Shown one piece after another: positions 1 to 64,000 of a stretch of 64,000 nucleotides of DNA. The number at the start of each line of letters is the position of its first letter. Positions within the stretch are counted from its first letter, which is position 1. The DNA comes from Sphingobium sp. Z007 (GTDB taxonomy: Bacteria; Pseudomonadota; Alphaproteobacteria; Sphingomonadales; Sphingomonadaceae): NCBI RefSeq assembly GCF_900013425.1, contig NZ_FBXK01000005.1:1860001-1924000 (forward strand). Direction: 5' to 3'. Made by a program: the position numbers and the translations under genes. The notes beneath the pieces were generated by a model. It was not told where the DNA came from and ran no database searches. It saw only the letters and a list, made by a program, of their open reading frames with translations.

Positions 1-345
1 GTCGGTAAAAGCAGTAGGGAACTGCTCGCCAAACCGGCCGATCAGATCGAAGGCGAGGTTGATCGCGACATATTCGATATGGGCGATGGCATGGAGCATG
101 GCGATCCGCGCGCGGTCCGACCCGATCTTGCCACGCCGGGGCATCTGGGCGGGCGGCAACAATATAGGCGCGGCGGGCCGCGCCGGGCGATCGGGCAGCG
201 CAACGTCGAACCGATGCGCCAGCCGCCCTTGCCGCCATGCCCGCGCGACTGCACGCGCCGTTATTACCTTAGCGTGTGGATCAGGCGTCAGCAGGACGCG
301 GGCGCAACCCGCGCCCACGCTGGTCACAGCGTCGGGCAGCGTCAA
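1..345 (-). CDS. DUF455 family ferritin-like protein, partial (3' end beyond window)
   Basis: Reading the minus strand from base 345 to base 1 gives one open frame with no stop that runs off the left edge. It contains LLTPDPHAK, then AWRQGRLAHRFDVALPDRPA, then a Pro-rich LLPPAQMPRRG stretch, and ends in MLHAIAHIEYVAINLAFDLI. The HAIAHIE helix is typical of DUF455 ferritin-like proteins, whose biochemical role is not established. No ATG precedes the conserved part. A TTG at 345 would overlap the bcp stop as TTGA, and a GTG at 327 is the alternative. It lies directly downstream of bcp and is probably cotranscribed with it. The family call is by recognition and the start is uncertain. Confidence 0.82.
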   Translation of the reverse strand, partial: MTLPDAVTSVGAGCARVLLTPDPHAKVITARAVARAWRQGRLAHRFDVALPDRPARPAAPILLPPAQMPRRGKIGSDRARIAMLHAIAHIEYVAINLAFDLIGRFGEQFPTAFTD

Positions 346-806
346 AGCGCCTGCACCGCCTCCAGCACCTCTGCGGCGTGGCCCTTGACCTTCACCTTGG
401 GCCAGACCCGCCGAATCGCGCCGTCCGCCCCGATGAGGAAGGTCGCGCGCTCGATCCCCATATATTGGCGGCCATAGAGCGACTTTTCGACCCAGGTACC
501 GAACGCCTCGCACGCTGCGCCCGATTCGTCGGACGCCAGGATGACGCGCAGGCCATATTTGTCGGCGAATTTCTTGAGCTTGGCCGGCTTGTCCTTGCAA
601 ATACCGACAATCGGCACGCCGGCGGCGGCGAAATCATCCGCCAGCGCGGCGAAATCCTTCGCCTCGTTGGTGCAACCGGGCGTGTCCGCCTTGGGATAGA
701 AATAGACGACCAGTGGCTTGCCCTGATAGGCGTCCAGCGCGAAATCCACGCCATCAGCATCGGTGAGCGTCACGGCGGGGACGGACATACCCTGTTCCAG
801 CATCAT
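342..806 (-). CDS. bcp: Thioredoxin-dependent peroxiredoxin, BCP/PrxQ family
   Basis: Predicted cytoplasmic thiol peroxidase of 154 residues that reduces hydroperoxides with thioredoxin. The peroxidatic cysteine is C45 in KADTPGCTNEAKDF. The usual resolving cysteine five residues later is replaced by lysine; other cysteines are C70 (in GICKD) and C99. It may therefore use a different resolving cysteine or a 1-Cys cycle, which is inference. The start at 806 follows an AGGAGG ribosome site and overlaps the glnE stop as ATGA, so translation is likely coupled to glnE. Longer upstream readings run inside glnE and are rejected. Confidence 0.93.
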   Translation of the reverse strand: MMLEQGMSVPAVTLTDADGVDFALDAYQGKPLVVYFYPKADTPGCTNEAKDFAALADDFAAAGVPIVGICKDKPAKLKKFADKYGLRVILASDESGAACEAFGTWVEKSLYGRQYMGIERATFLIGADGAIRRVWPKVKVKGHAAEVLEAVQAL

Positions 807-3490
807 CTTTCCTCCTGATAGGGCGCGGCGAGCGCGGCCCAGGCCTCCCCCACGCATTGCCGCGCCTTGGCGTAGCTTGCAAGCAGCCCTTCCCAATCGT
901 GCATGCCGCAGGCGCGCGCGACCAGCGGCCGGGTGGCCTCGGCCGGCTCGGTCGATTTGGGCGACACCAAACGGGACACCACCAGATAGCGGGTGATGAG
1001 GTCATGCGCGGCGATCAGCTCTTCGGGCAGATGGCCGGCCGCGACCAGTTCGGCCAGCGCCTGGCCCAGATCCGGGTCGAAGGCCATGCGATAATGGAAC
1101 TGGTTCACATGGATCAGAAATTCCAGGTCGACCAGGCCACCCGGCGCGAGTTTGACGTCGAGATCGCTGGCGGGCGGCTTATGTTTGGCGATGTCGCCGC
1201 GCATCTTCACCGCTTCCCGCGCCAGATCGTCGAAGTCGCGCGGACGCTGGAGGGTTTCGGTCAGCACCGCGTCGATCGCGGCGCGCGCATCGGGCGATCC
1301 GAAGACAGGCCGGGCGCGGGTCAGCGCCAGATGCTCCCAGGTCCAGGCGTCCTCCCGCTGATATTTGGCGAAACTGTCCAGGCTGACCGCCAGCAGGCCC
1401 TGCGCCCCGGACGGGCGCAACCGGGTGTCGACCTCATAGAGCGGGCCGGACGCGGTGGCGACCGACAGGGCATTGGTGATGCGCTGCGCCAGGCGGTTGA
1501 AATATTGGGTCGCGCCCAGCGGCTTGCGCCCATCCGATTCGGTAGAAAAATCGCCTGTAAAAAGATAGACAAGGTCGAGGTCGGAGGCGTGGGTCAGCAC
1601 GCCGCCGCCCATGCGGCCCAGCGCCAGGATCACCATCTCGCCGCCGGGCACCTTGCCATGGGCGATTTCAAATTCCGCCACTGTGGCCGTCGCCAGCGCC
1701 TCGATCGCGGCCTGCGCCACGCGGCCATAGCCCCGTCCCACCTCCAGCGGATCGCCGCCGCGGATGATCTGCGCGCCCAGCGCGAAACGACGATCGCCTA
1801 CCCGCTGGCGCACCCTGTCAAGCAGCGCCTGATAATCCTCGCCCGGCTCCAGCGCACCCAATTGCCGCGCCAGTTGCGGCACAGCCGGCGGCGAATCGAA
1901 GGCGGTGGCGTCGATCAGGCCGTCGATCAGTTCCGCGCGGCGTCCCAGCGCATCGGCCAGAGTCGGGGCGTGGCTCAAAATCTCGGCCAGCAGTTCGACC
2001 AAGGCAGGGCGCGCGGCGAGCAGTTTGAAGAAGTTGATCGCACTGGGCAGGCGGCCGATCATGTCGTCCAGCCGGTTAAGCGCGCGGCTGGGATCGGGCG
2101 CCTTGGCCAGCGCGCGCATCAGGCCGGGCATCAATGCCTCCAGCGCATCGCGCGACGCCGCGCTGCGCAGCGCCCGGACCGTGCCGCCGCGCCAGTGGGC
2201 GATGCGGGCGATCGGCGTTTCTGGGTCGGCGAAACCGATCTCGATGAGTTGCGCCTTCAATCGGTCCTCGTCCTGAGAGAGCCCCGCATCGTCCTTTGGT
2301 GGGCTCAGGCGATCATAGTTGCGGCCGACCCAATCCACATGCGGGCGCAACAGGTCGAGCAGCGCCGCCGCGTCCGGCAAGCCATGCAAGCGAGCGACAT
2401 TGTCGAGGCTGGCGGGGTTTTTGGGCAGTTCATGGGTCTGGTGATCGTCCACCATCTGGAGCCGATGTTCGATGGTGCGGAAGAGGATATAGGCCTGGTC
2501 AAGCCGCGCGGCGACGTCGCCTTCGATCACGTTCGCCGCGGCGAGCGCCGCCAGCGCCTTGCGCGTATTGCCCGATCGCAGCGACGGGTCGCGGCCGCCA
2601 TGGATCAGCTGGTGAACCTGGGCGAAAAATTCGACCTCACGGATGCCGCCGCGTCCGCGTTTCAGATCATAGCCCGGCCCAAACGCCTGGCCCTGCGCAT
2701 AATGGTCGCGGATACGGCGGCTGATGTCGACGATCGCGTCGATCGCGCCGAAATCCAGGCTGCGCCGCCAGACGAATGGGCGGATCTGGCGCATGAAATA
2801 ATTGCCGAGCGCGATGTCGCCCGCGGCAGGACGCGCGCGGATGAAGGCGGCCTGCTCCCATCCCATCGCGGTCGATTCATAATAGCCGATCGCCGCCTCC
2901 ACCGGCAGCGCAATCGGCGTGGCTTCGGGCGAGGGTCGCAGGCGCAGATCAACGCGAAAGACATAGCCATCGCCATCGCGGGCGCTGAGCAATTCGCTCA
3001 TCCGGCGGCCGATACGCACAGCGGCGTCGGCCACATCTTCCCGCTCGCGATGCGGCAGGGTGGCGGGGTCGTAAAGCAGGATCGGGTCGATATCCGACGA
3101 GTAATTCAGCTCGCGACTGCCATGCTTGCCCAGCGCGAGGACGACGAAACCGCGATGTTCGGCATCGGGATAGCGTTCCTGCATCGCCGCGGCGAGCGCT
3201 TCGTCCAGCGCCTGGTCGGCAAAGTCGGACAGGGTGCGGGTGACACGATCCATGTCCCAGACGCCCGCCAGGTCAGCGGCGGCCACCGCCAGCGCGATCG
3301 CCCCGCGACGGCGGCGCAGCGATCGGGCGACGCCATCCTCCGGGCACCCTGCCGCCTGCGCCGCGGCCAGCGCGCCGTCATGGTCGCCGACGGCCAACTT
3401 TTCGGTCACGGCAGGGAAACGATCCAGTGCACGCGCCAGAAAGGGCGAATGGCCCCTGATCCGGGCTTGGGTTTCCAGCCAGTCGGTCAC
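803..3490 (-). CDS. glnE: Bifunctional glutamine synthetase adenylyltransferase/deadenylase
   Basis: GlnE adenylylates and deadenylylates glutamine synthetase in response to PII, tuning ammonium assimilation. The 895-residue protein has the expected two nucleotidyltransferase domains. The first, with GKHGSRELNYSSDID near residues 121-135, fits the deadenylylase half; the second, with LGRMGGGVLTHASDLD near 625-640, fits the adenylylase half. Each is followed by a helical linker region (GRGGIREVEFFAQ and PGGLVDLEFLIHVNQ motifs). The chosen GTG start at 3490 gives VTDWLETQARIRG and has an AGGGAGA site just upstream; the 66-residue extension to 3688 lacks family features. Length is near the family norm of about 900-950. 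bcp overlaps its stop. Confidence 0.95.
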   Translation of the reverse strand: MTDWLETQARIRGHSPFLARALDRFPAVTEKLAVGDHDGALAAAQAAGCPEDGVARSLRRRRGAIALAVAAADLAGVWDMDRVTRTLSDFADQALDEALAAAMQERYPDAEHRGFVVLALGKHGSRELNYSSDIDPILLYDPATLPHREREDVADAAVRIGRRMSELLSARDGDGYVFRVDLRLRPSPEATPIALPVEAAIGYYESTAMGWEQAAFIRARPAAGDIALGNYFMRQIRPFVWRRSLDFGAIDAIVDISRRIRDHYAQGQAFGPGYDLKRGRGGIREVEFFAQVHQLIHGGRDPSLRSGNTRKALAALAAANVIEGDVAARLDQAYILFRTIEHRLQMVDDHQTHELPKNPASLDNVARLHGLPDAAALLDLLRPHVDWVGRNYDRLSPPKDDAGLSQDEDRLKAQLIEIGFADPETPIARIAHWRGGTVRALRSAASRDALEALMPGLMRALAKAPDPSRALNRLDDMIGRLPSAINFFKLLAARPALVELLAEILSHAPTLADALGRRAELIDGLIDATAFDSPPAVPQLARQLGALEPGEDYQALLDRVRQRVGDRRFALGAQIIRGGDPLEVGRGYGRVAQAAIEALATATVAEFEIAHGKVPGGEMVILALGRMGGGVLTHASDLDLVYLFTGDFSTESDGRKPLGATQYFNRLAQRITNALSVATASGPLYEVDTRLRPSGAQGLLAVSLDSFAKYQREDAWTWEHLALTRARPVFGSPDARAAIDAVLTETLQRPRDFDDLAREAVKMRGDIAKHKPPASDLDVKLAPGGLVDLEFLIHVNQFHYRMAFDPDLGQALAELVAAGHLPEELIAAHDLITRYLVVSRLVSPKSTEPAEATRPLVARACGMHDWEGLLASYAKARQCVGEAWAALAAPYQEER

Positions 3491-3537
3491 GTCTGCTCTC
3501 CCTGATGTTCGGGGGCTATCGCTTGGGCTTGCGACGA

Positions 3538-3768
3538 ATGCCAGAAACTTTTGGCCTCTCCGCCCGTTCAGCCTACATGGACATCCAGCGCAAAGCCTAT
3601 GGCCGATCGGCACCGGGACGCGATGGCGGCGGCAGCCGCATCGTGACTGTCGTCTTGCCGGAGCCTTATGAAGGCGTTGGCAACGCATTGCGCTCTACCT
3701 ATGCGCCAGGGCGCGATGGTGTGCCTGACGACATGATGGCGTTGCTGGCAAAGCTCGACCGCCACTGA
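3538..3768 (+). CDS. Small NepR-like protein (putative anti-sigma factor)
   Basis: A 76-residue product whose C-terminus reads GVGNALRSTYAPG, then VPDDMMALLAKLD. This resembles NepR, the alphaproteobacterial general-stress anti-sigma factor, which has a G-x-x-LR-x-x-Y helix followed by VPD-x-x-x-x-LL-x-KL. NepR binds EcfG and is released by phosphorylated PhyR. Neither phyR nor ecfG is adjacent, so this may be a paralogue. In-frame ATGs at 3505, 3538 and 3577 are all possible and none has a clear ribosome site; the conserved part is kept by every choice. It is divergent from glnE. Similarity is by eye only. Confidence 0.58.
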   Translation: MPETFGLSARSAYMDIQRKAYGRSAPGRDGGGSRIVTVVLPEPYEGVGNALRSTYAPGRDGVPDDMMALLAKLDRH

Positions 3769-3894
3769 TTCGCGCCGATGGCGACGCCCGGTTGAGGCCC
3801 GCCCGATATATGTGCGCCGCCGATGACCGGCGGGATGGTCCCCGGCTTTTCACCGCAAGACGCGCCCGCCGGATCACCCGCCGATCAAGCAGGG

Positions 3895-4779
3895 TCAGAT
3901 CACGCCCTGGAACGTGTCGCACTGCGCCGGGTCACCGCTATCCAATCCCTTGCGCAGCCATTCCATGCGTTGCGCGCTGGTGCCATGCGTGAAACTTTCC
4001 GGCACGGGCCGCCGCCCGGCCGATTTCTGGAGCGTGTCGTCGCCGATCGCCTGCGCCGCGCGCATCCCTTCCTCCAGGTCGCCCGCTTCCATCAAATTGG
4101 TGTCGCGCGCGGCCCACACGCCGGCATAGCAGTCCGCCTGCAACTCCATCTTCACCTGGAGCGCATTGCCGTCGGCTTCGCTGGCGCCCTGCTGCGCCTT
4201 GCGGATTTTGTCCGCTTCGCCGGTGATCGTCTGGATATGATGGCCGACCTCATGCGCGATGATATAGCCTATCGGGAAATCGCCCGGCGCATTGAAGCGG
4301 CTCTCCATCTCGTTGAAGAAATCGGTGTCGATATAGATGCGCTGATCTGCCGGGCAGTAGAAAGGCCCCATCGCCGATTGCGCCGCGCCACAGCCCGACT
4401 GGCCATTCTGGCTGTAGAAGACCAGGGTCGGCGGTGCATATTGCTGCCCCTCCGCCTTGAAGATGTCGGTCCAGCGCCTTTCGGTCGATCCCAGCACCTT
4501 AAGGGAGGTGCGCTGAATAGCGCTCAATTCTGCCGTCGCGGGCCGTTCGGTCTGGACCTGCTGTCCGCCGCCACCGCCACCGATCAGGCTGAGCGGGTTC
4601 ATGCCCATCACGACCATGATGACCAGCACCACGACGATCCCGCCGCAGCCGAAGCGGCTGCCGATCAGGGGCAGCAACATGCCAAGGCCGCCGCCAAGGC
4701 CCCCGCCGCCAAATCCACCGCCGCCGCGGCCGTCCTGCACCTCGTAATGGCCGCTTTCCTGTTCGTCGTCGAGCCGCAT
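3895..4779 (-). CDS. Neutral zinc metallopeptidase, YpfJ-like, membrane-anchored
   Basis: The 294-residue protein has a hydrophilic N-terminus, a Gly-rich stretch (about residues 18-34), one membrane segment (about 46-60) and another Gly-rich linker. A zinc-peptidase domain of the YpfJ/KPN_02809 family follows, with HEVGHH at 176-181. Conserved flanking blocks YCPADQRIYIDTDFF and QADCYAGVW support the family. Substrate is unknown. The catalytic domain probably lies in the periplasm behind the single anchor, by inference from topology. It stands alone, divergent from the patatin operon and separated from it by about 115 bases. Confidence 0.9.
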   Translation of the reverse strand: MRLDDEQESGHYEVQDGRGGGGFGGGGLGGGLGMLLPLIGSRFGCGGIVVVLVIMVVMGMNPLSLIGGGGGGQQVQTERPATAELSAIQRTSLKVLGSTERRWTDIFKAEGQQYAPPTLVFYSQNGQSGCGAAQSAMGPFYCPADQRIYIDTDFFNEMESRFNAPGDFPIGYIIAHEVGHHIQTITGEADKIRKAQQGASEADGNALQVKMELQADCYAGVWAARDTNLMEAGDLEEGMRAAQAIGDDTLQKSAGRRPVPESFTHGTSAQRMEWLRKGLDSGDPAQCDTFQGVI

Positions 4780-4829
4780 CGCGCCCTCCCTTTCTCGATA
4801 TCCTCGCCTACGCGATTCAAGGCGTTCGG

Positions 4830-4854
4830 GGAACCGTCCGCCGCAGCGAAGGTT
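4830..4854 (+). promoter_or_regulatory. Candidate EcfG-type (general stress) promoter
   Basis: GGAAC at 4830-4834 is followed after exactly 16 bases by GGTT at 4851-4854. This fits the GGAAC-N16/17-(c)GTT pattern of alphaproteobacterial EcfG promoters. It sits 42 bases before the patatin start, leaving a short leader. The same spacing and -10 element occur before the PRC-barrel gene near 52.8 kb. Pattern match only. Confidence 0.45.
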
Positions 4855-4895
4855 GCGGCGACCCGTGATTTGTTACGAGACATTAAGTTGGAATC

Positions 4896-6119
4896 ATGAC
4901 GCCAAAGCCTATATTGCACTGCGACATGGCAGATATGGAACCCAAGGCGCAGGAAGCCAAACCGCTTCGCCGCGCCCGTACACCCCTCCCCCTCCCCCGC
5001 GAAGTCGCGTTGCTGTTGCAGGGCGGCGGTGCGCTGGGATCATTCCAGTCCGGGGCCTATGAACGGCTGGACGAGCTGGGCGTCGATGTCAGCTGGGTCG
5101 CAGGCATATCGATCGGCGCGATCAACGCGGCGATCATCGCGGGCAATCTGCCCCATCGCCGGATCAGCCGCCTCAGGAAATTCTGGTACACCGTGTCGGG
5201 CGGCATGCCCAATATCCTGCTGCCCGACATCGACCATGTGCGCGAAGCGGTGCATCTGGCGGCGGCAGGCACGGTAGCGACCTTTGGCGTGCCCGGGATG
5301 TTCCGCCCACGGCTGTGGCCCGCCATGATGATGCCCGAAGGCACACCGGGCGCGATCAGCTTCTATGACAGCGAGCCGCTCAAGACCACGCTCGACGCCT
5401 GCGTCGACTGGGATCTGCTGAACGACGGGCCGGTCCGCCTGTCGGTCGGCGCGGTCGATGTCGAAACGGGCAATTTCGAATATTGGGATACGCGCGGCCC
5501 CGGCGGCAATACCCGGATCGATGCGCGCCATATCATGGCGTCGGGCGCCCTCCCCCCTGGACTGCCGCCGGTCGAAATTGACGGGCGCTGGTATTGGGAC
5601 GGTGGCCTGGTGTCCAACACACCTCTGTCCCACGTGCTCAACCACCAAACCGAAGATATGCTGGTGTTCCAGGTGGATCTGTTCCCGGCCGAAGGGCCGA
5701 TGCCGCGGCAGATGACCGATGTCTATTCGCGCATGAAGGATGTGCAATATAGCAGCCGCACCCGGCAGGTGACGGACCAATATCTGCGCCTGCGCCGTGA
5801 GCATGGCGCGATCAAGGCGCTGCTCGACAAGCTGCCGCCCGACATGCAGGACGGGAGCGAAGCGCAGGCCTTGCGGCAGTGCCTGGATCAAGGTTCGGTC
5901 AACATCGTCCACCTGATCTATCGATCGCGCGCCTGGGAAAGCGGGGCGAAGGATTTCGAATTTTCCCGCTCGACGATGCTGGATCATTGGAGCCAGGGCC
6001 GCGATGCGGTGGAGGAAGTGATGCACAAGGGCGACCTGATCGCGCGCAACATCCTGGACGGCAAGAGCGCGACCTTCGACCTCGATTCCCCCGATCATCT
6101 CAAGGAGAAAAAGGCATGA
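4896..6119 (+). CDS. Patatin-like phospholipase with DUF3734 C-terminal region
   Basis: A 407-residue serine lipase/acyl hydrolase. The patatin fold is shown by the oxyanion Gly-rich loop QGGGALGSFQSGAY (about 42-55), the nucleophile elbow GISIG with Ser72, and the catalytic Asp in WDGG at D235. The C-terminal part (about 260-400) fits DUF3734, usual in the longer bacterial patatins. It has no signal peptide, so it probably acts on lipids or polyesters in the cytoplasm. The stop overlaps the start of 3-hydroxybutyrate dehydrogenase as ATGA, a pairing common in alphaproteobacteria. Substrate is not known. In-frame ATGs at 4926 and 4935 are possible alternative starts. Confidence 0.9.
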   Translation: MTPKPILHCDMADMEPKAQEAKPLRRARTPLPLPREVALLLQGGGALGSFQSGAYERLDELGVDVSWVAGISIGAINAAIIAGNLPHRRISRLRKFWYTVSGGMPNILLPDIDHVREAVHLAAAGTVATFGVPGMFRPRLWPAMMMPEGTPGAISFYDSEPLKTTLDACVDWDLLNDGPVRLSVGAVDVETGNFEYWDTRGPGGNTRIDARHIMASGALPPGLPPVEIDGRWYWDGGLVSNTPLSHVLNHQTEDMLVFQVDLFPAEGPMPRQMTDVYSRMKDVQYSSRTRQVTDQYLRLRREHGAIKALLDKLPPDMQDGSEAQALRQCLDQGSVNIVHLIYRSRAWESGAKDFEFSRSTMLDHWSQGRDAVEEVMHKGDLIARNILDGKSATFDLDSPDHLKEKKA

Positions 6120-6907
6120 GCAAGAGCTTGTCAGGCAAGACCGCGCTGATCACCGGGTCCACATCCGGCATTGGCCTCGCTTATGCCAAGGCGTTGGCCG
6201 GCGAAGGCGCCAATATCGTCATCAATGGCTTTGGCGATGCCGATGGAATCGAGAAGGAGCGGGTCGGGCTGGAGGCGCTCAGCGGCGCCAAGGCGCTCTA
6301 TTCGAGCCACGACCTGACCAAGGTCGATCAGATCGAAGCCATGATGCGCGAGGCCGCCGACACATTCGGCGGGGTCGACATCCTCATCAACAATGCCGGG
6401 ATGCAGCATGTTGCGCCGGTCGAAGACTTCCCGATCGACAAATGGGATCTCATCATCGCGCTCAATTTGAACGCCGCCTTCCACACCAGCCGGCTGGCCA
6501 TCCCTTATATGAAATCCAAGAAATGGGGGCGCATCATCCAGACCGCGTCCGCCCATTCGCTGGTCGCATCCCCGTTCAAGAGCGCTTATGTCACCGCCAA
6601 GCACGGGCTGGCGGGCTTCACCAAAACGGTGGCGCTGGAAGTGGCGACCGACGGCATCACCGCCAACTGCATTTCGCCGGGCTATGTCTGGACGCCGCTG
6701 GTGGAAAACCAGATCCCCGACACGATGAAAGCGCGCAACATGACGCGCGACCAGGTGATGAACGATGTGCTGCTGGCGGGCCAGCCGACCAAGGAATTCG
6801 TCACCGCCGAGCAGGTTGCGGCGACCGCCTTGTTCCTGTGCAGCGATGCCGCGGCCAATATCACTGGCGGCAACCTCAGCATCGATGGCGGCTGGACCGC
6901 ACAGTAA
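6116..6907 (+). CDS. bdhA: D-3-hydroxybutyrate dehydrogenase (SDR family)
   Basis: NAD-dependent short-chain dehydrogenase that interconverts 3-hydroxybutyrate and acetoacetate, the entry of PHB breakdown products into central metabolism. The 263-residue protein has TGSTSGIG for cofactor binding near residue 13, NNAG, and the YVTAK catalytic pair. The segment SAHSLVASPFKSAYVTAKHG and the C-terminal DGGWTAQ are characteristic of bacterial BdhA. ATG overlaps the patatin stop (ATGA), implying coupled translation; a GGAG site lies within the end of the patatin gene. A strong bidirectional terminator follows. Confidence 0.93.
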   Translation: MSKSLSGKTALITGSTSGIGLAYAKALAGEGANIVINGFGDADGIEKERVGLEALSGAKALYSSHDLTKVDQIEAMMREAADTFGGVDILINNAGMQHVAPVEDFPIDKWDLIIALNLNAAFHTSRLAIPYMKSKKWGRIIQTASAHSLVASPFKSAYVTAKHGLAGFTKTVALEVATDGITANCISPGYVWTPLVENQIPDTMKARNMTRDQVMNDVLLAGQPTKEFVTAEQVAATALFLCSDAAANITGGNLSIDGGWTAQ

Positions 6908-6917
6908 CGGTTCGCCC

Positions 6918-6964
6918 AATGAAAAGACCCACCGTCCCGCAACGGGCCGGTGGGTCTTTTCATT
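6918..6964. terminator. Bidirectional intrinsic terminator between convergent genes
   Basis: A perfect 17-bp inverted repeat (AATGAAAAGACCCACCG at 6918-6934 and its complement at 6948-6964) encloses a loop that itself contains a CCCG/CGGG inner stem. A-tracts on one arm and T-tracts on the other let it end both bdhA (plus) and the DUF2384-like gene (minus). Confidence 0.9.
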
Positions 6965-6978
6965 TAAGGGGGCAGATG

Positions 6979-7266
6979 TCAGGCGACGGGTGGCGTCAGC
7001 ACGCGCAGCACCGATTGCAGCCCGTCCTCGCTGGTCGTCGCCAGCGCCAGCGGACGATCGGCCAGTCCGTCATGCTGGCTGTTGAGAAACAGGATGGCGT
7101 CCGATGCGCCCAGCGTCTCTATCGCCATACGCGTGATGCGGCCCTGCCGTTCGGCGGCATCGGGGGCCAGGCGTACGGCATTGCGCGGGGTAAAGCGGCG
7201 CCCGGACATGCTGCGTCCGCCGGTGGAGGGAGCCGGGGTCTGCTCGGCAGGTGTTTCGTCTGTCAT
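6979..7266 (-). CDS. Small protein with a DUF2384/MbcA-ParS-like C-terminal motif
   Basis: A 95-residue protein with a disordered Pro/Thr-rich N-terminus. Its C-terminal half reads AIETLGASDAILFLNSQH, then RPLALATTSEDGLQSVLRVL. That layout (helix, FLN, RPL-x-LA, G-x-x-x-V-x-x-x-L) resembles the toxin-binding domain of Xre/MbcA/ParS antitoxins, but there is no HTH and no RES or other toxin gene beside it. An antitoxin role is therefore not supported by context. The start lies two bases after the stop of the 42-residue gene upstream, so it is the last gene of a three-gene unit. Confidence 0.68.
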   Translation of the reverse strand: MTDETPAEQTPAPSTGGRSMSGRRFTPRNAVRLAPDAAERQGRITRMAIETLGASDAILFLNSQHDGLADRPLALATTSEDGLQSVLRVLTPPVA

Positions 7267-7268
7267 GC

Positions 7269-7397
7269 TCAGCTTTTCAACGTCACGATGCCGACGACAC
7301 CCGGTTTGGAGGAGGGGTTGGACGCATTGCCCTTGGGCGGCTTTTCCGCCTTGGGCTTACGCACTTCGCGATTCGATTTCTTCTGGCTCTTGGCCAT
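7269..7397 (-). CDS. Lys-rich 42-residue protein, unknown function
   Basis: The frame reads MAKSQKKSNREVRKPKAEKP and then a Pro/Ser/Asn-rich tail ending VVGIVTLKS. It is strongly basic, has no membrane segment, and is probably unstructured. AGGAAGGA stands a few bases before the ATG at 7397, which is good evidence that it is translated. It sits between the 79-residue and 95-residue genes on the same strand. I recognise it as a type of small protein seen in sphingomonads, but no function is known to me. Confidence 0.75.
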   Translation of the reverse strand: MAKSQKKSNREVRKPKAEKPPKGNASNPSSKPGVVGIVTLKS

Positions 7398-7426
7398 GAT
7401 CAGTCCTTCCTGAAAATCAGCTAATG

Positions 7427-7666
7427 TCAGCGCGCCGCGAGCAGAGCAGCGTCTTCGGCACGAAATTCGGCGACGATCGCTTCATCTTCGGACAGGACCG
7501 CGCGGGTGGCGCGGCGGCGCTCGGCGCCCGCGGCTAGTTCCGCTTCCCGTCCCCAGGCATTGGCCGCCCGCTGCGCGATCTGGCGCGTATTCGGCAGGGT
7601 TTCGGACGACGCGCGCGCCTGATGCAACGATTGCTGCGCAAGGCAGAATGCGGATGTCTGGGCCAT
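7427..7666 (-). CDS. Hypothetical helical 79-residue protein
   Basis: The product is rich in Ala, Glu and Arg and probably alpha-helical, with no signal peptide, membrane segment or recognised domain. Support for a real gene is an AAGGAG site eight bases before the ATG and its position at the head of a compact minus-strand unit with two other small genes. A GGAAC-N16-CGTC motif on the same strand, about 110 bases upstream, suggests control by general stress response sigma factor EcfG. Confidence 0.65.
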   Translation of the reverse strand: MAQTSAFCLAQQSLHQARASSETLPNTRQIAQRAANAWGREAELAAGAERRRATRAVLSEDEAIVAEFRAEDAALLAAR

Positions 7667-7969
7667 GGAACAGGCTCCTTTTTCGAGCGGGGATTAGAAA
7701 CGGAGCGGCGGCAGGGAGGCGGGCAACGATCGATGCAGATGCAGCCATGGCGCAACTAGGGCGGACAACCATAAAGACGCACGACACGCCAGATTGTTCC
7801 TTTCACTTGCGAAATAGTGCCGCGGCGGCCAATTTGCAAGGACGCGCCATGCCGTCGCTACGCAACCGCGGTCCTATTGGGGCTACTGCACCGCGTCGTC
7901 GGTGAAACTCCCCCCTTTAACAGTCCTAAAATCCCCTTATGCTTTGCCGCAGCAAGGGAGATTATCAAC
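7667..7969. other. 303-base intergenic region between divergent genes
   Basis: No convincing gene is present; the short frames here lack ribosome sites and normal codon use. It holds the candidate stress promoter at 7776-7800 for the minus-strand unit, and at 7953-7960 the AAGGGAG-type ribosome site of the amidohydrolase. Confidence 0.6.
7776..7800 (-). promoter_or_regulatory. Candidate EcfG-type promoter for the small-gene unit
   Basis: On the minus strand GGAAC (7800-7796) is followed by 16 bases and then CGTC (7779-7776). The consensus -10 would be CGTT, so one base differs. The leader to the ATG at 7666 would be about 100 bases. Confidence 0.35.
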
Positions 7970-9328
7970 ATGCGCCACGCGCTCACGGCCGTTCTGGCCG
8001 CCGCCAGCCTTTCGTCCATCGCCACCGCCCAGACCGCGCCTGCCCCGCCCACGCCGCCCGCTCCGCCCACACAAAGCGCCATCGGGGCGGCGGTCGCCAA
8101 GGACATGGACGCGCTGATGACGCTCTATCGCGACCTGCACGCCAATCCCGAATTGTCGTTGCAGGAAGTCAACACCGCGGCCAAACTGGCCAAGCGCCTC
8201 AAGGCACTCAAGTTCGACGTGACCGAAAAGGTCGGCGGCACCGGCGTCGTCGCGGTCATGAAGAACGGGTCCGGCCCCACGCTGCTGATCCGCGCCGACA
8301 TGGACGGGTTGCCGGTGGTCGAGCAGACCGGCCTCGCCTTCGCGTCCAAGGTCCGCACCAAAACGCCCGAAGGCGTCGAGACCGGCGTCATGCACGCCTG
8401 CGGCCATGACACCCACATGACGGCCTTTATCGAGACCGCCAAGCTGCTTGCCGCCCGCAAGGACGAATGGAAGGGCACGCTGGTCATGATCCTGCAACCG
8501 GCCGAAGAAGTGGGCAAGGGCGCGCGGATGATGCTGGAGGACGGGCTTTACACCCGCTTCCCCAAGCCGACCCATGCCATCGCCTTCCACGACGCAGCCA
8601 ATATCGTGGCGGGACAGATCGGCTACACCCCCGGCTATGCGCTGGCCAATGTCGACAGCGTCGACATTTTGGTGAAGGGTGTGGGCGGTCACGGCGCCTA
8701 TCCGCAAACGACCCGCGACCCGATCGTGCTGGCGTCGCGCATCGTCACCTCCTTGCAGACCCTCGTCAGCCGCGAACAAGATCCGCAAGATCCCGCCGTC
8801 GTAACCGTCGGCAGCTTCCAGGCCGGGGCCAAGCATAATATCATTCCCGACGAGGCGAAGCTGCTGCTGACCATCCGCAGCTATTCGGACGAGACGCGCG
8901 AAAAGCTGATCGACGGGATCAGGCGGATCAGCCGCGGCGAGGCGATCGCGGCGGGCGTGCCTGAGGATAAGATGCCGGTGGTGAGCGTGAAGGACGAATT
9001 CACCCCCTCCACCTTCAACCCGCCCGAATTTGCCGAACAGATGGCCGGCCTGCTTAAAAGCCATTTCCCCGACGGCCGAGTCATCAAGACAAGCGCAGTA
9101 ATGGGCGGCGAGGATTTCAGCCGCTTCTATCGCGCCGACAAGAGCATCAACAGCTTCATCTTCTGGGTCGGCGGCGTGCCGGCCGACAAGCTGGCGGCGG
9201 CGCAGGCCGGCCAGACAAGCCTGCCGTCGCTACACAGTCCTTTCTGGGCGCCGGAAGCCGACAAGGTGATCGCCACCGCCAGCGAAGCCATGACTGTGCT
9301 GGCACTGGACATATTGAAGAAACAATGA
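7970..9328 (+). CDS. Secreted M20 family amidohydrolase
   Basis: Metal-dependent amidohydrolase/carboxypeptidase of the hippurate hydrolase (M20D) type, 452 residues. The N-terminus is a signal peptide (MRHALTAVLAAASLSSIATA, cut before Q) followed by a Pro/Ala-rich linker, so it acts in the periplasm. Metal-site motifs are MHACGHDTHM, QPAEE, and MGGEDFS near the C-terminus; VGGHGAYP marks the dimerisation domain. A good AAGGGAG site precedes this ATG; the longer frame from 7817 adds no family sequence. Substrate (N-acyl amino acid or peptide) cannot be read from the sequence. It appears monocistronic. Confidence 0.92.
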   Translation: MRHALTAVLAAASLSSIATAQTAPAPPTPPAPPTQSAIGAAVAKDMDALMTLYRDLHANPELSLQEVNTAAKLAKRLKALKFDVTEKVGGTGVVAVMKNGSGPTLLIRADMDGLPVVEQTGLAFASKVRTKTPEGVETGVMHACGHDTHMTAFIETAKLLAARKDEWKGTLVMILQPAEEVGKGARMMLEDGLYTRFPKPTHAIAFHDAANIVAGQIGYTPGYALANVDSVDILVKGVGGHGAYPQTTRDPIVLASRIVTSLQTLVSREQDPQDPAVVTVGSFQAGAKHNIIPDEAKLLLTIRSYSDETREKLIDGIRRISRGEAIAAGVPEDKMPVVSVKDEFTPSTFNPPEFAEQMAGLLKSHFPDGRVIKTSAVMGGEDFSRFYRADKSINSFIFWVGGVPADKLAAAQAGQTSLPSLHSPFWAPEADKVIATASEAMTVLALDILKKQ

Positions 9329-9339
9329 ATCGAAGACAA

Positions 9340-9368
9340 ACGATCGCGGAAGACATTTCCGCGATCGT
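9340..9368 (+). terminator. Hairpin after the amidohydrolase gene
   Basis: ACGATCGCGGAA (9340-9351) pairs with TTCCGCGATCGT (9357-9368) around a five-base loop, 11 bases after the stop. A T-run is lacking, so termination efficiency is uncertain. Confidence 0.6.
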
Positions 9369-9418
9369 CTTGCGAAAGTCATTTGCTAATGCAACGCGCT
9401 ACGTCTTATATTCATAGG

Positions 9419-9808
9419 ATGATTGCATGCGAACTGGACGATCCTGACGGGATCATCTTCGTACACGCCACCGGCGTATGGACGATTGCCGATGTCGATC
9501 GTCATTATGGCCATCTCACCCTCATATTGGACGACCGGCGTCGCAACGGGTTGCCGATCCGCATCCTGTCCGACGTGACGGAGGCGGAACGGCAAACGCA
9601 CGATATCGAGGCGCGTATCCTGTGGCATATGGATCGCACCTATCGGCCCACCGACCGGGTCGCGATCCTGGTCGCGAATGTCGCGGACAAACTCTATGTC
9701 CGCGCCCGACTGGGCAAGGCGATCGTTGCGGCCTTTTCCTCACAACTGCCCGCAGAAATGTGGCTGATGTCCGACGACCTGCAACCGCCGGGCATCGTCG
9801 CAGCGTAA
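9419..9808 (+). CDS. Hypothetical protein, weakly STAS/SpoIIAA-like
   Basis: A 129-residue soluble protein. The pattern (GIIFVHATGVWTIADVDRHY, then a helix, then LPIRILSDVTEAE, then VAILVANVADKLYVRARLGK) suggests alternating strands and helices as in SpoIIAA-like STAS proteins found in many alphaproteobacteria. No Ser phosphorylation site can be identified with confidence. A TTG at 9383 or ATG at 9389 would add about a dozen residues with no better ribosome site. It stands alone, convergent with bdcA. Role unknown. Confidence 0.65.
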   Translation: MIACELDDPDGIIFVHATGVWTIADVDRHYGHLTLILDDRRRNGLPIRILSDVTEAERQTHDIEARILWHMDRTYRPTDRVAILVANVADKLYVRARLGKAIVAAFSSQLPAEMWLMSDDLQPPGIVAA

Positions 9809-9815
9809 CGAACAA

Positions 9816-10529
9816 TCAAGCGCCGAAGCCGCCGTCGATCGTGTGCATCGCGCCGGTGATGATGCCCGCTTCCGGTCCCGCCAAATAAGCCGCAAGGCCG
9901 GCAATCTCTTCCCCCGTGGCATGGCGCTTGATCGCCATGAAACCGTGCATCATGCCGCTCATCGGGCCATCGGCCGGGTTCATGTCGGTGTCGGTCGGAC
10001 CGGGCTGGATGATATTGACGGTGATGCCGCGCGCCCCAAAATCGCGGGCTAGGCCGCGGGCCATGCCCTGCAACGCCGACTTGGTCATCGCATAGGCCGC
10101 CCCGCCTTCGAACGGCATCCGGTCGCCATTGACCGATCCGACAACGATGATGCGGCCACCGTCGGGCATGCGCCGCGCCGCTTCGACCGCGGCGTAATAG
10201 GGCGCGCGGACATTGATGTCGATCATCCGGTCGATCGCGTCGGCGTCCTGCGCCAGCGGATCGCCCAGGATCGCCGCGCCGGCATTGACCACCAATATGT
10301 CGAGTGGTCCTTGCCCTGCGACGACATCGATCACCGCCTGGCGATCGGCCGCGTCGGAACGGATCGCGCTGGCCCCGGTGTCGGCAGCCAGCGCATGCGC
10401 GGCGTCATGCGAGCCGGCATAGGTGAAGGCGACCTGCGCGCCGTCGGCGGCAAAACGCCGCACGATGGCCGCGCCAATGCCCCTGCTGCCGCCCAGGACC
10501 AAGGCTTTTTTGGAGGTGAAATCGGTCAT
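9816..10529 (-). CDS. bdcA: BdcA-like short-chain dehydrogenase
   Basis: A 237-residue SDR with LGGSRGIGAAIVRRF for the cofactor, VNAG, SVNGD, and the YAMTK catalytic pair. From memory, the order SADRxAVIDVV, NGDRMP, ALQGMARGLARDFG, and GAMHTIDGGFGA closely follows E. coli BdcA (YjgI), reported to bind c-di-GMP and promote biofilm dispersal. Whether it works as an oxidoreductase or c-di-GMP sink is not settled by sequence. The start at 10529 has GGAAGACGAAG upstream; the frame could extend to 10589 across the regulatory region, which is unlikely. Divergent from its TetR partner, as in E. coli. Confidence 0.88.
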   Translation of the reverse strand: MTDFTSKKALVLGGSRGIGAAIVRRFAADGAQVAFTYAGSHDAAHALAADTGASAIRSDAADRQAVIDVVAGQGPLDILVVNAGAAILGDPLAQDADAIDRMIDINVRAPYYAAVEAARRMPDGGRIIVVGSVNGDRMPFEGGAAYAMTKSALQGMARGLARDFGARGITVNIIQPGPTDTDMNPADGPMSGMMHGFMAIKRHATGEEIAGLAAYLAGPEAGIITGAMHTIDGGFGA

Positions 10530-10569
10530 CTTCGTCTTCCTTGTATTTGTGTAATGATCGCTATATAAA

Positions 10570-10589
10570 TTGACTATCTGCCGGGTCAA
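10570..10589. promoter_or_regulatory. Candidate TetR (BdcR) operator between bdcA and bdcR
   Basis: TTGAC at 10570-10574 and GTCAA at 10585-10589 form an inverted repeat with ten bases between, beside the AT-rich CTATATAAAT. Its place between divergent genes fits a shared autoregulatory operator. The symmetry is short, so this is tentative. Confidence 0.4.
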
Positions 10590-10600
10590 GGAATTATGTA

Positions 10601-11194
10601 GTGACCGTTAAAGAAAAATTGAAAAGCCGCGGTCGCCCGCGCGCTTTCGACCGGGACGCCGCGCTGGACCAGGCGCAGGCGCTGTTCCAAGCGCAGGGCT
10701 ATGACGGGGTCGGCGTGGCCGCGCTGGCGCAGGCGATGGGCGTCAATCCCCCCAGCCTTTACGCCGCCTTCGGCAGCAAGGCCGCCTTGTTCGACGAGGT
10801 GCTGGGTCGCTATGCGCGCAACGGACTGCCGATCGATGCATTGCTCGCGCCGGGCGCCCCGCCCGCCCCCGCGCTCGGCGCGCTGCTGCGCGAGGCCGCG
10901 CGCATCTACGCCGCTGATCCGCAGACGGCCGGCTGCATGGTGTTGGAGGGCGCGCGTGGCGCGGACGCCGACGCCGCCTGCTGCGCCCGCAACTGGAAGG
11001 CGGCGAGCGCCAAGCGGGTGCGCGACTTTCTGATCCCAACCCATGCCGACAAGGCGCAGGTCGTGGCTGATTATATGGTGACGGTCATGTCCGGCCTGTC
11101 GGCCGACGCGCGTGCCGGGACGCCCACGGATCGACTGGTCGCGGTCGCGGACATGGCGGGGCTGGCGATCACGGCCGTGCTGACCGAAGGCTGA
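10601..11194 (+). CDS. bdcR: TetR-family regulator, BdcR-like
   Basis: A 197-residue repressor. The N-terminal HTH reads GRPRAFDRDAALDQA, then VGVAALAQAMGVNPPSLYAA and FGSKAALFDEVL, standard TetR. The C-terminal CMVLEGARG and MSGLSADARAGT blocks match E. coli BdcR (YjgJ) as I recall it. The GTG start follows an AAGGAAT site. Divergent orientation with bdcA, with a small palindrome in the gap, suggests it represses bdcA and itself. Ligand unknown. Confidence 0.88.
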   Translation: MTVKEKLKSRGRPRAFDRDAALDQAQALFQAQGYDGVGVAALAQAMGVNPPSLYAAFGSKAALFDEVLGRYARNGLPIDALLAPGAPPAPALGALLREAARIYAADPQTAGCMVLEGARGADADAACCARNWKAASAKRVRDFLIPTHADKAQVVADYMVTVMSGLSADARAGTPTDRLVAVADMAGLAITAVLTEG

Positions 11195-11215
11195 TCGCGC
11201 GTCTGGACGATTCGC

Positions 11216-12205
11216 CTATTGCGGGCGATGCCCCTTGCGCCATTTGGTCAGCAGGTGCCGCGCCAGCATCAGCGGCGGCATCCGCAGCCAGTGCGACCGC
11301 ACGAAGAAGGCGAAGACCAACAGCTTGCGGCTTTCCCGGCCCCATCCGTCGCGTGCGAGCAATCGCGCGCGCACCAGCCCGTCCCAAAGGGTCAGGCGCG
11401 CGCCCGCGCCATAGATCGCACGCGCCAGTCGCTGCGCCTGCCGGACATGGGCGGCAAGACCATGATGTGCAGCGCGCGCTGCCAGCGCGGCGGTATCGGC
11501 ATCGGGCAGCAGGCAATATATGTCCCACAGGTTACGCAGACCGCCCTGCATGTCACCATCTGCCAGCATATGCGCGACCGAATGGACGATCCGGTCCTCG
11601 ACCGAGAGGATATATAATCCATTGGTTATATGAATAGCGTCCGCGATCATCGCCGCCGCATCGGCCGTCTGGCGCGCGGTCAGTGGCAATATGGTATGAT
11701 GCACGTCGATCATCCGGTCGCGATCGACATGGATCATCGGCGGCAGTTCATGCATCCACTGGCGATAATAGGCGTCGTCATAGGGGTCTTCCTTGACCCA
11801 CTCCCATCCCGCCGCGATCAGCGCGCGCTCCACCGCCGACATCGCGTCGCGCGGCACGAGAATGTCGAGATCGCCAATAAACCGCCCCTGCCCGGCGCGC
11901 AGGCCCGCCGCCACATAGGCCGCCCCCTTGAGCAGCACCAGTTTAACATCCACGCCGCGCAACGCCTGCGCAGCCCGGTCCGCCTCCCACAGCGCCTGCT
12001 GTGCCTCCCGCCCGCTGTCGCGCCGGGCGTCATCCAGGATCGGCCGCACCGCATCCGGCAAGGCGACGCACTCCAGTCGATAGGCGAGCGTCCCGATCAG
12101 CCGCTCCGCCCGCGCCGCGGCGAGCAGGCGGTTCCAGCCTTCCGCATCGAGCGCCCCGACCGAAGCCGGATCGCGCAACGTGCGCACCAGCAACGCCGCG
12201 CTCAT
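11216..12205 (-). CDS. Nucleotidyltransferase family protein of the HPr-rel-A cluster
   Basis: A 329-residue protein of the uncharacterised PF14907-type nucleotidyltransferases. LLKGAAYVAAG precedes GDLDILVPRD (about 111-120), where D112 and D114 fit the metal-binding pair; IDVHHTI and VEDRIVHSVAHML follow. Related enzymes occur in RiPP clusters; the substrate here is unknown. ATG overlaps the HprK-related kinase stop (ATGA), so the two are translationally coupled. It is the last gene of the minus-strand cluster. A basic C-terminal region (HLLTKWRKGHRPQ) ends the protein. Confidence 0.86.
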   Translation of the reverse strand: MSAALLVRTLRDPASVGALDAEGWNRLLAAARAERLIGTLAYRLECVALPDAVRPILDDARRDSGREAQQALWEADRAAQALRGVDVKLVLLKGAAYVAAGLRAGQGRFIGDLDILVPRDAMSAVERALIAAGWEWVKEDPYDDAYYRQWMHELPPMIHVDRDRMIDVHHTILPLTARQTADAAAMIADAIHITNGLYILSVEDRIVHSVAHMLADGDMQGGLRNLWDIYCLLPDADTAALAARAAHHGLAAHVRQAQRLARAIYGAGARLTLWDGLVRARLLARDGWGRESRKLLVFAFFVRSHWLRMPPLMLARHLLTKWRKGHRPQ

Positions 12206-13065
12206 GCCAGTTTCTCCCACAGCCGATCGACCATGGCGATGGCGTCGTCGCCGGAGGGGAAATCGATCGCCCGCGCCGGCACATGGCGGACGAAGCGGGT
12301 GAGCGCGGTGAAAGCCGGCTCGCCCAGCGCGACATAGTTGGTCGATGCCTGGGTCAGGCGCATGAAGATTTCGCCCTCCCCCAGCGGTCGCACCGCAGCG
12401 TCGTGGCCGAAACGGGGGAAGAGCAGCAAAGCGGGCATCCCGCCCTCCCCCATGCGCGACACCGCGTCGGCGCGCGGCACCATATGGCGGATGTCGCCCT
12501 TCGCCGTCGCCGCCAGCAACGGTCCCATGCGCGGTTCGCCGACCGCCTGGGTCACCACCTCTATCGCCCGATTCTTAAGGCTGACGAGGCGAGGAAAAGG
12601 CAGGATCGCACCGCTATCCATGTCGAGCAACGCGAACTCGTCGCCCATGAAGCGCCAGCCGCGTTCGCCCAGCAAGGCCGCCAGGGTCGATTTGCCGGAC
12701 CCCGATTCGCCGGTCATCACCAGCACGCGCCCGTCTTTCTCCACGCTCGACGCATGGAGCAGCAGGTGCCGCCGCCAGCCCAGCGCCATTTGCAGGTTCA
12801 TGCCCATTTCGGCGGCCAGCAGACCATGGGCCAGGCTCATCGGCGCGGCGTCGGCCAAGCCATGGTCGCCGGTGATGAAGATGGACGGCCGCACCCAGCG
12901 CCGCGCCAGGCCGGTGGGCTGAAGCCGGACGGTGAAGTCAGCGATCGCGCCCCGCACATCGGGATAGGCCGCATAGAGCCGCGCCAGGTCCGCGATCGGC
13001 TGCGGCCAGGCGGACCCGATGCGAAACGTCGCCGGACCGATGCGCAGGGTGACGGCGTGCCTCAT
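12202..13065 (-). CDS. HprK-related kinase A (HPr-rel-A system)
   Basis: A 287-residue protein related to the kinase domain of HPr kinase/phosphorylase but lacking its N-terminal domain. It shows LLLHASSVEKDGRVLVMTG, a P-loop GESGSGKST at 119-127, and GDEFALLD at 141-148. There is no ptsH (HPr) gene nearby, so HPr is unlikely to be the substrate. HprK homologues phosphorylate peptides in some lasso-peptide pathways (PadeK, ThcoK). ATGA overlaps tie it to the PqqD-like gene upstream and the nucleotidyltransferase downstream. Family name from memory; function inferred only. Confidence 0.88.
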   Translation of the reverse strand: MRHAVTLRIGPATFRIGSAWPQPIADLARLYAAYPDVRGAIADFTVRLQPTGLARRWVRPSIFITGDHGLADAAPMSLAHGLLAAEMGMNLQMALGWRRHLLLHASSVEKDGRVLVMTGESGSGKSTLAALLGERGWRFMGDEFALLDMDSGAILPFPRLVSLKNRAIEVVTQAVGEPRMGPLLAATAKGDIRHMVPRADAVSRMGEGGMPALLLFPRFGHDAAVRPLGEGEIFMRLTQASTNYVALGEPAFTALTRFVRHVPARAIDFPSGDDAIAMVDRLWEKLA

Positions 13066-13358
13066 ACGGGACGGACCAGTCCCAGCGCGACGAGCGCGCC
13101 GAGATGCGCGTCGATCTCCGCCACGGCATCGTCCACCGGCCCCAGATCATAGTCGCGCGCCAGCCGGTCGTGCATCGCCTGCGCGCTCACGGGCGCGCCG
13201 TCGGCCATGTGCTCTAATATCTCCGGCACCGGGCTGATGACCATATGGGTCTGGCCCGACCGATGATGGTAGAGCAGCACGAGATCGTCGAGGACGCAGG
13301 TTGTTACCGCGTCCGCCTCGTCCCGGCGATAGGCTGTCGCTCCGTCCAAATCCGGCAT
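13062..13358 (-). CDS. PqqD-like protein of the HPr-rel-A system
   Basis: A 98-residue protein with a PqqD-like winged-helix layout: VTTCVLDDLVLLYHHRSGQ as the beta-hairpin, then VSPVPEILEHMADG, then helices ending LGALVALGLV. PqqD-type domains bind leader peptides (RRE function) in RiPP pathways. No PQQ biosynthesis genes are present. Its stop overlaps the kinase start. The ATG at 13358 has only a weak TTTGGG site. The family matches what databases call HPr-rel-A system PqqD, as I recall it. Confidence 0.82.
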   Translation of the reverse strand: MPDLDGATAYRRDEADAVTTCVLDDLVLLYHHRSGQTHMVISPVPEILEHMADGAPVSAQAMHDRLARDYDLGPVDDAVAEIDAHLGALVALGLVRPV

Positions 13359-13414
13359 CCCAAACTACTGTCCATCTCGCTGTAGCGCGAAGGCGTAGCG
13401 AAGTGCCTAACGCA

Positions 13415-14575
13415 TCAGGATAGCGCTGGCGACCGGACGGGTTGCGGCGCGGGCGCACCCACCAGCCCTTCGAATGCGCGCAGATAGCGATCGAGCGCGC
13501 GCTGTACGCCATGGTCGCGCGTCGCCGCCGCCAACATGGCAGGCGGCGCGGGGTGCGCCAGCGCACGTTCGATCGCATGGGCGAAGGCTGCCGCATCGCC
13601 CACCCGCACGACCGGATGCTGCCCCGCTTCCGCCAGAAGCGCACGGATATTGGGCGTGCTATCGGTCGCCACCACGCCCGTGCCGCAGGCCAGCGCCTCG
13701 ATCAGGGTAGCGCACAGCCCTTCCCATCGCGACGGCTGGAGCAACAGGTCCGCGTCTGCCATCAGCGCCGCAAGGGCGTCAGGGTCACCGACATAGCCGG
13801 TAAAATCGACGCGATCGGCAATGTCCAGCGCCTGACATTGCTGCTCCAGATCCGCGCGCAGCGGCCCTTGCCCGGCGATGGTCAGCCGCCAGTCGAGATG
13901 GGGCAGCCGCGCCAGTGCGGCGAGCGCCGTAGCCTGATCCTTTTGCGGCGTCAGCCGCCCGACCATCAACAGCCGGCACGGATCGCCCGGCTCGCGCGCG
14001 ATCCGCCCATTGCGGGCCTGTTCCATGGCGCGCGTCACCGTCGGGCGAGGCAGCAGGCGGATGTCGCCGCTCTGCGCCAGCAGGGCGCGGTCATGTTCGC
14101 CCATAACGATGGTGAGATCGCTCAGGCGCGCGATGGCGCGAAAACGAAGCAAGCGGGCCAGTGCGCCGGGGCCGCGCTGACCGGGCCGCACGATAGGATT
14201 GGAAATGCGGCCGACCGCTTTCGTATCGGTGCCCAATGCGGCAAGCGCGACCAGCATGTTGCTCTGGTTGCCTGCCGAATAGAGGATGTCGGGTCGATAG
14301 CGCCGGACCATCGCGGCCAGCGCCGGAAATTGCGCGATCATCGAGAGGCGTCGGATGCCGCCGGGCGCAGGCACGCGTCGGACGGTGAGCGCGGAATCGA
14401 TCAGATGCGCGGCGGGACCATCGGTGCGCGCCATCCACAATTCGACCGGAATGCCGCGCTGGAGCAGGTGATTGGCCAGCAATATGGCGACGCGATCCAG
14501 GCCGCCATCGCCCGGCTGGTACAGATAGATGGCCACCGAAAAAGCACGCCCCGCAGGGCGGCCGAACTGAAACAT
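13415..14575 (-). CDS. Glycosyltransferase family 4 in the HPr-rel-A cluster
   Basis: A 386-residue GT-B fold glycosyltransferase. The N-terminal domain has YQPGDGGLDRVAILLANHLL; the C-terminal domain has LMVGRLTPQKDQATAL and the donor-binding stretch LLQPSRWEGLCATLIEALAC with the EGLCATLIE signature of GT4. Donor and acceptor are unknown. It lies on the same strand between the Tat-signal protein and the PqqD-like gene (56 bases to the latter), so it may glycosylate a cell-surface product. The last residues are Pro/Ala-rich. Confidence 0.88.
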   Translation of the reverse strand: MFQFGRPAGRAFSVAIYLYQPGDGGLDRVAILLANHLLQRGIPVELWMARTDGPAAHLIDSALTVRRVPAPGGIRRLSMIAQFPALAAMVRRYRPDILYSAGNQSNMLVALAALGTDTKAVGRISNPIVRPGQRGPGALARLLRFRAIARLSDLTIVMGEHDRALLAQSGDIRLLPRPTVTRAMEQARNGRIAREPGDPCRLLMVGRLTPQKDQATALAALARLPHLDWRLTIAGQGPLRADLEQQCQALDIADRVDFTGYVGDPDALAALMADADLLLQPSRWEGLCATLIEALACGTGVVATDSTPNIRALLAEAGQHPVVRVGDAAAFAHAIERALAHPAPPAMLAAATRDHGVQRALDRYLRAFEGLVGAPAPQPVRSPALS

Positions 14576-14596
14576 GGAAGCTGCCTCGCCAAATAT

Positions 14597-14614
14597 CGAA
14601 CCATTTCAGGTTCG
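14597..14614. promoter_or_regulatory. Short palindrome before the glycosyltransferase gene
   Basis: CGAACC (14597-14602) and GGTTCG (14609-14614) form a perfect 6-bp inverted repeat around six bases, 22 bases upstream of the glycosyltransferase start and after the Tat-signal gene. It could be an operator or a weak mRNA hairpin. Confidence 0.3.
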
Positions 14615-14672
14615 ACGTCGTCAACGCGGGCAATCCGTATCTGTTCAAACCATTACGGGTGCGACGATCGGT

Positions 14673-15098
14673 TCAGCGCGGCATTTGCAGCGAAGCGTAG
14701 CAGGTAAAGCCGCTGGTTCCGCGCTGGAGCCGGCGGATATAATTGAGATAGGCCTGATTCTGTTCATAGCCGGTCCCGGGCAGCGGACGGCCGCGCAGCG
14801 CCTGCTTGACCTGTTCGCCGGTGAAGCTGCGGCCGGTGCCGGGATAGGCGCCGGGCGTGCCGGCCGGGACGAGTTGGCCGTTGGGGGCGATGAAATTGCC
14901 CGCCCGGCTCTGGTCGGGCACAGGGATGGTGCAGTTCAGCACCGACGCGGCGGTGTTGGCCAGCGCGGGACGGATCGACACGATCGCCGACGCCGCGGCC
15001 GCGCCGCCCATCAACAACTGGCGACGGGACGGGACGGCCAGCGATGGCGCGTCATCGCCACCTTCGGGGCTATCTTGTTCGGACTTCGGGTCGCTCAT
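14673..15098 (-). CDS. Tat-signal small protein heading the HPr-rel-A cluster
   Basis: A 141-residue protein with a twin-arginine signal: acidic leader, SRRQLLMGG with arginines at 25-26, a hydrophobic Ala-rich segment, and a likely cut after ALA at 47. The mature part (about 94 residues) holds two cysteines, C56 and C133, and GQLVPAGTPGAYPGTGRSFT; it ends CYASLQMPR. No enzyme motif is visible. Tat export implies folding or cofactor loading in the cytoplasm. Same strand as the glycosyltransferase, 97 bases upstream. It could be a substrate of the cluster, which is inference. Divergent from phoR. Confidence 0.75.
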   Translation of the reverse strand: MSDPKSEQDSPEGGDDAPSLAVPSRRQLLMGGAAAASAIVSIRPALANTAASVLNCTIPVPDQSRAGNFIAPNGQLVPAGTPGAYPGTGRSFTGEQVKQALRGRPLPGTGYEQNQAYLNYIRRLQRGTSGFTCYASLQMPR

Positions 15099-15198
15099 AT
15101 CGTCATGATCCGCTCGTCACGCTTGCCAAAGCGTAAAGATTGCACGCTATTGCAATAAGCCATCGCAGCAATTGCGCGACAAATCCAGCGCGGTAACC

Positions 15199-16482
15199 AT
15201 GAATCGACTGACAACTTCGCAGATCACCGCCTCCCTTGCCATGCTGTTGCTTGGCGCTGGGGGCGCATTATTGCTGGGCGCGTCGCCCATCGCCATCGCG
15301 CTGCCGATCCTGGGCGGCTTGCTCGTCCTGCTCATCTGTGCCGAGGGCGTGGCGACGCGGCAGTCCGCACCCGCCCCGCTAGATGCGCCCGACCTCATCG
15401 CCCATCCCGATTTCGCCAGCCTGCTGGAGGGGATTTCCGATCCCCTGATGCTGGTCGAGCGCAGTCGCATCGTGCGCGCGAATCGCGCCGCGCAACGCCT
15501 GCTGGGCACGCATATCGAGGATGAGGATGCGCGCATCGCGATCCGCCACCCCGCCGCGGCCGAGCGGCTGGCCAGCACCGCGCCGCTCGCCGAGCCGGTC
15601 ATGGTCGAACTGGTCGGCCTGGGCAGCCGCGATCAGCGCTGGCAGATGCGCATTGCGCCAGTCGGCCAGGTCGCTGACATGCGCCGCCTGGTCCATCTGG
15701 TCGATCATAGCGGCACCCACGCGGCCGAACGGATGCGCGTCGATTTCGTCGCCAATGCCAGCCATGAACTGCGTACGCCGCTGGCCGGCATATTGGGCTT
15801 CATCGAGACGCTGGCCGACCCCGAACTGGGCAAGGACGATGAAACCCGCCAGCGCTTCCTGAAGATCATGGACGGCGAGGCGCGGCGGATGCAGCGGCTG
15901 ATCGACGATCTCATCTCATTGAGTCGGATCGAGGCGGAGAAATATCGCGCGCCCGACACGCTGGTCGATCTGTCCGAACTGGCGGCCGAAGTCGTCGGCG
16001 TGTTCCGATCCAGCCATGGCGACCGTGGCCGCGAGGTCGAAATGGAGATCGCGCCGCAACTGCCCAGCGTCCAGGGCGATCGGGCGCAACTGTCGCAGCT
16101 GCTGCACAATCTGATCGGCAATGCGGTCAAATATGGTCGCCCCGGCACGCCGATACGCGTGACGCTGAATGAGGGGCCAAGCAGCATGACGCGCCTGACC
16201 GTAGCCGACGAAGGCGAAGGGATCGGCCCCGATCACCTGCCCCGCCTGACCGAGCGATTTTATCGCGTCGATTCGGGGCGCAGCCGGGCGATGGGCGGCA
16301 CAGGCCTGGGCCTCGCCATCGTCAAGCATATCGTCGAGCGGCATCGCGGGCGCTTCGATATTGCCAGCACTTTGGGCAAGGGCACCACCATCACCGTGCT
16401 GTTACCCCCGCCGATGGAAGAGGCACCAAATAAAAGCGACGAGAAAAGGCGGCCTTCGGCGCTTTCAGGGACCATGTCATGA
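15199..16482 (+). CDS. phoR: Phosphate regulon sensor histidine kinase
   Basis: A 427-residue inner-membrane kinase. Two adjacent membrane helices (about 10-28 and 33-52) are followed by a PAS-like segment, the H-box FVANASHELRTPL with His189, and N, G1 (DEGEGIG), F and G2 (GGTGLGLAIVKHI) boxes. It phosphorylates PhoB when phosphate is scarce and is held off by PstSCAB-PhoU. The short periplasmic loop is normal for PhoR. The start is the ATG at 15199; a TTG at 15172 would add nine residues. It heads the pst block, while phoB is at the far end. Confidence 0.93.
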   Translation: MNRLTTSQITASLAMLLLGAGGALLLGASPIAIALPILGGLLVLLICAEGVATRQSAPAPLDAPDLIAHPDFASLLEGISDPLMLVERSRIVRANRAAQRLLGTHIEDEDARIAIRHPAAAERLASTAPLAEPVMVELVGLGSRDQRWQMRIAPVGQVADMRRLVHLVDHSGTHAAERMRVDFVANASHELRTPLAGILGFIETLADPELGKDDETRQRFLKIMDGEARRMQRLIDDLISLSRIEAEKYRAPDTLVDLSELAAEVVGVFRSSHGDRGREVEMEIAPQLPSVQGDRAQLSQLLHNLIGNAVKYGRPGTPIRVTLNEGPSSMTRLTVADEGEGIGPDHLPRLTERFYRVDSGRSRAMGGTGLGLAIVKHIVERHRGRFDIASTLGKGTTITVLLPPPMEEAPNKSDEKRRPSALSGTMS

Positions 16483-16502
16483 AAATGAAACCTGACTGTC
16501 AC
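16474..16502 (+). promoter_or_regulatory. Candidate Pho box upstream of pstS
   Basis: ATGTCA at 16474, ATGAAA at 16485 and CTGTCA at 16496 recur with 11-base spacing, as PhoB direct repeats (CTGTCAT) do. It overlaps the last codons of phoR and lies about 85 bases before pstS, where a PhoB-dependent promoter is expected. Confidence 0.65.
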
Positions 16503-16584
16503 AAAGGCGCGATGGTCCGCGACTAGGGCGCTTCCCAGGGGGGCGGCGACAAGCGAATCGCGGCTCTGTTGTTTGGAGGTTCCC

Positions 16585-17640
16585 GTGAAGACATTCGCCT
16601 TGCTCGCCGCGACGACCGTGAGCGTTCTCAGCCTTGCCGCCTGCGGCGACCAGTCCGGCGGCGGCGCAGGCCAGACCCGCGACCAGATCCGCGCGGTCGG
16701 CTCCTCCACTGTCTATCCCTTCGCCACCGCAGTCGCCGAACTGTTCGTGCAGAGCAATGCCGGCATGAAGTCGCCGATCATCGAATCGACCGGTACCGGC
16801 GGCGGCATGAAGCTGTTCTGCGCCGGCGTGGGCGCCCAGCATCCCGACATCGCCGACGCGTCGCGCCGGATGAAGAAGGCCGAATTCGACCAGTGCGTCG
16901 CCAATGGCGTCAAGGACATTATAGAGGTTCAGGTCGGCGTCGACGGCCTGGCCTTTGCCGAATCGAAGCAGGGTCCGGGCCTGAAACTCACCCCCAAGAT
17001 CGTCTATGAGGCGCTGGCCGCTAATCCCTATGGCAAGGGGCCGAACAAGGCCCAGACGTGGAAGGATGTGGACCCCAGCCTGCCCGCGATCGCCATCTCC
17101 GTCTTCGGCCCGCCGTCCACCAGCGGCACGCGCGACTCGCTCGCCGAACTGATCCTGGAAAAGGGCTGCCAGTCGGACGAGGCGATGAAGGCGCTCAAGG
17201 AAAAGAATGAGGACGAATATAAGGCGACCTGCACGCGCGTTCGCGAAGACGGCAAATATGTCGATTCGGGCGAGAACGACAATCTGATCGTGCAGAAGCT
17301 GGGCGCGAATCCCAATGCGGTCGGCGTGTTCGGCTTCAGCTTCCTGGAGGAAAATAAGGACAGCCTGAAGGATGTGCCGATCAACGGCGTAGAGGCGACC
17401 TATGAGACCGTGTCGACCGGCCAATATCCCGGCGCACGCCCGCTCTACATCTATGTCAAGAAAGCGCATATGACGGCCATTCCTGGGCTTCAGGGCTTCC
17501 TGAACGCCTTTACCGCCAACTGGAACCCCGATGGTCCGCTGACCAAGCGCGGCATGGTCGCAGCGCCCGAAGACGTGCGCAAGAAAAGCGCCGAGATCGT
17601 CAAGGCGCTGACCGTCCTTGACGGTTCGCAGCTGAAGTAA
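16585..17640 (+). CDS. pstS: Phosphate-binding lipoprotein PstS
   Basis: Periplasmic phosphate receptor of the Pst ABC importer, 351 residues. The GTG start at 16585 is chosen because TTGGAGG stands five bases before it; the TTG at 16573 is part of that ribosome site. The N-terminus is a lipoprotein signal with lipobox LSLAAC, Cys20. Ligand-binding motifs are AVGSSTVYPF near 32 and STGTGGGMK, with GPPSTSGTRD further on, typical of the alphaproteobacterial PstS family. First gene of pstSCAB-phoU-phoB, seven bases before pstC. Confidence 0.95.
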   Translation: MKTFALLAATTVSVLSLAACGDQSGGGAGQTRDQIRAVGSSTVYPFATAVAELFVQSNAGMKSPIIESTGTGGGMKLFCAGVGAQHPDIADASRRMKKAEFDQCVANGVKDIIEVQVGVDGLAFAESKQGPGLKLTPKIVYEALAANPYGKGPNKAQTWKDVDPSLPAIAISVFGPPSTSGTRDSLAELILEKGCQSDEAMKALKEKNEDEYKATCTRVREDGKYVDSGENDNLIVQKLGANPNAVGVFGFSFLEENKDSLKDVPINGVEATYETVSTGQYPGARPLYIYVKKAHMTAIPGLQGFLNAFTANWNPDGPLTKRGMVAAPEDVRKKSAEIVKALTVLDGSQLK

Positions 17641-17647
17641 GGGCATC

Positions 17648-19042
17648 ATGACCGGACCAGCCATCCTCCTGCTGCTGGCGGGCCTGGGCGCGATCGCCTG
17701 GGTCAGCGCCCGCGCCCGCGCCCTGCGACTCCAGACCGTAGCGCGGGCGACGGGGCGGCGCGACGCCGTCCATTCGCTGCCCGGCTATCATGGCTGGTAT
17801 GTCGCGCTGTGGACGCTGATCCCGGCCGCCATCTTCCTGGCGGTCTGGGCTAATGTCGCACCGGGCCTCGTCACGCAAAGCGTGCTCGCCGATCCGGCGG
17901 CCCAAAGCCTGCCGCTGGATGGCTTCTCCCGCTCCGCCATCCTGGGCGAAGCGCGGGCGATCGCCAGCGGCGATCAGGCGGGCGCGTTCAACCCGCTGTC
18001 GCAAGGCCTGGTCGAACCCTATCGTGCCGCCCTCAACAAATATGGCGTGGCCGGCGGGGTGCTGGCGCTGGTGCTCGCTTTTGCCGGCGGCGCCTATGCC
18101 TTCACCCGTGTCCGCCCCGATTTCCGGGCGCGCACGCGGGTCGAACGGCTGGTAATGGTGTCGCTGCTGATCGCGTCGCTGATCGCGATCGTCACGACAT
18201 TGGGCATCGTCGCCTCGCTGCTGTGGGAAAGTTTCCGCTTCTTCTCGATGGTCAATCCCATAGACTTTCTGTTCGGCACCAAATGGAGCCCGCAGTCGGC
18301 CGCCATGGGCTATGGCAATGAAGATGCCTTTGGCGCGGTGCCGCTCTTCTGGGGCACCATCTTCATCGGTGCGATCATCGCGATGATCGTCGCCATCCCG
18401 CTGGGCCTGATGAGCGCCATCTACCTGACCCAATATGCCAGTCCCACGGTCCGCAAGTGGATGAAGCCGACGCTGGAGATGCTCGCGGGCGTGCCGACGG
18501 TGGTCTATGGCTATTTCGCCGCGCTGACCATCGCCCCGGCCCTCCGCGACTTCGCCGTCGCGATCGGCATCCATGGCGCCAGTTCCGAAAGCGCGCTGGC
18601 CGCGGGCCTGGTCATGGGCGTGATGATTATTCCCTTCGTCTCCTCCATGGCCGACGACAGCATCGCGGCCGTGCCGCAATCGATGCGCGACGGCAGCCTG
18701 GCGATGGGCGCAACGACCAGCGAGACGATCCGCAAGGTGCTGATCCCCGCTGCGCTGCCCGGCGTCGTAGGCGGCGTATTGCTGGCCGTCAGTCGCGCCA
18801 TCGGGGAAACCATGATCGTGGTCATGGCTGCGGGCCTGGCCGCCAACATGACGCTCAATCCCTTCGCCAGCGTGACGACGGTGACGACCCAGATCGTCCA
18901 GTTGCTGACCGGCGACCAGGAATTCGACAGCGCCAAGACGCTGGCCGCCTTCGCGCTGGGCCTGGTGCTGTTCATCGTCACCCTGTTGCTCAACATCGTG
19001 GCCCTGCGGGTCGTGAAGAAATATCGCGAGGCTTACGAATGA
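17648..19042 (+). CDS. pstC: Phosphate ABC transporter permease PstC
   Basis: Inner-membrane subunit of the Pst importer, 464 residues. This is about 140 longer than E. coli PstC because of an N-terminal region with an extra membrane helix pair and a loop (about 1-165), common in alphaproteobacteria. The permease core has six helices; the EAA-like loop reads VPQSMRDGSLAMGATTSETI, followed by ISRAIGET-type sequence (SRAIGETMIVVMA). The stop overlaps the pstA start as ATGA. Confidence 0.94.
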   Translation: MTGPAILLLLAGLGAIAWVSARARALRLQTVARATGRRDAVHSLPGYHGWYVALWTLIPAAIFLAVWANVAPGLVTQSVLADPAAQSLPLDGFSRSAILGEARAIASGDQAGAFNPLSQGLVEPYRAALNKYGVAGGVLALVLAFAGGAYAFTRVRPDFRARTRVERLVMVSLLIASLIAIVTTLGIVASLLWESFRFFSMVNPIDFLFGTKWSPQSAAMGYGNEDAFGAVPLFWGTIFIGAIIAMIVAIPLGLMSAIYLTQYASPTVRKWMKPTLEMLAGVPTVVYGYFAALTIAPALRDFAVAIGIHGASSESALAAGLVMGVMIIPFVSSMADDSIAAVPQSMRDGSLAMGATTSETIRKVLIPAALPGVVGGVLLAVSRAIGETMIVVMAAGLAANMTLNPFASVTTVTTQIVQLLTGDQEFDSAKTLAAFALGLVLFIVTLLLNIVALRVVKKYREAYE

Positions 19043-20283
19043 GTGCGACACGCACCCCCACCGACTGGAAGTCGGATGTCATGCAGAAGCGGATCGCGGG
19101 GCGTTACGCAGCCGAGCGCCGCTTCAAGTTCGCGGGCCTGTTCGCGGTCGTCCTGTCCGCCTCTTTCCTGGCCTTCCTGCTTTTCACCATGATGGGCAAC
19201 GGCCTGCGGGGTTTCACCCGCACCGAAATCGCGCTGAAGATCGACTTCCCGGCCTCGCCGCTGCTGCTCGATCCCGCCGCGATCACGGACGAATCGCTGA
19301 ACCAGGCCAATCTGCCGATGGTAACGGATACGGTCGCCAAAAAGCTGCTGGGTGCCGACGCCGACGCGCTACTGTCGCCGACCGCCTGGATCAGCATTCG
19401 CGACGCGATCAAGGCTGATCCCAAGATATTGAGCCGGACCGAGACGATCAGCGTGCCCGCCTCGACCGGGCTGGACCTGGCCGCCAAGAGCCAGGGTTCA
19501 CCTGAAATGGAGGCTGCCGTCACGCGGCTGAAGCAGCAGGGCGTCTTGTCGACCGGCTTTAACTGGAGCTTCCTGTCGGCCAGCGACGGCACCGACCCGA
19601 CCCAGGTCGGCATCTGGGGCGCGTTCAAGGGGTCGCTGCTGACGATGATCGTGACACTGCTGCTCAGCTTCCCGATCGGCGTCGCCACGGCGCTCTATCT
19701 GGAGGAATATGCCCGCAAAAGCTGGTGGACCGACATTATCGAGGTGTCGATCAACAATCTGGCGGCGGTGCCTTCGATCATCTTCGGCCTGCTGGGCCTG
19801 TCGATCTTCCTGAACCTTGCCCATCTGCCGCGATCCGCTGCGTTGGTCGGCGGCATGACGCTGGCGCTGATGACGATGCCAGTCATCGTCATTGCCGGCC
19901 GCAACGCGATCAAATCGGTGCCGCCCAGCATCCGCGACGCGGCGCTCGGCATCGGGGCAAGTCCCGTGCAGGTCGTGTTCCAGCACGTGTTGCCGCTTGC
20001 CCTGCCCGGCATCCTGACCGGCACGATCATCGGCATGGCCCGCGCCCTGGGCGAAACCGCGCCGCTGCTGATGATCGGCATGCGCGCCTTCATCGCGACA
20101 CCGCCGGGCGGCATCACTGACCCTGCAACCGTGCTGCCGGTGCAGATCTTCCTCTGGTCCGATGAAGTCTCCAAGGGTTTCGTCGAAAAGACCTCCGCCG
20201 CGATCATCGTTCTGCTGGCCTTTCTGCTCGCGATGAACGGCCTCGCCATCTACCTGCGCAACAAGTTTGAAACACGGTGGTAA
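19039..20283 (+). CDS. pstA: Phosphate ABC transporter permease PstA with N-terminal DUF3333 region
   Basis: Second Pst permease subunit, 414 residues. An N-terminal DUF3333-type extension (about 1-185, one membrane helix and a periplasmic segment) precedes the six-helix permease core. The core has the EAA loop [20 protein letters not shown] and [15 protein letters not shown]. Such extended PstA proteins are normal in alphaproteobacteria. The ATG at 19039 overlaps the pstC stop; the much longer in-frame reading upstream lies inside pstC and is an artefact. Its stop overlaps the first ATG of pstB. Confidence 0.94.
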
Positions 20284-21080
20284 TGACACCCATGACAGAA
20301 GAACAAACCAAGCTGGCCATTGAAAATCCCAAGATGTCCGCCCGCGACGTCAAGGTTTTCTATGGCGACAAGCAGGCGATCAAGGGCGTGTCGATCGATG
20401 TCGGCATGGACCATGTCACCGCCTTCATCGGCCCGTCGGGCTGCGGCAAATCCACCTTCCTGCGGACACTCAACCGCATGAACGACACCGTGGCATCGGC
20501 GCGGGTAGAGGGTGAGATCACGCTGGACGGCGAGAATATCTACGCTGCGTCGATGGACGTGGTGCAGTTGCGCGCGCGGGTGGGCATGGTGTTCCAAAAG
20601 CCCAACCCTTTCCCCAAGTCGATCTACGAAAATATCGCTTATGGCCCGCGCATCCACGGCTTGGCCGCGGGCAAGGCGGACATGGACGTCATCGTCGAAA
20701 AGTCGCTGCGCCGCGCGGGCCTGTGGGACGAGGTGAAGGACCGGCTGACCGAAAGCGGCACCGCCCTGTCGGGCGGCCAGCAGCAACGGCTGTGCATCGG
20801 CCGCGCGATCGCGGTCGAACCCGAAGTGATCCTGATGGACGAGCCTTGTTCAGCGCTCGATCCCATAGCGACCGCCAAGATCGAGGAGTTGATCCACGAA
20901 CTGCGCGGCCGTTACGCGATCGTCATCGTCACGCACAACATGCAGCAGGCCGCGCGCGTGTCGCAGCGGACCGCCTTTTTCCACCTGGGCGACTTGGTCG
21001 AATATGGGGTGACGAGCGACATCTTCACCAATCCCCGCCAGGAGCGGACCAAGGATTATATCACCGGTCGCTACGGCTGA
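20283..21080 (+). CDS. pstB: Phosphate ABC transporter ATP-binding protein PstB
   Basis: ATPase of the Pst importer, 265 residues from the ATG at 20283, which overlaps the pstA stop; an in-frame ATG at 20292 is an alternative. Walker A GPSGCGKS is at 50-57, the ABC signature is [16 protein letters not shown], Walker B is [13 protein letters not shown], and the switch His is in [28 protein letters not shown] and the Q-loop [12 protein letters not shown] are diagnostic for PstB. Confidence 0.96.
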
Positions 21081-21097
21081 TCCGGGGGAGAGACATC

Positions 21098-21793
21098 ATG
21101 GCTGAACATACGATCAAGGCATTTGACGAGGAAATCGACCGGCTGCGCGGGCTGATCGCCGAGATGGGCGGGCGCGCGGAAGCGGCGATCGAAAATGCGA
21201 TGCTGGCCCTGCAACGGCAGGACAAAGTGCTCGCCGCGCAAGTGGTCGAGGGCGACAAGCGGATCGACGCAATCGAGGCGGAAGTCGAGAAGCTGGTGAT
21301 CCAGGTGATTGCGCTCCGCGCGCCGATGGCGAACGACCTGCGCGACGTGATCGCGGCATTGAAAATCGTGAGCGTGGTCGAGCGCATCGGCGACTATGCC
21401 AAGAATATCGCCAAGCGCGTGCCGCTGATCGCCACGAACACCCGCATCCTCGAACCCATTTCCCTGCTGCCTTCGATGGGCCAGGTCGCAGGCGAGATGG
21501 TGCATGATGCGCTCAACGCTTTTGCCGCCCGCGATGCCGACCTGGCGCTGGCGGTGGTCGAGCGCGACACGGTGGTTGACGATTTCTATAACAGCGTGTT
21601 CCGCACGCTCGTCACCTTCATGGTGGAAAATCCCAAGACGATCAGCGAGTGCGCGCATCTGCTGTTCATCGCCAAGAATATCGAGCGGATCGGCGACCAT
21701 GCGACCAATGTCGCGGAAATGGTCTATTATGCGGCCACTGGCCAGACCCTGCCGGAGCGCGAGCGCGGCGCCGACATGCAGCCGGAGGACTAG
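21098..21793 (+). CDS. phoU: Phosphate signalling regulator PhoU
   Basis: A 231-residue protein of two PhoU helical repeats that links Pst transport state to PhoR kinase activity. The repeats carry the metal-binding motifs VVERIGDYAKNIAKR in the first half and NIERIGDHATNVAEM in the second. The ATG follows a strong GGGGGAGAG site. It is 17 bases after pstB and three bases before phoB, so all belong to one transcript. Confidence 0.95.
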   Translation: MAEHTIKAFDEEIDRLRGLIAEMGGRAEAAIENAMLALQRQDKVLAAQVVEGDKRIDAIEAEVEKLVIQVIALRAPMANDLRDVIAALKIVSVVERIGDYAKNIAKRVPLIATNTRILEPISLLPSMGQVAGEMVHDALNAFAARDADLALAVVERDTVVDDFYNSVFRTLVTFMVENPKTISECAHLLFIAKNIERIGDHATNVAEMVYYAATGQTLPERERGADMQPED

Positions 21794-21796
21794 ACC

Positions 21797-22498
21797 ATGG
21801 CACGAGCGAAAATGCTGCTGGTCGAGGACGACGCCGCGCTGGCCGAACTCCTCATCTGGCATTTCAAGCGCGAGGATTTCGACGTCGCCCACACGGTCGA
21901 CGGCGAAGAAGCGCTGCTGATGGCGCAGGAAAATGTCCCCGACATCGTGCTGCTCGACTGGATGGTCGAAAGCCTGTCTGGCATCGAAGTGTGCCGCCGC
22001 CTGCGCCGCATGAACGGCACCGCCAACATTCCAATCATCATGCTCACCGCGCGCGGTGAGGAAGAGGATCGGGTCCGCGGCCTGGAAACCGGCGCGGACG
22101 ATTATGTGACCAAGCCCTTCTCCCCGCGCGAACTGGTGGCGCGGGTCGGCGCGGTGCTGCGCCGCGTGCGCCCGGCGCTCGCCGGCGAAACGCTGACCTT
22201 TTCCGACGTGGAGATGGACACGGTCGGCCACAAGGTCCGCCGCAGCGGCCAGGTGATCCCACTCGGCCCCACCGAGTTCCGCCTGCTCAAGCATTTCCTG
22301 GAGCATCCCGGCTGGGTCTTCTCGCGCGAGCGGCTGCTCGACAGCGTCTGGGGCCAGGATAGCGACATCGAATTGCGCACGGTGGACGTCCATATCCGCC
22401 GCCTGCGCAAGGCGATCAATGGCGACGGCCAGTATCAGGACATCATCCGCACGGTGCGGTCCGCCGGCTATGCGCTGGACACCGACGGAATAGGCTGA
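21797..22498 (+). CDS. phoB: Phosphate regulon response regulator PhoB
   Basis: A 233-residue OmpR-class regulator. The receiver domain has acidic EDD at 10-12, the phosphoacceptor Asp54 in LLDWM, and Lys in VTKPF. The C-terminal winged helix reads LGPTEFRLLKHFLEHPGWVFSRE and VDVHIRRLRKAI, typical of PhoB. It would bind the Pho box before pstS, autoregulating the operon. Last gene of the block, followed by an intrinsic terminator. Confidence 0.95.
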   Translation: MARAKMLLVEDDAALAELLIWHFKREDFDVAHTVDGEEALLMAQENVPDIVLLDWMVESLSGIEVCRRLRRMNGTANIPIIMLTARGEEEDRVRGLETGADDYVTKPFSPRELVARVGAVLRRVRPALAGETLTFSDVEMDTVGHKVRRSGQVIPLGPTEFRLLKHFLEHPGWVFSRERLLDSVWGQDSDIELRTVDVHIRRLRKAINGDGQYQDIIRTVRSAGYALDTDGIG

Positions 22499-22521
22499 AC
22501 CATCGCCCTATGACATCTCAT

Positions 22522-22554
22522 AAAAACGCCCCAAGGTGACTTGGGGCGTTTTTT
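22522..22554 (+). terminator. Intrinsic terminator of the pst-phoB operon
   Basis: AAAAACGCCCCAAG (22522-22535) pairs perfectly with CTTGGGGCGTTTTT (22540-22553) around GTGA, followed by more T. It is also usable for def on the opposite strand, which ends at 22575. Confidence 0.92.
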
Positions 22555-22574
22555 ATATATGCCGATAAATCCGC

Positions 22575-23105
22575 TCAGGCCGCGCGGCGGGCCTTGTTCA
22601 GTTTCTTGAGCAGCATATCGCGCTTCAGGCGCGACAGATGGTCGATGAACAACACGCCTTCCAGATGATCCATCTCATGCTGGAGGCAGGTGGCGAGCAG
22701 ACCTTCGAGCTGTTCTTCATGGATGCGGCCATCCCTATCCATCCAACTGGCGCGGATCACCGCCGGGCGCTCCACCTCGGCATATTGGTCGGGGACGGAC
22801 AGGCAGCCTTCCTGATAGACCGACAATTCCTCCGAGCCCTTCAAAATCTGCGGATTGATGAAGACCATCGGCTTCTTGACCGGCTTGGCGTCTTCTTCAT
22901 CCGATTCGGGTTCCTGCAGGTCCATTACCAACACCCGTTTGGGCACGCCGACCTGGATCGCGGCCAGGCCAATGCCCGGCGCGTCGTACATCGTTTCGAA
23001 CATATCGTCGATCAGCCGCTGCAGATCGTCATCGATCGCATCCACAGGGGTCGAAATGGTGCGCAGGCGCGGGTCGGGCGCCTCGAGGATCGGTAGGATT
23101 GCCAT
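22575..23105 (-). CDS. def: Peptide deformylase
   Basis: A 176-residue metal enzyme that removes the N-formyl group from nascent proteins. All three motifs are present: [10 protein letters not shown] (44-53), EGCLSVP with metal ligand Cys101, and HEMDH with His143 and His147. The insert [13 protein letters not shown] between the first two motifs is usual in alphaproteobacteria. The ATG at 23105 begins [15 protein letters not shown]; longer readings enter recR in another frame. Just downstream of recR on the same strand; fmt, its functional partner, is divergent beyond recR. Confidence 0.95.
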
Positions 23106-23164
23106 GGTTCGAACATAGATGGAACGGCGCGATATTTCAAGCCACCGCCCCGCATCCAAAGCCG

Positions 23165-23761
23165 CTAACCCACCGGCCGCCGCGCCCGCAGCGCCTGGGC
23201 CAGCGTGCCTTCGTCCAGATAATCCAGTTCCCCGCCGACCGGCACGCCATGGGCGAGCTGCGTAAGACGGATGGGAAATCGCTCCAGCCGTTCGGCCAGA
23301 TAATGGGCGGTCGTCTGCCCCTCCAGCGTGGCGTTCATCGCCAGCACCACTTCGTCCACGCCGCCCGGCTCCAGCCGCGCGACCAGCGCGTCGATCGTGA
23401 GATCCTCCGGCCGCACCCCCTCCAATGCCGACAGCCGACCGCCCAGCACATGGAAGCGACCGGGAAAGAGACGCGACTTGTCGAGCGCCCACAGGTCCGC
23501 GACATCCTCCACCACGCACAGCGCACGCGCGTCGCGGCGCGGATCGGCGCAGATGCCGCAGGGATCGACCGTGTCGACATTGCCGCAAATATGGCAGGTG
23601 ACCAGCCGCTCGTTCACCGCCTCCAGCGCGCGCAGCAGCGGCTCCAGCGCGCCCTCCCGCTTTTTCAGCAGATGCAGCACCGCGCGCCGGGCCGAACGGG
23701 GGCCAAGGCCGGGCAGGCGGGACAGCGCCTGGGTCAGCGTTTCGATTTCAGGTGAAGCCAT
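23165..23761 (-). CDS. recR: Recombination mediator protein RecR
   Basis: A 198-residue DNA repair protein that works with RecF and RecO to load RecA at gaps. It shows the N-terminal helix-hairpin-helix ([20 protein letters not shown]), a zinc finger [16 protein letters not shown], a Toprim domain ([13 protein letters not shown]) and a C-terminal [19 protein letters not shown] block. Length is normal. It is divergent from fmt, with def downstream. Confidence 0.95.
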
Positions 23762-23814
23762 ATCGTGAGATAAGGGGTTGCAACCGGGCGAGACAAGAGG
23801 TTTGAGCGTTCACT

Positions 23815-24723
23815 ATGCGTATCATCTATATGGGCACCCCCGATTTCGCCGTTCCGGCGCTCGACGCGCTGGCGAAAGCGGGTCATGACATCGTCGCGGT
23901 CTACAGCCAGCCGCCCCGCCCGGCCGGTCGTGGCAAGGGTTTGCGCCCTTCCCCGGTCCATGTTCGGGCCGAAGAGATGGGGATAGAAGTCCGCACGCCC
24001 GTATCGCTGAAAGATAGCGACGTACAGGCCGCCTTCGCCGCGCTCGACGCCGATGTCGCGGTGGTCGCCGCTTATGGGTTGATCCTGCCGCGCGCAGTGC
24101 TGGGCGCGCCGCGCCACGGCTGCATGAACATCCACGCATCGCTGCTGCCACGCTGGCGCGGCGCGGCGCCGATCCAGCGGGCGATCCTGTCGGGCGACAA
24201 TGTCACCGGCGTCACCATCATGGATATGGAAGCGGGCCTGGACACCGGGCCGATGCGCGCCAAATACATCACCCCGATCGAATATAAGACCGCTGGCCAG
24301 CTGACCGTCGAACTGGCGCAGGCGGGCGCAGACCTGATGGTCGAGGTGCTGGACGACGTCTCGCTGCACCCGGCCTTGGCGCAGCCTAACGAGGGTGTCA
24401 CCTATGCGGCCAAGATCGACAAGGCGGAGGCACGGATCGACTTTACCCGCCCGGCGATCCAGGTCGAGCGCCAGGTGCGGGCCTTCAATCCGTTCCCCGG
24501 CGCCTTCTTCGAATATGGCGGCGAACGGTTCCGCATTCTGGCGGCGCATGTCGAACATGAGGACGGCGCGCCGGGCGCATTGCTGGACGACGCACTGCTG
24601 ATCGGCTGTGGCCACGGGGCCATCCGCGTCACACAAATCCAGCGCGCGGGGAAGGGCGCGATGACGCCGGAGGATTTGCTGCGCGGCTATGCCATGCCGC
24701 AGGGGAGCCGGGTGGATGGATAG
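23815..24723 (+). CDS. fmt: Methionyl-tRNA formyltransferase
   Basis: A 302-residue enzyme that formylates initiator Met-tRNA using 10-formyl-tetrahydrofolate. It begins [19 protein letters not shown] and carries the catalytic block [20 protein letters not shown] (Asn, His) and [16 protein letters not shown]. The C-terminal OB-like domain (about 205-302) is complete. truA follows 18 bases later, an order common in alphaproteobacteria. Confidence 0.95.
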
Positions 24724-24741
24724 GCGGAACGCAGCCCGGAC

Positions 24742-25497
24742 ATGACCCGTTTCGCCTTCACCGTGGAATTCGACGGCCGCCCCTTCATGGGCTGGCAGCG
24801 CCAGGCCCATGGCCCCAGCGTGCAGCAAACAATCGAGGATGCGATCTTCGCCGTGACCGGCGAGCGCGTCGCGATCCATGCCGCCGGGCGCACCGATGCT
24901 GGCGTCCACGGCCTGGCCATGCGCGCCCATGCCGATATCGACAAGACCATCGCGCCCTTTCGACTTATGGGGGCGATTAACGCCCGCATGCGGCCCGCCC
25001 CCGTCTCCATCCTGGCGTGCGAGCCAGCCGTGGACGATTGGCATGCGCGTTTTTCCTGTATCGGGCGGTCCTATATCTATCGCATCGCCAACCGCCGCGC
25101 GCCGCTGACCTTCGAACGGGGACTGGCGTGGTGGGTGATTCAGCCGCTCGACGTGCCGGCAATGCAGGACGCGGCGCAGATACTGGTCGGGCGGCACGAT
25201 TTCACCACCTTCCGATCCGCCCATTGCCAGGCGCAAAGCCCGGTCAAGTCGCTCGACCGGCTGGATGTGACACGCGACGGCGACCGCATCGCGATCCATG
25301 CGGCGGCCCGCTCCTTCCTTCATCATCAGGTGCGGTCGATGGTCGGGTGCCTGGCGATGGTCGGCATGGGGCGATGGACCGCGAACGATCTACGCGCGGC
25401 GCTGGCGGCTAGGGATCGGGCGGCGCTGGGCCTCAACGCCCCGCCGGACGGGCTGTATTTCGTGCGGGCGGACTATCCCGATCCGACCGTCACATGA
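24742..25497 (+). CDS. truA: tRNA pseudouridine(38-40) synthase
   Basis: A 251-residue TruA that modifies uridines 38-40 of the tRNA anticodon arm. [12 protein letters not shown] and the catalytic Asp52 in [11 protein letters not shown] are clear, and [13 protein letters not shown] and PPDGLYFV mark the C-terminal half. It is probably cotranscribed with fmt. Its last eight bases overlap the convergent PAS-GGDEF gene. Confidence 0.95.
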
Positions 25498-26455
25498 GGG
25501 CGGCGGCGCGGACCTGATTCTTGCCCGCGCGCTTGGCCGCGCGCATCACATCGTCGGCGCAGGCGATCAGCCGGTCGAGATCGGCCGGATCGGGCGTGTC
25601 TGCGGTGACGAGACCGAAGCTGCCGCTGATGCCCATGCCATAGGCGGCGATCGCCAGCCGCGCATCCTCGCCAAAGACCTGGACCGCTGGCGCGTCCCGA
25701 TCCGCCAACAGAACGAGAAATTCGTCACCCCCAATCCGCGCGACGACATCGCCTGCGTCCGCCTGCGCCTTGAGCAATTGGGCGATATCGACCAGGCAGG
25801 CGTCGCCCGCGGCATGGCCCTGCCCGTCGTTCAACTGTTTGAAGCCATCAAGATCAAGGAACAGCAGGCTGACGCAGAGCCGGGCATGAGCCGCATGGGC
25901 CAGTACGTCCTTGGCCCGGCAGGCGAAACCACGACGGTTGAGCAGGCCGGTCAGCGGATCATGCACCGCTTCGAAGCTGGCTTGGCGCAGGTCGGAAAGA
26001 TCCTCGATCACTGCCACATAGAGTTCGGGCCGGTCATCATCGTCGCGCACCATCGCAACGGTCAGGTTGATCCAGATGATCGCCCCATCGGGACGGATAT
26101 AGCGTTTTTCCATGGCATAACGCGGCAATTCGCCCGCGTTGAGCCGCGCCAGCAGTGCCTCGTCCGCGTGCAGATCGTCTGGATGGGTGATCTGCTGGAA
26201 TCCGGTGCGGATCAGCGTTTCCGTGTCATAGCCGCTGATTTCGCAGAAGCGCGGATTCACCAGCAGGAAGCGACCGTCCAGCCCGACATGCGCGATGCCG
26301 ACCGGCGCATGCAGAAAGGTCGCCTCGAACCGGCGCTGCGCCAGCGCGAGCGCGGCGGCGACGTCCTCGGCCGCAGCGGAAGGAGGCGGCTCCGACAAAG
26401 GAAAAGGTTTGCGTAACGCTGTTCCAGTGAAGTGTTGGTGCGACTGCCTGCTCAT
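25490..26455 (-). CDS. PAS-GGDEF diguanylate cyclase
   Basis: A 321-residue soluble protein predicted to make c-di-GMP. A single PAS domain (about 40-155) with [17 protein letters not shown] and [13 protein letters not shown] is joined to a GGDEF domain with intact GGDEF at 242-246 and [13 protein letters not shown]. The residues where an RxxD inhibitory site would lie do not match, so product inhibition through that site is unlikely. There is no EAL domain or membrane segment. The PAS ligand is unknown. It is convergent with truA. Confidence 0.9.
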
Positions 26456-26518
26456 ACCCCCCTTAGTGCACGGGAAATGGTAAACGGAGGCTTACGCTGC
26501 GAACCAATCCGCCGGGTG

Positions 26519-27250
26519 TCAGAGGCGGGTGCGGAACGGCGTGAAGTCGGTACCGCTGTCATAGACGTCCAGCCCTTCGCGGCGCTTGAGACCGTTGACC
26601 ACCATATAGGTGACCGGCGTCAGCACCGCTTCCCAGCCGACCTTCATTGCCCAGTTGGTCACCATCACCGTCAGCACCTGCGCATTGCTCCAGTCGCCCC
26701 AGAAGGCCAGCGGATAGAAGAGCAGGCTGTCCACGCCCTGGCCGATCACGGTGGAGCCGATGGTGCGCATCCACAAATGCCGACCCTGCGTCAGTATTTT
26801 CATGCGGGCAAGCACGAAGCTGTTGGCCAGTTCGCCTGCCCAGAAGGCCACGAGCGAGGCGAAGACGATCCGCCATGTGCTGCCGAACACCGCCTCATAG
26901 GCTTTCTGGTCGGGCCAGCCATCCGCGGGCGGCAGCGCGACAACGACCCAGCTCATCAGGGCCATGAACAGCATCGCGGCGAACCCGGCCCAGACGCAGC
27001 GGCGGGCACGGGCATAGCCATAGACCTCCGTCAGCACGTCGCCGATCACATAGCCCAGGGGAAAGAAGAGGATGCCGGCGCCGAAGGTGAAGCCGCCCAG
27101 CGTGGACAGCTTGGCCGCACCGATCAGGTTGGACAGCAGCAGGATGGCGACGAAGGCCGCCATGAAGAAATCATAATAGCGCAGCGGCCGCGCACCCAGC
27201 GCCCCTGCATCGACCTTGTGCACTACCCCATCGCTCATGCGCATCTGCAT
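26519..27250 (-). CDS. Queuosine precursor transporter, YhhQ/DUF165 family
   Basis: A polytopic protein of 243 residues (239 if the ATG at 27238 is used; 27244 is also possible) with about six membrane helices. Family marks are LLLSNLIGAAKLSTLGGF, FFPLGYVIGDVLTEVYGY and the C-terminal KVGWEAVLTPVTYMVV. YhhQ proteins import queuosine precursors such as preQ0/preQ1 for tRNA modification. It stands alone before the tRNA-Arg gene on the other strand. Confidence 0.88.
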   Translation of the reverse strand: MQMRMSDGVVHKVDAGALGARPLRYYDFFMAAFVAILLLSNLIGAAKLSTLGGFTFGAGILFFPLGYVIGDVLTEVYGYARARRCVWAGFAAMLFMALMSWVVVALPPADGWPDQKAYEAVFGSTWRIVFASLVAFWAGELANSFVLARMKILTQGRHLWMRTIGSTVIGQGVDSLLFYPLAFWGDWSNAQVLTVMVTNWAMKVGWEAVLTPVTYMVVNGLKRREGLDVYDSGTDFTPFRTRL

Positions 27251-27307
27251 ATCGCGTGGTCAGATGATTGCAAGCTGGCTTGACGCCCGCTATCGCGACA
27301 CGCGCAT

Positions 27308-27384
27308 GGCCCCGTAGCTCAGTTGGATAGAGCATTCGCCTTCTAAGCGAATGGTCGCTGGTTCGAATCCAGCCGGGGTCACCA
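27308..27384 (+). tRNA. tRNA-Arg (anticodon UCU)
   Basis: The 77-base cloverleaf starts GGCCCCG, pairing with CGGGGTC (one G-U pair), and ends with an encoded ACCA. The D arm is GCTC/GAGC, the anticodon stem TTCGC/GCGAA with loop CTTCTAA and anticodon TCT at 27342-27344, and the T arm contains GGTTCGAATCC. It reads AGA codons. Confidence 0.97.
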
Positions 27385-27398
27385 AAGTCAACGGAAAG

Positions 27399-27424
27399 GC
27401 CGGACGCAGATTGCTGCGCCCGGC
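27399..27424. terminator. Hairpin between tRNA-Arg and the transaldolase-like gene
   Basis: GCCGGACGCAG (27399-27409) pairs with CTGCGCCCGGC (27414-27424) around ATTG, with one A-C mismatch. On the minus strand it is followed by CTTTCC, so it may end the transaldolase-like transcript and perhaps the tRNA. Confidence 0.5.
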
Positions 27425-27431
27425 TGAAAAG

Positions 27432-28085
27432 TCAGAGGATCGTCTGGCCGGTCTTGGCCCAATCGGCGGCGAAACCTTCGAGGCCCTTGTCGGTCAGCAC
27501 ATGCTTGGACAGCATCTTGATGACGGCGGGCGGCGCGGTCATCACGTCCGCGCCGATGCGGGCCGCTTCCAGCACATGGATGGGGTGGCGCACGCTGGCG
27601 ACCAGGATTTCGGTGTCGAAGCCGTAGTTGTCGTAGATCAGGCGGATATCCTGGATCAGCGCCATGCCATCGAAGCCATTATCGTCATGCCGGCCGACGA
27701 AGGGCGAGATGAAGCTGGCGCCGGCCTTTGCAGCGAGCAACGCCTGATTAGCCGAAAAGCACAGCGTCACATTGACCAGCGCGCCGTCGTCGGTCAGCGC
27801 CTTGCAGGTCTTGAGCCCGTCGATGGTCAACGGCACCTTGATGCAGACATTGTCCGCGATCTTCCGCAACACGGCGGCTTCCTTCATCATCGTCTCATGG
27901 TCGAGCGCAACGACTTCGGCGGACACGGGGCCATCGACGATGCCGCAGATTTCTTCGACCACTTCGAGGAATTTGCGGCCCGACTTGTGGATCAGCGAGG
28001 GGTTGGTGGTCACGCCGTCCAACAGGCCAGTGGCGGCCAGATCGCGGATGTCGGCGGTGTCGGCGGTGTCGACGAAGAATTTCAC
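27432..28085 (-). CDS. fsa: Fructose-6-phosphate aldolase / small transaldolase
   Basis: A 217-residue protein of the short transaldolase (TalC/FSA) group. The Schiff-base lysine is K83 in CIKVPLT. The fold is marked by [38 protein letters not shown] and the ISPFVGR phosphate site. It may act as a transaldolase in the pentose phosphate pathway or as an FSA; the two cannot be separated by sequence reading. The GTG at 28085 gives the standard length. It is divergent from priA. Confidence 0.92.
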
Positions 28086-28156
28086 AGGGCGGCCCTTTGC
28101 GCAAAAAAGTGATTCGTTGCGTGGCGCTATAGCGTCTTGGGGCGTGCCTGTCCTAC

Positions 28157-30334
28157 ATGGGCGCAATGTCCCGCGCCCGCGTCCTCATCCTCAACGCTGC
28201 CCTTGGCCCGCTCGATTATCGCGTGCCGCATGGCATGGCGGTCACGCCCGGCAGCATCGTCGTCGCGCCGCTGGGGCCGCGCCAGTTGATCGGCGTGGTG
28301 TGGGAAGAGGACAGCTTCCCCGATGTGGAGACGGTCGGCGACAATCGGCTGCGCAATCTAATGGAGGTGGTGGACGCGCCGCCGCTGCCCGAACCACTGC
28401 GGCGGCTGATCGAATGGACGGCGGATTATTATCTCAGCCCGCCCGCCGCTGTGTTGCGCATGGCGCTGTCATCCATGTCCGCGCTGGAGGGGACGCGCAC
28501 CGTCATCGAATATCGGGCGACCGGGGCCGTGCCCGAACGGATGACCGAGCAGCGCGCCCAAGCGTTGGAACGGATCGGCGAGCGGCAGGGGCTGATCCGC
28601 GAACTGGCGATGATCGGCGGGGTCAGCGACGCCGTGATCCGCGGCCTCATCAAGCAGGATATCTTCGAGCCGGTCGAGGTGAGCGTCGACACGCCCTTCC
28701 CCATGCCCGATCCCGGTCATGCCCAACCTGTCCTGTCGGAAGCCCAGACCAGCGCTGCGACCGTCATGGCGGACGCAGTGCGCGCGCATGATTTCGCGCC
28801 CTTCCTGCTCGACGGCGTCACCGGATCGGGCAAGACGGAAGTCTATTTCGAGGCGATCGCGGCGGCGATCCGGGCGGACCGACAGGTGCTGGTGCTGCTG
28901 CCCGAAATCGCGCTGACCGAGCCGTTTCTTGAGCGGTTCGAGAAGCGGTTCGGGACTGTGCCGGTCAACTGGCACAGCGGCCTGCGCCAGACCGAGCGGC
29001 GGCGGGCCTGGCGGGCGATCGCGACAGGCCAGGCGCAAGTGGTGGTGGGCGCGCGGTCGGCTTTGTTCCTGCCCTATCCCAATCTGGGCCTGATCGTCGT
29101 GGACGAGGCGCATGAGGCGAGTTTCAAGCAGGAGGATGGCGTCCATTATCATGCCCGCGACGTGGCGGTGATGCGCGGCCTCATAGAAAAATTTCCGGTC
29201 ATATTGGCGTCCGCCACCCCCGCGATCGAGACGCGGCATCAGGTGGAGCTGGGTCGCTATGCGGAGATCAAGCTGCCCTCGCGCTATGGCGGGGCGGAAA
29301 TGCCGAGCATCGAAGGCATCAACCTGCTGACCGACCCGCCCGAACGCGGCCGCTGGATCGCGCCGCCTTTGGTCAAGGCGATCGACGCGGTGATGGAGAA
29401 GGGCGAGCAGAGCCTGCTGTTCCTCAACCGGCGCGGCTATGCGCCGCTGACGCTGTGCCGCCATTGCGGCTATCGCTTCCAATGCCCCAATTGCACCGCG
29501 TGGATGGTCGAGCATCGGCTGACCCATCGGCTGGCCTGCCATCATTGCGGCCATGTCATCCCGGCCCCGCGCCGCTGCCCCGATTGCAAGGAAGAGGACA
29601 GCCTGGTTGCGTGCGGCCCCGGCGTCGAGCGGATCGCGGACGAGGTAAAGGCGCTGTGGCCGCAGGCCCGCACCGCCATCGCCACGTCCGACACGCTGTC
29701 ATCCCCCGCCCGCGTCGCCGATTTCGTGAAGTCGGTGGAGGCGGGCGACATCGACATCATCGTCGGCACGCAACTCGTCACCAAGGGCTATCACTTCCCC
29801 AACCTGACGCTGGTCGGCGTGATCGACGCGGACCTGGGGCTGGAGGGCGGCGACCTGCGCGCGGCCGAGCGCACCTTCCAGCAGATCGTGCAGGTCGCCG
29901 GACGCGCCGGGCGCGGCGAGAAGCCGGGCAAGGTGTTCATCCAGACGCGGATGCCGACCAGCGAGGTGATCGAATCGCTGATCGAGGGCGATACCGAACG
30001 CTTCTATGCGGTCGAGACCGAGAACAGGCGGCGCGCCAACGCCCCGCCCTTCGGCCGCTTCGCCGCGATCATCATTTCCAGCGAGGATGCCGACGAAGCG
30101 GCGCAGACCGCGCGGCTGATCGGCAAATCGGCGCCGGTGATCGAAGGGATGCGCGTCTATGGCCCTGCGCCTGCGCCGCTGTCCGTCCTGCGCGGGCGGC
30201 ATCGCCATCGGTTGCTGATCCATGCGACGCGGCAGGTCGATATTCAGGCGGCGATCCGCGAATGGCTGGGCAATCTGGCGTGGAAATCGGGAACACGCGT
30301 GGCGGTCGACGTCGATCCCTACAGCTTCATGTGA
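28157..30334 (+). CDS. priA: Primosomal protein N', replication restart helicase
   Basis: A 725-residue superfamily 2 helicase that reloads the replisome at stalled forks. Domains in order are the N-terminal DNA-binding region, helicase core with Walker [14 protein letters not shown] and VVDEAHE, zinc-binding Cys clusters ([13 protein letters not shown] and CHHCG, then CPDC), and the second helicase lobe with [12 protein letters not shown]. ATGs at 28157 and 28166 are both possible. Its stop overlaps the start of the DUF1289 gene. Confidence 0.96.
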
Positions 30335-30501
30335 TGGAGACGCCGTGCCGTAATCTATGCGCGCTCGACCGCGAACGCGCGACCTGCAGGGGTTGCGGCC
30401 GGACGATCGCGGAGATCGTCCACTGGCGCAGCATGACCGATGTAGCGCGGGCCGCCGTCATGAAGCGGGTGCAGGACTTCCAGCCCCAGCGGCGGGCTTA
30501 A
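30334..30501 (+). CDS. DUF1289 small cysteine protein
   Basis: A 55-residue protein with four cysteines (C5, C9, C18, C21) in PCRNLCALDRERATCRGCGR, followed by TIAEIVHWRSMTD. This is the DUF1289 pattern, presumably binding zinc or a similar metal. Its function is unknown. The ATG shares one base with the priA stop (TGATG), so it is probably translated by coupling to priA. Its 3' end overlaps the convergent metallopeptidase-like gene by 44 bases. Confidence 0.85.
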   Translation: METPCRNLCALDRERATCRGCGRTIAEIVHWRSMTDVARAAVMKRVQDFQPQRRA

Positions 30502-31984
30502 TAGCGCCGTTCTTCCCTGCCTGCGCCTCATATTGCGCCTTCATCTTCAACGCCGCGTCGCGCATCCCCGACCCATGGGGTGAAAAGGCGATCGGATCGA
30601 GCAGGATCGACGCCGCCTGATATTCGCCGCGAAACGCCATCGCCTGCGCCATGTTGAACCGATAATTGGGATTTTGCGGCAACAGGGTGAACGCCTTGTA
30701 CAGACCATCATAGCCCAGGTCCGGCATCTTGCCGCCGCGCATCGCATGATAGCGATAGAAAAGCGCCAGCGGCACCGGGTCTTCGGTATCGGCGCGATTG
30801 GCGCGCACGATGGATGTGAGCGCGGCTTTCCAGTCGCTGTCCGCGTCGCTGTCCTGCGCCCGTTCCAGCAGCACGTTCGCCCGTACCGCATAGGCACGCG
30901 CCGATTTGGGATCGATCGCGATGGCCCGGTCGGCGGCGGCCAGCGCAGCCTCCTTTTGCTCGACAGCCCATTCGGCTTCAGCGAGCAGAGCCTGGACATA
31001 GGCGCTGGCTGGATATTGCGCCGCTTTGGTGCGGATGGTCCCGGCAATCCCTGGCAGTTCCTCGGCAGGCGGGCGGTGAATAAGCCATAGCTGATCCTCC
31101 ATCAGCGCCCCCTGCGCCGGATCGACCGGGCTGATGGCGATCTCACCGATCACCATCTCCTTGGGCGTCAGCACCGAAATATTGAGCCGATGGCGCATGT
31201 AGGCCTTCAGATCCTTTTCGAGCGCGTCCAGTCCGCCGTCGAAATAGCGGTCCGGCTGGATGTCCGGCACACCAGCCGCCAGATCCCGCAAATATCGGGT
31301 CATTTCTGTGGTTCGCGCATTTTTCTGCTGAAAATAATAATGGGTCAGCAGCCAAGCCGTGCCGTAGTAGCGATCGCCGTCCCGCAGGCTCAGCCCTTCG
31401 GTATCCCGTGCGAACAGTTGCTTGAGCGGATAGGGTTGGCCCAGCACCAGCCCCGGCACTCGCGCCATGGGGACATGGGCGAACTGGATTGAGCCGTCCT
31501 TCGGGAATTTCACGACCGAGAAGAACTCCGCGAACCCCTCGACATACCATGTCGGATAGGCGGCCGGAAAATGGTGCAGCATGAAATGATGGGTATATTC
31601 GTGGAAGAGAACTTCTTCCGCGCCCATGTCGAACTTGCCGTCCTTGCCGCCGCGCGACAGAAACGCATAGGCCGTGCGTTCCGATGTCGTATAATAGCCC
31701 GCGATATTGGGATTGCGCGCCAACGCCTTCACCTTGGCTTCGCTGGACAGCAGATAGACCTTGACCGGGCTGCCTGCTTCGGGAGTGGCCACGCCGGTCA
31801 ATCGCCGCAGCAGGAAGTCGAACTTCTCCAGTCGCTCGGCAAAGCCGCGCAGTTTCTCGTCATTGCCTTCGCTATAGACCGTGAAATGCCGGGTCTGCGC
31901 CTGCCACCACGCCGCCTGCGCCGTTCCCATGCCGCCCAGCGCCAGCGCCAAGCCGACCAGCGCTTTCACCCAGAATCGTATCAT
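30458..31984 (-). CDS. Secreted gluzincin-like metallopeptidase with TPR region
   Basis: A 508-residue protein with a signal peptide cut after AQA near residue 24. The central domain has HEYTHH at 128-133 and WYVEGFAEFF with acidic residues at 149 and 153, the arrangement expected for a gluzincin zinc site. The C-terminal half (about 300-470) is helical with TPR-like stretches such as AALAAADRAIAIDPKSARAY. The tail is Ala/Pro-rich. It is probably periplasmic; substrate unknown. The peptidase call rests on motif layout only. Confidence 0.78.
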   Translation of the reverse strand: MIRFWVKALVGLALALGGMGTAQAAWWQAQTRHFTVYSEGNDEKLRGFAERLEKFDFLLRRLTGVATPEAGSPVKVYLLSSEAKVKALARNPNIAGYYTTSERTAYAFLSRGGKDGKFDMGAEEVLFHEYTHHFMLHHFPAAYPTWYVEGFAEFFSVVKFPKDGSIQFAHVPMARVPGLVLGQPYPLKQLFARDTEGLSLRDGDRYYGTAWLLTHYYFQQKNARTTEMTRYLRDLAAGVPDIQPDRYFDGGLDALEKDLKAYMRHRLNISVLTPKEMVIGEIAISPVDPAQGALMEDQLWLIHRPPAEELPGIAGTIRTKAAQYPASAYVQALLAEAEWAVEQKEAALAAADRAIAIDPKSARAYAVRANVLLERAQDSDADSDWKAALTSIVRANRADTEDPVPLALFYRYHAMRGGKMPDLGYDGLYKAFTLLPQNPNYRFNMAQAMAFRGEYQAASILLDPIAFSPHGSGMRDAALKMKAQYEAQAGKNGAIKPAAGAGSPAPAS

Positions 31985-32055
31985 CCGTCTATATCCCCAA
32001 AGACCATGGCCAAGTTGGGGGAGCGCGACGAAAATGAAAAGACGAATTTAATCCG

Positions 32056-33117
32056 CTACTTGCCCTTTTCCTGCGCCAGCAGCGCCCGCTTCTTTTCGAC
32101 GCCCCAGGCATAGCCGCCCAGGCCGCCATCGCCCCGCACGACGCGGTGGCAGGGGATGAGGACGGCCAGGCTATTGCCGCCGCACGCCGTGCCCGCCGCG
32201 CGCACCGCGCCGGGGCGGCCGATCGCCGCCGCGATCTCGCCATAGCTGCGCGTCTCGCCCGGCGGGATGGCGCGCAATGCCGCCCAGACCGCCTGCTGGA
32301 AGGCGGTGCCGCGCACGTCGATCGGCAGGTCAGTGTCGGCCGCAGGATCATCGACCAGCGCCGCCACACGCTGCGCCATCGCGTCGAGCGCGTCGTCCGC
32401 GGGCAACAGCGCGGCGTGCGGGAAGCGGGCGCGCAACTCTGCCTCCCCCTCGCCAAAGCTGATCCGGCACAACCCCTTGTCCGTCGCCGCCACCAGCATC
32501 GGTCCCAGGCTGCTGTTCACCACACGCCAGCGAATCGCCGCGCCGCGGCCGCCATCCTTCCAGGCGCTGGGCGTCATGCCCAGATGCTGCTGCGCATCGG
32601 CATAGGCGCGGCTGGGCGCATTATAGCCCGCGTCATAGATAGCCGCGGTCACGCTGCCCGGCTGCGCCAGCGCCGCCTTGAGCCGCCCCGCCCGCACGCC
32701 GCGGGCATAGGCGGCCGGGGTCATTCCCGTCTCGCGCTTGAACAGGCGGTGGAAATGATGCGGTGCATAACCGGCATGGGCCGCGATCGCGTCCAATTGG
32801 GGCGTATCCTCCGCCGCCTCAATGAACGCGATCGCGGCCGCCACGGCCAGTCGGTCACGCCCGACCGCGTCGGGATGGCAGCGCAGGCAGGCGCGATAGC
32901 CCGCCGCCCTCGCGGCCGCCGGATCGGGCAGGAAGGTCATATTCCCCCGCTTCGGGTGCCGCGCGGCGCAACTGGGCTTGCAATAGATGCCGGTCGTCGC
33001 GACGCAGCCGACGAAGCGGCCATCCATCGCCCGGTCGCGCGCCAGGAAAGCCGCCCAGCAGGCGTCGTGGTCCGGCATGGCCACAGCATCGGGTTTGAGG
33101 CGAGTCATCTGGTTCAT
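32056..33117 (-). CDS. ada: Bifunctional DNA repair methyltransferase/transcription activator Ada
   Basis: A 353-residue Ada. The N-terminal zinc domain, which accepts methyl groups from phosphotriesters, has TTGIYCKPSCAARHP and ACLRCHPD. An AraC-type HTH follows (FHRLFKRETGMTPAAYARG). The C-terminal Ogt domain carries the active site IPCHRVVRGDGGLGGYAWG, which repairs O6-alkylguanine. The ATG at 33117 has an ATAGGG site; the 41-residue extension upstream is rejected. Methylated Ada would activate its own gene. Divergent from the protease gene. Confidence 0.95.
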   Translation of the reverse strand: MNQMTRLKPDAVAMPDHDACWAAFLARDRAMDGRFVGCVATTGIYCKPSCAARHPKRGNMTFLPDPAAARAAGYRACLRCHPDAVGRDRLAVAAAIAFIEAAEDTPQLDAIAAHAGYAPHHFHRLFKRETGMTPAAYARGVRAGRLKAALAQPGSVTAAIYDAGYNAPSRAYADAQQHLGMTPSAWKDGGRGAAIRWRVVNSSLGPMLVAATDKGLCRISFGEGEAELRARFPHAALLPADDALDAMAQRVAALVDDPAADTDLPIDVRGTAFQQAVWAALRAIPPGETRSYGEIAAAIGRPGAVRAAGTACGGNSLAVLIPCHRVVRGDGGLGGYAWGVEKKRALLAQEKGK

Positions 33118-33230
33118 CCCTATGGGATAGCGGCGCGTCCTTGGCCATGCTTCCCGCGCCTTGCTGTCAAAACGCCGCCAGGGACATGGGGCGCATTTCC
33201 CGATTGCGCCGCGCCCGCCTTCCAATATGT

Positions 33231-34814
33231 ATGCGCGCATCTATGGTCGCCCTGCTCCGCCGCTTCACCCCTGCCTTCGCCTGCGCGCTCGCGCTGCTTG
33301 CGCCAGCCTCGCTTCATGCCGAACAGCAGGACATCGCCGCTGCCGCGCGTGGCGTCGTACGCGTGGCGCTGGTCGCGACGGATGGGTCGGACGCCTATTT
33401 CGTCGGCCATGGCAGTGGCTTTGCGGTCGCCCCGGACAAGATACTGACCAACGCCCATGTCGTCGAACTGGCGCGCGAGGAGAAGAATCTCGTCATCGGC
33501 GTGATCCCGTCCGAAGGGCGCAAGACCTATGGCGGGCGAATCATCGCCTATTCGCCGGGTAACGACCTGGCCCTTATCCAGTTGGAAGAAGGCCGCCTGC
33601 CGGTATCGACCTTCTATGCCGGCGCGGTGACCGACGGGCAGCATGTCACCGCGATCGGCTATCCCGGCACGGTCGATCGGGCGCAGGGGCTGGGCCTGAA
33701 ACAAATGGTCGAACCGATGGCTACGGTGAAAACCAACGGCAATATCTCGTCGGGCCGCGCGAGCCAAAGTTTCGACACGCTGCTCCACACCGCGCCGCTC
33801 GCGGCCGGGAACAGCGGCGGGCCGCTGGCCGACGATTGCGGCCGGGTGCTGGGCGTCAACAGCTTCGGGTCAGTGTCGGACGGCAATGACGCGGAATTCG
33901 GCTTCGCCGTATCCTGGCGCGAAATCGCCTCCTTCCTGCGCCAAGCTGGCGTTGCCTCGCTCCACACCGTCGTCCCCTGCCGATCCATGGCGGAGGCCGA
34001 CGCGGCGGAAGCCAGCATCACCCAGCGCGAATCGCAAGCCACCGAACAGAAGAGCCGCGCCAGCGCCGATGCGCGCGAACAGGCGCTGACCCGCGCGCGC
34101 GACGCCGCGGAACGCGATATCATCACCGCGCGCGAAAATGCGATGGCGGGCGCGGCCGTGCTGCTGGCCCTCGCCGTACTGGGCCTGGGCGCGGGCGGGC
34201 TGTTCTACACGCAGGGCAAGGAAAAACAGTCGACCTGGTTCCTGGCGGGCGGCGGCGTGCTGCTGTTCGCGGCGCTGGGCCTCTTCTTCCTCAAGCCCAG
34301 CTTTGCCAGCATCGACGAGCGGGTGAAGAAGCCCACCGACACGTCCATCGTCGGCAACAGCGCCTTCGCCTGGACCGGCGACAATATCTGCAAGATCGAC
34401 CTGGCGCGCAGTCGGCTGACCATATCGCAGCCCAATGACGTCGGCCTCAACTGGGCCGAAGGCGGCTGCGTCAACGGCGACACCCAATATGTCGCGTCCG
34501 GCACGCTGTGGCAGCGCGCGAGCGTGCCCGATGAGGCCAATTATGTGAGCACCAGCCAGTTCGACCCGGAGACAGGCACGTTGCGGGTGCAGCGCTGGCT
34601 GCCCGACCTGGATACGATGGACAAGGTCCGCGCGCTGGCGAAAGACGAAACCGGCAAGGCGCCGATCAAGGGCTGCGGCGCCGACTCCGATCGGCTTGCC
34701 CAGATCGCCGCGCTCCAGAGCGACGTGACAGCGTTGCTTCCAGCCCAGCCCAACGAACGGATCGTCTATCATTGCCAGAAGGGACGGCTTGCCCCGGTCG
34801 ATCCTGCCGAATAA
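33231..34814 (+). CDS. Membrane-anchored trypsin-like serine protease with C-terminal domain
   Basis: A 527-residue protein. It has a signal peptide (cut after LHA near 30), then a trypsin-like domain with triad His76 (TNAHVV), Asp112 (GNDLALI) and Ser195 (GNSGGPL). A charged Ala/Arg/Glu-rich coiled-coil segment follows (about 258-305), then two close membrane helices (about 307-325 and 336-353). The C-terminal region of about 170 residues has several cysteines and no recognised domain. With the protease in the periplasm, the two helices would place the C-terminal domain there too. ATG 33243 is an alternative start. Substrate unknown. Confidence 0.85.
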   Translation: MRASMVALLRRFTPAFACALALLAPASLHAEQQDIAAAARGVVRVALVATDGSDAYFVGHGSGFAVAPDKILTNAHVVELAREEKNLVIGVIPSEGRKTYGGRIIAYSPGNDLALIQLEEGRLPVSTFYAGAVTDGQHVTAIGYPGTVDRAQGLGLKQMVEPMATVKTNGNISSGRASQSFDTLLHTAPLAAGNSGGPLADDCGRVLGVNSFGSVSDGNDAEFGFAVSWREIASFLRQAGVASLHTVVPCRSMAEADAAEASITQRESQATEQKSRASADAREQALTRARDAAERDIITARENAMAGAAVLLALAVLGLGAGGLFYTQGKEKQSTWFLAGGGVLLFAALGLFFLKPSFASIDERVKKPTDTSIVGNSAFAWTGDNICKIDLARSRLTISQPNDVGLNWAEGGCVNGDTQYVASGTLWQRASVPDEANYVSTSQFDPETGTLRVQRWLPDLDTMDKVRALAKDETGKAPIKGCGADSDRLAQIAALQSDVTALLPAQPNERIVYHCQKGRLAPVDPAE

Positions 34815-34997
34815 CCGATTCGTCGCGGTGGAAATACTCAGGCAAATAGGTGTGATTTCGCACTATTGCTGGAATCACGTCACATGACTTGCATAGTCAT
34901 AATCCCGCTGCTAACCGGCCGGGCAACAGGGGCACGGGACGGGATCAGACCGCGCCCTCTTTTTGCATGACCCGCAATTACGGAGGACGGCAAGCGC

Positions 34998-35552
34998 GTG
35001 GAGATTAACAGCGGCATTCAGGCTAGCCTCAGCGGCCGCTACGCGGTGGCGCTGTTCGATCTGGCCCGCGACGCAAACGCGCTCGACACGGTGGCGGACA
35101 GCCTGGCCGGGTTGAAGGCGGCTATCGCCCAGTCCCCCGATTTCAAGGGTCTGATCAACAGCCCCGTGCTCAGCCGGGATGCAAGTGGCAAGACGATCGC
35201 CGCCGTCGCATCCTCCATGGGCACAGATTCGCTGACGACGAAATTTCTCGGCGTCCTTGCCGATAACCGTCGCCTCGCGCAGTTGCCCGCGGTCATCCGC
35301 GCCTATGAAACGCTGCTGTCGAGTCACAAGGGCGAGGTCCGCGCCGAAGTGACGAGCGCTCACCCCCTCACCAAGACCCAGATCGGCGCCCTTACCAAGA
35401 GCCTCAAGGCGCGCGTCGGCCGCGACGTCATGCTCGACGCAAAGATCGATCCCGCGATCCTGGGCGGGCTGGTCGTCAAGATCGGCAGCCAGATGATCGA
35501 CAGCTCCATCCGCACACGTTTGAATACGCTCGCCCAGGCGATGAAAGGCTAA
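34998..35552 (+). CDS. atpH: ATP synthase F1 delta subunit
   Basis: A 184-residue OSCP/delta subunit joining F1 to the peripheral stalk. Marks are [18 protein letters not shown] at the N-terminus and [20 protein letters not shown] near the C-terminus. The GTG start follows GGAGGACGG. First gene of the F1 operon; F0 genes are not in this window, as is usual in alphaproteobacteria. The 183-base gap upstream probably holds the operon promoter, which I could not place with confidence. Confidence 0.94.
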
Positions 35553-37459
<1,907 letters not shown>

Positions 37460-37488
37460 CAGGTGAAACAATCGGACGGTAGTGGACG

Positions 37489-38373
37489 ATGGCTAGTCTC
37501 AAGGAACTGAAGATCCGTATCGGGTCGGTCAAATCGACCCAGAAGATCACCAAGGCGAAGCAGATGGTCGCCGCCGCGAAACTGCGCAAGGCGCAGGCCG
37601 CGGCCGAGGCCGCGCGCCCGTATAGCAGCCGTCTGGAAGCGGTCGTCGCCAGCCTGGCGTCGAAGATTGCGGGCGGCACCGGCGAAGGCGCGTCCCCGCT
37701 GCTGGCCGGCACCGGCAAGGAGGAAGTGCATCTGCTGGTCGTCGCCAACTCAGACCGTGGTTTGGCGGGGGCATTCAACGCCAACATCGTCAAGGCGGCG
37801 CTGGCCAAGGCGCGCGCGCTGGAGCTGGACGGGAAGAAGGTGCAATTCTACCTGATCGGCCGCAAGGGTCGTCCGGTCATCAACCGCGCCTATCCGGGCA
37901 AGATCGTCGCTCAGTTCGACACCACGGGCGCCAAGCAGCCCGGCTATGATCAGGCGCAGTCGATCGCGCAGGACCTCAGCAAGATGTTCCTCGACGGCAA
38001 GTTCGACGTCGCGCACCTCTTCTATTCGCGCTTCAAGTCGGCGCTGGCGCAGATTCCGACCGAGCAGCAGATCATCCCGGTCAAAATCCCGGCCGACGCC
38101 GACCGCAACGCCATCCCCGCCACGGTGGAATATGAACCGAGCGAGGAAGCGATCCTGGACGATCTGTTGCCACGCAACATTGCGATCCAGCTGTTCAAGG
38201 CGCTGCTGGAAAACAACGCATCCGAACAGGGCGCATCGATGACCGCGATGGACAATGCCACGCGCAACGCCGGCGACCTCATCAGCAAGCTGACGATCCA
38301 GTATAACCGCAGCCGCCAGGCCGCGATCACCACCGAACTCGTTGAAATCATTTCGGGCGCTGAAGCCCTCTAA
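37489..38373 (+). CDS. atpG: ATP synthase F1 gamma subunit
   Basis: A 294-residue central-stalk subunit. [20 protein letters not shown] at the N-terminus, [19 protein letters not shown] in the middle, and the C-terminal helix [24 protein letters not shown] type sequence ([15 protein letters not shown], then [12 protein letters not shown]) are clear. Between the small secreted-protein gene and atpD. Confidence 0.96.
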
Positions 38374-39843
<1,470 letters not shown>

Positions 39844-39852
39844 CGATAGAAG

Positions 39853-39983
39853 CCTCCCCTCCCTGTCAGGGAGGGGATTGAGGGTGGGTGGCGAGCGAAG
39901 CGAGCTTCCCGCTTCTCGAAACGGAGCGCAAGCCATCGCTACGCGACGGCACCCACCCCAACCCCTCCCTTGGAAGGGAGGGG
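39853..39983. repeat. Long imperfect inverted repeat between atpD and atpC
   Basis: The left arm (39853-39890) has its own hairpin CCCTCCCTGTCAGGGAGGG followed by ATTGAGGGTGGGTG. The right arm (39950-39983) is nearly its complement, with CACCCACCCCAACCCCTCCC and a second hairpin. The middle has GCGAGCGAAGCGAGC. The 131-bp unit can fold into a large cruciform or RNA stem-loop and looks like a mobile intergenic repeat. Confidence 0.85.
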
Positions 39984-39997
39984 CTAAGGAAATAAAA

Positions 39998-40252
39998 ATG
40001 GCACTGCATTTCGAACTCGTAACCCCGGAAAAGCTGGTCCGTTCGGTTGACGTCTGGCAGGTCGTGGTGCCCGGCACCGACGGCGACTTCGGCGTGCTGG
40101 AGGGGCATGCGCCCTTCATGTCGACCGTCCGCGACGGCAACATCCAGGTCTATGCAGCGGCCGGCGCTGCGCCCGAAATCATCCCGGTCGAAGGCGGCTT
40201 TGCCGAAGTGAATGAAAAGGGCCTGACGGTTCTGGCCGAAAAGGCCGGCTGA
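39998..40252 (+). CDS. atpC: ATP synthase F1 epsilon subunit
   Basis: An 84-residue subunit: [20 protein letters not shown], then [20 protein letters not shown] and [17 protein letters not shown]. It is the short alphaproteobacterial form that keeps the beta-sandwich and lacks the long C-terminal helical hairpin. The ATG at 39998 follows TAAGGAAATAAAA. Last gene of the operon, followed by an intrinsic terminator. Confidence 0.95.
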
Positions 40253-40304
40253 CCGAAGCAACCATCGCCGACAGGCGATCGACCGGCCGCACGCGGCTTC
40301 GTCG

Positions 40305-41447
40305 TCAGGAGGGGCGCTGATGGCGCCCCTTTTGCATGGCCTGATACACCCGCTCAACCGCCGCCGAAGCCGCATCCCAGGCATAAAGCGCGCTGCGTTC
40401 CCGCGCCCTGTCCCCCATGGCGCGGCGCAGCGCAGGTGATGTTACGAAGGCCGCCATAGCGTCGCAGGCGGCGTCCAGGTCCGTCGATGGATAGAGCCGT
40501 CCGACATCCCCGTCGTCCAGCAGCGCGCGCGAGCCCGGCGCATCCGCCGCCACGATCGGCAAGCCCGCGGCCATCGCTTCCAGCACGACATTGCCGAATG
40601 TCTCGGTCATGCTGGGATGGTAGAATATGTCCGCACTGGCCACCGCGCGGGCCAGGCTTTCACCCTCCAAATGCCCTGTCATGACCGCGTCAGCCAGCAC
40701 GCCGAAATCGCCGCGGGCCGGCCCCTCCCCCACCACCAGCGCGCGCACGGGCAGGCCCTGCCGCCGCAAGCGCCCTGTGACCGACAGGAATTGCGCCACG
40801 CCCTTTTCCCGCACGAGACGCCCGAAGAACAGGATCGCGATTTCGTTATCGCCGATACCCTGCGCGCGGCGCCAGGCCGGATCGCGCCGGGCGGGATTGA
40901 ACAACGCGCGATCCACGCCCCGGCTCCAGACGCTCACCGCGTCGTCACCGCGCAGCCGCCCCATGTCCGCGGCCAGCGCGTCCGTCGGCACGAGAACATG
41001 ATCGCTGCGGCGATAGAAGCGCGCCAGATGCGCCTCCGCCAGCGGCCGCAACCAGCCCAGGCCATAATGGTCGAGATAGGTTTCGAACAATGTGTGCTGG
41101 CTGGCGACGATCGGGACGCCCAGCGCCTTTGCGAAACTCTGCGCCCGCGTGCCCAGGATATCGGGCGTCGCGACATGGATGATGTCGGGATCGAAGCGGG
41201 CTATATCGCGGCGGGTCGCGCTGGGCAGGCCAAGCGCAAGTTGGAACTCGCCGCGTACCGGCAGCTTGATCGAAGGAACCGGCACAAGCGTCCCCGCCGG
41301 TTCGAACGCCGGCGTTTCGGTAACGGGCGAATAGACGCGCACCTGATGGCCCGCCGTGCCCTCCAACCAGCCGACCAGCCGGTTGAGCGCCTGGTTCGCG
41401 CCCTCACGCAGATAATTATAATTGCCCGAAAACAGCGCTATGCGCAT
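40305..41447 (-). CDS. Glycosyltransferase family 4 (mannosyltransferase-like)
   Basis: A 380-residue GT-B enzyme. MRIALFSGNYNYLREGANQAL starts the N-terminal domain; HVATPDILG and VASQHTLFETYLDHYGLG resemble GDP-mannose-dependent transferases. The C-terminal domain has FFGRLVREKGVAQFL and HPSMTETFGNVVLEAMAAGLPIVA, the GT4 donor site. It is soluble or peripheral at the inner membrane. Donor specificity is inferred only loosely. First of a run of envelope-glycan genes reading leftward. Confidence 0.9.
   Translation of the reverse strand: MRIALFSGNYNYLREGANQALNRLVGWLEGTAGHQVRVYSPVTETPAFEPAGTLVPVPSIKLPVRGEFQLALGLPSATRRDIARFDPDIIHVATPDILGTRAQSFAKALGVPIVASQHTLFETYLDHYGLGWLRPLAEAHLARFYRRSDHVLVPTDALAADMGRLRGDDAVSVWSRGVDRALFNPARRDPAWRRAQGIGDNEIAILFFGRLVREKGVAQFLSVTGRLRRQGLPVRALVVGEGPARGDFGVLADAVMTGHLEGESLARAVASADIFYHPSMTETFGNVVLEAMAAGLPIVAADAPGSRALLDDGDVGRLYPSTDLDAACDAMAAFVTSPALRRAMGDRARERSALYAWDAASAAVERVYQAMQKGRHQRPS
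40311..40333 (+). terminator. Intrinsic terminator of the atp operon
   Basis: GGGGCGC (40311-40317) pairs with GCGCCCC (40323-40329) around TGATG, followed by TTTT at 40330-40333. It lies inside the 3' end of the convergent glycosyltransferase gene. Confidence 0.75.
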
Positions 41448-41477
41448 CGATCATATCCTGCGCAATAACGTTGCGGT

Positions 41478-41939
41478 TCAGAGGCGGCGAAAATTGAGCA
41501 GCGCATTAAAGGCGAACATGACCAGCCCGGCGATGACCGAAACGAGTATCCGCGCGACCAGATAATGGATCGGCGTATAGTGCAACAGCAGCGCATAGAG
41601 GCCCATGGTGACCGCCAGCCCCAGCCCCCCGGTGGCCAGGAAATAGACATAGCCGCTGGCCACGGCGCGATCGGTCCCGCGGAAAATCCAGCTGCGCCCC
41701 AACGCATAATGGAGCGAATTGGCAGCGACGAAGCCGATGCCCGCGGCCACGACCTGCCGCACGCCGAAAAATTCCACCAGCACCCATAGCATCGCGATGC
41801 TGACGCCGAAGACGAAGCAGGATACGATCGTATTGCGCACCAACATCGCGGCCGCCTTGCGCGAGAATAGCCGTGACAGCAGATCGCTGCGCGCGGGCGC
41901 GCGCCCGTCGCCATCCGGCGCGACCATGACGTCAAACAT
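41478..41939 (-). CDS. GtrA family membrane protein
   Basis: A 153-residue protein with four membrane helices. FGVRQVVAAGIGFVAANSLHYALGRSWIF and the C-terminal AFNALLNFRR are typical of GtrA. GtrA proteins are thought to help flip polyprenyl-linked sugars across the inner membrane for glycosylation of surface molecules. It is the usual partner of DPM1-like GT2 enzymes, one of which is encoded at about 45 kb. Confidence 0.88.
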   Translation of the reverse strand: MFDVMVAPDGDGRAPARSDLLSRLFSRKAAAMLVRNTIVSCFVFGVSIAMLWVLVEFFGVRQVVAAGIGFVAANSLHYALGRSWIFRGTDRAVASGYVYFLATGGLGLAVTMGLYALLLHYTPIHYLVARILVSVIAGLVMFAFNALLNFRRL

Positions 41940-41947
41940 CGGCAGGC

Positions 41948-42628
41948 TTAGGCAAGCTCGACATGCGGCATCCCGGTCTCCACGCGATCTTCTGCGTCAG
42001 GCCAGTCCGCACGGCGGCGCAGAAAAGGGCTGAGGAAGAGAAGCGGCAGTTTGAGGAACAGCAATTCGGAATGGATGAAACCATCGATCGCCCGTTCCCA
42101 CCGGGTCGACTCGCGCCGCTGATGGTGCAGAAGCCAGCCGTCATAGGGCGCCCAATGGCTTGGCTCGTCCTTGTGAACGATCGCCAATATCTTCATCAAC
42201 ACCTTGTCGTCGCGTACGAGCGGATGGGCGAGCAATATCTCGACCTGTTTGAAACCGCGTTTTTCCGTCAGCGAAATCACGCGGCACAGTTTTTCGAACT
42301 GATCGTCGCTGTCGATGATCCTTTGCGTGTCGAGTTGATCGATCCCGGTACGGAACATTATTTCCACGAAACGATCGATATGGCCGCACGCGCGATCGAC
42401 GAACAGGGGCATGGTGCCGCGCAGTTCGAACCAGCGCCGGAACATGAGATAATGTTTGCGTTCGTCGGCGCGGTGCTTTTCGACGGCTGCAATCAGCGCG
42501 AGATCGTTCGGCGACCGGACGCGAATGGCGCTGAGCACACGATCGATGGCCGTGTACCCGCGATGCTCGTTATAGATGTAGATCGATCCGAGTAAATCGA
42601 GATACCGTTGACGAAACCATTCGGGCAC
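41948..42628 (-). CDS. Ferritin-like domain protein
   Basis: A 226-residue helical protein from a GTG at 42628 (TAGGGT upstream). Possible di-iron ligands are in AVEKHRADERKHYLMF and in IVHKDEPSHWAPYDGW, an EKH/DExxH-type layout fitting ferritin-like folds of sphingomonads. There is no signal peptide; the C-terminal third (SELLFLKLPLLFLSPFLRR) is hydrophobic and may touch the membrane. Enzymatic activity, if any, is unknown. A 16-bp palindrome lies upstream in the divergent gap. Confidence 0.72.
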   Translation of the reverse strand: MPEWFRQRYLDLLGSIYIYNEHRGYTAIDRVLSAIRVRSPNDLALIAAVEKHRADERKHYLMFRRWFELRGTMPLFVDRACGHIDRFVEIMFRTGIDQLDTQRIIDSDDQFEKLCRVISLTEKRGFKQVEILLAHPLVRDDKVLMKILAIVHKDEPSHWAPYDGWLLHHQRRESTRWERAIDGFIHSELLFLKLPLLFLSPFLRRRADWPDAEDRVETGMPHVELA

Positions 42629-42684
42629 GATGCGACCCTATGCCCAGGGGTACGGGGTGTCAATCGCCGGAAACCCTTAGAAAA

Positions 42685-42700
42685 ATTACAATATTGTAAT
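42685..42700. promoter_or_regulatory. 16-bp perfect palindrome in a divergent promoter region
   Basis: ATTACAATATTGTAAT is fully self-complementary and very AT-rich within a GC-rich genome. It lies 57 bases upstream of the ferritin-like gene and about 110 bases before the membrane protein gene, a fitting place for a dimeric repressor. The regulator is not identified. Confidence 0.5.
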
Positions 42701-42811
42701 GGAAATTCGGCGTGATTGCGGCATCGCGCCCGCCAACGCGGCGGCGATCGCCCTACCTCCTGCAATCGCTTCATTTCCCGCATTGCCGCGCCGTCGCATC
42801 CTTGTCATGGA

Positions 42812-44320
42812 ATGGCGCAGATGATCGCCCTTATGTCTCCTGCCGTGTCCGTCCTTCGCCGTCCCCTGCCGGGCGGCTGGCTGCTGGCGGGGATCGCCGG
42901 CTGGCTGGGGGTCGGCCAGTTGCTGCTCTGGCGCTTCCTCGATGTCATGCCCTTATGGGCCTATGCGCTTGGCTCTGTCCTGCTCGCGGGACTATGTGTC
43001 CTGATCGCACGGGCCGGGCGCGGCTTTGCCGGTCCGCCGCCTATTACGCTGCTGACCTGTATAGCCGTCTCTTTGTTTTTGCTGCTGCTGGGCGGCGAAG
43101 GGCGCTTCTTCTACGCCAATCTCGACTGGCAGGTGCGGTTGGCGGCCATGCGGGACATGGTCGTCAATCCCTGGCCCTTCGTCTATACCGCGCGTGGCGC
43201 GCCAGACGTGTTGCGCGCGCCGATCGGCATGTTCCTGGCCCCTGCCCTCCTTGCCAAGACGCTCGGCGGTCGGGCAGGCGACGTCGCGCTGCTGGCGCAG
43301 AACGCCCTGATGCTAGGCACGGTTCTGGCGCTCGGCTCCACCCTGTTCGACACGCGCCGCGCCAGGCTGGTGGCGCTGGCCGTCGTCATCGGCTTTTCGG
43401 GGCTGGACGCGCTGGGCCGCATCCTGTTTCGCGGCGGGCTGTCCGATCATCTCGAAAACTGGGCCTATCTTCAATATAGCTCCACCATCACGCTCGCCTT
43501 CTGGGTGCCGCAACATGCGCTGTCGGGGTGGATCGGGGCGCTGGCTTATCTGCTCTGGCGCAGTGGGAAGGCGCCGCTCGGCGCTGTGCTGGCGCTGCTG
43601 CCACTCACCGCGCTCTGGTCGCCGCTGGGATTGATGGGCGCGATGCCGTTCGCTGCGTTGGCCGGGGTGCGATCGCTACTGCGGCGCGAGTTGCGACCGC
43701 GCGACATCGGAATCCCGGCGCTGGCTACGCTTTTGGCGGTACCCAGCCTCCTCTATCTCGGCGCGGCGAATGACGGCGTGGGCGCACGGTTGATGACGTT
43801 CGTGCCGCTGCAATGGGGCTTGTTCGAACTGCTGGAGGTGCTGGTCTATGTCGTGCCCCTAGCGCTCATCGTCCGCCAACCCCGCTTCGGGCGCGACACG
43901 CTGGCGCTACTTGGCTTGTGCCTGCTCGCCATCCCCTTCGTCCAGGTGGGCTGGTCGATCGACTTCATGATGCGCGCATCGATCAGCGCGCTTGCCATCC
44001 TGGCGGTCATGGTCGCCGACGCGCTAATCCACGTACCGCGCAGCCGCCCCTGGCTGATCGTGCCGCTGCTGATCGGCGCCGTCACCGGCTTTCAGGAGGT
44101 GCGACGCGCGATCGTCCACCCCGCCGCGCCGCAAGTGCGGTGTACCGTGGTCAAGGCCTGGCAGCAGACCTTCGCCTATTTCCCGATGGGCTCCTATCTC
44201 GCCCCGCTGGACGCCATGCCGCGCGCGATACGGCCGACAAACCCCACCCGCGTCAGCGCCGCAGAGCCCGCCCGCTGCTGGGACGGGCATTGGTATCATC
44301 CCGACGAATTTCTACGCTGA
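42812..44320 (+). CDS. Polytopic membrane protein in the glycan region, unknown function
   Basis: About 502 residues with roughly ten to twelve membrane helices. Loop blocks include FFYANLDWQVRLAAMRDMVV, WAYLQYSSTITLAFWVPQHA and a soluble C-terminal tail ending CWDGHWYHPDEFLR. The layout suggests a lipid-linked sugar (GT-C-like) or polymer-handling protein, but no catalytic motif is certain. ATGs at 42812, 42821 and 42833 are possible. It is divergent from the ferritin-like gene and overlaps the convergent methyltransferase by nine bases. Confidence 0.75.
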   Translation: MAQMIALMSPAVSVLRRPLPGGWLLAGIAGWLGVGQLLLWRFLDVMPLWAYALGSVLLAGLCVLIARAGRGFAGPPPITLLTCIAVSLFLLLLGGEGRFFYANLDWQVRLAAMRDMVVNPWPFVYTARGAPDVLRAPIGMFLAPALLAKTLGGRAGDVALLAQNALMLGTVLALGSTLFDTRRARLVALAVVIGFSGLDALGRILFRGGLSDHLENWAYLQYSSTITLAFWVPQHALSGWIGALAYLLWRSGKAPLGAVLALLPLTALWSPLGLMGAMPFAALAGVRSLLRRELRPRDIGIPALATLLAVPSLLYLGAANDGVGARLMTFVPLQWGLFELLEVLVYVVPLALIVRQPRFGRDTLALLGLCLLAIPFVQVGWSIDFMMRASISALAILAVMVADALIHVPRSRPWLIVPLLIGAVTGFQEVRRAIVHPAAPQVRCTVVKAWQQTFAYFPMGSYLAPLDAMPRAIRPTNPTRVSAAEPARCWDGHWYHPDEFLR

Positions 44321-45037
44321 TAATATGGCGTAGAGCGACAGGCCGATGGGAAAGCGGAACCGGCCCAGCAGATGCCGCTCCCACCCGAATATGGTCCGCA
44401 ACGCGCCGTTGACCACCGGCGACGGCTCGGCATCCAGCCCGCCTTTACGGCGCAACAGGCGATGCGCCGTGCGGGTGGCGACGGCGATCGGGAACAGCAG
44501 GCTGTTGAAATAGCCGACGCTTTCGACCTTCAAACCGGCAGCCTCCGCCACCCCGCGCAATCCCGCCAGCGTATAGCGGCGCTTGTGATGATGCAGCTCG
44601 TCATGATCGGACCAAAGCCAGGGCACCGCTGGCACAGTCAGCAGGATGCGCCCGCCCTGCGCCAGACGTTCCTTCAAAGCCGCCAACGACGCGCGATCCT
44701 CCTCCACATGCTCCAGCACGTCCAGGAGCGCGATCAGGTCATAGCGTTGATCGCCAAAGCCGATCCGGCCCGGCAACATGCCCGGTTCGACCTGCGCGAT
44801 CCCGCGCGCCGTCGCCAGCGCGCGCGCCTCACCATCATATTCCAGCGCTTCCACCCTGCCATGGCGCGCGAGCATCGCCAGATTGCCGCCGGTGCCGCAG
44901 CCCGCTTCCAGGATGCGAGCGTCGGCACGCGGCGCGACCTGGGTGCGGATCAGCCGATCCAATATGGCGCGACGGGCGACGAACCACCAATGGCTCCCCT
45001 CCTGCGCGCTCATGCTCGCATAGGCTGATCGGTCCAT
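44312..45037 (-). CDS. Class I SAM-dependent methyltransferase
   Basis: A 241-residue enzyme. The SAM site is ILEAGCGTGGNLAMLARHG; DLIALLDVLEHVEED and GGRILLTVPAVPWLWSDHD follow, as in methyltransferases of glycan clusters. HHHKRRYTLAGL is a common conserved stretch. The start overlaps the end of the GT2 gene by 28 bases, so the two are cotranscribed. Substrate unknown, perhaps a lipid-linked sugar. Confidence 0.88.
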   Translation of the reverse strand: MDRSAYASMSAQEGSHWWFVARRAILDRLIRTQVAPRADARILEAGCGTGGNLAMLARHGRVEALEYDGEARALATARGIAQVEPGMLPGRIGFGDQRYDLIALLDVLEHVEEDRASLAALKERLAQGGRILLTVPAVPWLWSDHDELHHHKRRYTLAGLRGVAEAAGLKVESVGYFNSLLFPIAVATRTAHRLLRRKGGLDAEPSPVVNGALRTIFGWERHLLGRFRFPIGLSLYAILSA

Positions 45038-46026
45038 AATCCCTCTTCTTCGGGCGGTTGGTGCGCGGCGGGTGCGACGGGCGCATCTACGACATAGAGC
45101 GGCCGCTTGCGCACTTCGCGCGCAACCCGTCCCAGATATTCCCCGATAATCCCCAAGCTGAGAAGGTTAAGCCCTCCCAGCATCAGCACCGCGACCATGA
45201 TCGACGCATAGCCGGGCACATCCACCCCGGTGACGATCGTATGCAGCACCAGGAAGGCGGCGTAGGCGAAGGCCAGCAGAGCAATGCCGCCGCCGATATA
45301 GGACCAGATGCGCAGCGGCATAGTGGTGGATGTCGTGATCCCGTCGATCGCCAGCGACCAGAGCTTGCCCAGCCGCCATTTGGTGGTGCCCGCGCCCCGC
45401 GCGGCGCGGACATAGTCCACTGTCGCGACGCGAAAGCCGATCCACGAAAACAGCCCCTTGTTGAAGCGCGCCTGCTCGCCCAGCTGCTTGATGACGTCGA
45501 CGGCCTGCCGGTCCAGCAGGCGGAAATCGCCCACATTTTCGGGGATCGGATAGTCGGACAGCCGATTGAGCAGCGCATAAAAGCCCTGCGCGCTTATGCG
45601 CTTGAGCCAGCCGTCGCTCGACCGGTCGGCGCGGCGGGCGTTGACCACCTGCGCCCCGGCCAGCCAGGCGCGCACCATGTCCACGATCACGCCCGGCGGG
45701 TCTTGCAAATCCACGTCGATCGGAATGACGGCATCGCCCGTCGCATGGTCGATGCCCGCGGCCAGCGCCGCTTCCTTGCCGAAATTGCGGGAGAGCGAAA
45801 TGCAGCGTATGTCGGGGTTCAGCCGCGCCAGGATCGCCAATATGTCGGCGGTCCGATCGGAACTGCCATCGTCCACGAACAGATATTCGGCGTGGGCATC
45901 CGGCCCGATCAGCGCGAGCGCCGTCGTCACCGCCGGACGCGCCGCGTCCAGGAACAAAGAGATCGCGTCCTGTTCATTATAGACAGGAATGACGATGGAC
46001 AGGGCTGGCCGCACGCGCATGACCAT
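45010..46026 (-). CDS. Glycosyltransferase family 2, DPM1/GtrB-like, membrane-bound
   Basis: A 338-residue enzyme with a GT-A catalytic domain (LSIVIPVYNEQDAI, FVDDGSSDRT, IDVDLQDPP as the acid motif) and two C-terminal membrane helices (about 235-255 and 270-290). This is the GtrB/polyprenyl-phosphate sugar synthase layout, which pairs with GtrA. It would move a sugar from a nucleotide donor to undecaprenyl phosphate. The start could also be the ATG at 46020 or a TTG at 46041. Confidence 0.9.
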   Translation of the reverse strand: MVMRVRPALSIVIPVYNEQDAISLFLDAARPAVTTALALIGPDAHAEYLFVDDGSSDRTADILAILARLNPDIRCISLSRNFGKEAALAAGIDHATGDAVIPIDVDLQDPPGVIVDMVRAWLAGAQVVNARRADRSSDGWLKRISAQGFYALLNRLSDYPIPENVGDFRLLDRQAVDVIKQLGEQARFNKGLFSWIGFRVATVDYVRAARGAGTTKWRLGKLWSLAIDGITTSTTMPLRIWSYIGGGIALLAFAYAAFLVLHTIVTGVDVPGYASIMVAVLMLGGLNLLSLGIIGEYLGRVAREVRKRPLYVVDAPVAPAAHQPPEEEGLWTDQPMRA

Positions 46027-46042
46027 GGCTATCGGCGACAAT

Positions 46043-46097
46043 GGTTAACAGCCGGTAAGCAGCACTGCCGTGCCGCGTGATTAGCGCCCTGTTAACC
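46043..46097. promoter_or_regulatory. Separated inverted repeat in a divergent intergenic region
   Basis: GGTTAACAG (46043-46051) and its complement CTGTTAACC (46089-46097) flank 37 bases between the divergent GT2 and membrane protein genes. Two half-sites facing each other could be operators controlling both directions. No regulator gene is near. Confidence 0.35.
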
Positions 46098-46144
46098 CTG
46101 GTCGCCTACGCCCGCGGTATCATGACGCAGACCTGCATCCTTTC

Positions 46145-48112
46145 ATGAGCTTCTTTCTCGCCGATCTTGCGGGCCTGCTGCTGGGCGTCCTGCTCGGCCT
46201 GGGCCTCATCCTGCTGCCGGGGATCGGGATCGCGCGGCTGATGGAGCGTGCGGGGCTGGACAGCGGGCGCGGATGGCCGCGGATCGCCTGGGGGCTGATC
46301 CTCGCCTTCGCGCTGCTGCCCGCGATCGATGCGCTGCTGGTGCGCAGGCTGGGCCTGCCCGCCATGGTCGTGCTGCACGGCGTGCTGGCACTTTATGGGC
46401 TGGCCGGATGGAGGATGTGGCGAGTGCGCCTCACAACCCCGCTGTTGTGGCCGGTGCTGCTGTGGCTGTGCATCGTCATATTCGATTCGGTCGATCTCCC
46501 GATGGGCGGGCGGCTCAACCAGTCGCTTCTCTACATCGACCTGGTCAAACATGCCGCGACGACGCATGCAATCATGCGCGACGGCTTGCCGTTCCACGAC
46601 CCCTTTTTCGCGCGGCCGGGCGGCGTGGGCTATTATTATTATTTCTACCTCTGGCCCGCCGCGATCGAATGGATGGGCGGCACGGTCATCAGCGCGCGCA
46701 TGGCCTTCACCGCGGCGCTGTTCTGGGCCGGCCTGGCCCTGCCCGCCGCCCTGTGGCGCGTCGGGCGGGACGCCGGCCTGATCCGCGCCGGGCGTGAGCG
46801 CGCGTTCATCGCCCTGATCGCCCTCTTCTGCTTCACGTCGGGCGTCGACCTTATCATGATGGCGCTGCGGTTCGCCGCGACCGGCGTCGTGGAGGCGCAG
46901 AGCGACTGGTGGAACACCGCTGTCGGCTTCGCTGTCTATTCCGCGCTGGGCGTGCCGCATCACCTGACCGCGATGATCGCCGCCTGGACGGCGCTGCTGC
47001 TGCTGTCGAGCGCGCAGGACAGGCGCGGCCGGCAGGCGGCGGCGCTCTCGATCGCGGCGGGACTGGCGGTCGCGACCTGTTTCGGTTCCTCGGTCTGGGT
47101 CATGCTCACCATCGCGCCGGTGCTGGTCGGTTGGGGATGCCTGTCGCTGTGGCGGCGCAACCCGACCGTCGCGATAGCCGGCGTCGCCGCGCTGCTCGCG
47201 GCTTTGGTGCAGATCGCCGACCTGCTGCACTTCCGGCAGGATGCAGGCTTTCCGATCGCGCTGACCGTGCGCCCCTTCACCCTGTTGATTCCCGAAGGCG
47301 GATGGTGGAGCCTGCTCCATGCAGCCCTGCTACCCGTCAATTACGGGATCGAATTCGGCATCTTCGCCTGGGGCGCGATTGCCTGGTGGCGCAGGTCCGA
47401 TCGCCCGGCCTCGACCCTTATGGGGCGATTGCTGCTCACCAACGCCTTGTGCGCACTGTTCATCGCGACCTTCCTCAAATCGACCATCCTCAACAACGAC
47501 CTGGCCTGGCGCTCCATCTGGTTCGTCCAGTTCGCCGCGATGCTGTGGACCGCGGCGGAGCTACAGGGGCCGACCGGACGCCTGCGCGATAGGCGATGGG
47601 GCGTGAAAGCCGCGCTGGCGCTCGGCATCGCGGCGGTCCTGTGGGACGTGGTGGGGCTGCGCCTCATCCGCCCGCCCTATGTCGCGACCAGCTATGGCGC
47701 CTTGATCGCCAACCGGCCGGACGATGACGACCAGCGCGCCGTATATGAATGGGCGACCCGCCACTTGCCGACGCAAGCGGTGATCCAGCACAATCCGGCG
47801 CTGCACCGGCGAATGTTCAATTTCGGCCTCTACGGCACCCATCGCACAGCCGTCGCCGACCGGGAGGCCAATCTGTTCGGCGCATCTGCCGCCGACGTGG
47901 CGGCCCGCATAGCCACGCTCGCGCCGATCTATGCGCAGCCTGTGGCCCCGTCCGACATCGCGCGTCGCGCGCGCCATGTCGGCGTGGACTATCTGCTCTT
48001 CACCGCGTCCGATCCGGTCTGGAGCCAATCAAAAGGTCCGCCGCCCGCCATGCGCTGTGTCTATCGCCAGCCATCCGCCTGTCTCGTCCGCGTCAGGGAT
48101 ATCCAGCCATGA
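46145..48112 (+). CDS. Large polytopic membrane protein, GT-C-like
   Basis: A 655-residue protein with about twelve membrane helices and a C-terminal soluble region (about 520-655). The loop after the early helices has LIYIDLVKHAATTHAIMRDG-type sequence and GGVGYYYYFYLWPAAIEW, an aromatic motif seen in membrane glycosyltransferase-like proteins. No definite catalytic residues can be assigned. Its stop overlaps the next gene (ATGA). It may use the polyprenyl-linked sugar made by the GT2, which is inference from position. Confidence 0.78.
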   Translation: MSFFLADLAGLLLGVLLGLGLILLPGIGIARLMERAGLDSGRGWPRIAWGLILAFALLPAIDALLVRRLGLPAMVVLHGVLALYGLAGWRMWRVRLTTPLLWPVLLWLCIVIFDSVDLPMGGRLNQSLLYIDLVKHAATTHAIMRDGLPFHDPFFARPGGVGYYYYFYLWPAAIEWMGGTVISARMAFTAALFWAGLALPAALWRVGRDAGLIRAGRERAFIALIALFCFTSGVDLIMMALRFAATGVVEAQSDWWNTAVGFAVYSALGVPHHLTAMIAAWTALLLLSSAQDRRGRQAAALSIAAGLAVATCFGSSVWVMLTIAPVLVGWGCLSLWRRNPTVAIAGVAALLAALVQIADLLHFRQDAGFPIALTVRPFTLLIPEGGWWSLLHAALLPVNYGIEFGIFAWGAIAWWRRSDRPASTLMGRLLLTNALCALFIATFLKSTILNNDLAWRSIWFVQFAAMLWTAAELQGPTGRLRDRRWGVKAALALGIAAVLWDVVGLRLIRPPYVATSYGALIANRPDDDDQRAVYEWATRHLPTQAVIQHNPALHRRMFNFGLYGTHRTAVADREANLFGASAADVAARIATLAPIYAQPVAPSDIARRARHVGVDYLLFTASDPVWSQSKGPPPAMRCVYRQPSACLVRVRDIQP

Positions 48113-48693
48113 TGATCATCCGCCGTCTGTTGATCCTGTCGCTGACCTATGCGGCCGCGCTGATTGCCGGCTTCCTGCTCTATCTCGGCCTGATCGCCTC
48201 GCCTGTCCTTGGCGGGGTCTCGATCCTCTTCTACCGCGGCATCGCCATCGCGCTGATCGCCGCGCCGCTGTTCGCATTGCTGCTGGCGATAGCCGGGCGG
48301 CGCATGCCGTCGCTTGATCTGTCCACGGTCATCGGCGCAACGGCGCTGTCACTCGCCTTCAACATCTGTTTCCTGATCGTCTTCCCGGTCACGTTCGACC
48401 GGTCGGTCACCATGTTCCTGCTCGCCCGGATCGAGCAGCAGGACGGACAACTGGATGCCCGCGATCTGGAGCATATCTTCGTCGCCGACTATCTCCGCAC
48501 GCTGCGGCAGATCGACCGGCGTGTGGAGGAACAGTCGCTATCGGGCAACATCGTCGTTGCCGACGGCCGCATCCGCCTTACACCGCAAGGCAAGCGGCTG
48601 ATGGCAGGCGCGCGCACGGTCGGCAGATGGTTCGGGGCCGACCGGCGCTTCGTGCATCCGCAGTTCGTCGAAACACAGGCCCCCGCGCATTAG
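48109..48693 (+). CDS. Small membrane protein coupled to the GT-C-like gene
   Basis: A 194-residue protein with about four membrane helices in the first 120 residues, then a soluble region (IEQQDGQLDARDLEHIFVAD, RLTPQGKRLMAGARTVGRWF). It has no recognised domain. The ATG overlaps the stop of the preceding gene, so both are translated together and probably work together. Confidence 0.75.
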   Translation: MMIIRRLLILSLTYAAALIAGFLLYLGLIASPVLGGVSILFYRGIAIALIAAPLFALLLAIAGRRMPSLDLSTVIGATALSLAFNICFLIVFPVTFDRSVTMFLLARIEQQDGQLDARDLEHIFVADYLRTLRQIDRRVEEQSLSGNIVVADGRIRLTPQGKRLMAGARTVGRWFGADRRFVHPQFVETQAPAH

Positions 48694-48793
48694 CCATTTG
48701 TCAAAGTTTCCATCTTATTCACCTTGATTACCCAGATCGGGTCGGCACCATCTTGGACCGGCCGCAACGATCGCGACGAAATGGCGGAGAAAT

Positions 48794-50323
48794 ATGAGCG
48801 CCTTTGGACGGAAAAATGGACCCGCCGGCATGAAGTCCGGCTTTGGCGTTGCCCGCCCGATGCAGGGTGGCGGCCCGAAGGAGGACGCGCCGCGGGGCGG
48901 TGACCAGTTCCCGCCGCTCGACATCGCGTCGTTGCCGGGCGAAATCCCGTTCGACCCCTTGTCGGCTCCGACCAGCCAGATGCAGCGCAATTCCGACGCC
49001 ATGGCCCGCCTGTCGGACCGCGCCAATGCCGAACATGTGCCCGACGCCGGGCCACAGGGCTTTGAAGCGAGCGTCCACAAGATCAAGGAGCAGGTGCTTC
49101 CCCGCCTGCTGGAGCGAGTCGATCCCGAAGCCGCCGCGACGCTGACCAAGGATGAACTGGCGGAGGAATTCCGCCCGATCATCATGGAAGTGCTGGCGGA
49201 GCTGAAACTCACCCTCAACCGGCGCGAACAGTTCGCCCTGGAAAAGGTGCTGGTCGACGAACTGCTGGGCCTTGGCCCGCTCGAAGAATTGCTGAACGAC
49301 CCGGATATCACCGACATCATGGTGAACGGCCCGGATCAGACCTATATCGAAAAAAAGGGCAAGCTGGTCATTGCCCCGATCAAGTTCCGCGACGAGGAGC
49401 ATCTGTTCCAGATCGCGCAGCGGATCGTGAACAAGGTCGGCCGCCGCGTCGATCAGACCACGCCGCTGGCCGACGCCCGCCTGCCCGACGGGTCCCGCGT
49501 CAACGTGATCGTGCCGCCGCTCAGCCTGCGCGGCACGGCGATCTCCATCCGTAAATTTTCCGCCAAGCCGATCACCATCGACATGCTGGCCCAATGGGGT
49601 GCGATGAGCCCGAAGATGGCGACCGCGCTCAAGATCGCGGGCGCATGTCGCTTCAATGTGGTTATTTCGGGCGGTACGGGTTCGGGCAAGACAACGATGC
49701 TCAATGCTCTGTCGAAAATGATCGATCCGGGCGAGCGCGTGCTGACGATCGAGGATGCGGCGGAACTGCGCCTGCAACAGCCGCACTGGCTGCCGCTCGA
49801 AACCCGCCCGCCCAACCTGGAGGGTCAGGGCGCGATCACCATCGGCGATTTGGTCAAGAACGCCCTGCGTATGCGGCCGGACCGCATCATCCTGGGCGAA
49901 ATTCGTGGCGCGGAATGTTTCGATCTGCTCGCCGCGATGAACACCGGCCATGACGGGTCCATGTGTACGCTCCACGCCAACTCGCCCCGCGAATGCCTGG
50001 GCCGTATGGAAAACATGATCCTGATGGGCGACATCAAGATTCCGAAGGAAGCGATTTCCAAGCAGATCGCCGATTCGGTCGATCTCATCATCCAGGTGAA
50101 GCGCCTGCGCGACGGGTCGCGCCGCATCACCAACGTCACCGAAGTGATCGGCATGGAGGGCGACGTCATCGTCACCCAGGAACTGTTCAAGTTCGAATAT
50201 CATGACGAGGATGACAGCGGGAAGATCATCGGCGAATATCGCTCGATGGGCCTGCGTCCCTATACGCTCGACAAGGCGCGCATGTTCGGCTTCGACCAGC
50301 CGTTCCTGGAAGCCTGTCTCTGA
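48794..50323 (+). CDS. cpaF: CpaF/TadA family type II/IV secretion ATPase
   Basis: A 509-residue hexameric ATPase of the Tad/Flp pilus class. Walker A is GGTGSGKTTMLNAL and Walker B lies in RPDRIILGEIRGAE; TIEDAAELRLQQPHW and MNTGHDGSMCTLHANSPRE are hallmark motifs. The N-terminus (about 1-70) is Gly/Pro-rich. No other tad/cpa gene is adjacent, so this is an orphan here; it may serve a Tad locus elsewhere. Confidence 0.94.
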   Translation: MSAFGRKNGPAGMKSGFGVARPMQGGGPKEDAPRGGDQFPPLDIASLPGEIPFDPLSAPTSQMQRNSDAMARLSDRANAEHVPDAGPQGFEASVHKIKEQVLPRLLERVDPEAAATLTKDELAEEFRPIIMEVLAELKLTLNRREQFALEKVLVDELLGLGPLEELLNDPDITDIMVNGPDQTYIEKKGKLVIAPIKFRDEEHLFQIAQRIVNKVGRRVDQTTPLADARLPDGSRVNVIVPPLSLRGTAISIRKFSAKPITIDMLAQWGAMSPKMATALKIAGACRFNVVISGGTGSGKTTMLNALSKMIDPGERVLTIEDAAELRLQQPHWLPLETRPPNLEGQGAITIGDLVKNALRMRPDRIILGEIRGAECFDLLAAMNTGHDGSMCTLHANSPRECLGRMENMILMGDIKIPKEAISKQIADSVDLIIQVKRLRDGSRRITNVTEVIGMEGDVIVTQELFKFEYHDEDDSGKIIGEYRSMGLRPYTLDKARMFGFDQPFLEACL

Positions 50324-50349
50324 CAGACTGGCTGTAAGATTATGTGGCT

Positions 50350-50369
50350 GGCGGGGATTTGTCCCCGCC
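50350..50369 (+). terminator. Hairpin after cpaF
   Basis: GGCGGGGA (50350-50357) pairs with TCCCCGCC (50362-50369) around TTTG, 26 bases after the cpaF stop. A T-run is missing, so it may be only a partial terminator. Confidence 0.45.
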
Positions 50370-50430
50370 GCCCCTTGCGCCCGGCACAAGGGAGCGGCAC
50401 ATCACCCTCTCCCTAGAGAGGATGTCCCCG

Positions 50431-51231
50431 ATGAACCGTCTCGCCCTGATCGCCGCTGCCATCGCCATAGTACCGGTCGGTGCCGCTGTCGCCCAACATG
50501 CTGGCCACAATCAGGCGGCCGACCCGACCGCCGCCGCCATCGCCGCGCCCAGCCGCACGCCCAAGAATGTCGCCCGCGACCAGTATCGGCATCCCGCCGA
50601 GACGCTCGCCTTCTTCGGTGTGACACCGAGTCAGACAGTTGTGGAATATAGTCCGAGCGGCGGCTGGTACTCGGAAATCCTGGCCCCGCTGCTGCGCGAC
50701 CATGGCACTTTCTATGCGCTCCAGCCCACGGGCCGCTATCTGGACGGCTACAAGACGTTCCTTGCCGCCAATCCGGCCGTCTATGACAAGGTGAAGGTCG
50801 CCGCCTATCCCGAAGGAGCCGCCAGCATCCCGGCAGGCAGCGTCGATACGGTGCTGACCTTCCGCAACGTCCACAACATGGTCATGGCCGGGAATGAGGC
50901 TGCGACCTTCAAGGCGTTTTTCGACATGCTCAAGCCCGGCGGCACGCTGGGTGTGGTCGATCACCGCTTGCCTGAGGACCGCGACAGCGCGCTGGAAAAG
51001 AGCAGCGGTTACCTTAAAGTTTCGACCATTCGCCGGATCGCGCAGGCCGCAGGCTTCGAATATGTCGGCGCATCGGAAGTGAACGCCAATCCCAAGGATA
51101 CCGCAGACTGGCCCAAGGGCGTGTGGACACTGCCCCCCTCGCTCAGCCAGAAGGATGTCGACAAGGACAAATATCTGGCCATCGGCGAAAGCGACCGGAT
51201 GACACTGAAATTCCGCAAGCCCGCGAAATAA
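50431..51231 (+). CDS. Secreted methyltransferase-like protein (COG4798 type)
   Basis: A 266-residue protein with a signal peptide (MNRLALIAAAIAIVPVGAAVA, cut before Q). The body has a Rossmann methyltransferase layout: VVEYSPSGGWYSEILAPLL in motif I position, SVDTVLTFRNVHNM, and MLKPGGTLGVVDHRLPED. Motif I lacks the usual G-x-G-x-G. Export is odd for a SAM enzyme because SAM is cytoplasmic, so the activity is doubtful. GAGAGG precedes this start; the ATG at 50422 would have no spacing. Confidence 0.85.
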   Translation: MNRLALIAAAIAIVPVGAAVAQHAGHNQAADPTAAAIAAPSRTPKNVARDQYRHPAETLAFFGVTPSQTVVEYSPSGGWYSEILAPLLRDHGTFYALQPTGRYLDGYKTFLAANPAVYDKVKVAAYPEGAASIPAGSVDTVLTFRNVHNMVMAGNEAATFKAFFDMLKPGGTLGVVDHRLPEDRDSALEKSSGYLKVSTIRRIAQAAGFEYVGASEVNANPKDTADWPKGVWTLPPSLSQKDVDKDKYLAIGESDRMTLKFRKPAK

Positions 51232-51236
51232 GCAAA

Positions 51237-51266
51237 GGCCCGGTTGCGTCGTCGCGCAACCGGGCC
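51237..51266 (+). terminator. Hairpin terminator after the methyltransferase-like gene
   Basis: GGCCCGGTTGCG (51237-51248) pairs with CGCAACCGGGCC (51255-51266), a perfect 12-bp stem, five bases after the stop. It has no clear T-run. Confidence 0.65.
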
Positions 51267-51267
51267 A

Positions 51268-51302
51268 GAGCGGTTGACTCGATTACATCGGATCAACCGC
51301 TC
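51268..51302. repeat. Second inverted repeat upstream of the EamA gene
   Basis: GAGCGGTTGA (51268-51277) and TCAACCGCTC (51293-51302) form a perfect 10-bp inverted repeat around 15 bases. It sits two bases after the preceding hairpin. An AGCGATTT-like partner, GAAATCGCTC, appears near 51385. Function unknown. Confidence 0.5.
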
Positions 51303-51397
51303 AAGATTTATGTTTTACCGCGATTTAGCTTCGCTGGCCTTAGGCTCCGAGTCATCAGATGATTCCATCTGATTAGAAATCGCTCTAAGGCGGCGGC

Positions 51398-52315
51398 GTG
51401 ACCGCGCCTGCCCGACCCCATCGCCCACTCTTCGCCATCGGGCTGCGCCTGATCGCCGTGCTGTGCCTGTCGGTGATGTTCGTGACCGTGCGGGTGGCGA
51501 GCGACCATGGCGTCCATGTCGTTGAATCGCTTTTTTACCGGCAGGCGCTGGCGCTGCCGATGATCCTTTTCTGGGTCGCGCTGGCGGGCGGCCTGCGCAC
51601 CGTGCGCACCAAACGGATCGGCGTCCATGCCAGCCGCATGATGCTGGGCCTGACGGGGATGCTGCTCAATTTCCTGTCCTACATCCTGCTGCCCCCCGCC
51701 GAAGCCGCGACGATCGGCTTCACCATGCCGATCTTCGGCACGATATTGTCGGCGCTGATCCTGCGGGAGGCGACCGGCATCCATCGCTGGGCCGCGGTGC
51801 TGGTGGGTTTTGTCGGCGTGCTGGTCATCGTCCGGCCCGACGCGGGCCATTTCCCGCTCCAGGGCGTCGCCGTCGCCATCGCCGCCGCACTGGTGACCGC
51901 CAGCGTCAGCCTGGTGCTGCGCGAGCTGGGCCGCACCGAATCGGCGGGCGTCGTCGTCTTCTGGTTCACCGTCCTGTCGATGATCCCGCTGGGCATCGCC
52001 ATGCCCTTCGTTGCGCAGGCGCATGATGCGCTGACCTGGGGATTGCTGCTGGTGATCGGACTGTTCGGCGGGATCGCGCAACTGTGCCTGACCGCGGCGC
52101 TGCGCTGGGCGCCGGTGTCGGTGGTGCTGCCGATGGATTATACGACGATCATCTGGACCACGCTGCTGGGCGTGGCGATCGGGGAGAATTGGCCGATGGC
52201 GACGACCTGGGCGGGCGCTGCCCTGATCGTCGCCAGCGGCCTCTATATCGCCTGGCGCGAACATATCCGCGCCAGGCGTCCGGTCGTCAGTTCAGCAGTT
52301 CCGCCTCAAGGCTGA
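51398..52315 (+). CDS. EamA/DMT family transporter
   Basis: A 305-residue inner-membrane carrier with ten predicted helices in two EamA repeats. Blocks LFYRQALALPMILFWVALAG, PPAEAATIGFTMPIFGTILS, and VLPMDYTTIIWTTLLGV in the second repeat fit drug/metabolite exporters. Substrate not known. The 3' end overlaps the convergent osmC-like gene by 29 bases. Confidence 0.9.
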   Translation: MTAPARPHRPLFAIGLRLIAVLCLSVMFVTVRVASDHGVHVVESLFYRQALALPMILFWVALAGGLRTVRTKRIGVHASRMMLGLTGMLLNFLSYILLPPAEAATIGFTMPIFGTILSALILREATGIHRWAAVLVGFVGVLVIVRPDAGHFPLQGVAVAIAAALVTASVSLVLRELGRTESAGVVVFWFTVLSMIPLGIAMPFVAQAHDALTWGLLLVIGLFGGIAQLCLTAALRWAPVSVVLPMDYTTIIWTTLLGVAIGENWPMATTWAGAALIVASGLYIAWREHIRARRPVVSSAVPPQG

Positions 52316-52718
52316 TATCGGCCTTCAACAGTTTGGAGATCGGGCAGTTCGCCTTGGCCTTGCCCGCCAGTTCCTGGAACGTCGCGTCGTCGGTGCCGGC
52401 GATGGTGGCCTTGAGCGTCAGCTTGCTGGCGGTCACGGCGAAACCGTCATCCTGCTTTTCCAGCGTCACGACCGCGGTCGTTTCCATCTTCTCGGCCGTC
52501 AGCCCGGCTTCGCCCAGGATCAGCGACAGCGCCATGGTGAAGCAGGAGGCGTGGGCGGCGGCGATCAGTTCTTCCGGGTTGCTGCCCGGCTGTCCCTCGA
52601 AGCGCGTCGCAAAACCATAGGGATAGGCGTCCAGCGCGCCGCTCTGGGTAGAGATGGCACCCTTCCCGTCCTTCAGGCCGCCCGTCCACACTGCCGAACC
52701 GCTGCGATTGATTTTCAT
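52287..52718 (-). CDS. osmC: OsmC family peroxiredoxin
   Basis: A 143-residue OsmC-type thiol peroxidase, acting on organic hydroperoxides in the cytoplasm. The first catalytic Cys is in AAAHASCFTMALS and the second in KANCPISKL. Starting MKINRSGSAVWTGGLKDGKG, it matches the E. coli OsmC group more than Ohr. OsmC genes are often stress-controlled. It is divergent from the PRC-barrel gene, which has its own candidate stress promoter. Confidence 0.93.
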   Translation of the reverse strand: MKINRSGSAVWTGGLKDGKGAISTQSGALDAYPYGFATRFEGQPGSNPEELIAAAHASCFTMALSLILGEAGLTAEKMETTAVVTLEKQDDGFAVTASKLTLKATIAGTDDATFQELAGKAKANCPISKLLKADISLEAELLN

Positions 52719-52757
52719 GGCCTATGCTCCCGATGATGCGTGGTGGTATGAGCCGGA

Positions 52758-52782
52758 GGAACCCCAGCGGTCCCCCATGGTT
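52758..52782 (+). promoter_or_regulatory. Candidate EcfG-type promoter of the PRC-barrel gene
   Basis: GGAAC at 52758-52762, 16 bases, then GGTT at 52779-52782. The element is the same as the one before the patatin operon (4830) and fits the EcfG pattern. It ends 37 bases before the PRC-barrel start. Confidence 0.55.
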
Positions 52783-52819
52783 GCATCATCATAGCGTCAT
52801 TTCTCACAGGAGCATGACA

Positions 52820-53185
52820 ATGACTGACCTGACGATGGAAAATCATGGTGACCTGATCGCGTCCGACCGGGTCGAAGGGACCGCCGTCTATAACCGCCGG
52901 GGCGAGCGGCTGGGCAAAATTTCCAACTTCATGGTGGACAAGCGCAGCGGCCAGGTGCGCTACGCCGCCCTGTCCTTCGGCGGCTTCCTGGGCATCGGGC
53001 ACGACCATTATCCCCTGCCTTGGTCGATGCTAGCCTATGACACCGCCCAGCAGGGCTATGTCGTCGATCTCGACAAGAAACTGCTCGACGATGCGCCACG
53101 TTACGGCGCTGAGCAGCGGCCGGATTATGACGATGGCTATGGCCGCAACGTCTACCAATATTATGGGCTGATCTACCCTTGGTAA
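52820..53185 (+). CDS. PRC-barrel domain protein
   Basis: A 121-residue soluble protein. The PRC-barrel reads LIASDRVEGTAVYNRRGERLG, then KISNFMVDKRSGQVRYAALSFGGFLGIGHDHYPLPWSML. The C-terminal tail is rich in Tyr, Asp and Pro. Such proteins are common in alphaproteobacteria, often under general stress control; no activity is established. The start at 52820 is chosen because AGGAG lies seven bases upstream; the ATG at 52814 would be too close. Confidence 0.9.
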   Translation: MTDLTMENHGDLIASDRVEGTAVYNRRGERLGKISNFMVDKRSGQVRYAALSFGGFLGIGHDHYPLPWSMLAYDTAQQGYVVDLDKKLLDDAPRYGAEQRPDYDDGYGRNVYQYYGLIYPW

Positions 53186-53206
53186 TATGCGCAACGGCGC
53201 GCCTTT

Positions 53207-53239
53207 GCGGCCGGGCTGGCGTCATGCCGGTCCGGCCGC
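53207..53239 (+). terminator. GC-rich hairpin after the PRC-barrel gene
   Basis: GCGGCCGG (53207-53214) pairs with CCGGCCGC (53232-53239), with an inner GGC/GCC pair. No T-run follows, so this is a possible terminator only. Confidence 0.4.
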
Positions 53240-53306
53240 GTCGCTGTTGACGATCCGGTGTGAGGGGTGTTTTTCCGGCTGCCTAGATTTCACCACATTT
53301 CGCCGC

Positions 53307-53335
53307 TTGCCCATTGTCTACCAGATGAATAGAAT
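53307..53335 (+). promoter_or_regulatory. Sigma70-like promoter of the serine hydrolase gene
   Basis: TTGCCC (53307-53312), 17 bases, then TAGAAT (53330-53335). The spacing is ideal and both hexamers are close to consensus. The hydrolase starts 40 bases after the -10 element. Confidence 0.5.
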
Positions 53336-53374
53336 TATTGTCAGAGCCTCGATATCAAGGATGAGGATCAGACC

Positions 53375-54031
53375 ATGGAGCGATTCGGTTTTTCGGGTGA
53401 CGCGCGTCAGCCAGTCGTGCTGACCATTCCAGGTCTCAACAATAGCGGGCCGGGCCACTGGCAGACGATCTGGGAAGAGACACGCGGCGATTGTGAGCGG
53501 GTGGACCTGGGCAGCTGGGCCAGCCCGAATCGAAACGCCTGGGTAACGCGGCTGGACGCCGCCATCCGCGAGGCCAACGGGCCGGTGATATTGGCGGCGC
53601 ACAGCCTGGGCTGCATGGCCGTCGCCTGGTGGGGCGCCCTGCAAAGCCAGGCTTATGGTTGGCCGGTGACCGGCGCATTGCTGGTCGCCCCGCCCGATTG
53701 CGACCGGATGGAAACGCCGGAGACGATCGGCGGATTCGGCCCCACGCCCCGCGCGCAACTGCCCTTCCCCTCAATCCTCGTGGGCAGCCGGGACGACCCC
53801 TATATCTTCTTCGAACGCGCCCATAGCGTCGGCAAATATTGGGGCAGCCAGTTCGTCGATGCGGGCTATGCCGGGCATATCAACGCGGATTCGGGCCTGG
53901 GCGACTGGCAGTTCGGCCAATCCCTGCTGGAACGATTGATCGACAATGCGCAGGAACAGGCGTCTGCGATGCGCCAGATGCGCCCGGCCCTGCCCATGGC
54001 TCAGGCCGCGCGGCCGCCCCTCCACCCATAG
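53375..54031 (+). CDS. RBBP9/YdeN-family serine hydrolase
   Basis: A 218-residue alpha/beta hydrolase. VVLTIPGLNNSGPGHWQTIWE is the family N-terminus, the nucleophile Ser is in LAAHSLGCMAVAWW, the Asp is in SRDDPYIFFERA, and the His is in GHINADSGLGDW. Cytoplasmic; natural substrate unknown. The C-terminal 30 residues are Ala/Met/Pro-rich. It is transcribed alone from the sigma70-like promoter upstream. Confidence 0.92.
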   Translation: MERFGFSGDARQPVVLTIPGLNNSGPGHWQTIWEETRGDCERVDLGSWASPNRNAWVTRLDAAIREANGPVILAAHSLGCMAVAWWGALQSQAYGWPVTGALLVAPPDCDRMETPETIGGFGPTPRAQLPFPSILVGSRDDPYIFFERAHSVGKYWGSQFVDAGYAGHINADSGLGDWQFGQSLLERLIDNAQEQASAMRQMRPALPMAQAARPPLHP

Positions 54032-54135
54032 AGGCTCACCCCACAGGGGCGCGACAAGACAAACTTGCGCGCCCCTTATATTTGCTTTTTTGTCTATCTT
54101 TGCAGTTGAGATATTAGACGGAGCCAGAGGTGTCC

Positions 54136-54324
54136 ATGAGCGAGCATAAACCCATCGAACTCCGCCACGCCCGCATCGAGGGCCAGCGCGCCGACATAAC
54201 CGTCAGCATCGACAAGGTGCGCGGCGTGCTGGAAGCGCTGCGCTTCGGATCGATCACGCTGACCGTCCATGATGCGCGCGTGGTCCAGATCGACGTGACG
54301 GAAAAAACGCGCCTGACGGGCTGA
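54136..54324 (+). CDS. DUF2292 (YezD-like) small protein
   Basis: A 62-residue protein ending IDKVRGVLEALRFGSITLTV, then HDARVVQIDVTEKTRL, the full DUF2292/YezD pattern. YezD genes often lie beside sulphur-assimilation or sulphonate genes, but no function is proven. The ATG at 54136 is preceded by AGAGG; a GTG at 54130 is possible. It is 152 bases upstream of a TonB-dependent receptor on the same strand. Confidence 0.88.
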   Translation: MSEHKPIELRHARIEGQRADITVSIDKVRGVLEALRFGSITLTVHDARVVQIDVTEKTRLTG

Positions 54325-54346
54325 AGGCGCCCGGGGGGAAAGTTTC

Positions 54347-54476
54347 GGGTCGGGCACGACCCATGCGGCAGGGGGTGAGCCGCATCATCGGAATCATCCC
54401 CAAAAGACATCGGCCGACCGGGCGACCGGAAAGGCCGCAATCACATCACCGGACATCCGGATAAAAGGGGACTATC
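54347..54476 (+). promoter_or_regulatory. Structured leader upstream of the TonB receptor
   Basis: Three hairpins follow each other: GGGTCG/CGACCC (54347-54362), ATGCGGC/GCCGCAT (54363-54385) and CCGGA/TCCGG (54449-54460), ending near an AAAAGGGG ribosome site. This may be a terminator plus a regulated 5' leader. I do not recognise a known riboswitch class. Confidence 0.4.
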
Positions 54477-56912
54477 ATGATTGCGCGTTTTCTGTTGCTC
54501 GCCAGTGCGGCTGGCGCTTCCATCATCACGCCTGATGCCTTTGCACAAGAGCCCGCACCGCAGGCCGCGAATGAGGCCCAGCAGCCCAATGTGCGCGGCG
54601 ACGTGATCGTCGTCACCGCCCGTCGCCGCCAGGAAACCGCACAGGAAGTGCCGCTGGCGATCTCCGTGGTCCGGGGTGACAGCATCGAGGCGACCGGTAA
54701 TTTCAACATCGTGAAGCTGCAACAGCTCGCCCCGACATTGCAGGTCTATACCACCAACCCGCGCAATACGTCGGTCAACATCCGTGGCTTGGGTGTGCCG
54801 TTCGGCCTGACCAGCGACGGCTTCGAACAGGGCGTGGGCATCTATGTCGACGACGTCTATAATTCGCGCGTCGCCGCCGCGACCTTCGACTTCCTGGACG
54901 TGGCCCAAGTGGAAGTGCTGCGCGGCCCGCAGGGCACGCTCTACGGCAAGAACACCACAGCGGGCGCGATCAACATCACGACCAACCAGCCGACCTTCGA
55001 TTTCGAGGGCCGCGCCGAACTGAGCGTGGGCAATTTGAACTTCAAGCAGGCCAAAGCCGCCGTCTCCGGCCCGCTGTCGGAGACGATCGCAGCCCGCATC
55101 GCGGTCGCCGCGACCAGCCGCCGCGGCACGCTCTATAACGTGACCAGCCAGCGCTGGATCAACGAGCAGGATAATCTGGGCATTCGCGGCCAGTTACTGT
55201 TCAAGCCCAATGAAGATTTCAGCGTCACTTTGTCGGGCGATTACAGCAAGCAGGACCCGGAATGCTGCGGCACGACCTTCGTGCGTGTCGGCAAGACCCA
55301 ACGCGCGCTCGCCCGCCAATATGACGCACTGGCCGCCGCGCAAAATTATGTCGTGCCCAGCCGCAATCCCTATGATCGCCTGTCGGACCTCGACAGCAAC
55401 CTGAACGCCGGCAACAAGATCGGCGGCGTGTCGGCCAAGATCAAATGGGATGTCGGCCCCGGCACGCTGACGTCGGTCACCGCCTGGCGCTTTTGGGACT
55501 GGAAGCCGGAAAATGACCGCGACTTCACCGGCCTGTCGATCGTCGCCAAGTCGCAAAACCCGTCCCAGCAGGATCAGTATAGCCAGGAATTCCGCTATAA
55601 TTACGATAGCGAGAAGGTTGATTTCGTTCTCGGCCTGTTCGGCTTCAAGCAGCGGATCGACACGCAGGGCACCGAGCAGCAGGGTAGCGCCGCCAGCAAA
55701 TGGAGCCTGACCGGCGCCTTGGCGAACGATCCCAGCGTCCTGGAAGGACTGACCGCCAGCAACACCCAATGGCTCAAGAGCACCAGCGCCGCGCTGTTCG
55801 GCCAGGTCAGCTGGAAAGTGACCGACGCGCTGACGATCCAGCCGGGCGCGCGCATCAACTATGACAAGAAGTCGGGCTTTTACGAACGCATCGTGACCAA
55901 TGGCGCAGGCGCGGTCATCAGCTGCACCCCGACACCGGCCGCGGGGTCCGTGCTGGCCGCCCAGTGCGGCGTCTATCAGCCGCAGGTCAGCGCGCCGTCC
56001 GACAGTGCGTGGAACTTCACCTACGACTTCAACGTCAACTACAAGGTCGCCCGCGACGTGTTGGCCTATGCGACCTATGCCAAGAGCTTCAAGACGCTCG
56101 GCATCAACCAGAACGGCCTGCCGCTCAACGCCGACAACACCGTCAATTACGACGCCGGCACGGTGAAGCCGGAATCGGTCAACCATTATGAAATCGGCCT
56201 CAAGACCCAGTTCTGGGATCGCCGGGCGACCTTCAACCTGTCCGCCTTCCGCACCGACATCAAGAATTTCCAGGCCACCGTGAATGGCGGTCAGTTCGGC
56301 ACGGTGCGCGGCTATCTGGCCAATGCGGAAAGGGTGCGCTCGCAGGGCATCGAGGCGGATTTCAAGATCGTCGCCAGCGATCGCTTCACCGCCTACGCCA
56401 ATGGCGCCTATACCGACGCGCAATATAAGAAGTTCACCAACGCGCCCTGCCCGCCCGAATTGTCCGGCGGCACATTACAGCCGGCGGGTCAGCCGGCCGA
56501 TTATTCGCAGCCGGGCGTCCCCGGTGCGCTCAGCCCGCGCCAGTGCGATATCTCCGGCCAGACCCTGCCCGGCGTATCCAAATGGGCTTTCTCCTACGGC
56601 GCGGAATATAACATCCCGGTCACGCTGCTGGCGAAGGAAGGTCAGGCCTATCTCGGCGTCGATGGCAATTACCGGTCGCACTGGAACAGCAACGCTTCGC
56701 CGTCCATCTATACCGACGTGAAGGGGTATGCGCTGACCAACTTCCGCGCCGGTTTCCGTGGCGAAGGATTCGATATCTTCGGCTGGGTGCGCAACGCCTT
56801 CGACGTCGATTATATCGAAAATCTCCAGGTCGCGCCGGGCAATACCGGCCTGATCGCCGGTCAGGTCGGCGATCCGCAAACCTGGGGCGGCACGATCAAG
56901 GTTTCGTTCTGA
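54477..56912 (+). CDS. TonB-dependent outer-membrane receptor
   Basis: An 811-residue receptor. The signal peptide ends after AFA near residue 23, and a TonB-box-like DVIVVTARRRQE follows. The plug domain has LAISVVRGDSIEATG and EVLRGPQGTLYGKNTTAGAINI; the barrel ends with GGTIKVSF, finishing in the C-terminal Phe needed for BAM insertion. It imports an unknown substrate with energy from TonB. The DUF2292 gene upstream hints at a sulphur compound, which is weak inference. Confidence 0.93.
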   Translation: MIARFLLLASAAGASIITPDAFAQEPAPQAANEAQQPNVRGDVIVVTARRRQETAQEVPLAISVVRGDSIEATGNFNIVKLQQLAPTLQVYTTNPRNTSVNIRGLGVPFGLTSDGFEQGVGIYVDDVYNSRVAAATFDFLDVAQVEVLRGPQGTLYGKNTTAGAINITTNQPTFDFEGRAELSVGNLNFKQAKAAVSGPLSETIAARIAVAATSRRGTLYNVTSQRWINEQDNLGIRGQLLFKPNEDFSVTLSGDYSKQDPECCGTTFVRVGKTQRALARQYDALAAAQNYVVPSRNPYDRLSDLDSNLNAGNKIGGVSAKIKWDVGPGTLTSVTAWRFWDWKPENDRDFTGLSIVAKSQNPSQQDQYSQEFRYNYDSEKVDFVLGLFGFKQRIDTQGTEQQGSAASKWSLTGALANDPSVLEGLTASNTQWLKSTSAALFGQVSWKVTDALTIQPGARINYDKKSGFYERIVTNGAGAVISCTPTPAAGSVLAAQCGVYQPQVSAPSDSAWNFTYDFNVNYKVARDVLAYATYAKSFKTLGINQNGLPLNADNTVNYDAGTVKPESVNHYEIGLKTQFWDRRATFNLSAFRTDIKNFQATVNGGQFGTVRGYLANAERVRSQGIEADFKIVASDRFTAYANGAYTDAQYKKFTNAPCPPELSGGTLQPAGQPADYSQPGVPGALSPRQCDISGQTLPGVSKWAFSYGAEYNIPVTLLAKEGQAYLGVDGNYRSHWNSNASPSIYTDVKGYALTNFRAGFRGEGFDIFGWVRNAFDVDYIENLQVAPGNTGLIAGQVGDPQTWGGTIKVSF

Positions 56913-57001
56913 TAATGGCGGCACGGGCCGGGGCGGCGTATCATGCCGCTCCGGCCCGTCCGGCATTTGCGCGCCGCGCCGCGCTGCGGTAGAGCGCGCT
57001 C

Positions 57002-57874
57002 ATGTCCACGACCTTCACGATCGACACCGCGACCAGCCGCGCCAACCCCACGCCCGCGCCGATGAAGCGCCTCACCGTGCCCGCCATCCAGCGGCGCAAA
57101 TATGAGGGGAAAACGGCCGAACCGCTGGTCATGCTGACCGCCTATACCGCGCGTCAGGCACAGCTGCTCGACCCGCATTGCGATATGCTGCTGGTCGGCG
57201 ATTCGCTGGGCCAGGTGATTTACGGCCTGCCCTCTACGCTGGCCGTCACGCTCGACATGATGATCGCCCATGGCGCGGCGGTGGTGCGGGGCAGCTATCA
57301 CAGCGTCGTGCTGGTCGACATGCCCTTTGGCAGCTATGAATCCTCGCCGCAGCAGGCGTTCGCCAGCGCCAGCCGGGTGATGGCGGAAACCGGTTGCGCT
57401 GCCGTCAAGCTGGAGGGCGGCGAGGCGATGGCGGACACCATAGCCTTCCTCAGCCAGCGCGGCATCCCGGTGATGGCGCATATCGGCCTGACGCCCCAAG
57501 CCGTGAACGCGCTGGGCGGCTATGGCGCGCGCGGCAAGAGCCAGGAGGAACATGCCAAGATCATGGCCGACGCGCGCGCGGTGGCGCAGGCCGGCGCCTT
57601 CGCCATGGTGCTGGAAGGGGTGATGGAGGAACTGGCGGTCGCGATCACCGACAGCGTCGATGTGCCGGTCATCGGCATCGGCGCTTCGGCCCATTGCGAC
57701 GGTCAGGTGCTGGTGACCGAAGACATGCTAGGCATGTTCGATCGGGTGCCCCGCTTCGTGAAACGCTATGAAAATTTGGCGCAGACCATCGACGGCGCTG
57801 CCGCCCGCTACGCTGCCGAGGTGCGGACGCGCAGCTTTCCCACTGACGATCAGGTCTATCGTCCTAAAATTTGA
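57002..57874 (+). CDS. panB: 3-methyl-2-oxobutanoate hydroxymethyltransferase
   Basis: A 290-residue enzyme of pantothenate synthesis that makes ketopantoate from 2-oxoisovalerate and methylene-tetrahydrofolate. It has [27 protein letters not shown] with metal ligand Asp, VKLEGG, HIGLTPQ and [15 protein letters not shown]. The first 20 residues are not conserved; the ATG at 57062 ([13 protein letters not shown]) may be the true start. panC is not in the window. Confidence 0.94.
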
Positions 57875-57949
57875 TTTGCCTGTTGCCTGAGCGCCGCTAT
57901 TGATCGCGCCTTGTGCGCTTAGTTTCTGATCTATTTCTCGGAGAATATC

Positions 57950-58648
57950 GTGGCCCTGACGCCGCAAAATAGCCAAGCCTTTATGCGTGAGGTGGACGAC
58001 GCCGTCCGCCAGGACCAGCTTCTGGGCTTTTGGCAGCGCTATGGCCGCTGGATTTTGGTCGCCGTCGTGCTGGGCCTGGCCGCTTTTGGCGGCTGGCTCT
58101 ACTGGCAGCATCACAGCAAGACCCAGTCGGAAGCGGTATCCGAGCAGATGGATAGGGTGCTGACGACGGCGGCCGGCGGCGGCGCGCCCGATGCCAAGCA
58201 ACTCGACGCGCTGGCCAAGGCTGACCAGCCGGGCTATCGCGCCTCCGCGTTGCTGACGCAGGCCGGCGTCGCATCGCGCAAGGGCGACGCCAAGGGCGCG
58301 ATCGCGCTTTATGCCGCAATGGCCGCCGACACCAAGCTGGACCAGCCCTATCGCGACCTGGCGTTGATCCGCCAGACCGCGCTGGAGTTTGAGACGCTCA
58401 AGCCCCAACAGGTGGTCGACCGATTGAAGCCCCTGGCGATCGAGGGCGCGCCCTGGTTCGGCAGCGCCGGTGAGTTGGTGGCGATCGCCTATATGAAGAT
58501 GGGCAAGACCGACCTGGCCGGTCCGATCTTCGCCGCGATGGCGAAGGACGCCAATGTGCCGCAGTCGATCCGTTCACGCGCGCGACAGATGGCAGGATTA
58601 ATGGGGATCGACGCGGTCGAGATCCCGGCCGAACCGAGCGAAGGATGA
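57950..58648 (+). CDS. YfgM-like tetratricopeptide membrane protein
   Basis: A 232-residue inner-membrane protein with one N-terminal helix (about 33-52: GRWILVAVVLGLAAFGGWLY) and a periplasmic TPR-like region. This is the YfgM layout, a periplasmic chaperone partner of the SecYEG/PpiD network in E. coli. The GTG start has GGAG upstream. Its stop overlaps bamB as ATGA; yfgM-bamB-der is also the E. coli order. Confidence 0.87.
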   Translation: MALTPQNSQAFMREVDDAVRQDQLLGFWQRYGRWILVAVVLGLAAFGGWLYWQHHSKTQSEAVSEQMDRVLTTAAGGGAPDAKQLDALAKADQPGYRASALLTQAGVASRKGDAKGAIALYAAMAADTKLDQPYRDLALIRQTALEFETLKPQQVVDRLKPLAIEGAPWFGSAGELVAIAYMKMGKTDLAGPIFAAMAKDANVPQSIRSRARQMAGLMGIDAVEIPAEPSEG

Positions 58649-60009
58649 CCGAGCGGATGGGAATGACCAGCATGAAATTCGCGCCGATAGGCCGTGTCGT
58701 AACGATGGCCGCCATAGTCGCCCTGCTGGCCGGGTGCGGCGTGATCGGCGGCAAGAAGGGCGGCCCCAAGACGCCGGTCGTGGGCAACCGCACGTCGATC
58801 CTGAACAACGAACAGGGTGTCGAAATCGAACCCAGCCTGGCCGATGTGCAGGTCACCCTGCCCGCTCCCTATGTCAACGACAGCTGGTCGCAGCCGGGCG
58901 GTGACCCGTCCAAGGCGATGGGGCATGTCTCACTGGGCGGATCGCCCGCGCAGGTGTGGACCGCCTCGATCGAGGGCAGTTCGCCCCAGGCGCGACTGGC
59001 CGCTTCGCCGGTCGTGGCAGGCGGCAAGCTGTTCGTGACCGACGCGGGCGCGCATGTCATCGCCTTCGATGCGGCGAGCGGCGCAAAGCTGTGGCAGACC
59101 AACCTGCCCTCCGAAGGCAAGGGCAATGGCCGCGTGTTGTTCGGCGGCGGCGTCAGCGTCCTGGGCGACCGGGTGTTCGCCAGCACGGGCTTTGGCGACG
59201 TCTTCGCGCTGAATGGCGCCGACGGCGCGATCCTCTGGAAAAAGCATCTGTCCGGCCCGCTGCGCGGCGCGCCGACGCTGGAAAACGGCCATGTCTATGT
59301 GATGGGCCAGGATAATCAGGTGTTCGCGCTCAACCAGTCCGACGGCGAAACCCAGTGGACCGATAGCGGCACGTTGCAGGTCACTGGCATTTTCGGCGTC
59401 GCGGCCCCCGCCGCTGCGCAGGGCACCGTGATCGCAGGTTATAGCTCAGGCGAAATCAATGCCTATCGGTACGAAAATGGCCGCACCCTGTGGGGCGACG
59501 CGCTGTCGCGCACCAGTATATCGACCGCCGTGGCGTCGCTGACCGATATCGACGCTGATCCGGTGATCGACCGCGGCCGCGTCTTCGCGATCGGCCAGGG
59601 TGGCCGCATGGCCTCCTACGAACTGACCAGCGGCCAGCGGCTGTGGGAAATCAACATTGCGGGCATCTCCACCCCCGCCGTGGTCGGCGAATGGGTATTC
59701 GCCGTCACCAGCGACGCCCGGCTGCTCTGCGTCGCGCGCGCCACCGGCAAAATCCGCTGGGTCAGCCAGCTACGCCGCTGGCAGAAGGAAAAGAAGAAGG
59801 ACAAGGCGATCCGCTGGACCGGCCCGGTGCTGGCCGGCGGCCGCCTGATCGTGGTATCGACCCGCGGCGAGATGGTCTATGTCGATCCCGCAACCGGATC
59901 GGTGCAATCGACGGTGGACATGGATCGCTCCATGTCGCTCTCGCCGATCGTCGCCAACAACATGCTCTATGTGCTGGCTGACGACGGGAAATTGACGGCG
60001 TTCCGTTAA
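58645..60009 (+). CDS. bamB: Outer-membrane assembly lipoprotein BamB
   Basis: A 454-residue beta-propeller lipoprotein of the BAM complex. The lipobox is ALLAGC, with Cys near residue 31. PQQ-like propeller repeats follow, for example FVTDAGAHVIAFDAASGAKLW and VYVDPATGSVQSTVD. The ATG at 58645 overlaps the stop of yfgM (ATGA); an ATG at 58672 would give a more typical signal peptide. Between yfgM and der. Confidence 0.92.
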   Translation: MTERMGMTSMKFAPIGRVVTMAAIVALLAGCGVIGGKKGGPKTPVVGNRTSILNNEQGVEIEPSLADVQVTLPAPYVNDSWSQPGGDPSKAMGHVSLGGSPAQVWTASIEGSSPQARLAASPVVAGGKLFVTDAGAHVIAFDAASGAKLWQTNLPSEGKGNGRVLFGGGVSVLGDRVFASTGFGDVFALNGADGAILWKKHLSGPLRGAPTLENGHVYVMGQDNQVFALNQSDGETQWTDSGTLQVTGIFGVAAPAAAQGTVIAGYSSGEINAYRYENGRTLWGDALSRTSISTAVASLTDIDADPVIDRGRVFAIGQGGRMASYELTSGQRLWEINIAGISTPAVVGEWVFAVTSDARLLCVARATGKIRWVSQLRRWQKEKKKDKAIRWTGPVLAGGRLIVVSTRGEMVYVDPATGSVQSTVDMDRSMSLSPIVANNMLYVLADDGKLTAFR

Positions 60010-60029
60010 GCCGGGAAAATATGCTAGAT

Positions 60030-60094
60030 GTGCTCCCGCGCAGGCGGGGGGCCGGTTCTCCCATCTGGACCGGACCCCGCCTGCGCGGGAGCAC
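60030..60094. repeat. REP-like palindrome between bamB and der
   Basis: GTGCTCCCGCGCAGGCGGGG (60030-60049) is a perfect 20-bp inverted match to 60075-60094, with an inner CCGGT/ACCGG pair. It resembles repeated extragenic palindromes of sphingomonads and may also stabilise or attenuate the transcript. Confidence 0.85.
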
Positions 60095-60137
60095 GGCGTT
60101 TATCGATTTTGAATTTTTAAGAAGGAAACGGGCCTCC

Positions 60138-61505
60138 ATGCTGCCCACCGTAGCCATTGTCGGGCGCCCCAATGTGGGCAAGTCCACCCTCTTCAACCGC
60201 CTGGTCGGCAAGAAGCTGGCGCTGGTCGACGACCAGCCCGGCGTCACCCGCGACCGGCGAGAGGGCGAGGCGCATCTGCTGGGCCTCGACTTCACGATCG
60301 TCGATACCGCCGGTTATGAGGATGAGGACGCCAATAGCCTGCCCGGCCGGATGCGGATGCAGACCGAAGCGGCGGTGGAAAATTGCGACGTCGCCCTGTT
60401 CATGATCGACGCGCGTGCGGGCATCACCCCGCTGGACGAGGAAATCGCCCGTTGGCTGCGCGCCAACGACGCCCCCGTCATATTGGTCGCCAACAAAGCG
60501 GAGGGTAAGGCGGCGGACGATGGCGTCATGGAAGCCTTTTCGCTGGGCCTTGGCGAACCGGTCCCCTTTTCCGCGGAACACGGCCAGGGCATGGCCGACC
60601 TGTTCCAGGCGCTGCTCCCCCATCTGGAGCGGGAGGGCGACGAGCCGCACGAAAAGGAATTTTACGAGGATGACGAGAGCGCCCCGCTCAAGCTCGCCAT
60701 CGTCGGCCGTCCCAATGCGGGCAAGTCCACGCTTATCAACCGGTTGCTGGGCGAAAACCGCCTGCTGACCGGGCCGGAAGCGGGGATCACCCGCGACAGC
60801 ATCGCTGTCGATTGGATGTGGACCAGCCGCGAAGGCGTGGAGCGCCCGGTCCGCCTGATCGATACGGCCGGCATGCGCAAGCGCGCCAAGGTGCAGGAAA
60901 AGCTGGAAAAGCTGGCCGTGTCGGACGGCATCAATGCGGTGAACTTCGCCGAAGTCGTCGTGCTGATGATCGATTCGACGCGCGGCCTGGAGGCGCAGGA
61001 TCTGCGCATCGCCGATCGGGTGCTGGAGGAAGGCCGCGCCCTCGTCGTCGCGCTCAACAAATGGGATACGGTCGAACATGGTTCGGCGCTGTATCAGGGC
61101 ATCAAGAAGGCGCTGGACGAAGGGCTGGCGCAGGTGCGCGGCGTGCCGATCATGACTATTTCCGGGTCCACCGGAAAGGGACTGGACGACCTGATCCATG
61201 TCGCCTTCGAAACCCGCACCGCCTGGTCGCAGCGCGTGTCCACCGGCATCCTCAACCGCTGGTTCGAAACCGCGCTGGAGGCCAATCCGCCGCCCGCCCC
61301 CGGCGGCAAGCGGATCAAGCTGCGCTACATCACCCAGAACAAGACCCGCCCGCCGACATTCGTGCTGTTCGGCACGCGGCTCGATGACCTGCCCGAAAGC
61401 TATCGCCGCTATCTGGTGAACGGCATTCGCCGCGAACTGGGGTTCGGCGCGGTGCCGGTGCGCCTGACGCTGCGCAGCCAGAAAAACCCGTTCGCGACCA
61501 AATAA
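60138..61505 (+). CDS. der: Ribosome-assembly GTPase Der (EngA)
   Basis: A 455-residue protein with two tandem GTPase domains and a KH-like C-terminal domain, needed for 50S ribosome maturation. The first G1 is GRPNVGKST (9-17) with DTAGYED; the second is GRPNAGKST with DTAGMRKRAKV. NKAE and NKWD serve as G4 motifs. The ATG at 60138 follows GAAGGAAACGGG; the longer frame enters the palindrome and is rejected. Confidence 0.96.
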   Translation: MLPTVAIVGRPNVGKSTLFNRLVGKKLALVDDQPGVTRDRREGEAHLLGLDFTIVDTAGYEDEDANSLPGRMRMQTEAAVENCDVALFMIDARAGITPLDEEIARWLRANDAPVILVANKAEGKAADDGVMEAFSLGLGEPVPFSAEHGQGMADLFQALLPHLEREGDEPHEKEFYEDDESAPLKLAIVGRPNAGKSTLINRLLGENRLLTGPEAGITRDSIAVDWMWTSREGVERPVRLIDTAGMRKRAKVQEKLEKLAVSDGINAVNFAEVVVLMIDSTRGLEAQDLRIADRVLEEGRALVVALNKWDTVEHGSALYQGIKKALDEGLAQVRGVPIMTISGSTGKGLDDLIHVAFETRTAWSQRVSTGILNRWFETALEANPPPAPGGKRIKLRYITQNKTRPPTFVLFGTRLDDLPESYRRYLVNGIRRELGFGAVPVRLTLRSQKNPFATK

Positions 61506-61509
61506 CGCG

Positions 61510-61722
61510 ATGGCGGCCGATCCCGTTGCGGTTAACGCCAGGGGCATGAAATGTCCCTGGCCCGCGCTGCGCGCCGCCCGTGCCCTGCGCGACGCGGACG
61601 CCATCGTCATAGAGGCCGACGACCCGATCGCCGCGAGTGAATTGGCGGCGCTCGCCCAGCAGCAGGGCTGGACCTTTGCGGCATTTGGCAACCATCGTTT
61701 CGCCCTGTCGCGCACCCGCTGA
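61510..61722 (+). CDS. TusA-like sulphur carrier protein
   Basis: A 70-residue protein of the TusA/SirA fold: VNARGMKCPWPALRAARAL has the CPxP motif with Cys15, then IVIEADDPIAASELAALAQQ. TusA proteins relay persulphide sulphur for tRNA thiolation or cofactors. Four bases after der and probably cotranscribed. It is shorter than E. coli TusA (81). Confidence 0.9.
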   Translation: MAADPVAVNARGMKCPWPALRAARALRDADAIVIEADDPIAASELAALAQQQGWTFAAFGNHRFALSRTR

Positions 61723-61817
61723 ATATCCTCCAGATCGGCTGGCTTTCCGCCACGCTTTAACCTGCTGTTTACGCGCCCCGTCTATTTTCGCTTCGTTAGA
61801 GTGAAGGAGCGGCGTGG

Positions 61818-62258
61818 GTGTCCTATCAAGATACCGAACTGGTCAGTTGGAGCGAATTTACGCGGACCCGCGCTGAGCTGGGCACCGCCTTTCTGCGTAT
61901 CCTGGGCTATTTCCGGGAAGATGGCGCCAAATCCATCGGCGCCGTCGAAGAGGCTTTCCGCGCCCGCAACGCCGCCGCGCTGGTCACGCCCGCCCATACG
62001 CTCAAGGGCGAATCGGCCCAGTTCGGCGCCTATCGCCTGAGTGCCATGGCCGAGGAAATCGAAATGGTCGCCCGCCGCTGCGTGGAAACGCATGAAGGCC
62101 CGGATGAACTGATCGAGGTCGTAGTCGCGTTGCGCCCTTGCTTCACCGAGACGATGGCGCTGCTGGATCGCGACGCGAACCCGCTGGTCGCCCGCCGACC
62201 CGCCACCTTCGGCCGTCGCGCCGACGTGCCTGCACAGGGATTTGGCCGGGCGGTCTGA
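61818..62258 (+). CDS. Hpt domain phosphotransfer protein
   Basis: A 146-residue protein whose core is an Hpt four-helix bundle with phosphoacceptor His60 in PAHTLKGESAQFGAYRLS. The C-terminal 25 residues are Arg/Pro-rich and probably disordered. The GTG start has AAGGAG eight bases upstream. No hybrid kinase or receiver is adjacent, so its partner is elsewhere. Confidence 0.88.
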   Translation: MSYQDTELVSWSEFTRTRAELGTAFLRILGYFREDGAKSIGAVEEAFRARNAAALVTPAHTLKGESAQFGAYRLSAMAEEIEMVARRCVETHEGPDELIEVVVALRPCFTETMALLDRDANPLVARRPATFGRRADVPAQGFGRAV

Positions 62259-62349
62259 CGCGTTGGGCCAGTATTTTTTAGGCCATTGCCAACAAACGGC
62301 CGGCGCGATGCGATCATAGGTCTTGAAGTAAAACCGATCATGCCCCCAT

Positions 62350-63363
62350 ATGAAGGGCATGACCCGTTTTTCCCTGCTCGATCTCGTCCCCGTCCGTGAA
62401 GGCGATACCGTCGCCACAGCGCTCGCCAATGCGGCGGACCTTGCCGCTCATGCGGAGGCGTTGGGCTATCACCGATTCTGGGTCGCCGAACATCATGGCA
62501 TGGCGGGCATCGCATCGGCCGCAACCGCGGTCGTGCTGGCGCATATCGGCCATGCGACATCGACCATCCGCATCGGCGCGGGTGGCATCATGCTGCCCAA
62601 TCATGCGCCGCTGGTGATCGCCGAACAGTTCGGCACGCTCGACGCCCTTTTCCCAGGCCGGGTCGACCTGGGCCTGGGCCGTGCGCCGGGTTCCGATCAG
62701 CGGGTCGCGCAGGCGATTCGCCGCAACCTGTCTGGCGGACCGGATCAGTTCCCGCGCGACGTGATGGAATTACAGGCCTATTTCGCCCAGGACGAGCGGC
62801 TCAGCATCCAGGCGACGCCGGGCGCTGGCGCAGATGTGCCGCTCTGGATATTGGGGTCCAGCCTCTACGGCGCGCAGCTCGCCGCTGCATTGGGCCTGCC
62901 CTACGCCTTCGCGTCCCATTTCGCGCCCGCCGCGCTGGATGAGGCGATCGAAATCTACCGCCGCGACTTCCGCCCGTCGGCGCAGCTCCCATATCCTTAT
63001 GTGATGGCCGGCTATAATGTCTTTGCCGCTGACACGGCGGAGGAAGCCCATCTGCTCGCCAGTTCGATGCAGCAGTCCTTCGTGCGGCTGCGCACCGGCC
63101 AGCCGGGCAAGCTGCAACCGCCGGTGCCGGGCTATTTTGAGGCGCTGCCCGCGCAGGCGCAGGCAATGCTGTCCGATGTGCTGAGCGTCTCCAGCATCGG
63201 CACGCAGGCGGATGTCGAGCGCGACATCGCCGCCTTCCTGCGCCGCACCCAGGCCGACGAACTGATTCTGACCGGCCAGATTTTCGATCCCGCCGCACGC
63301 AAGCACAGCTTCGCCATCGCCATGGCCGCCGCTCAGACGGTCACGACGCGCGAGATCGCCTGA
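62350..63363 (+). CDS. LLM class flavin-dependent oxidoreductase
   Basis: A 337-residue luciferase-like monooxygenase of the MsnO8/YhbW group. [20 protein letters not shown], the stretch [31 protein letters not shown] and [16 protein letters not shown] fit that group. Substrate and reductase partner are unknown. ATG 62350 or 62359 may be the start; neither has a clear ribosome site. The 3' end overlaps the acyltransferase gene by 31 bases. Confidence 0.92.
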
Positions 63364-64000
63364 GGCTCCGGCCGCTTCAACCGCCCGCCGCTGAGCAGCG
63401 CCGCCGCTCCGGGGGCGACGCGGCGCAATGCCGCGCCGATCGCCACCACCGCGCCCAGCACCATCAACGGCTGCGCGATCAGGTAGAAGGGATAGAAGGG
63501 CGTGCCCATCTTCCCGAAAAGCCCGCCCAGCACCGGCCCCAGCAGCCAGATCAGGATCAGGTGGGCGCTGAACAGCAGAAACATATAAGGCTCTGTCCGC
63601 AGCAGCATCGGCCGCGCCGGGCTGTCCGCCAGCGCCCAGGCCAGACGCCAGAAAGCGACCGCTGCCGCCACGCGCAGCGTCAGGTCCAGCGCCCGCGGAC
63701 CCACCGGCCAGGCGTCGTCGCCGACCGTGACGGCCTGATAGAGTTGCGCGGCCATCAACAACGCGAAGGGAGCCGCCATCAACAGCATCGGCTTGCCCGC
63801 CACGCGTTCGGCCCAACCGCCGCGCTGCGCCAGGATGCCCAGCGTGAAGAAGACCAGGATCGACGCCCGCATCAGCAGCGGCGGGCCGAATCCCGCGATA
63901 TGGCAACCCGCCGCCACAACCGCGATCACCACCAGCGACCAGTTTGGCATGCGCACCAGCAGCGGCGCGGCGACCATGCAAAGAAACAGGTCGCGTAGGA
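63333..64000 (-). CDS. Acyltransferase 3 family membrane protein, partial (5' end beyond window)
   Basis: The frame stays open to the right edge: upstream of the ATG at 63977 it reads LRDLFLC, so the N-terminal part with the catalytic His is missing. The visible 222 residues form about six membrane helices ([55 protein letters not shown] and others), fitting the C-terminal two-thirds of an acyltransferase 3/OafA-like protein that O-acylates surface sugars. The call is probable, not certain. Confidence 0.78.

Follow-up and report, generated by a model that had tools for sequence, protein, structure and literature searches.

A Tat-signal protein as candidate substrate of the HPr-rel-A kinase module in Sphingobium and other proteobacteria

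Described systems related to the module

The LPP system of Bacillota resembles the module studied here, which lies in a 64,000-nucleotide stretch of Sphingobium sp. Z007 DNA (hereafter the window). According to its description (PMC13381572), LPP combines a discrete RRE, an HprK-like kinase and an NTP transferase. As in the system proposed here, the N-terminus of the LPP precursor (35–200 aa) is conserved and the C-terminus variable, a serine lies just behind the leader (phosphorylated in LPP), and loci are found among polysaccharide genes. LppK polyphosphorylates Ser3 directly behind the leader, and LppN, a nucleotidyltransferase (NTase) of the closest cluster type, was without effect in a heterologous host (PMC13381572). 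The same text assigns to LPP a YxxP leader motif as well as a signal-peptidase-like enzyme and MsbA-like transporter of its own, whereas the conserved N-terminal region in the window is a twin-arginine signal, implying the general Tat route. No SpI-like peptidase or MsbA-like transporter was found among the immediate neighbours of the operon. Residues 1–56 of the window Tat protein contain no Tyr or Trp, so a [Y/W]xxP leader motif is absent.

Lasso peptides of the paeninodin/pseudomycoidin type are also made with an HprK-like kinase and an NTase, as well as with RRE (B1) proteins, to which the PqqD-like protein of the window is a putative counterpart. A review (PMC9266682) describes Ser phosphorylation by PsmK and credits PsmN with the addition of one or two hexoses to the phosphoserine, leaving prior nucleotidylation open. 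The window locus, in contrast, lacks a cyclase, a B2 peptidase and a lasso precursor, and offers a Tat-signal protein as candidate substrate. Bufferins and other MNIO RiPPs are similar in that a signal peptide replaces the leader and some precursors are protein-sized, but they use Sec rather than Tat and MNIO oxidative enzymes (PMC12452194, whose text mentions neither twin-arginine nor HprK). The operon encodes no MNIO enzyme, only the kinase, the PqqD-like protein, the NTase, a GT4 glycosyltransferase and the Tat protein. The kinase and PqqD-like protein of the window correspond to the named HPr-rel-A pair (TIGR04352, TIGR04353), for which no described substrate or function was found in the literature under its names.

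Genes and proteins of the locus

The five minus-strand genes and their conserved positions are listed below with a divergent neighbour; A3 and A5 are alignments of 28 and 30 sphingomonad precursor sequences.

11216–12205, minus: NTP_transf_5, NTase-fold enzyme (PF14907, 160.6 bits, cut-off 31.2)
11864–11872, minus: NTase DxD codons (D112, D114), putatively metal-binding by analogy; unchanged across alignments of 31 and 52 proteins
12202–13065, minus: HprK_rel_A kinase (TIGR04352, 222.2 bits, cut-off 200)
12685–12711, minus: P-loop GESGSGKST, kinase residues 119–127 (sequence and alignment)
13062–13358, minus: PqqD_rel_X, RRE-like protein with a predicted leader-binding role (TIGR04353, 70.3 bits, cut-off 35)
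13415–14575, minus: GT4 glycosyltransferase, as far as seen a genus-restricted, non-core insertion (Glycos_transf_1, 113.3 bits, cut-off 26.4)
14673–15098, minus: Tat-signal protein of 141 aa, putative substrate (precursor), from synteny and co-occurrence with the kinase
14691–14693, minus: Ser136 codon, second-choice putative modification site; invariant in A3 and A5
14700–14702, minus: Cys133 codon; invariant in A3 and A5
14931–14933, minus: Cys56 codon, possible disulfide partner of Cys133; invariant in A3 and A5
14943–14945, minus: Ser52 codon, first-choice putative modification site directly following the signal peptide; invariant in A3 and A5
15021–15026, minus: twin-arginine codons R25–R26 of the Tat signal; R26 invariant in A3 and A5
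15199–16482, plus: PhoR-like histidine kinase (HisKA and HATPase_c), divergent from the Tat gene in Sphingomonadaceae; context, not part of the module

The open reading frames lie where the initial annotation had placed them, the ATGA overlaps that it described between the three core genes are read directly in the sequence (12202–12205 and 13062–13065), and the core families pass their NCBIfam or Pfam cut-offs as named. The gene order recurs in other loci that were laid out and is thus not an accident of one genome. The immediate flanks of the operon are, next to the Tat gene, the histidine kinase with a phosphate-binding-type PBP, and at the other end TetR and SDR genes. Among loci with both genes called, the PhoR-like gene is divergent from and <700 bp from the Tat gene in 62 of 65. 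Pho-box control of this divergent promoter was considered but found no support: the score, a mean best match to a Pho-box consensus, was 8.34 of 14 over 62 intergenic regions against 8.03 after shuffling.

The kinase P-loop is intact, as previously claimed, and H104, K125, D142 and E143 are invariant across 13 aligned relatives. Lasso kinases carry a His-Lys-Asp-Asp set (PMC9266682); with positions matched by eye, the fourth position is Glu143 here instead of Asp, and diverged kinases have D-D at the corresponding positions. Against the PDB, the kinase profile matched HprK 1jb1 (E 8.5e-4) over profile positions 112–152 only. The NTase is assigned by its PF14907 score and its NTase fold, and is the single PF14907 match in the whole genome; a sequence comparison with the PDB gave nothing at E 0.01 (best E 0.42). 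The putative RRE role of PqqD_rel_X is drawn from membership of TIGR04353, a family labelled peptide chaperone by NCBIfam, and leader binding through a winged-helix domain is predicted. One relative, in locus L075, matches the lasso PqqD model NF033530 weakly (E 0.0015, 18.7 of 70 bits).

The Tat protein has a polar N-region, the twin arginines, an h-region, an ALA site (residues 45–47) and a mature part with two cysteines; R26 and A47 are invariant in A5. Under the motif definition of Tat substrates that we assume, the twin arginines, h-region and AxA-like site, together with a TatC gene in the genome (C5:401292), predict Tat-dependent export of the 141-aa protein. Sequence conservation points to Ser52 or Ser136 as the residue that may be modified. 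The invariance of both serines is confined to the sphingomonad alignments, and the C-terminal motif occurs in 37 of 86 precursors from other loci (a split by locus number, in which the others include at least two family members, L072 and L083). Serines sit behind the first Cys in many beta- and gammaproteobacterial precursors, and the leader with the residues directly behind it is the part common to precursors of all groups. Scans of the window protein gave no Pfam match at E 0.1 and nothing above an NCBIfam cut-off (formate_TAT came closest, with E 0.081 and 13.3 of 48.45 bits), and none of ten representative precursors reached a Pfam or NCBIfam cut-off. No description of the Tat precursor was found in literature searches. 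By sequence nothing in the PDB matched at E 0.01 (best E 0.015, around the signal), and no fold is claimed from an AF2 model with pLDDT 65 and a best Foldseek match of E 2.9.

Conservation of the Tat gene with the kinase

The HprK_rel_A kinase is present in 84 of 94 genomes of the genus, all 84 of which carry the Tat gene; the nine genomes without the Tat gene also have no kinase above cut-off. In a sample of 199 genomes of the family, the Tat gene occurs in 61/61 kinase-positive and 0/138 kinase-negative genomes, 60 of the 61 being found by a position-free whole-genome search at E 1e-5 and the last in L254. The neighbourhood comparison suggested in the initial annotation thus strongly favours the Tat protein as part of the system. 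The Fisher p of 1e-50 overstates independence because the genomes are related. Both genes are also kept where their linkage is broken: the Tat gene lies 163 kb and ~280 kb from the kinase on the same contig in two genomes (G517, G594), the two are on separate contigs in a third (G516), and at L140, L149 and L153 the Tat gene is elsewhere in the genome, not beside the kinase. In another genome (G040) the Tat gene is broken by stops and the kinase frame is open. Correlations of evolutionary distances over 25 loci (Tat–kinase 0.78, Tat–NTase 0.70, Tat–PqqD 0.55) are uninformative and do not single out the module, with values of 0.68 for Tat–PhoR and 0.79 for kinase–PhoR, an outsider. In a sample drawn from the phylum, 61 of 398 genomes carry the HPr-rel-A pair.

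A survey was performed on 178 loci from Alpha-, Beta- and Gammaproteobacteria. This set is non-random, comprising the window and 60 genus, class and family loci taken mostly from the top of match lists, 80 loci kept of 215 relatives from one scan, and 40 of the 61 phylum matches; of 181 loci in all, three were dropped for identical kinase sequences. In 165 of the 178 loci a homologous Tat frame precedes the kinase by no more than 2.1 kb, in 3 more it lies elsewhere in the stretch, and no precursor was found in five, two of them from insufficient sequence. Among 163 loci counted, it is within 700 bp in 156 and farther in 7; the called frames of L098 and L113 have no RR part. Profiles were recruited from three seeds of 7, 10 and 5 frames, limited to frames 100–2100 bp upstream of the kinase. 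Because of this restriction the convergence of the seeds is partly by construction, and the control is the off-position count, 3–4 matches among 16621 frames. A fixed-length leader matrix recovered the leader in 120/178 loci and 0/1482 background genes, and was replaced by profile HMMs because spacing is variable.

A generic Tat detector found 138/178 loci in its stricter first version and 162/178 after loosening. Controls, run with the loose version only, gave 38/863 called genes and 141/1177 anchors; 152 of the 162 positives were the family member itself and 10 another frame. By our own profiles, PqqD is ≤450 bp upstream in 154/178 loci and the NTase directly downstream in 157/178, so either the order varies between loci or these profiles overlook some members.

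By raw counts, uncorrected for background, polysaccharide genes are often near the module in non-sphingomonad loci. Among 108 flanking genes (of 219 eligible, every second one, 110, minus two NTase genes), 11 matched the XrtA-type glycosyltransferase TIGR03087 and 4 the PEP-CTERM-box response regulator TIGR02915 at E 1e-10, and 3 matched Poly_export.

A second, diverged module occurs in the same bacterial family. A short Tat peptide with Ser at +2 behind an AIA site lies just upstream in 9/9 loci examined (6 of 11 longer sub-cutoff genus matches and all 3 family matches). Outside the family, a Tat peptide is upstream of 3/10 diverged kinases, the ten class-level loci being those with long kinase alignments (nine with short ones were dropped) and one flagged frame in L050 being discounted as chance. 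Judged by sequence, this module repeats the pattern of the main one.

Proposed system, alternatives and significance

Collectively, sequence and gene content indicate that the Tat protein, PqqD_rel_X, HprK_rel_A and NTP_transf_5 probably form one dedicated protein-modification and export system, and suggest that the enzymes decorate the Tat protein before its export. The data directly support the gene set, the conserved catalytic motifs, the near-perfect co-occurrence of precursor and kinase, and the conservation of Ser52, Ser136, Cys56 and Cys133 among precursors from Sphingomonadaceae. From these we infer that the Tat protein is the dedicated substrate, as we do its site, chemistry, order of steps and disulfide. 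By analogy, the best reading is that the system works like the paeninodin and LPP RiPPs, except that a Tat signal would act as leader and the substrate would be the size of a protein. The precursor would first be held in the cytoplasm, at its Tat-signal N-terminus, by the PqqD-like protein, and the kinase would then place at least one phosphate on a serine, Ser52 being the first choice and Ser136 the second. That phosphoserine would next receive a hexose or nucleotide from the NTase. Once modified, the protein would be exported by the Tat translocase, with cleavage of the signal close to the ALA site, and outside the cell Cys56 and Cys133 may close as a disulfide. The proposal in the initial annotation that a lasso-type toolkit of PqqD-like protein, HprK-like kinase and NTase stands beside a non-lasso candidate substrate agrees with these results, with the Tat protein as that candidate. 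Weighing against the model are Glu143 at the fourth catalytic position of the kinase, the restriction of the two invariant serines to sphingomonads, the lack of effect of LppN, the distance correlations, the 3/10 share of Tat peptides beside diverged kinases outside the family, the incomplete gene order and the broken Tat gene of G040.

Co-occurrence and synteny fit equally a Tat protein that is a partner or effector, acting outside in the same process while the cytoplasmic trio acts on a metabolite, a lipid-linked sugar or HPr, and the polysaccharide genes flanking non-sphingomonad loci are in favour of this. A PqqD/RRE-type protein, however, implies a peptide client, in line with its NCBIfam label, and the conserved part of the precursor is the leader and the residues right behind it, which cytoplasmic proteins can see; we consider the partner role unlikely, though worth keeping in view. 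The NTase could instead attach a nucleotide directly, in the manner of AMPylation or UMPylation, with the kinase in a side role, so that the exported protein would carry a nucleotide, regulatory or functional, instead of a phospho-sugar. The review's openness on nucleotidylation by PsmN leaves room for this, but PsmN, the relative whose cluster contains a kinase and whose outcome is known, yields hexose adducts on phosphoserine (PMC9266682), and direct nucleotide transfer seems rather improbable.

The initial annotation had included the GT4 gene in the cluster, and this part was weakened. In the window GT4 separates the Tat gene from PqqD, and a gap of matching size stands between Tat gene and kinase in 42 of 83 testable genus genomes; joint glycosylation of the Tat protein by GT4 and the module would fit this. 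The other 41 of 83 have no room for GT4, on which ground it is rejected as a core component. BLAST over the 53 loci laid out of the 61 in the first set places GT4 close to the kinase at just two, the window and L065; it was confirmed between the Tat gene and the PqqD side in L127, L129 and L065. A joint role is thus very unlikely, and GT4 could still add a decoration in strains that possess it. The absence of a lasso cyclase and leader peptidase, also claimed earlier, holds around the operon, where by Pfam the seven proteins encoded in the operon and on its low side include no lasso cyclase, B2 peptidase or precursor, but not for the genome, which has two lasso-like clusters with Transglut_core3 and Asn_synthase on contig C1. 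Both PF13471 matches of the genome are on C1, the window being in C5. These clusters, the identical enzyme families and a known Sphingobium lasso kinase, SyanK (PMC9266682), would suit a module that tailors lasso peptides made elsewhere in the genome. The clusters (L269, L270), however, have no kinase, NTase or PqqD_rel_X profile match, the sole genomic PF14907 match is in the window, and the module has a constant Tat partner of its own; lasso tailoring is therefore ruled out as the main reading and appears extremely unlikely.

Extending the favoured reading, in which the Tat protein is the substrate, is more speculative and at present doubtful. There may be a proteobacterial class of Tat-leader proteins in which RRE, kinase and NTase build a phosphate-linked sugar on a mature N-terminal serine inside the cell. 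Tat would export the glycophosphoprotein, and outside the cell the phospho-sugar would bind, prime or anchor envelope or exopolysaccharide; in beta- and gammaproteobacteria, XrtA-type polysaccharide genes are frequent neighbours of the module. Two substrate families would use this chemistry, the two-cysteine protein and a short Gly/Pro/Asn-rich peptide.

With these results, the HPr-rel-A gene pair, for which no described function was found, gains a concrete candidate substrate. If the proposal is true, Tat export would also deliver proteins modified by a kinase and an NTase, and RRE-type recognition would extend to Tat signals. Phosphorylated-RiPP chemistry would then reach beyond small peptides to a conserved protein that Sphingobium, Sphingomonas and many beta- and gammaproteobacteria export.

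Operon structure and conservation in Sphingobium

The genome holding the window is 4.94 Mb in size, and the window sits in its contig C5. Five genes on the reverse strand are arranged in the following order of transcription:

15098-14673, - strand, Tat-signal protein of 141 aa (first)
14575-13415, - strand, GT4 glycosyltransferase (second)
13358-13062, - strand, PqqD-like protein, over the cut-off of the NCBIfam HPr-rel-A model (third)
13065-12202, - strand, HprK-like kinase, over the cut-off of the NCBIfam HPr-rel-A model (fourth)
12205-11216, - strand, NTP_transf_5 enzyme (NTase), over the PF14907 cut-off (last)

The Tat protein of the window falls below every cut-off in both NCBIfam and Pfam. 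Two genes start beside its gene on the opposite strand; by resemblance, we take the encoded histidine kinase to be PhoR and the phosphate-binding-type protein to be PstS.

The kinase exceeded the cut-off in 84 of 94 Sphingobium genomes. The Tat protein was present in 85, and the nine genomes without it also lack a kinase over the cut-off. In the odd Tat-positive genome (G023), the Tat gene lies at base 112 of its contig, where its neighbour was perhaps cut off. Tat gene and kinase share contig and strand in 83 genomes, separated by 303-548 bp in 41 and by 1233-1798 bp in 42, the latter being about the space of one GT4. From the first set of 61 neighbourhoods (the window and L062-L121), 53 could be laid out from gene calls, and the order Tat, PqqD, kinase, NTase is repeated across them. 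Of these 61, the window and L065 alone gave a BLAST match to the GT4 close to the kinase. In four further loci (L127-L130), an ORF of 386-392 aa lies between the Tat gene and PqqD; the two scanned are GT4s. The initial annotation considered the Tat protein and the GT4 as possible members of one system with the three-gene core. Based on co-presence in the genus, gap sizes and neighbourhood layouts, the Tat protein is a core member, found with the kinase in 84/84 genomes, and the GT4 is not, being an insertion seen within one genus for which 41 of 83 genomes have no space. In G040, the Tat-gene match (G040:C3:49243-49664) is in two pieces with internal stops, and the kinase match is stop-free.

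Co-occurrence in the family and across classes

In identically drawn samples of 199 Sphingomonadaceae genomes, the kinase was identified in 61. A position-free whole-genome search detected the Tat protein at E 1e-5 or better in 60 of the 199 (seven weaker than E 1e-10), all among the 61, and in none of the 138 kinase-negative genomes. The remaining kinase-positive genome, G572, has a Tat gene in the expected place (L254), recognized by a custom profile. The Fisher p of 1e-50 for this co-occurrence ignores the kinship of genomes, and genomes with broken linkage are more telling. The gene preceding PqqD is not the Tat gene in G517 (L110), two Sphingopyxis loci (L140 and L149) and a Sphingomonadaceae bacterium (L153), and the Tat gene is found elsewhere in each genome, in G517 163 kb from the kinase. 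In G594 it lies about 280 kb from the kinase. In G516 (L082), the Tat gene and a PqqD are on one contig and the kinase and NTase on another.

Despite the lost linkage, the Tat gene is divergent from phoR in G594 and the L140, L149 and L153 genomes. In G517 it was skipped by the gene caller, and the match position adjoins phoR in opposite orientation. The divergent arrangement (window:14673-16482; L251-L257) persists even after the module has moved away. No Pho box beyond chance was found in the divergent Tat/phoR region.

The cross-class comparison covered 178 distinct kinase loci, including those from Massilia, Duganella, Thiobacillus, Gallionella, Methylovulum, Thiohalocapsa and Zooshikella. 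In 162 of the 178 loci, a generic Tat-signal detector flagged an ORF whose end lies 150-700 bp upstream of the kinase, compared with 141/1177 control gene starts; in 152 of those 162 this ORF is the member of the Tat-protein family. Profiles from three separate seed sets converge on almost the same set of ORFs, together covering 163/178 loci, with 3-4 out-of-position matches among 16621 ORFs. The Tat homologue is inside a longer ORF in L137 and L143, elsewhere in the stretch in L074, L183 (twice) and L222, and elsewhere in the same genome for five loci (L110, L140, L149, L153 and L082). The upstream sequence of L146 and L179 is too short to show a Tat gene, and no Tat homologue was found in L224, L225 and L238 of the 178 loci searched. 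In L183 (L183:5667-7107), two tandem precursor homologues lie downstream of the kinase, rather than one upstream. With custom profiles, NTP_transf_5 was found in 171/181 loci and directly downstream of the kinase in 157/178, and PqqD no more than 450 bp upstream of it in 154/178.

Features of the Tat protein and a second, diverged module

The Tat precursor groups share a polar N-region, an RR(R)xLLK-like motif, an AxxVPaIxTLxSGAALA-like stretch and then a Cys within a few residues. Ser52, Cys56, Cys133 and Ser136 of the window's protein are invariant in alignments of 28 and 30 Sphingomonadaceae proteins. A C-terminal [ST]C[WYF]xS-like motif occurs in 74/77 sphingomonad precursors and 37/86 others; many precursors without it carry SGNLS- and SPGYWKNH-like motifs. 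With a rule-of-thumb AxA site marking the mature N-terminus, the first Ser is no more than nine residues from it in 153/158, a weak statistic because Ser is common in that region. Ten representative precursors reached no Pfam or NCBIfam cut-off, with one sub-threshold Pfam match. When the sphingomonad alignment was searched against a database, 7997 proteins were scored and 3580 of them reached E 0.001; the names given among the 120 matches listed are hypothetical or uncharacterized protein.

A diverged module was traced from sub-cut-off kinase matches in the genus. Its kinase is about 367 aa long, with a front part that we read as PqqD-like. NTP_transf_5 profile matches were found in four of six genus loci, with PF14907 confirmed in two. 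A Tat peptide of 90-100 aa with a Gly/Pro/Asn-rich end is encoded just upstream of the kinase. It occurs in all nine Sphingomonadaceae loci examined (L258-L263 and L266-L268), with Ser at +2 behind AIA, and in 3/10 loci elsewhere in the class. For the one peptide scanned, that of L261, neither Pfam nor NCBIfam gave a match. The diverged module is rare, occurring in 3/199 family-sample genomes at E 1e-40 and 2/240 class-sample genomes at E 1e-25.

Known relatives and proposed function

In paeninodin-type lasso clusters, as reported in PMC9266682, a precursor Ser is phosphorylated by an HprK-like kinase, and the same source credits one or two hexoses on the phosphoserine of pseudomycoidin to the NTase PsmN. 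LPPs, described in 2026, combine a discrete RRE, an HprK-like kinase, an NTP transferase and a linear precursor, which according to that account was observed with one to four phosphates, on Ser3 directly behind the leader; no effect of the NTase was seen in the host tested (PMC13381572). The module reported here has the same trio, with a PqqD-like putative RRE protein, an HprK-like kinase and an NTase, and its constant partner is a Tat-signal protein. Among the titles and opening lines of abstracts listed by searches of open-licence PMC papers, none describes the Tat protein or its system. Contig C1 of the window's genome also carries two lasso-like clusters (L269 and L270), each with a PF13471 match, an Asn_synthase protein of 582-585 aa and a putative precursor of 43-44 aa; no kinase or NTase profile matches were found within these two stretches.

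In the simplest reading, for which we infer substrate role, site and chemistry, the Tat-signal region would serve as the leader, the Ser just behind it would be phosphorylated, the phosphoserine would be capped with a sugar or nucleotide, and the finished product would be exported by Tat. ATP-dependent modification is necessarily intracellular, and the Tat system is able to export proteins that are already folded and finished.

Of the 108 scanned genes that flank loci outside the sphingomonads, the XrtA/PEP-CTERM glycosyltransferase TIGR03087 accounts for 11 and the PEP-CTERM-box response regulator TIGR02915 for four (both at E 1e-10), and Poly_export has three matches, all as raw counts. LPP and paeninodin loci are described as often lying among capsule genes (PMC13381572). 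Given these flanking genes and the capsule setting of the related loci, the module may plausibly have a role in the envelope or in polysaccharides.
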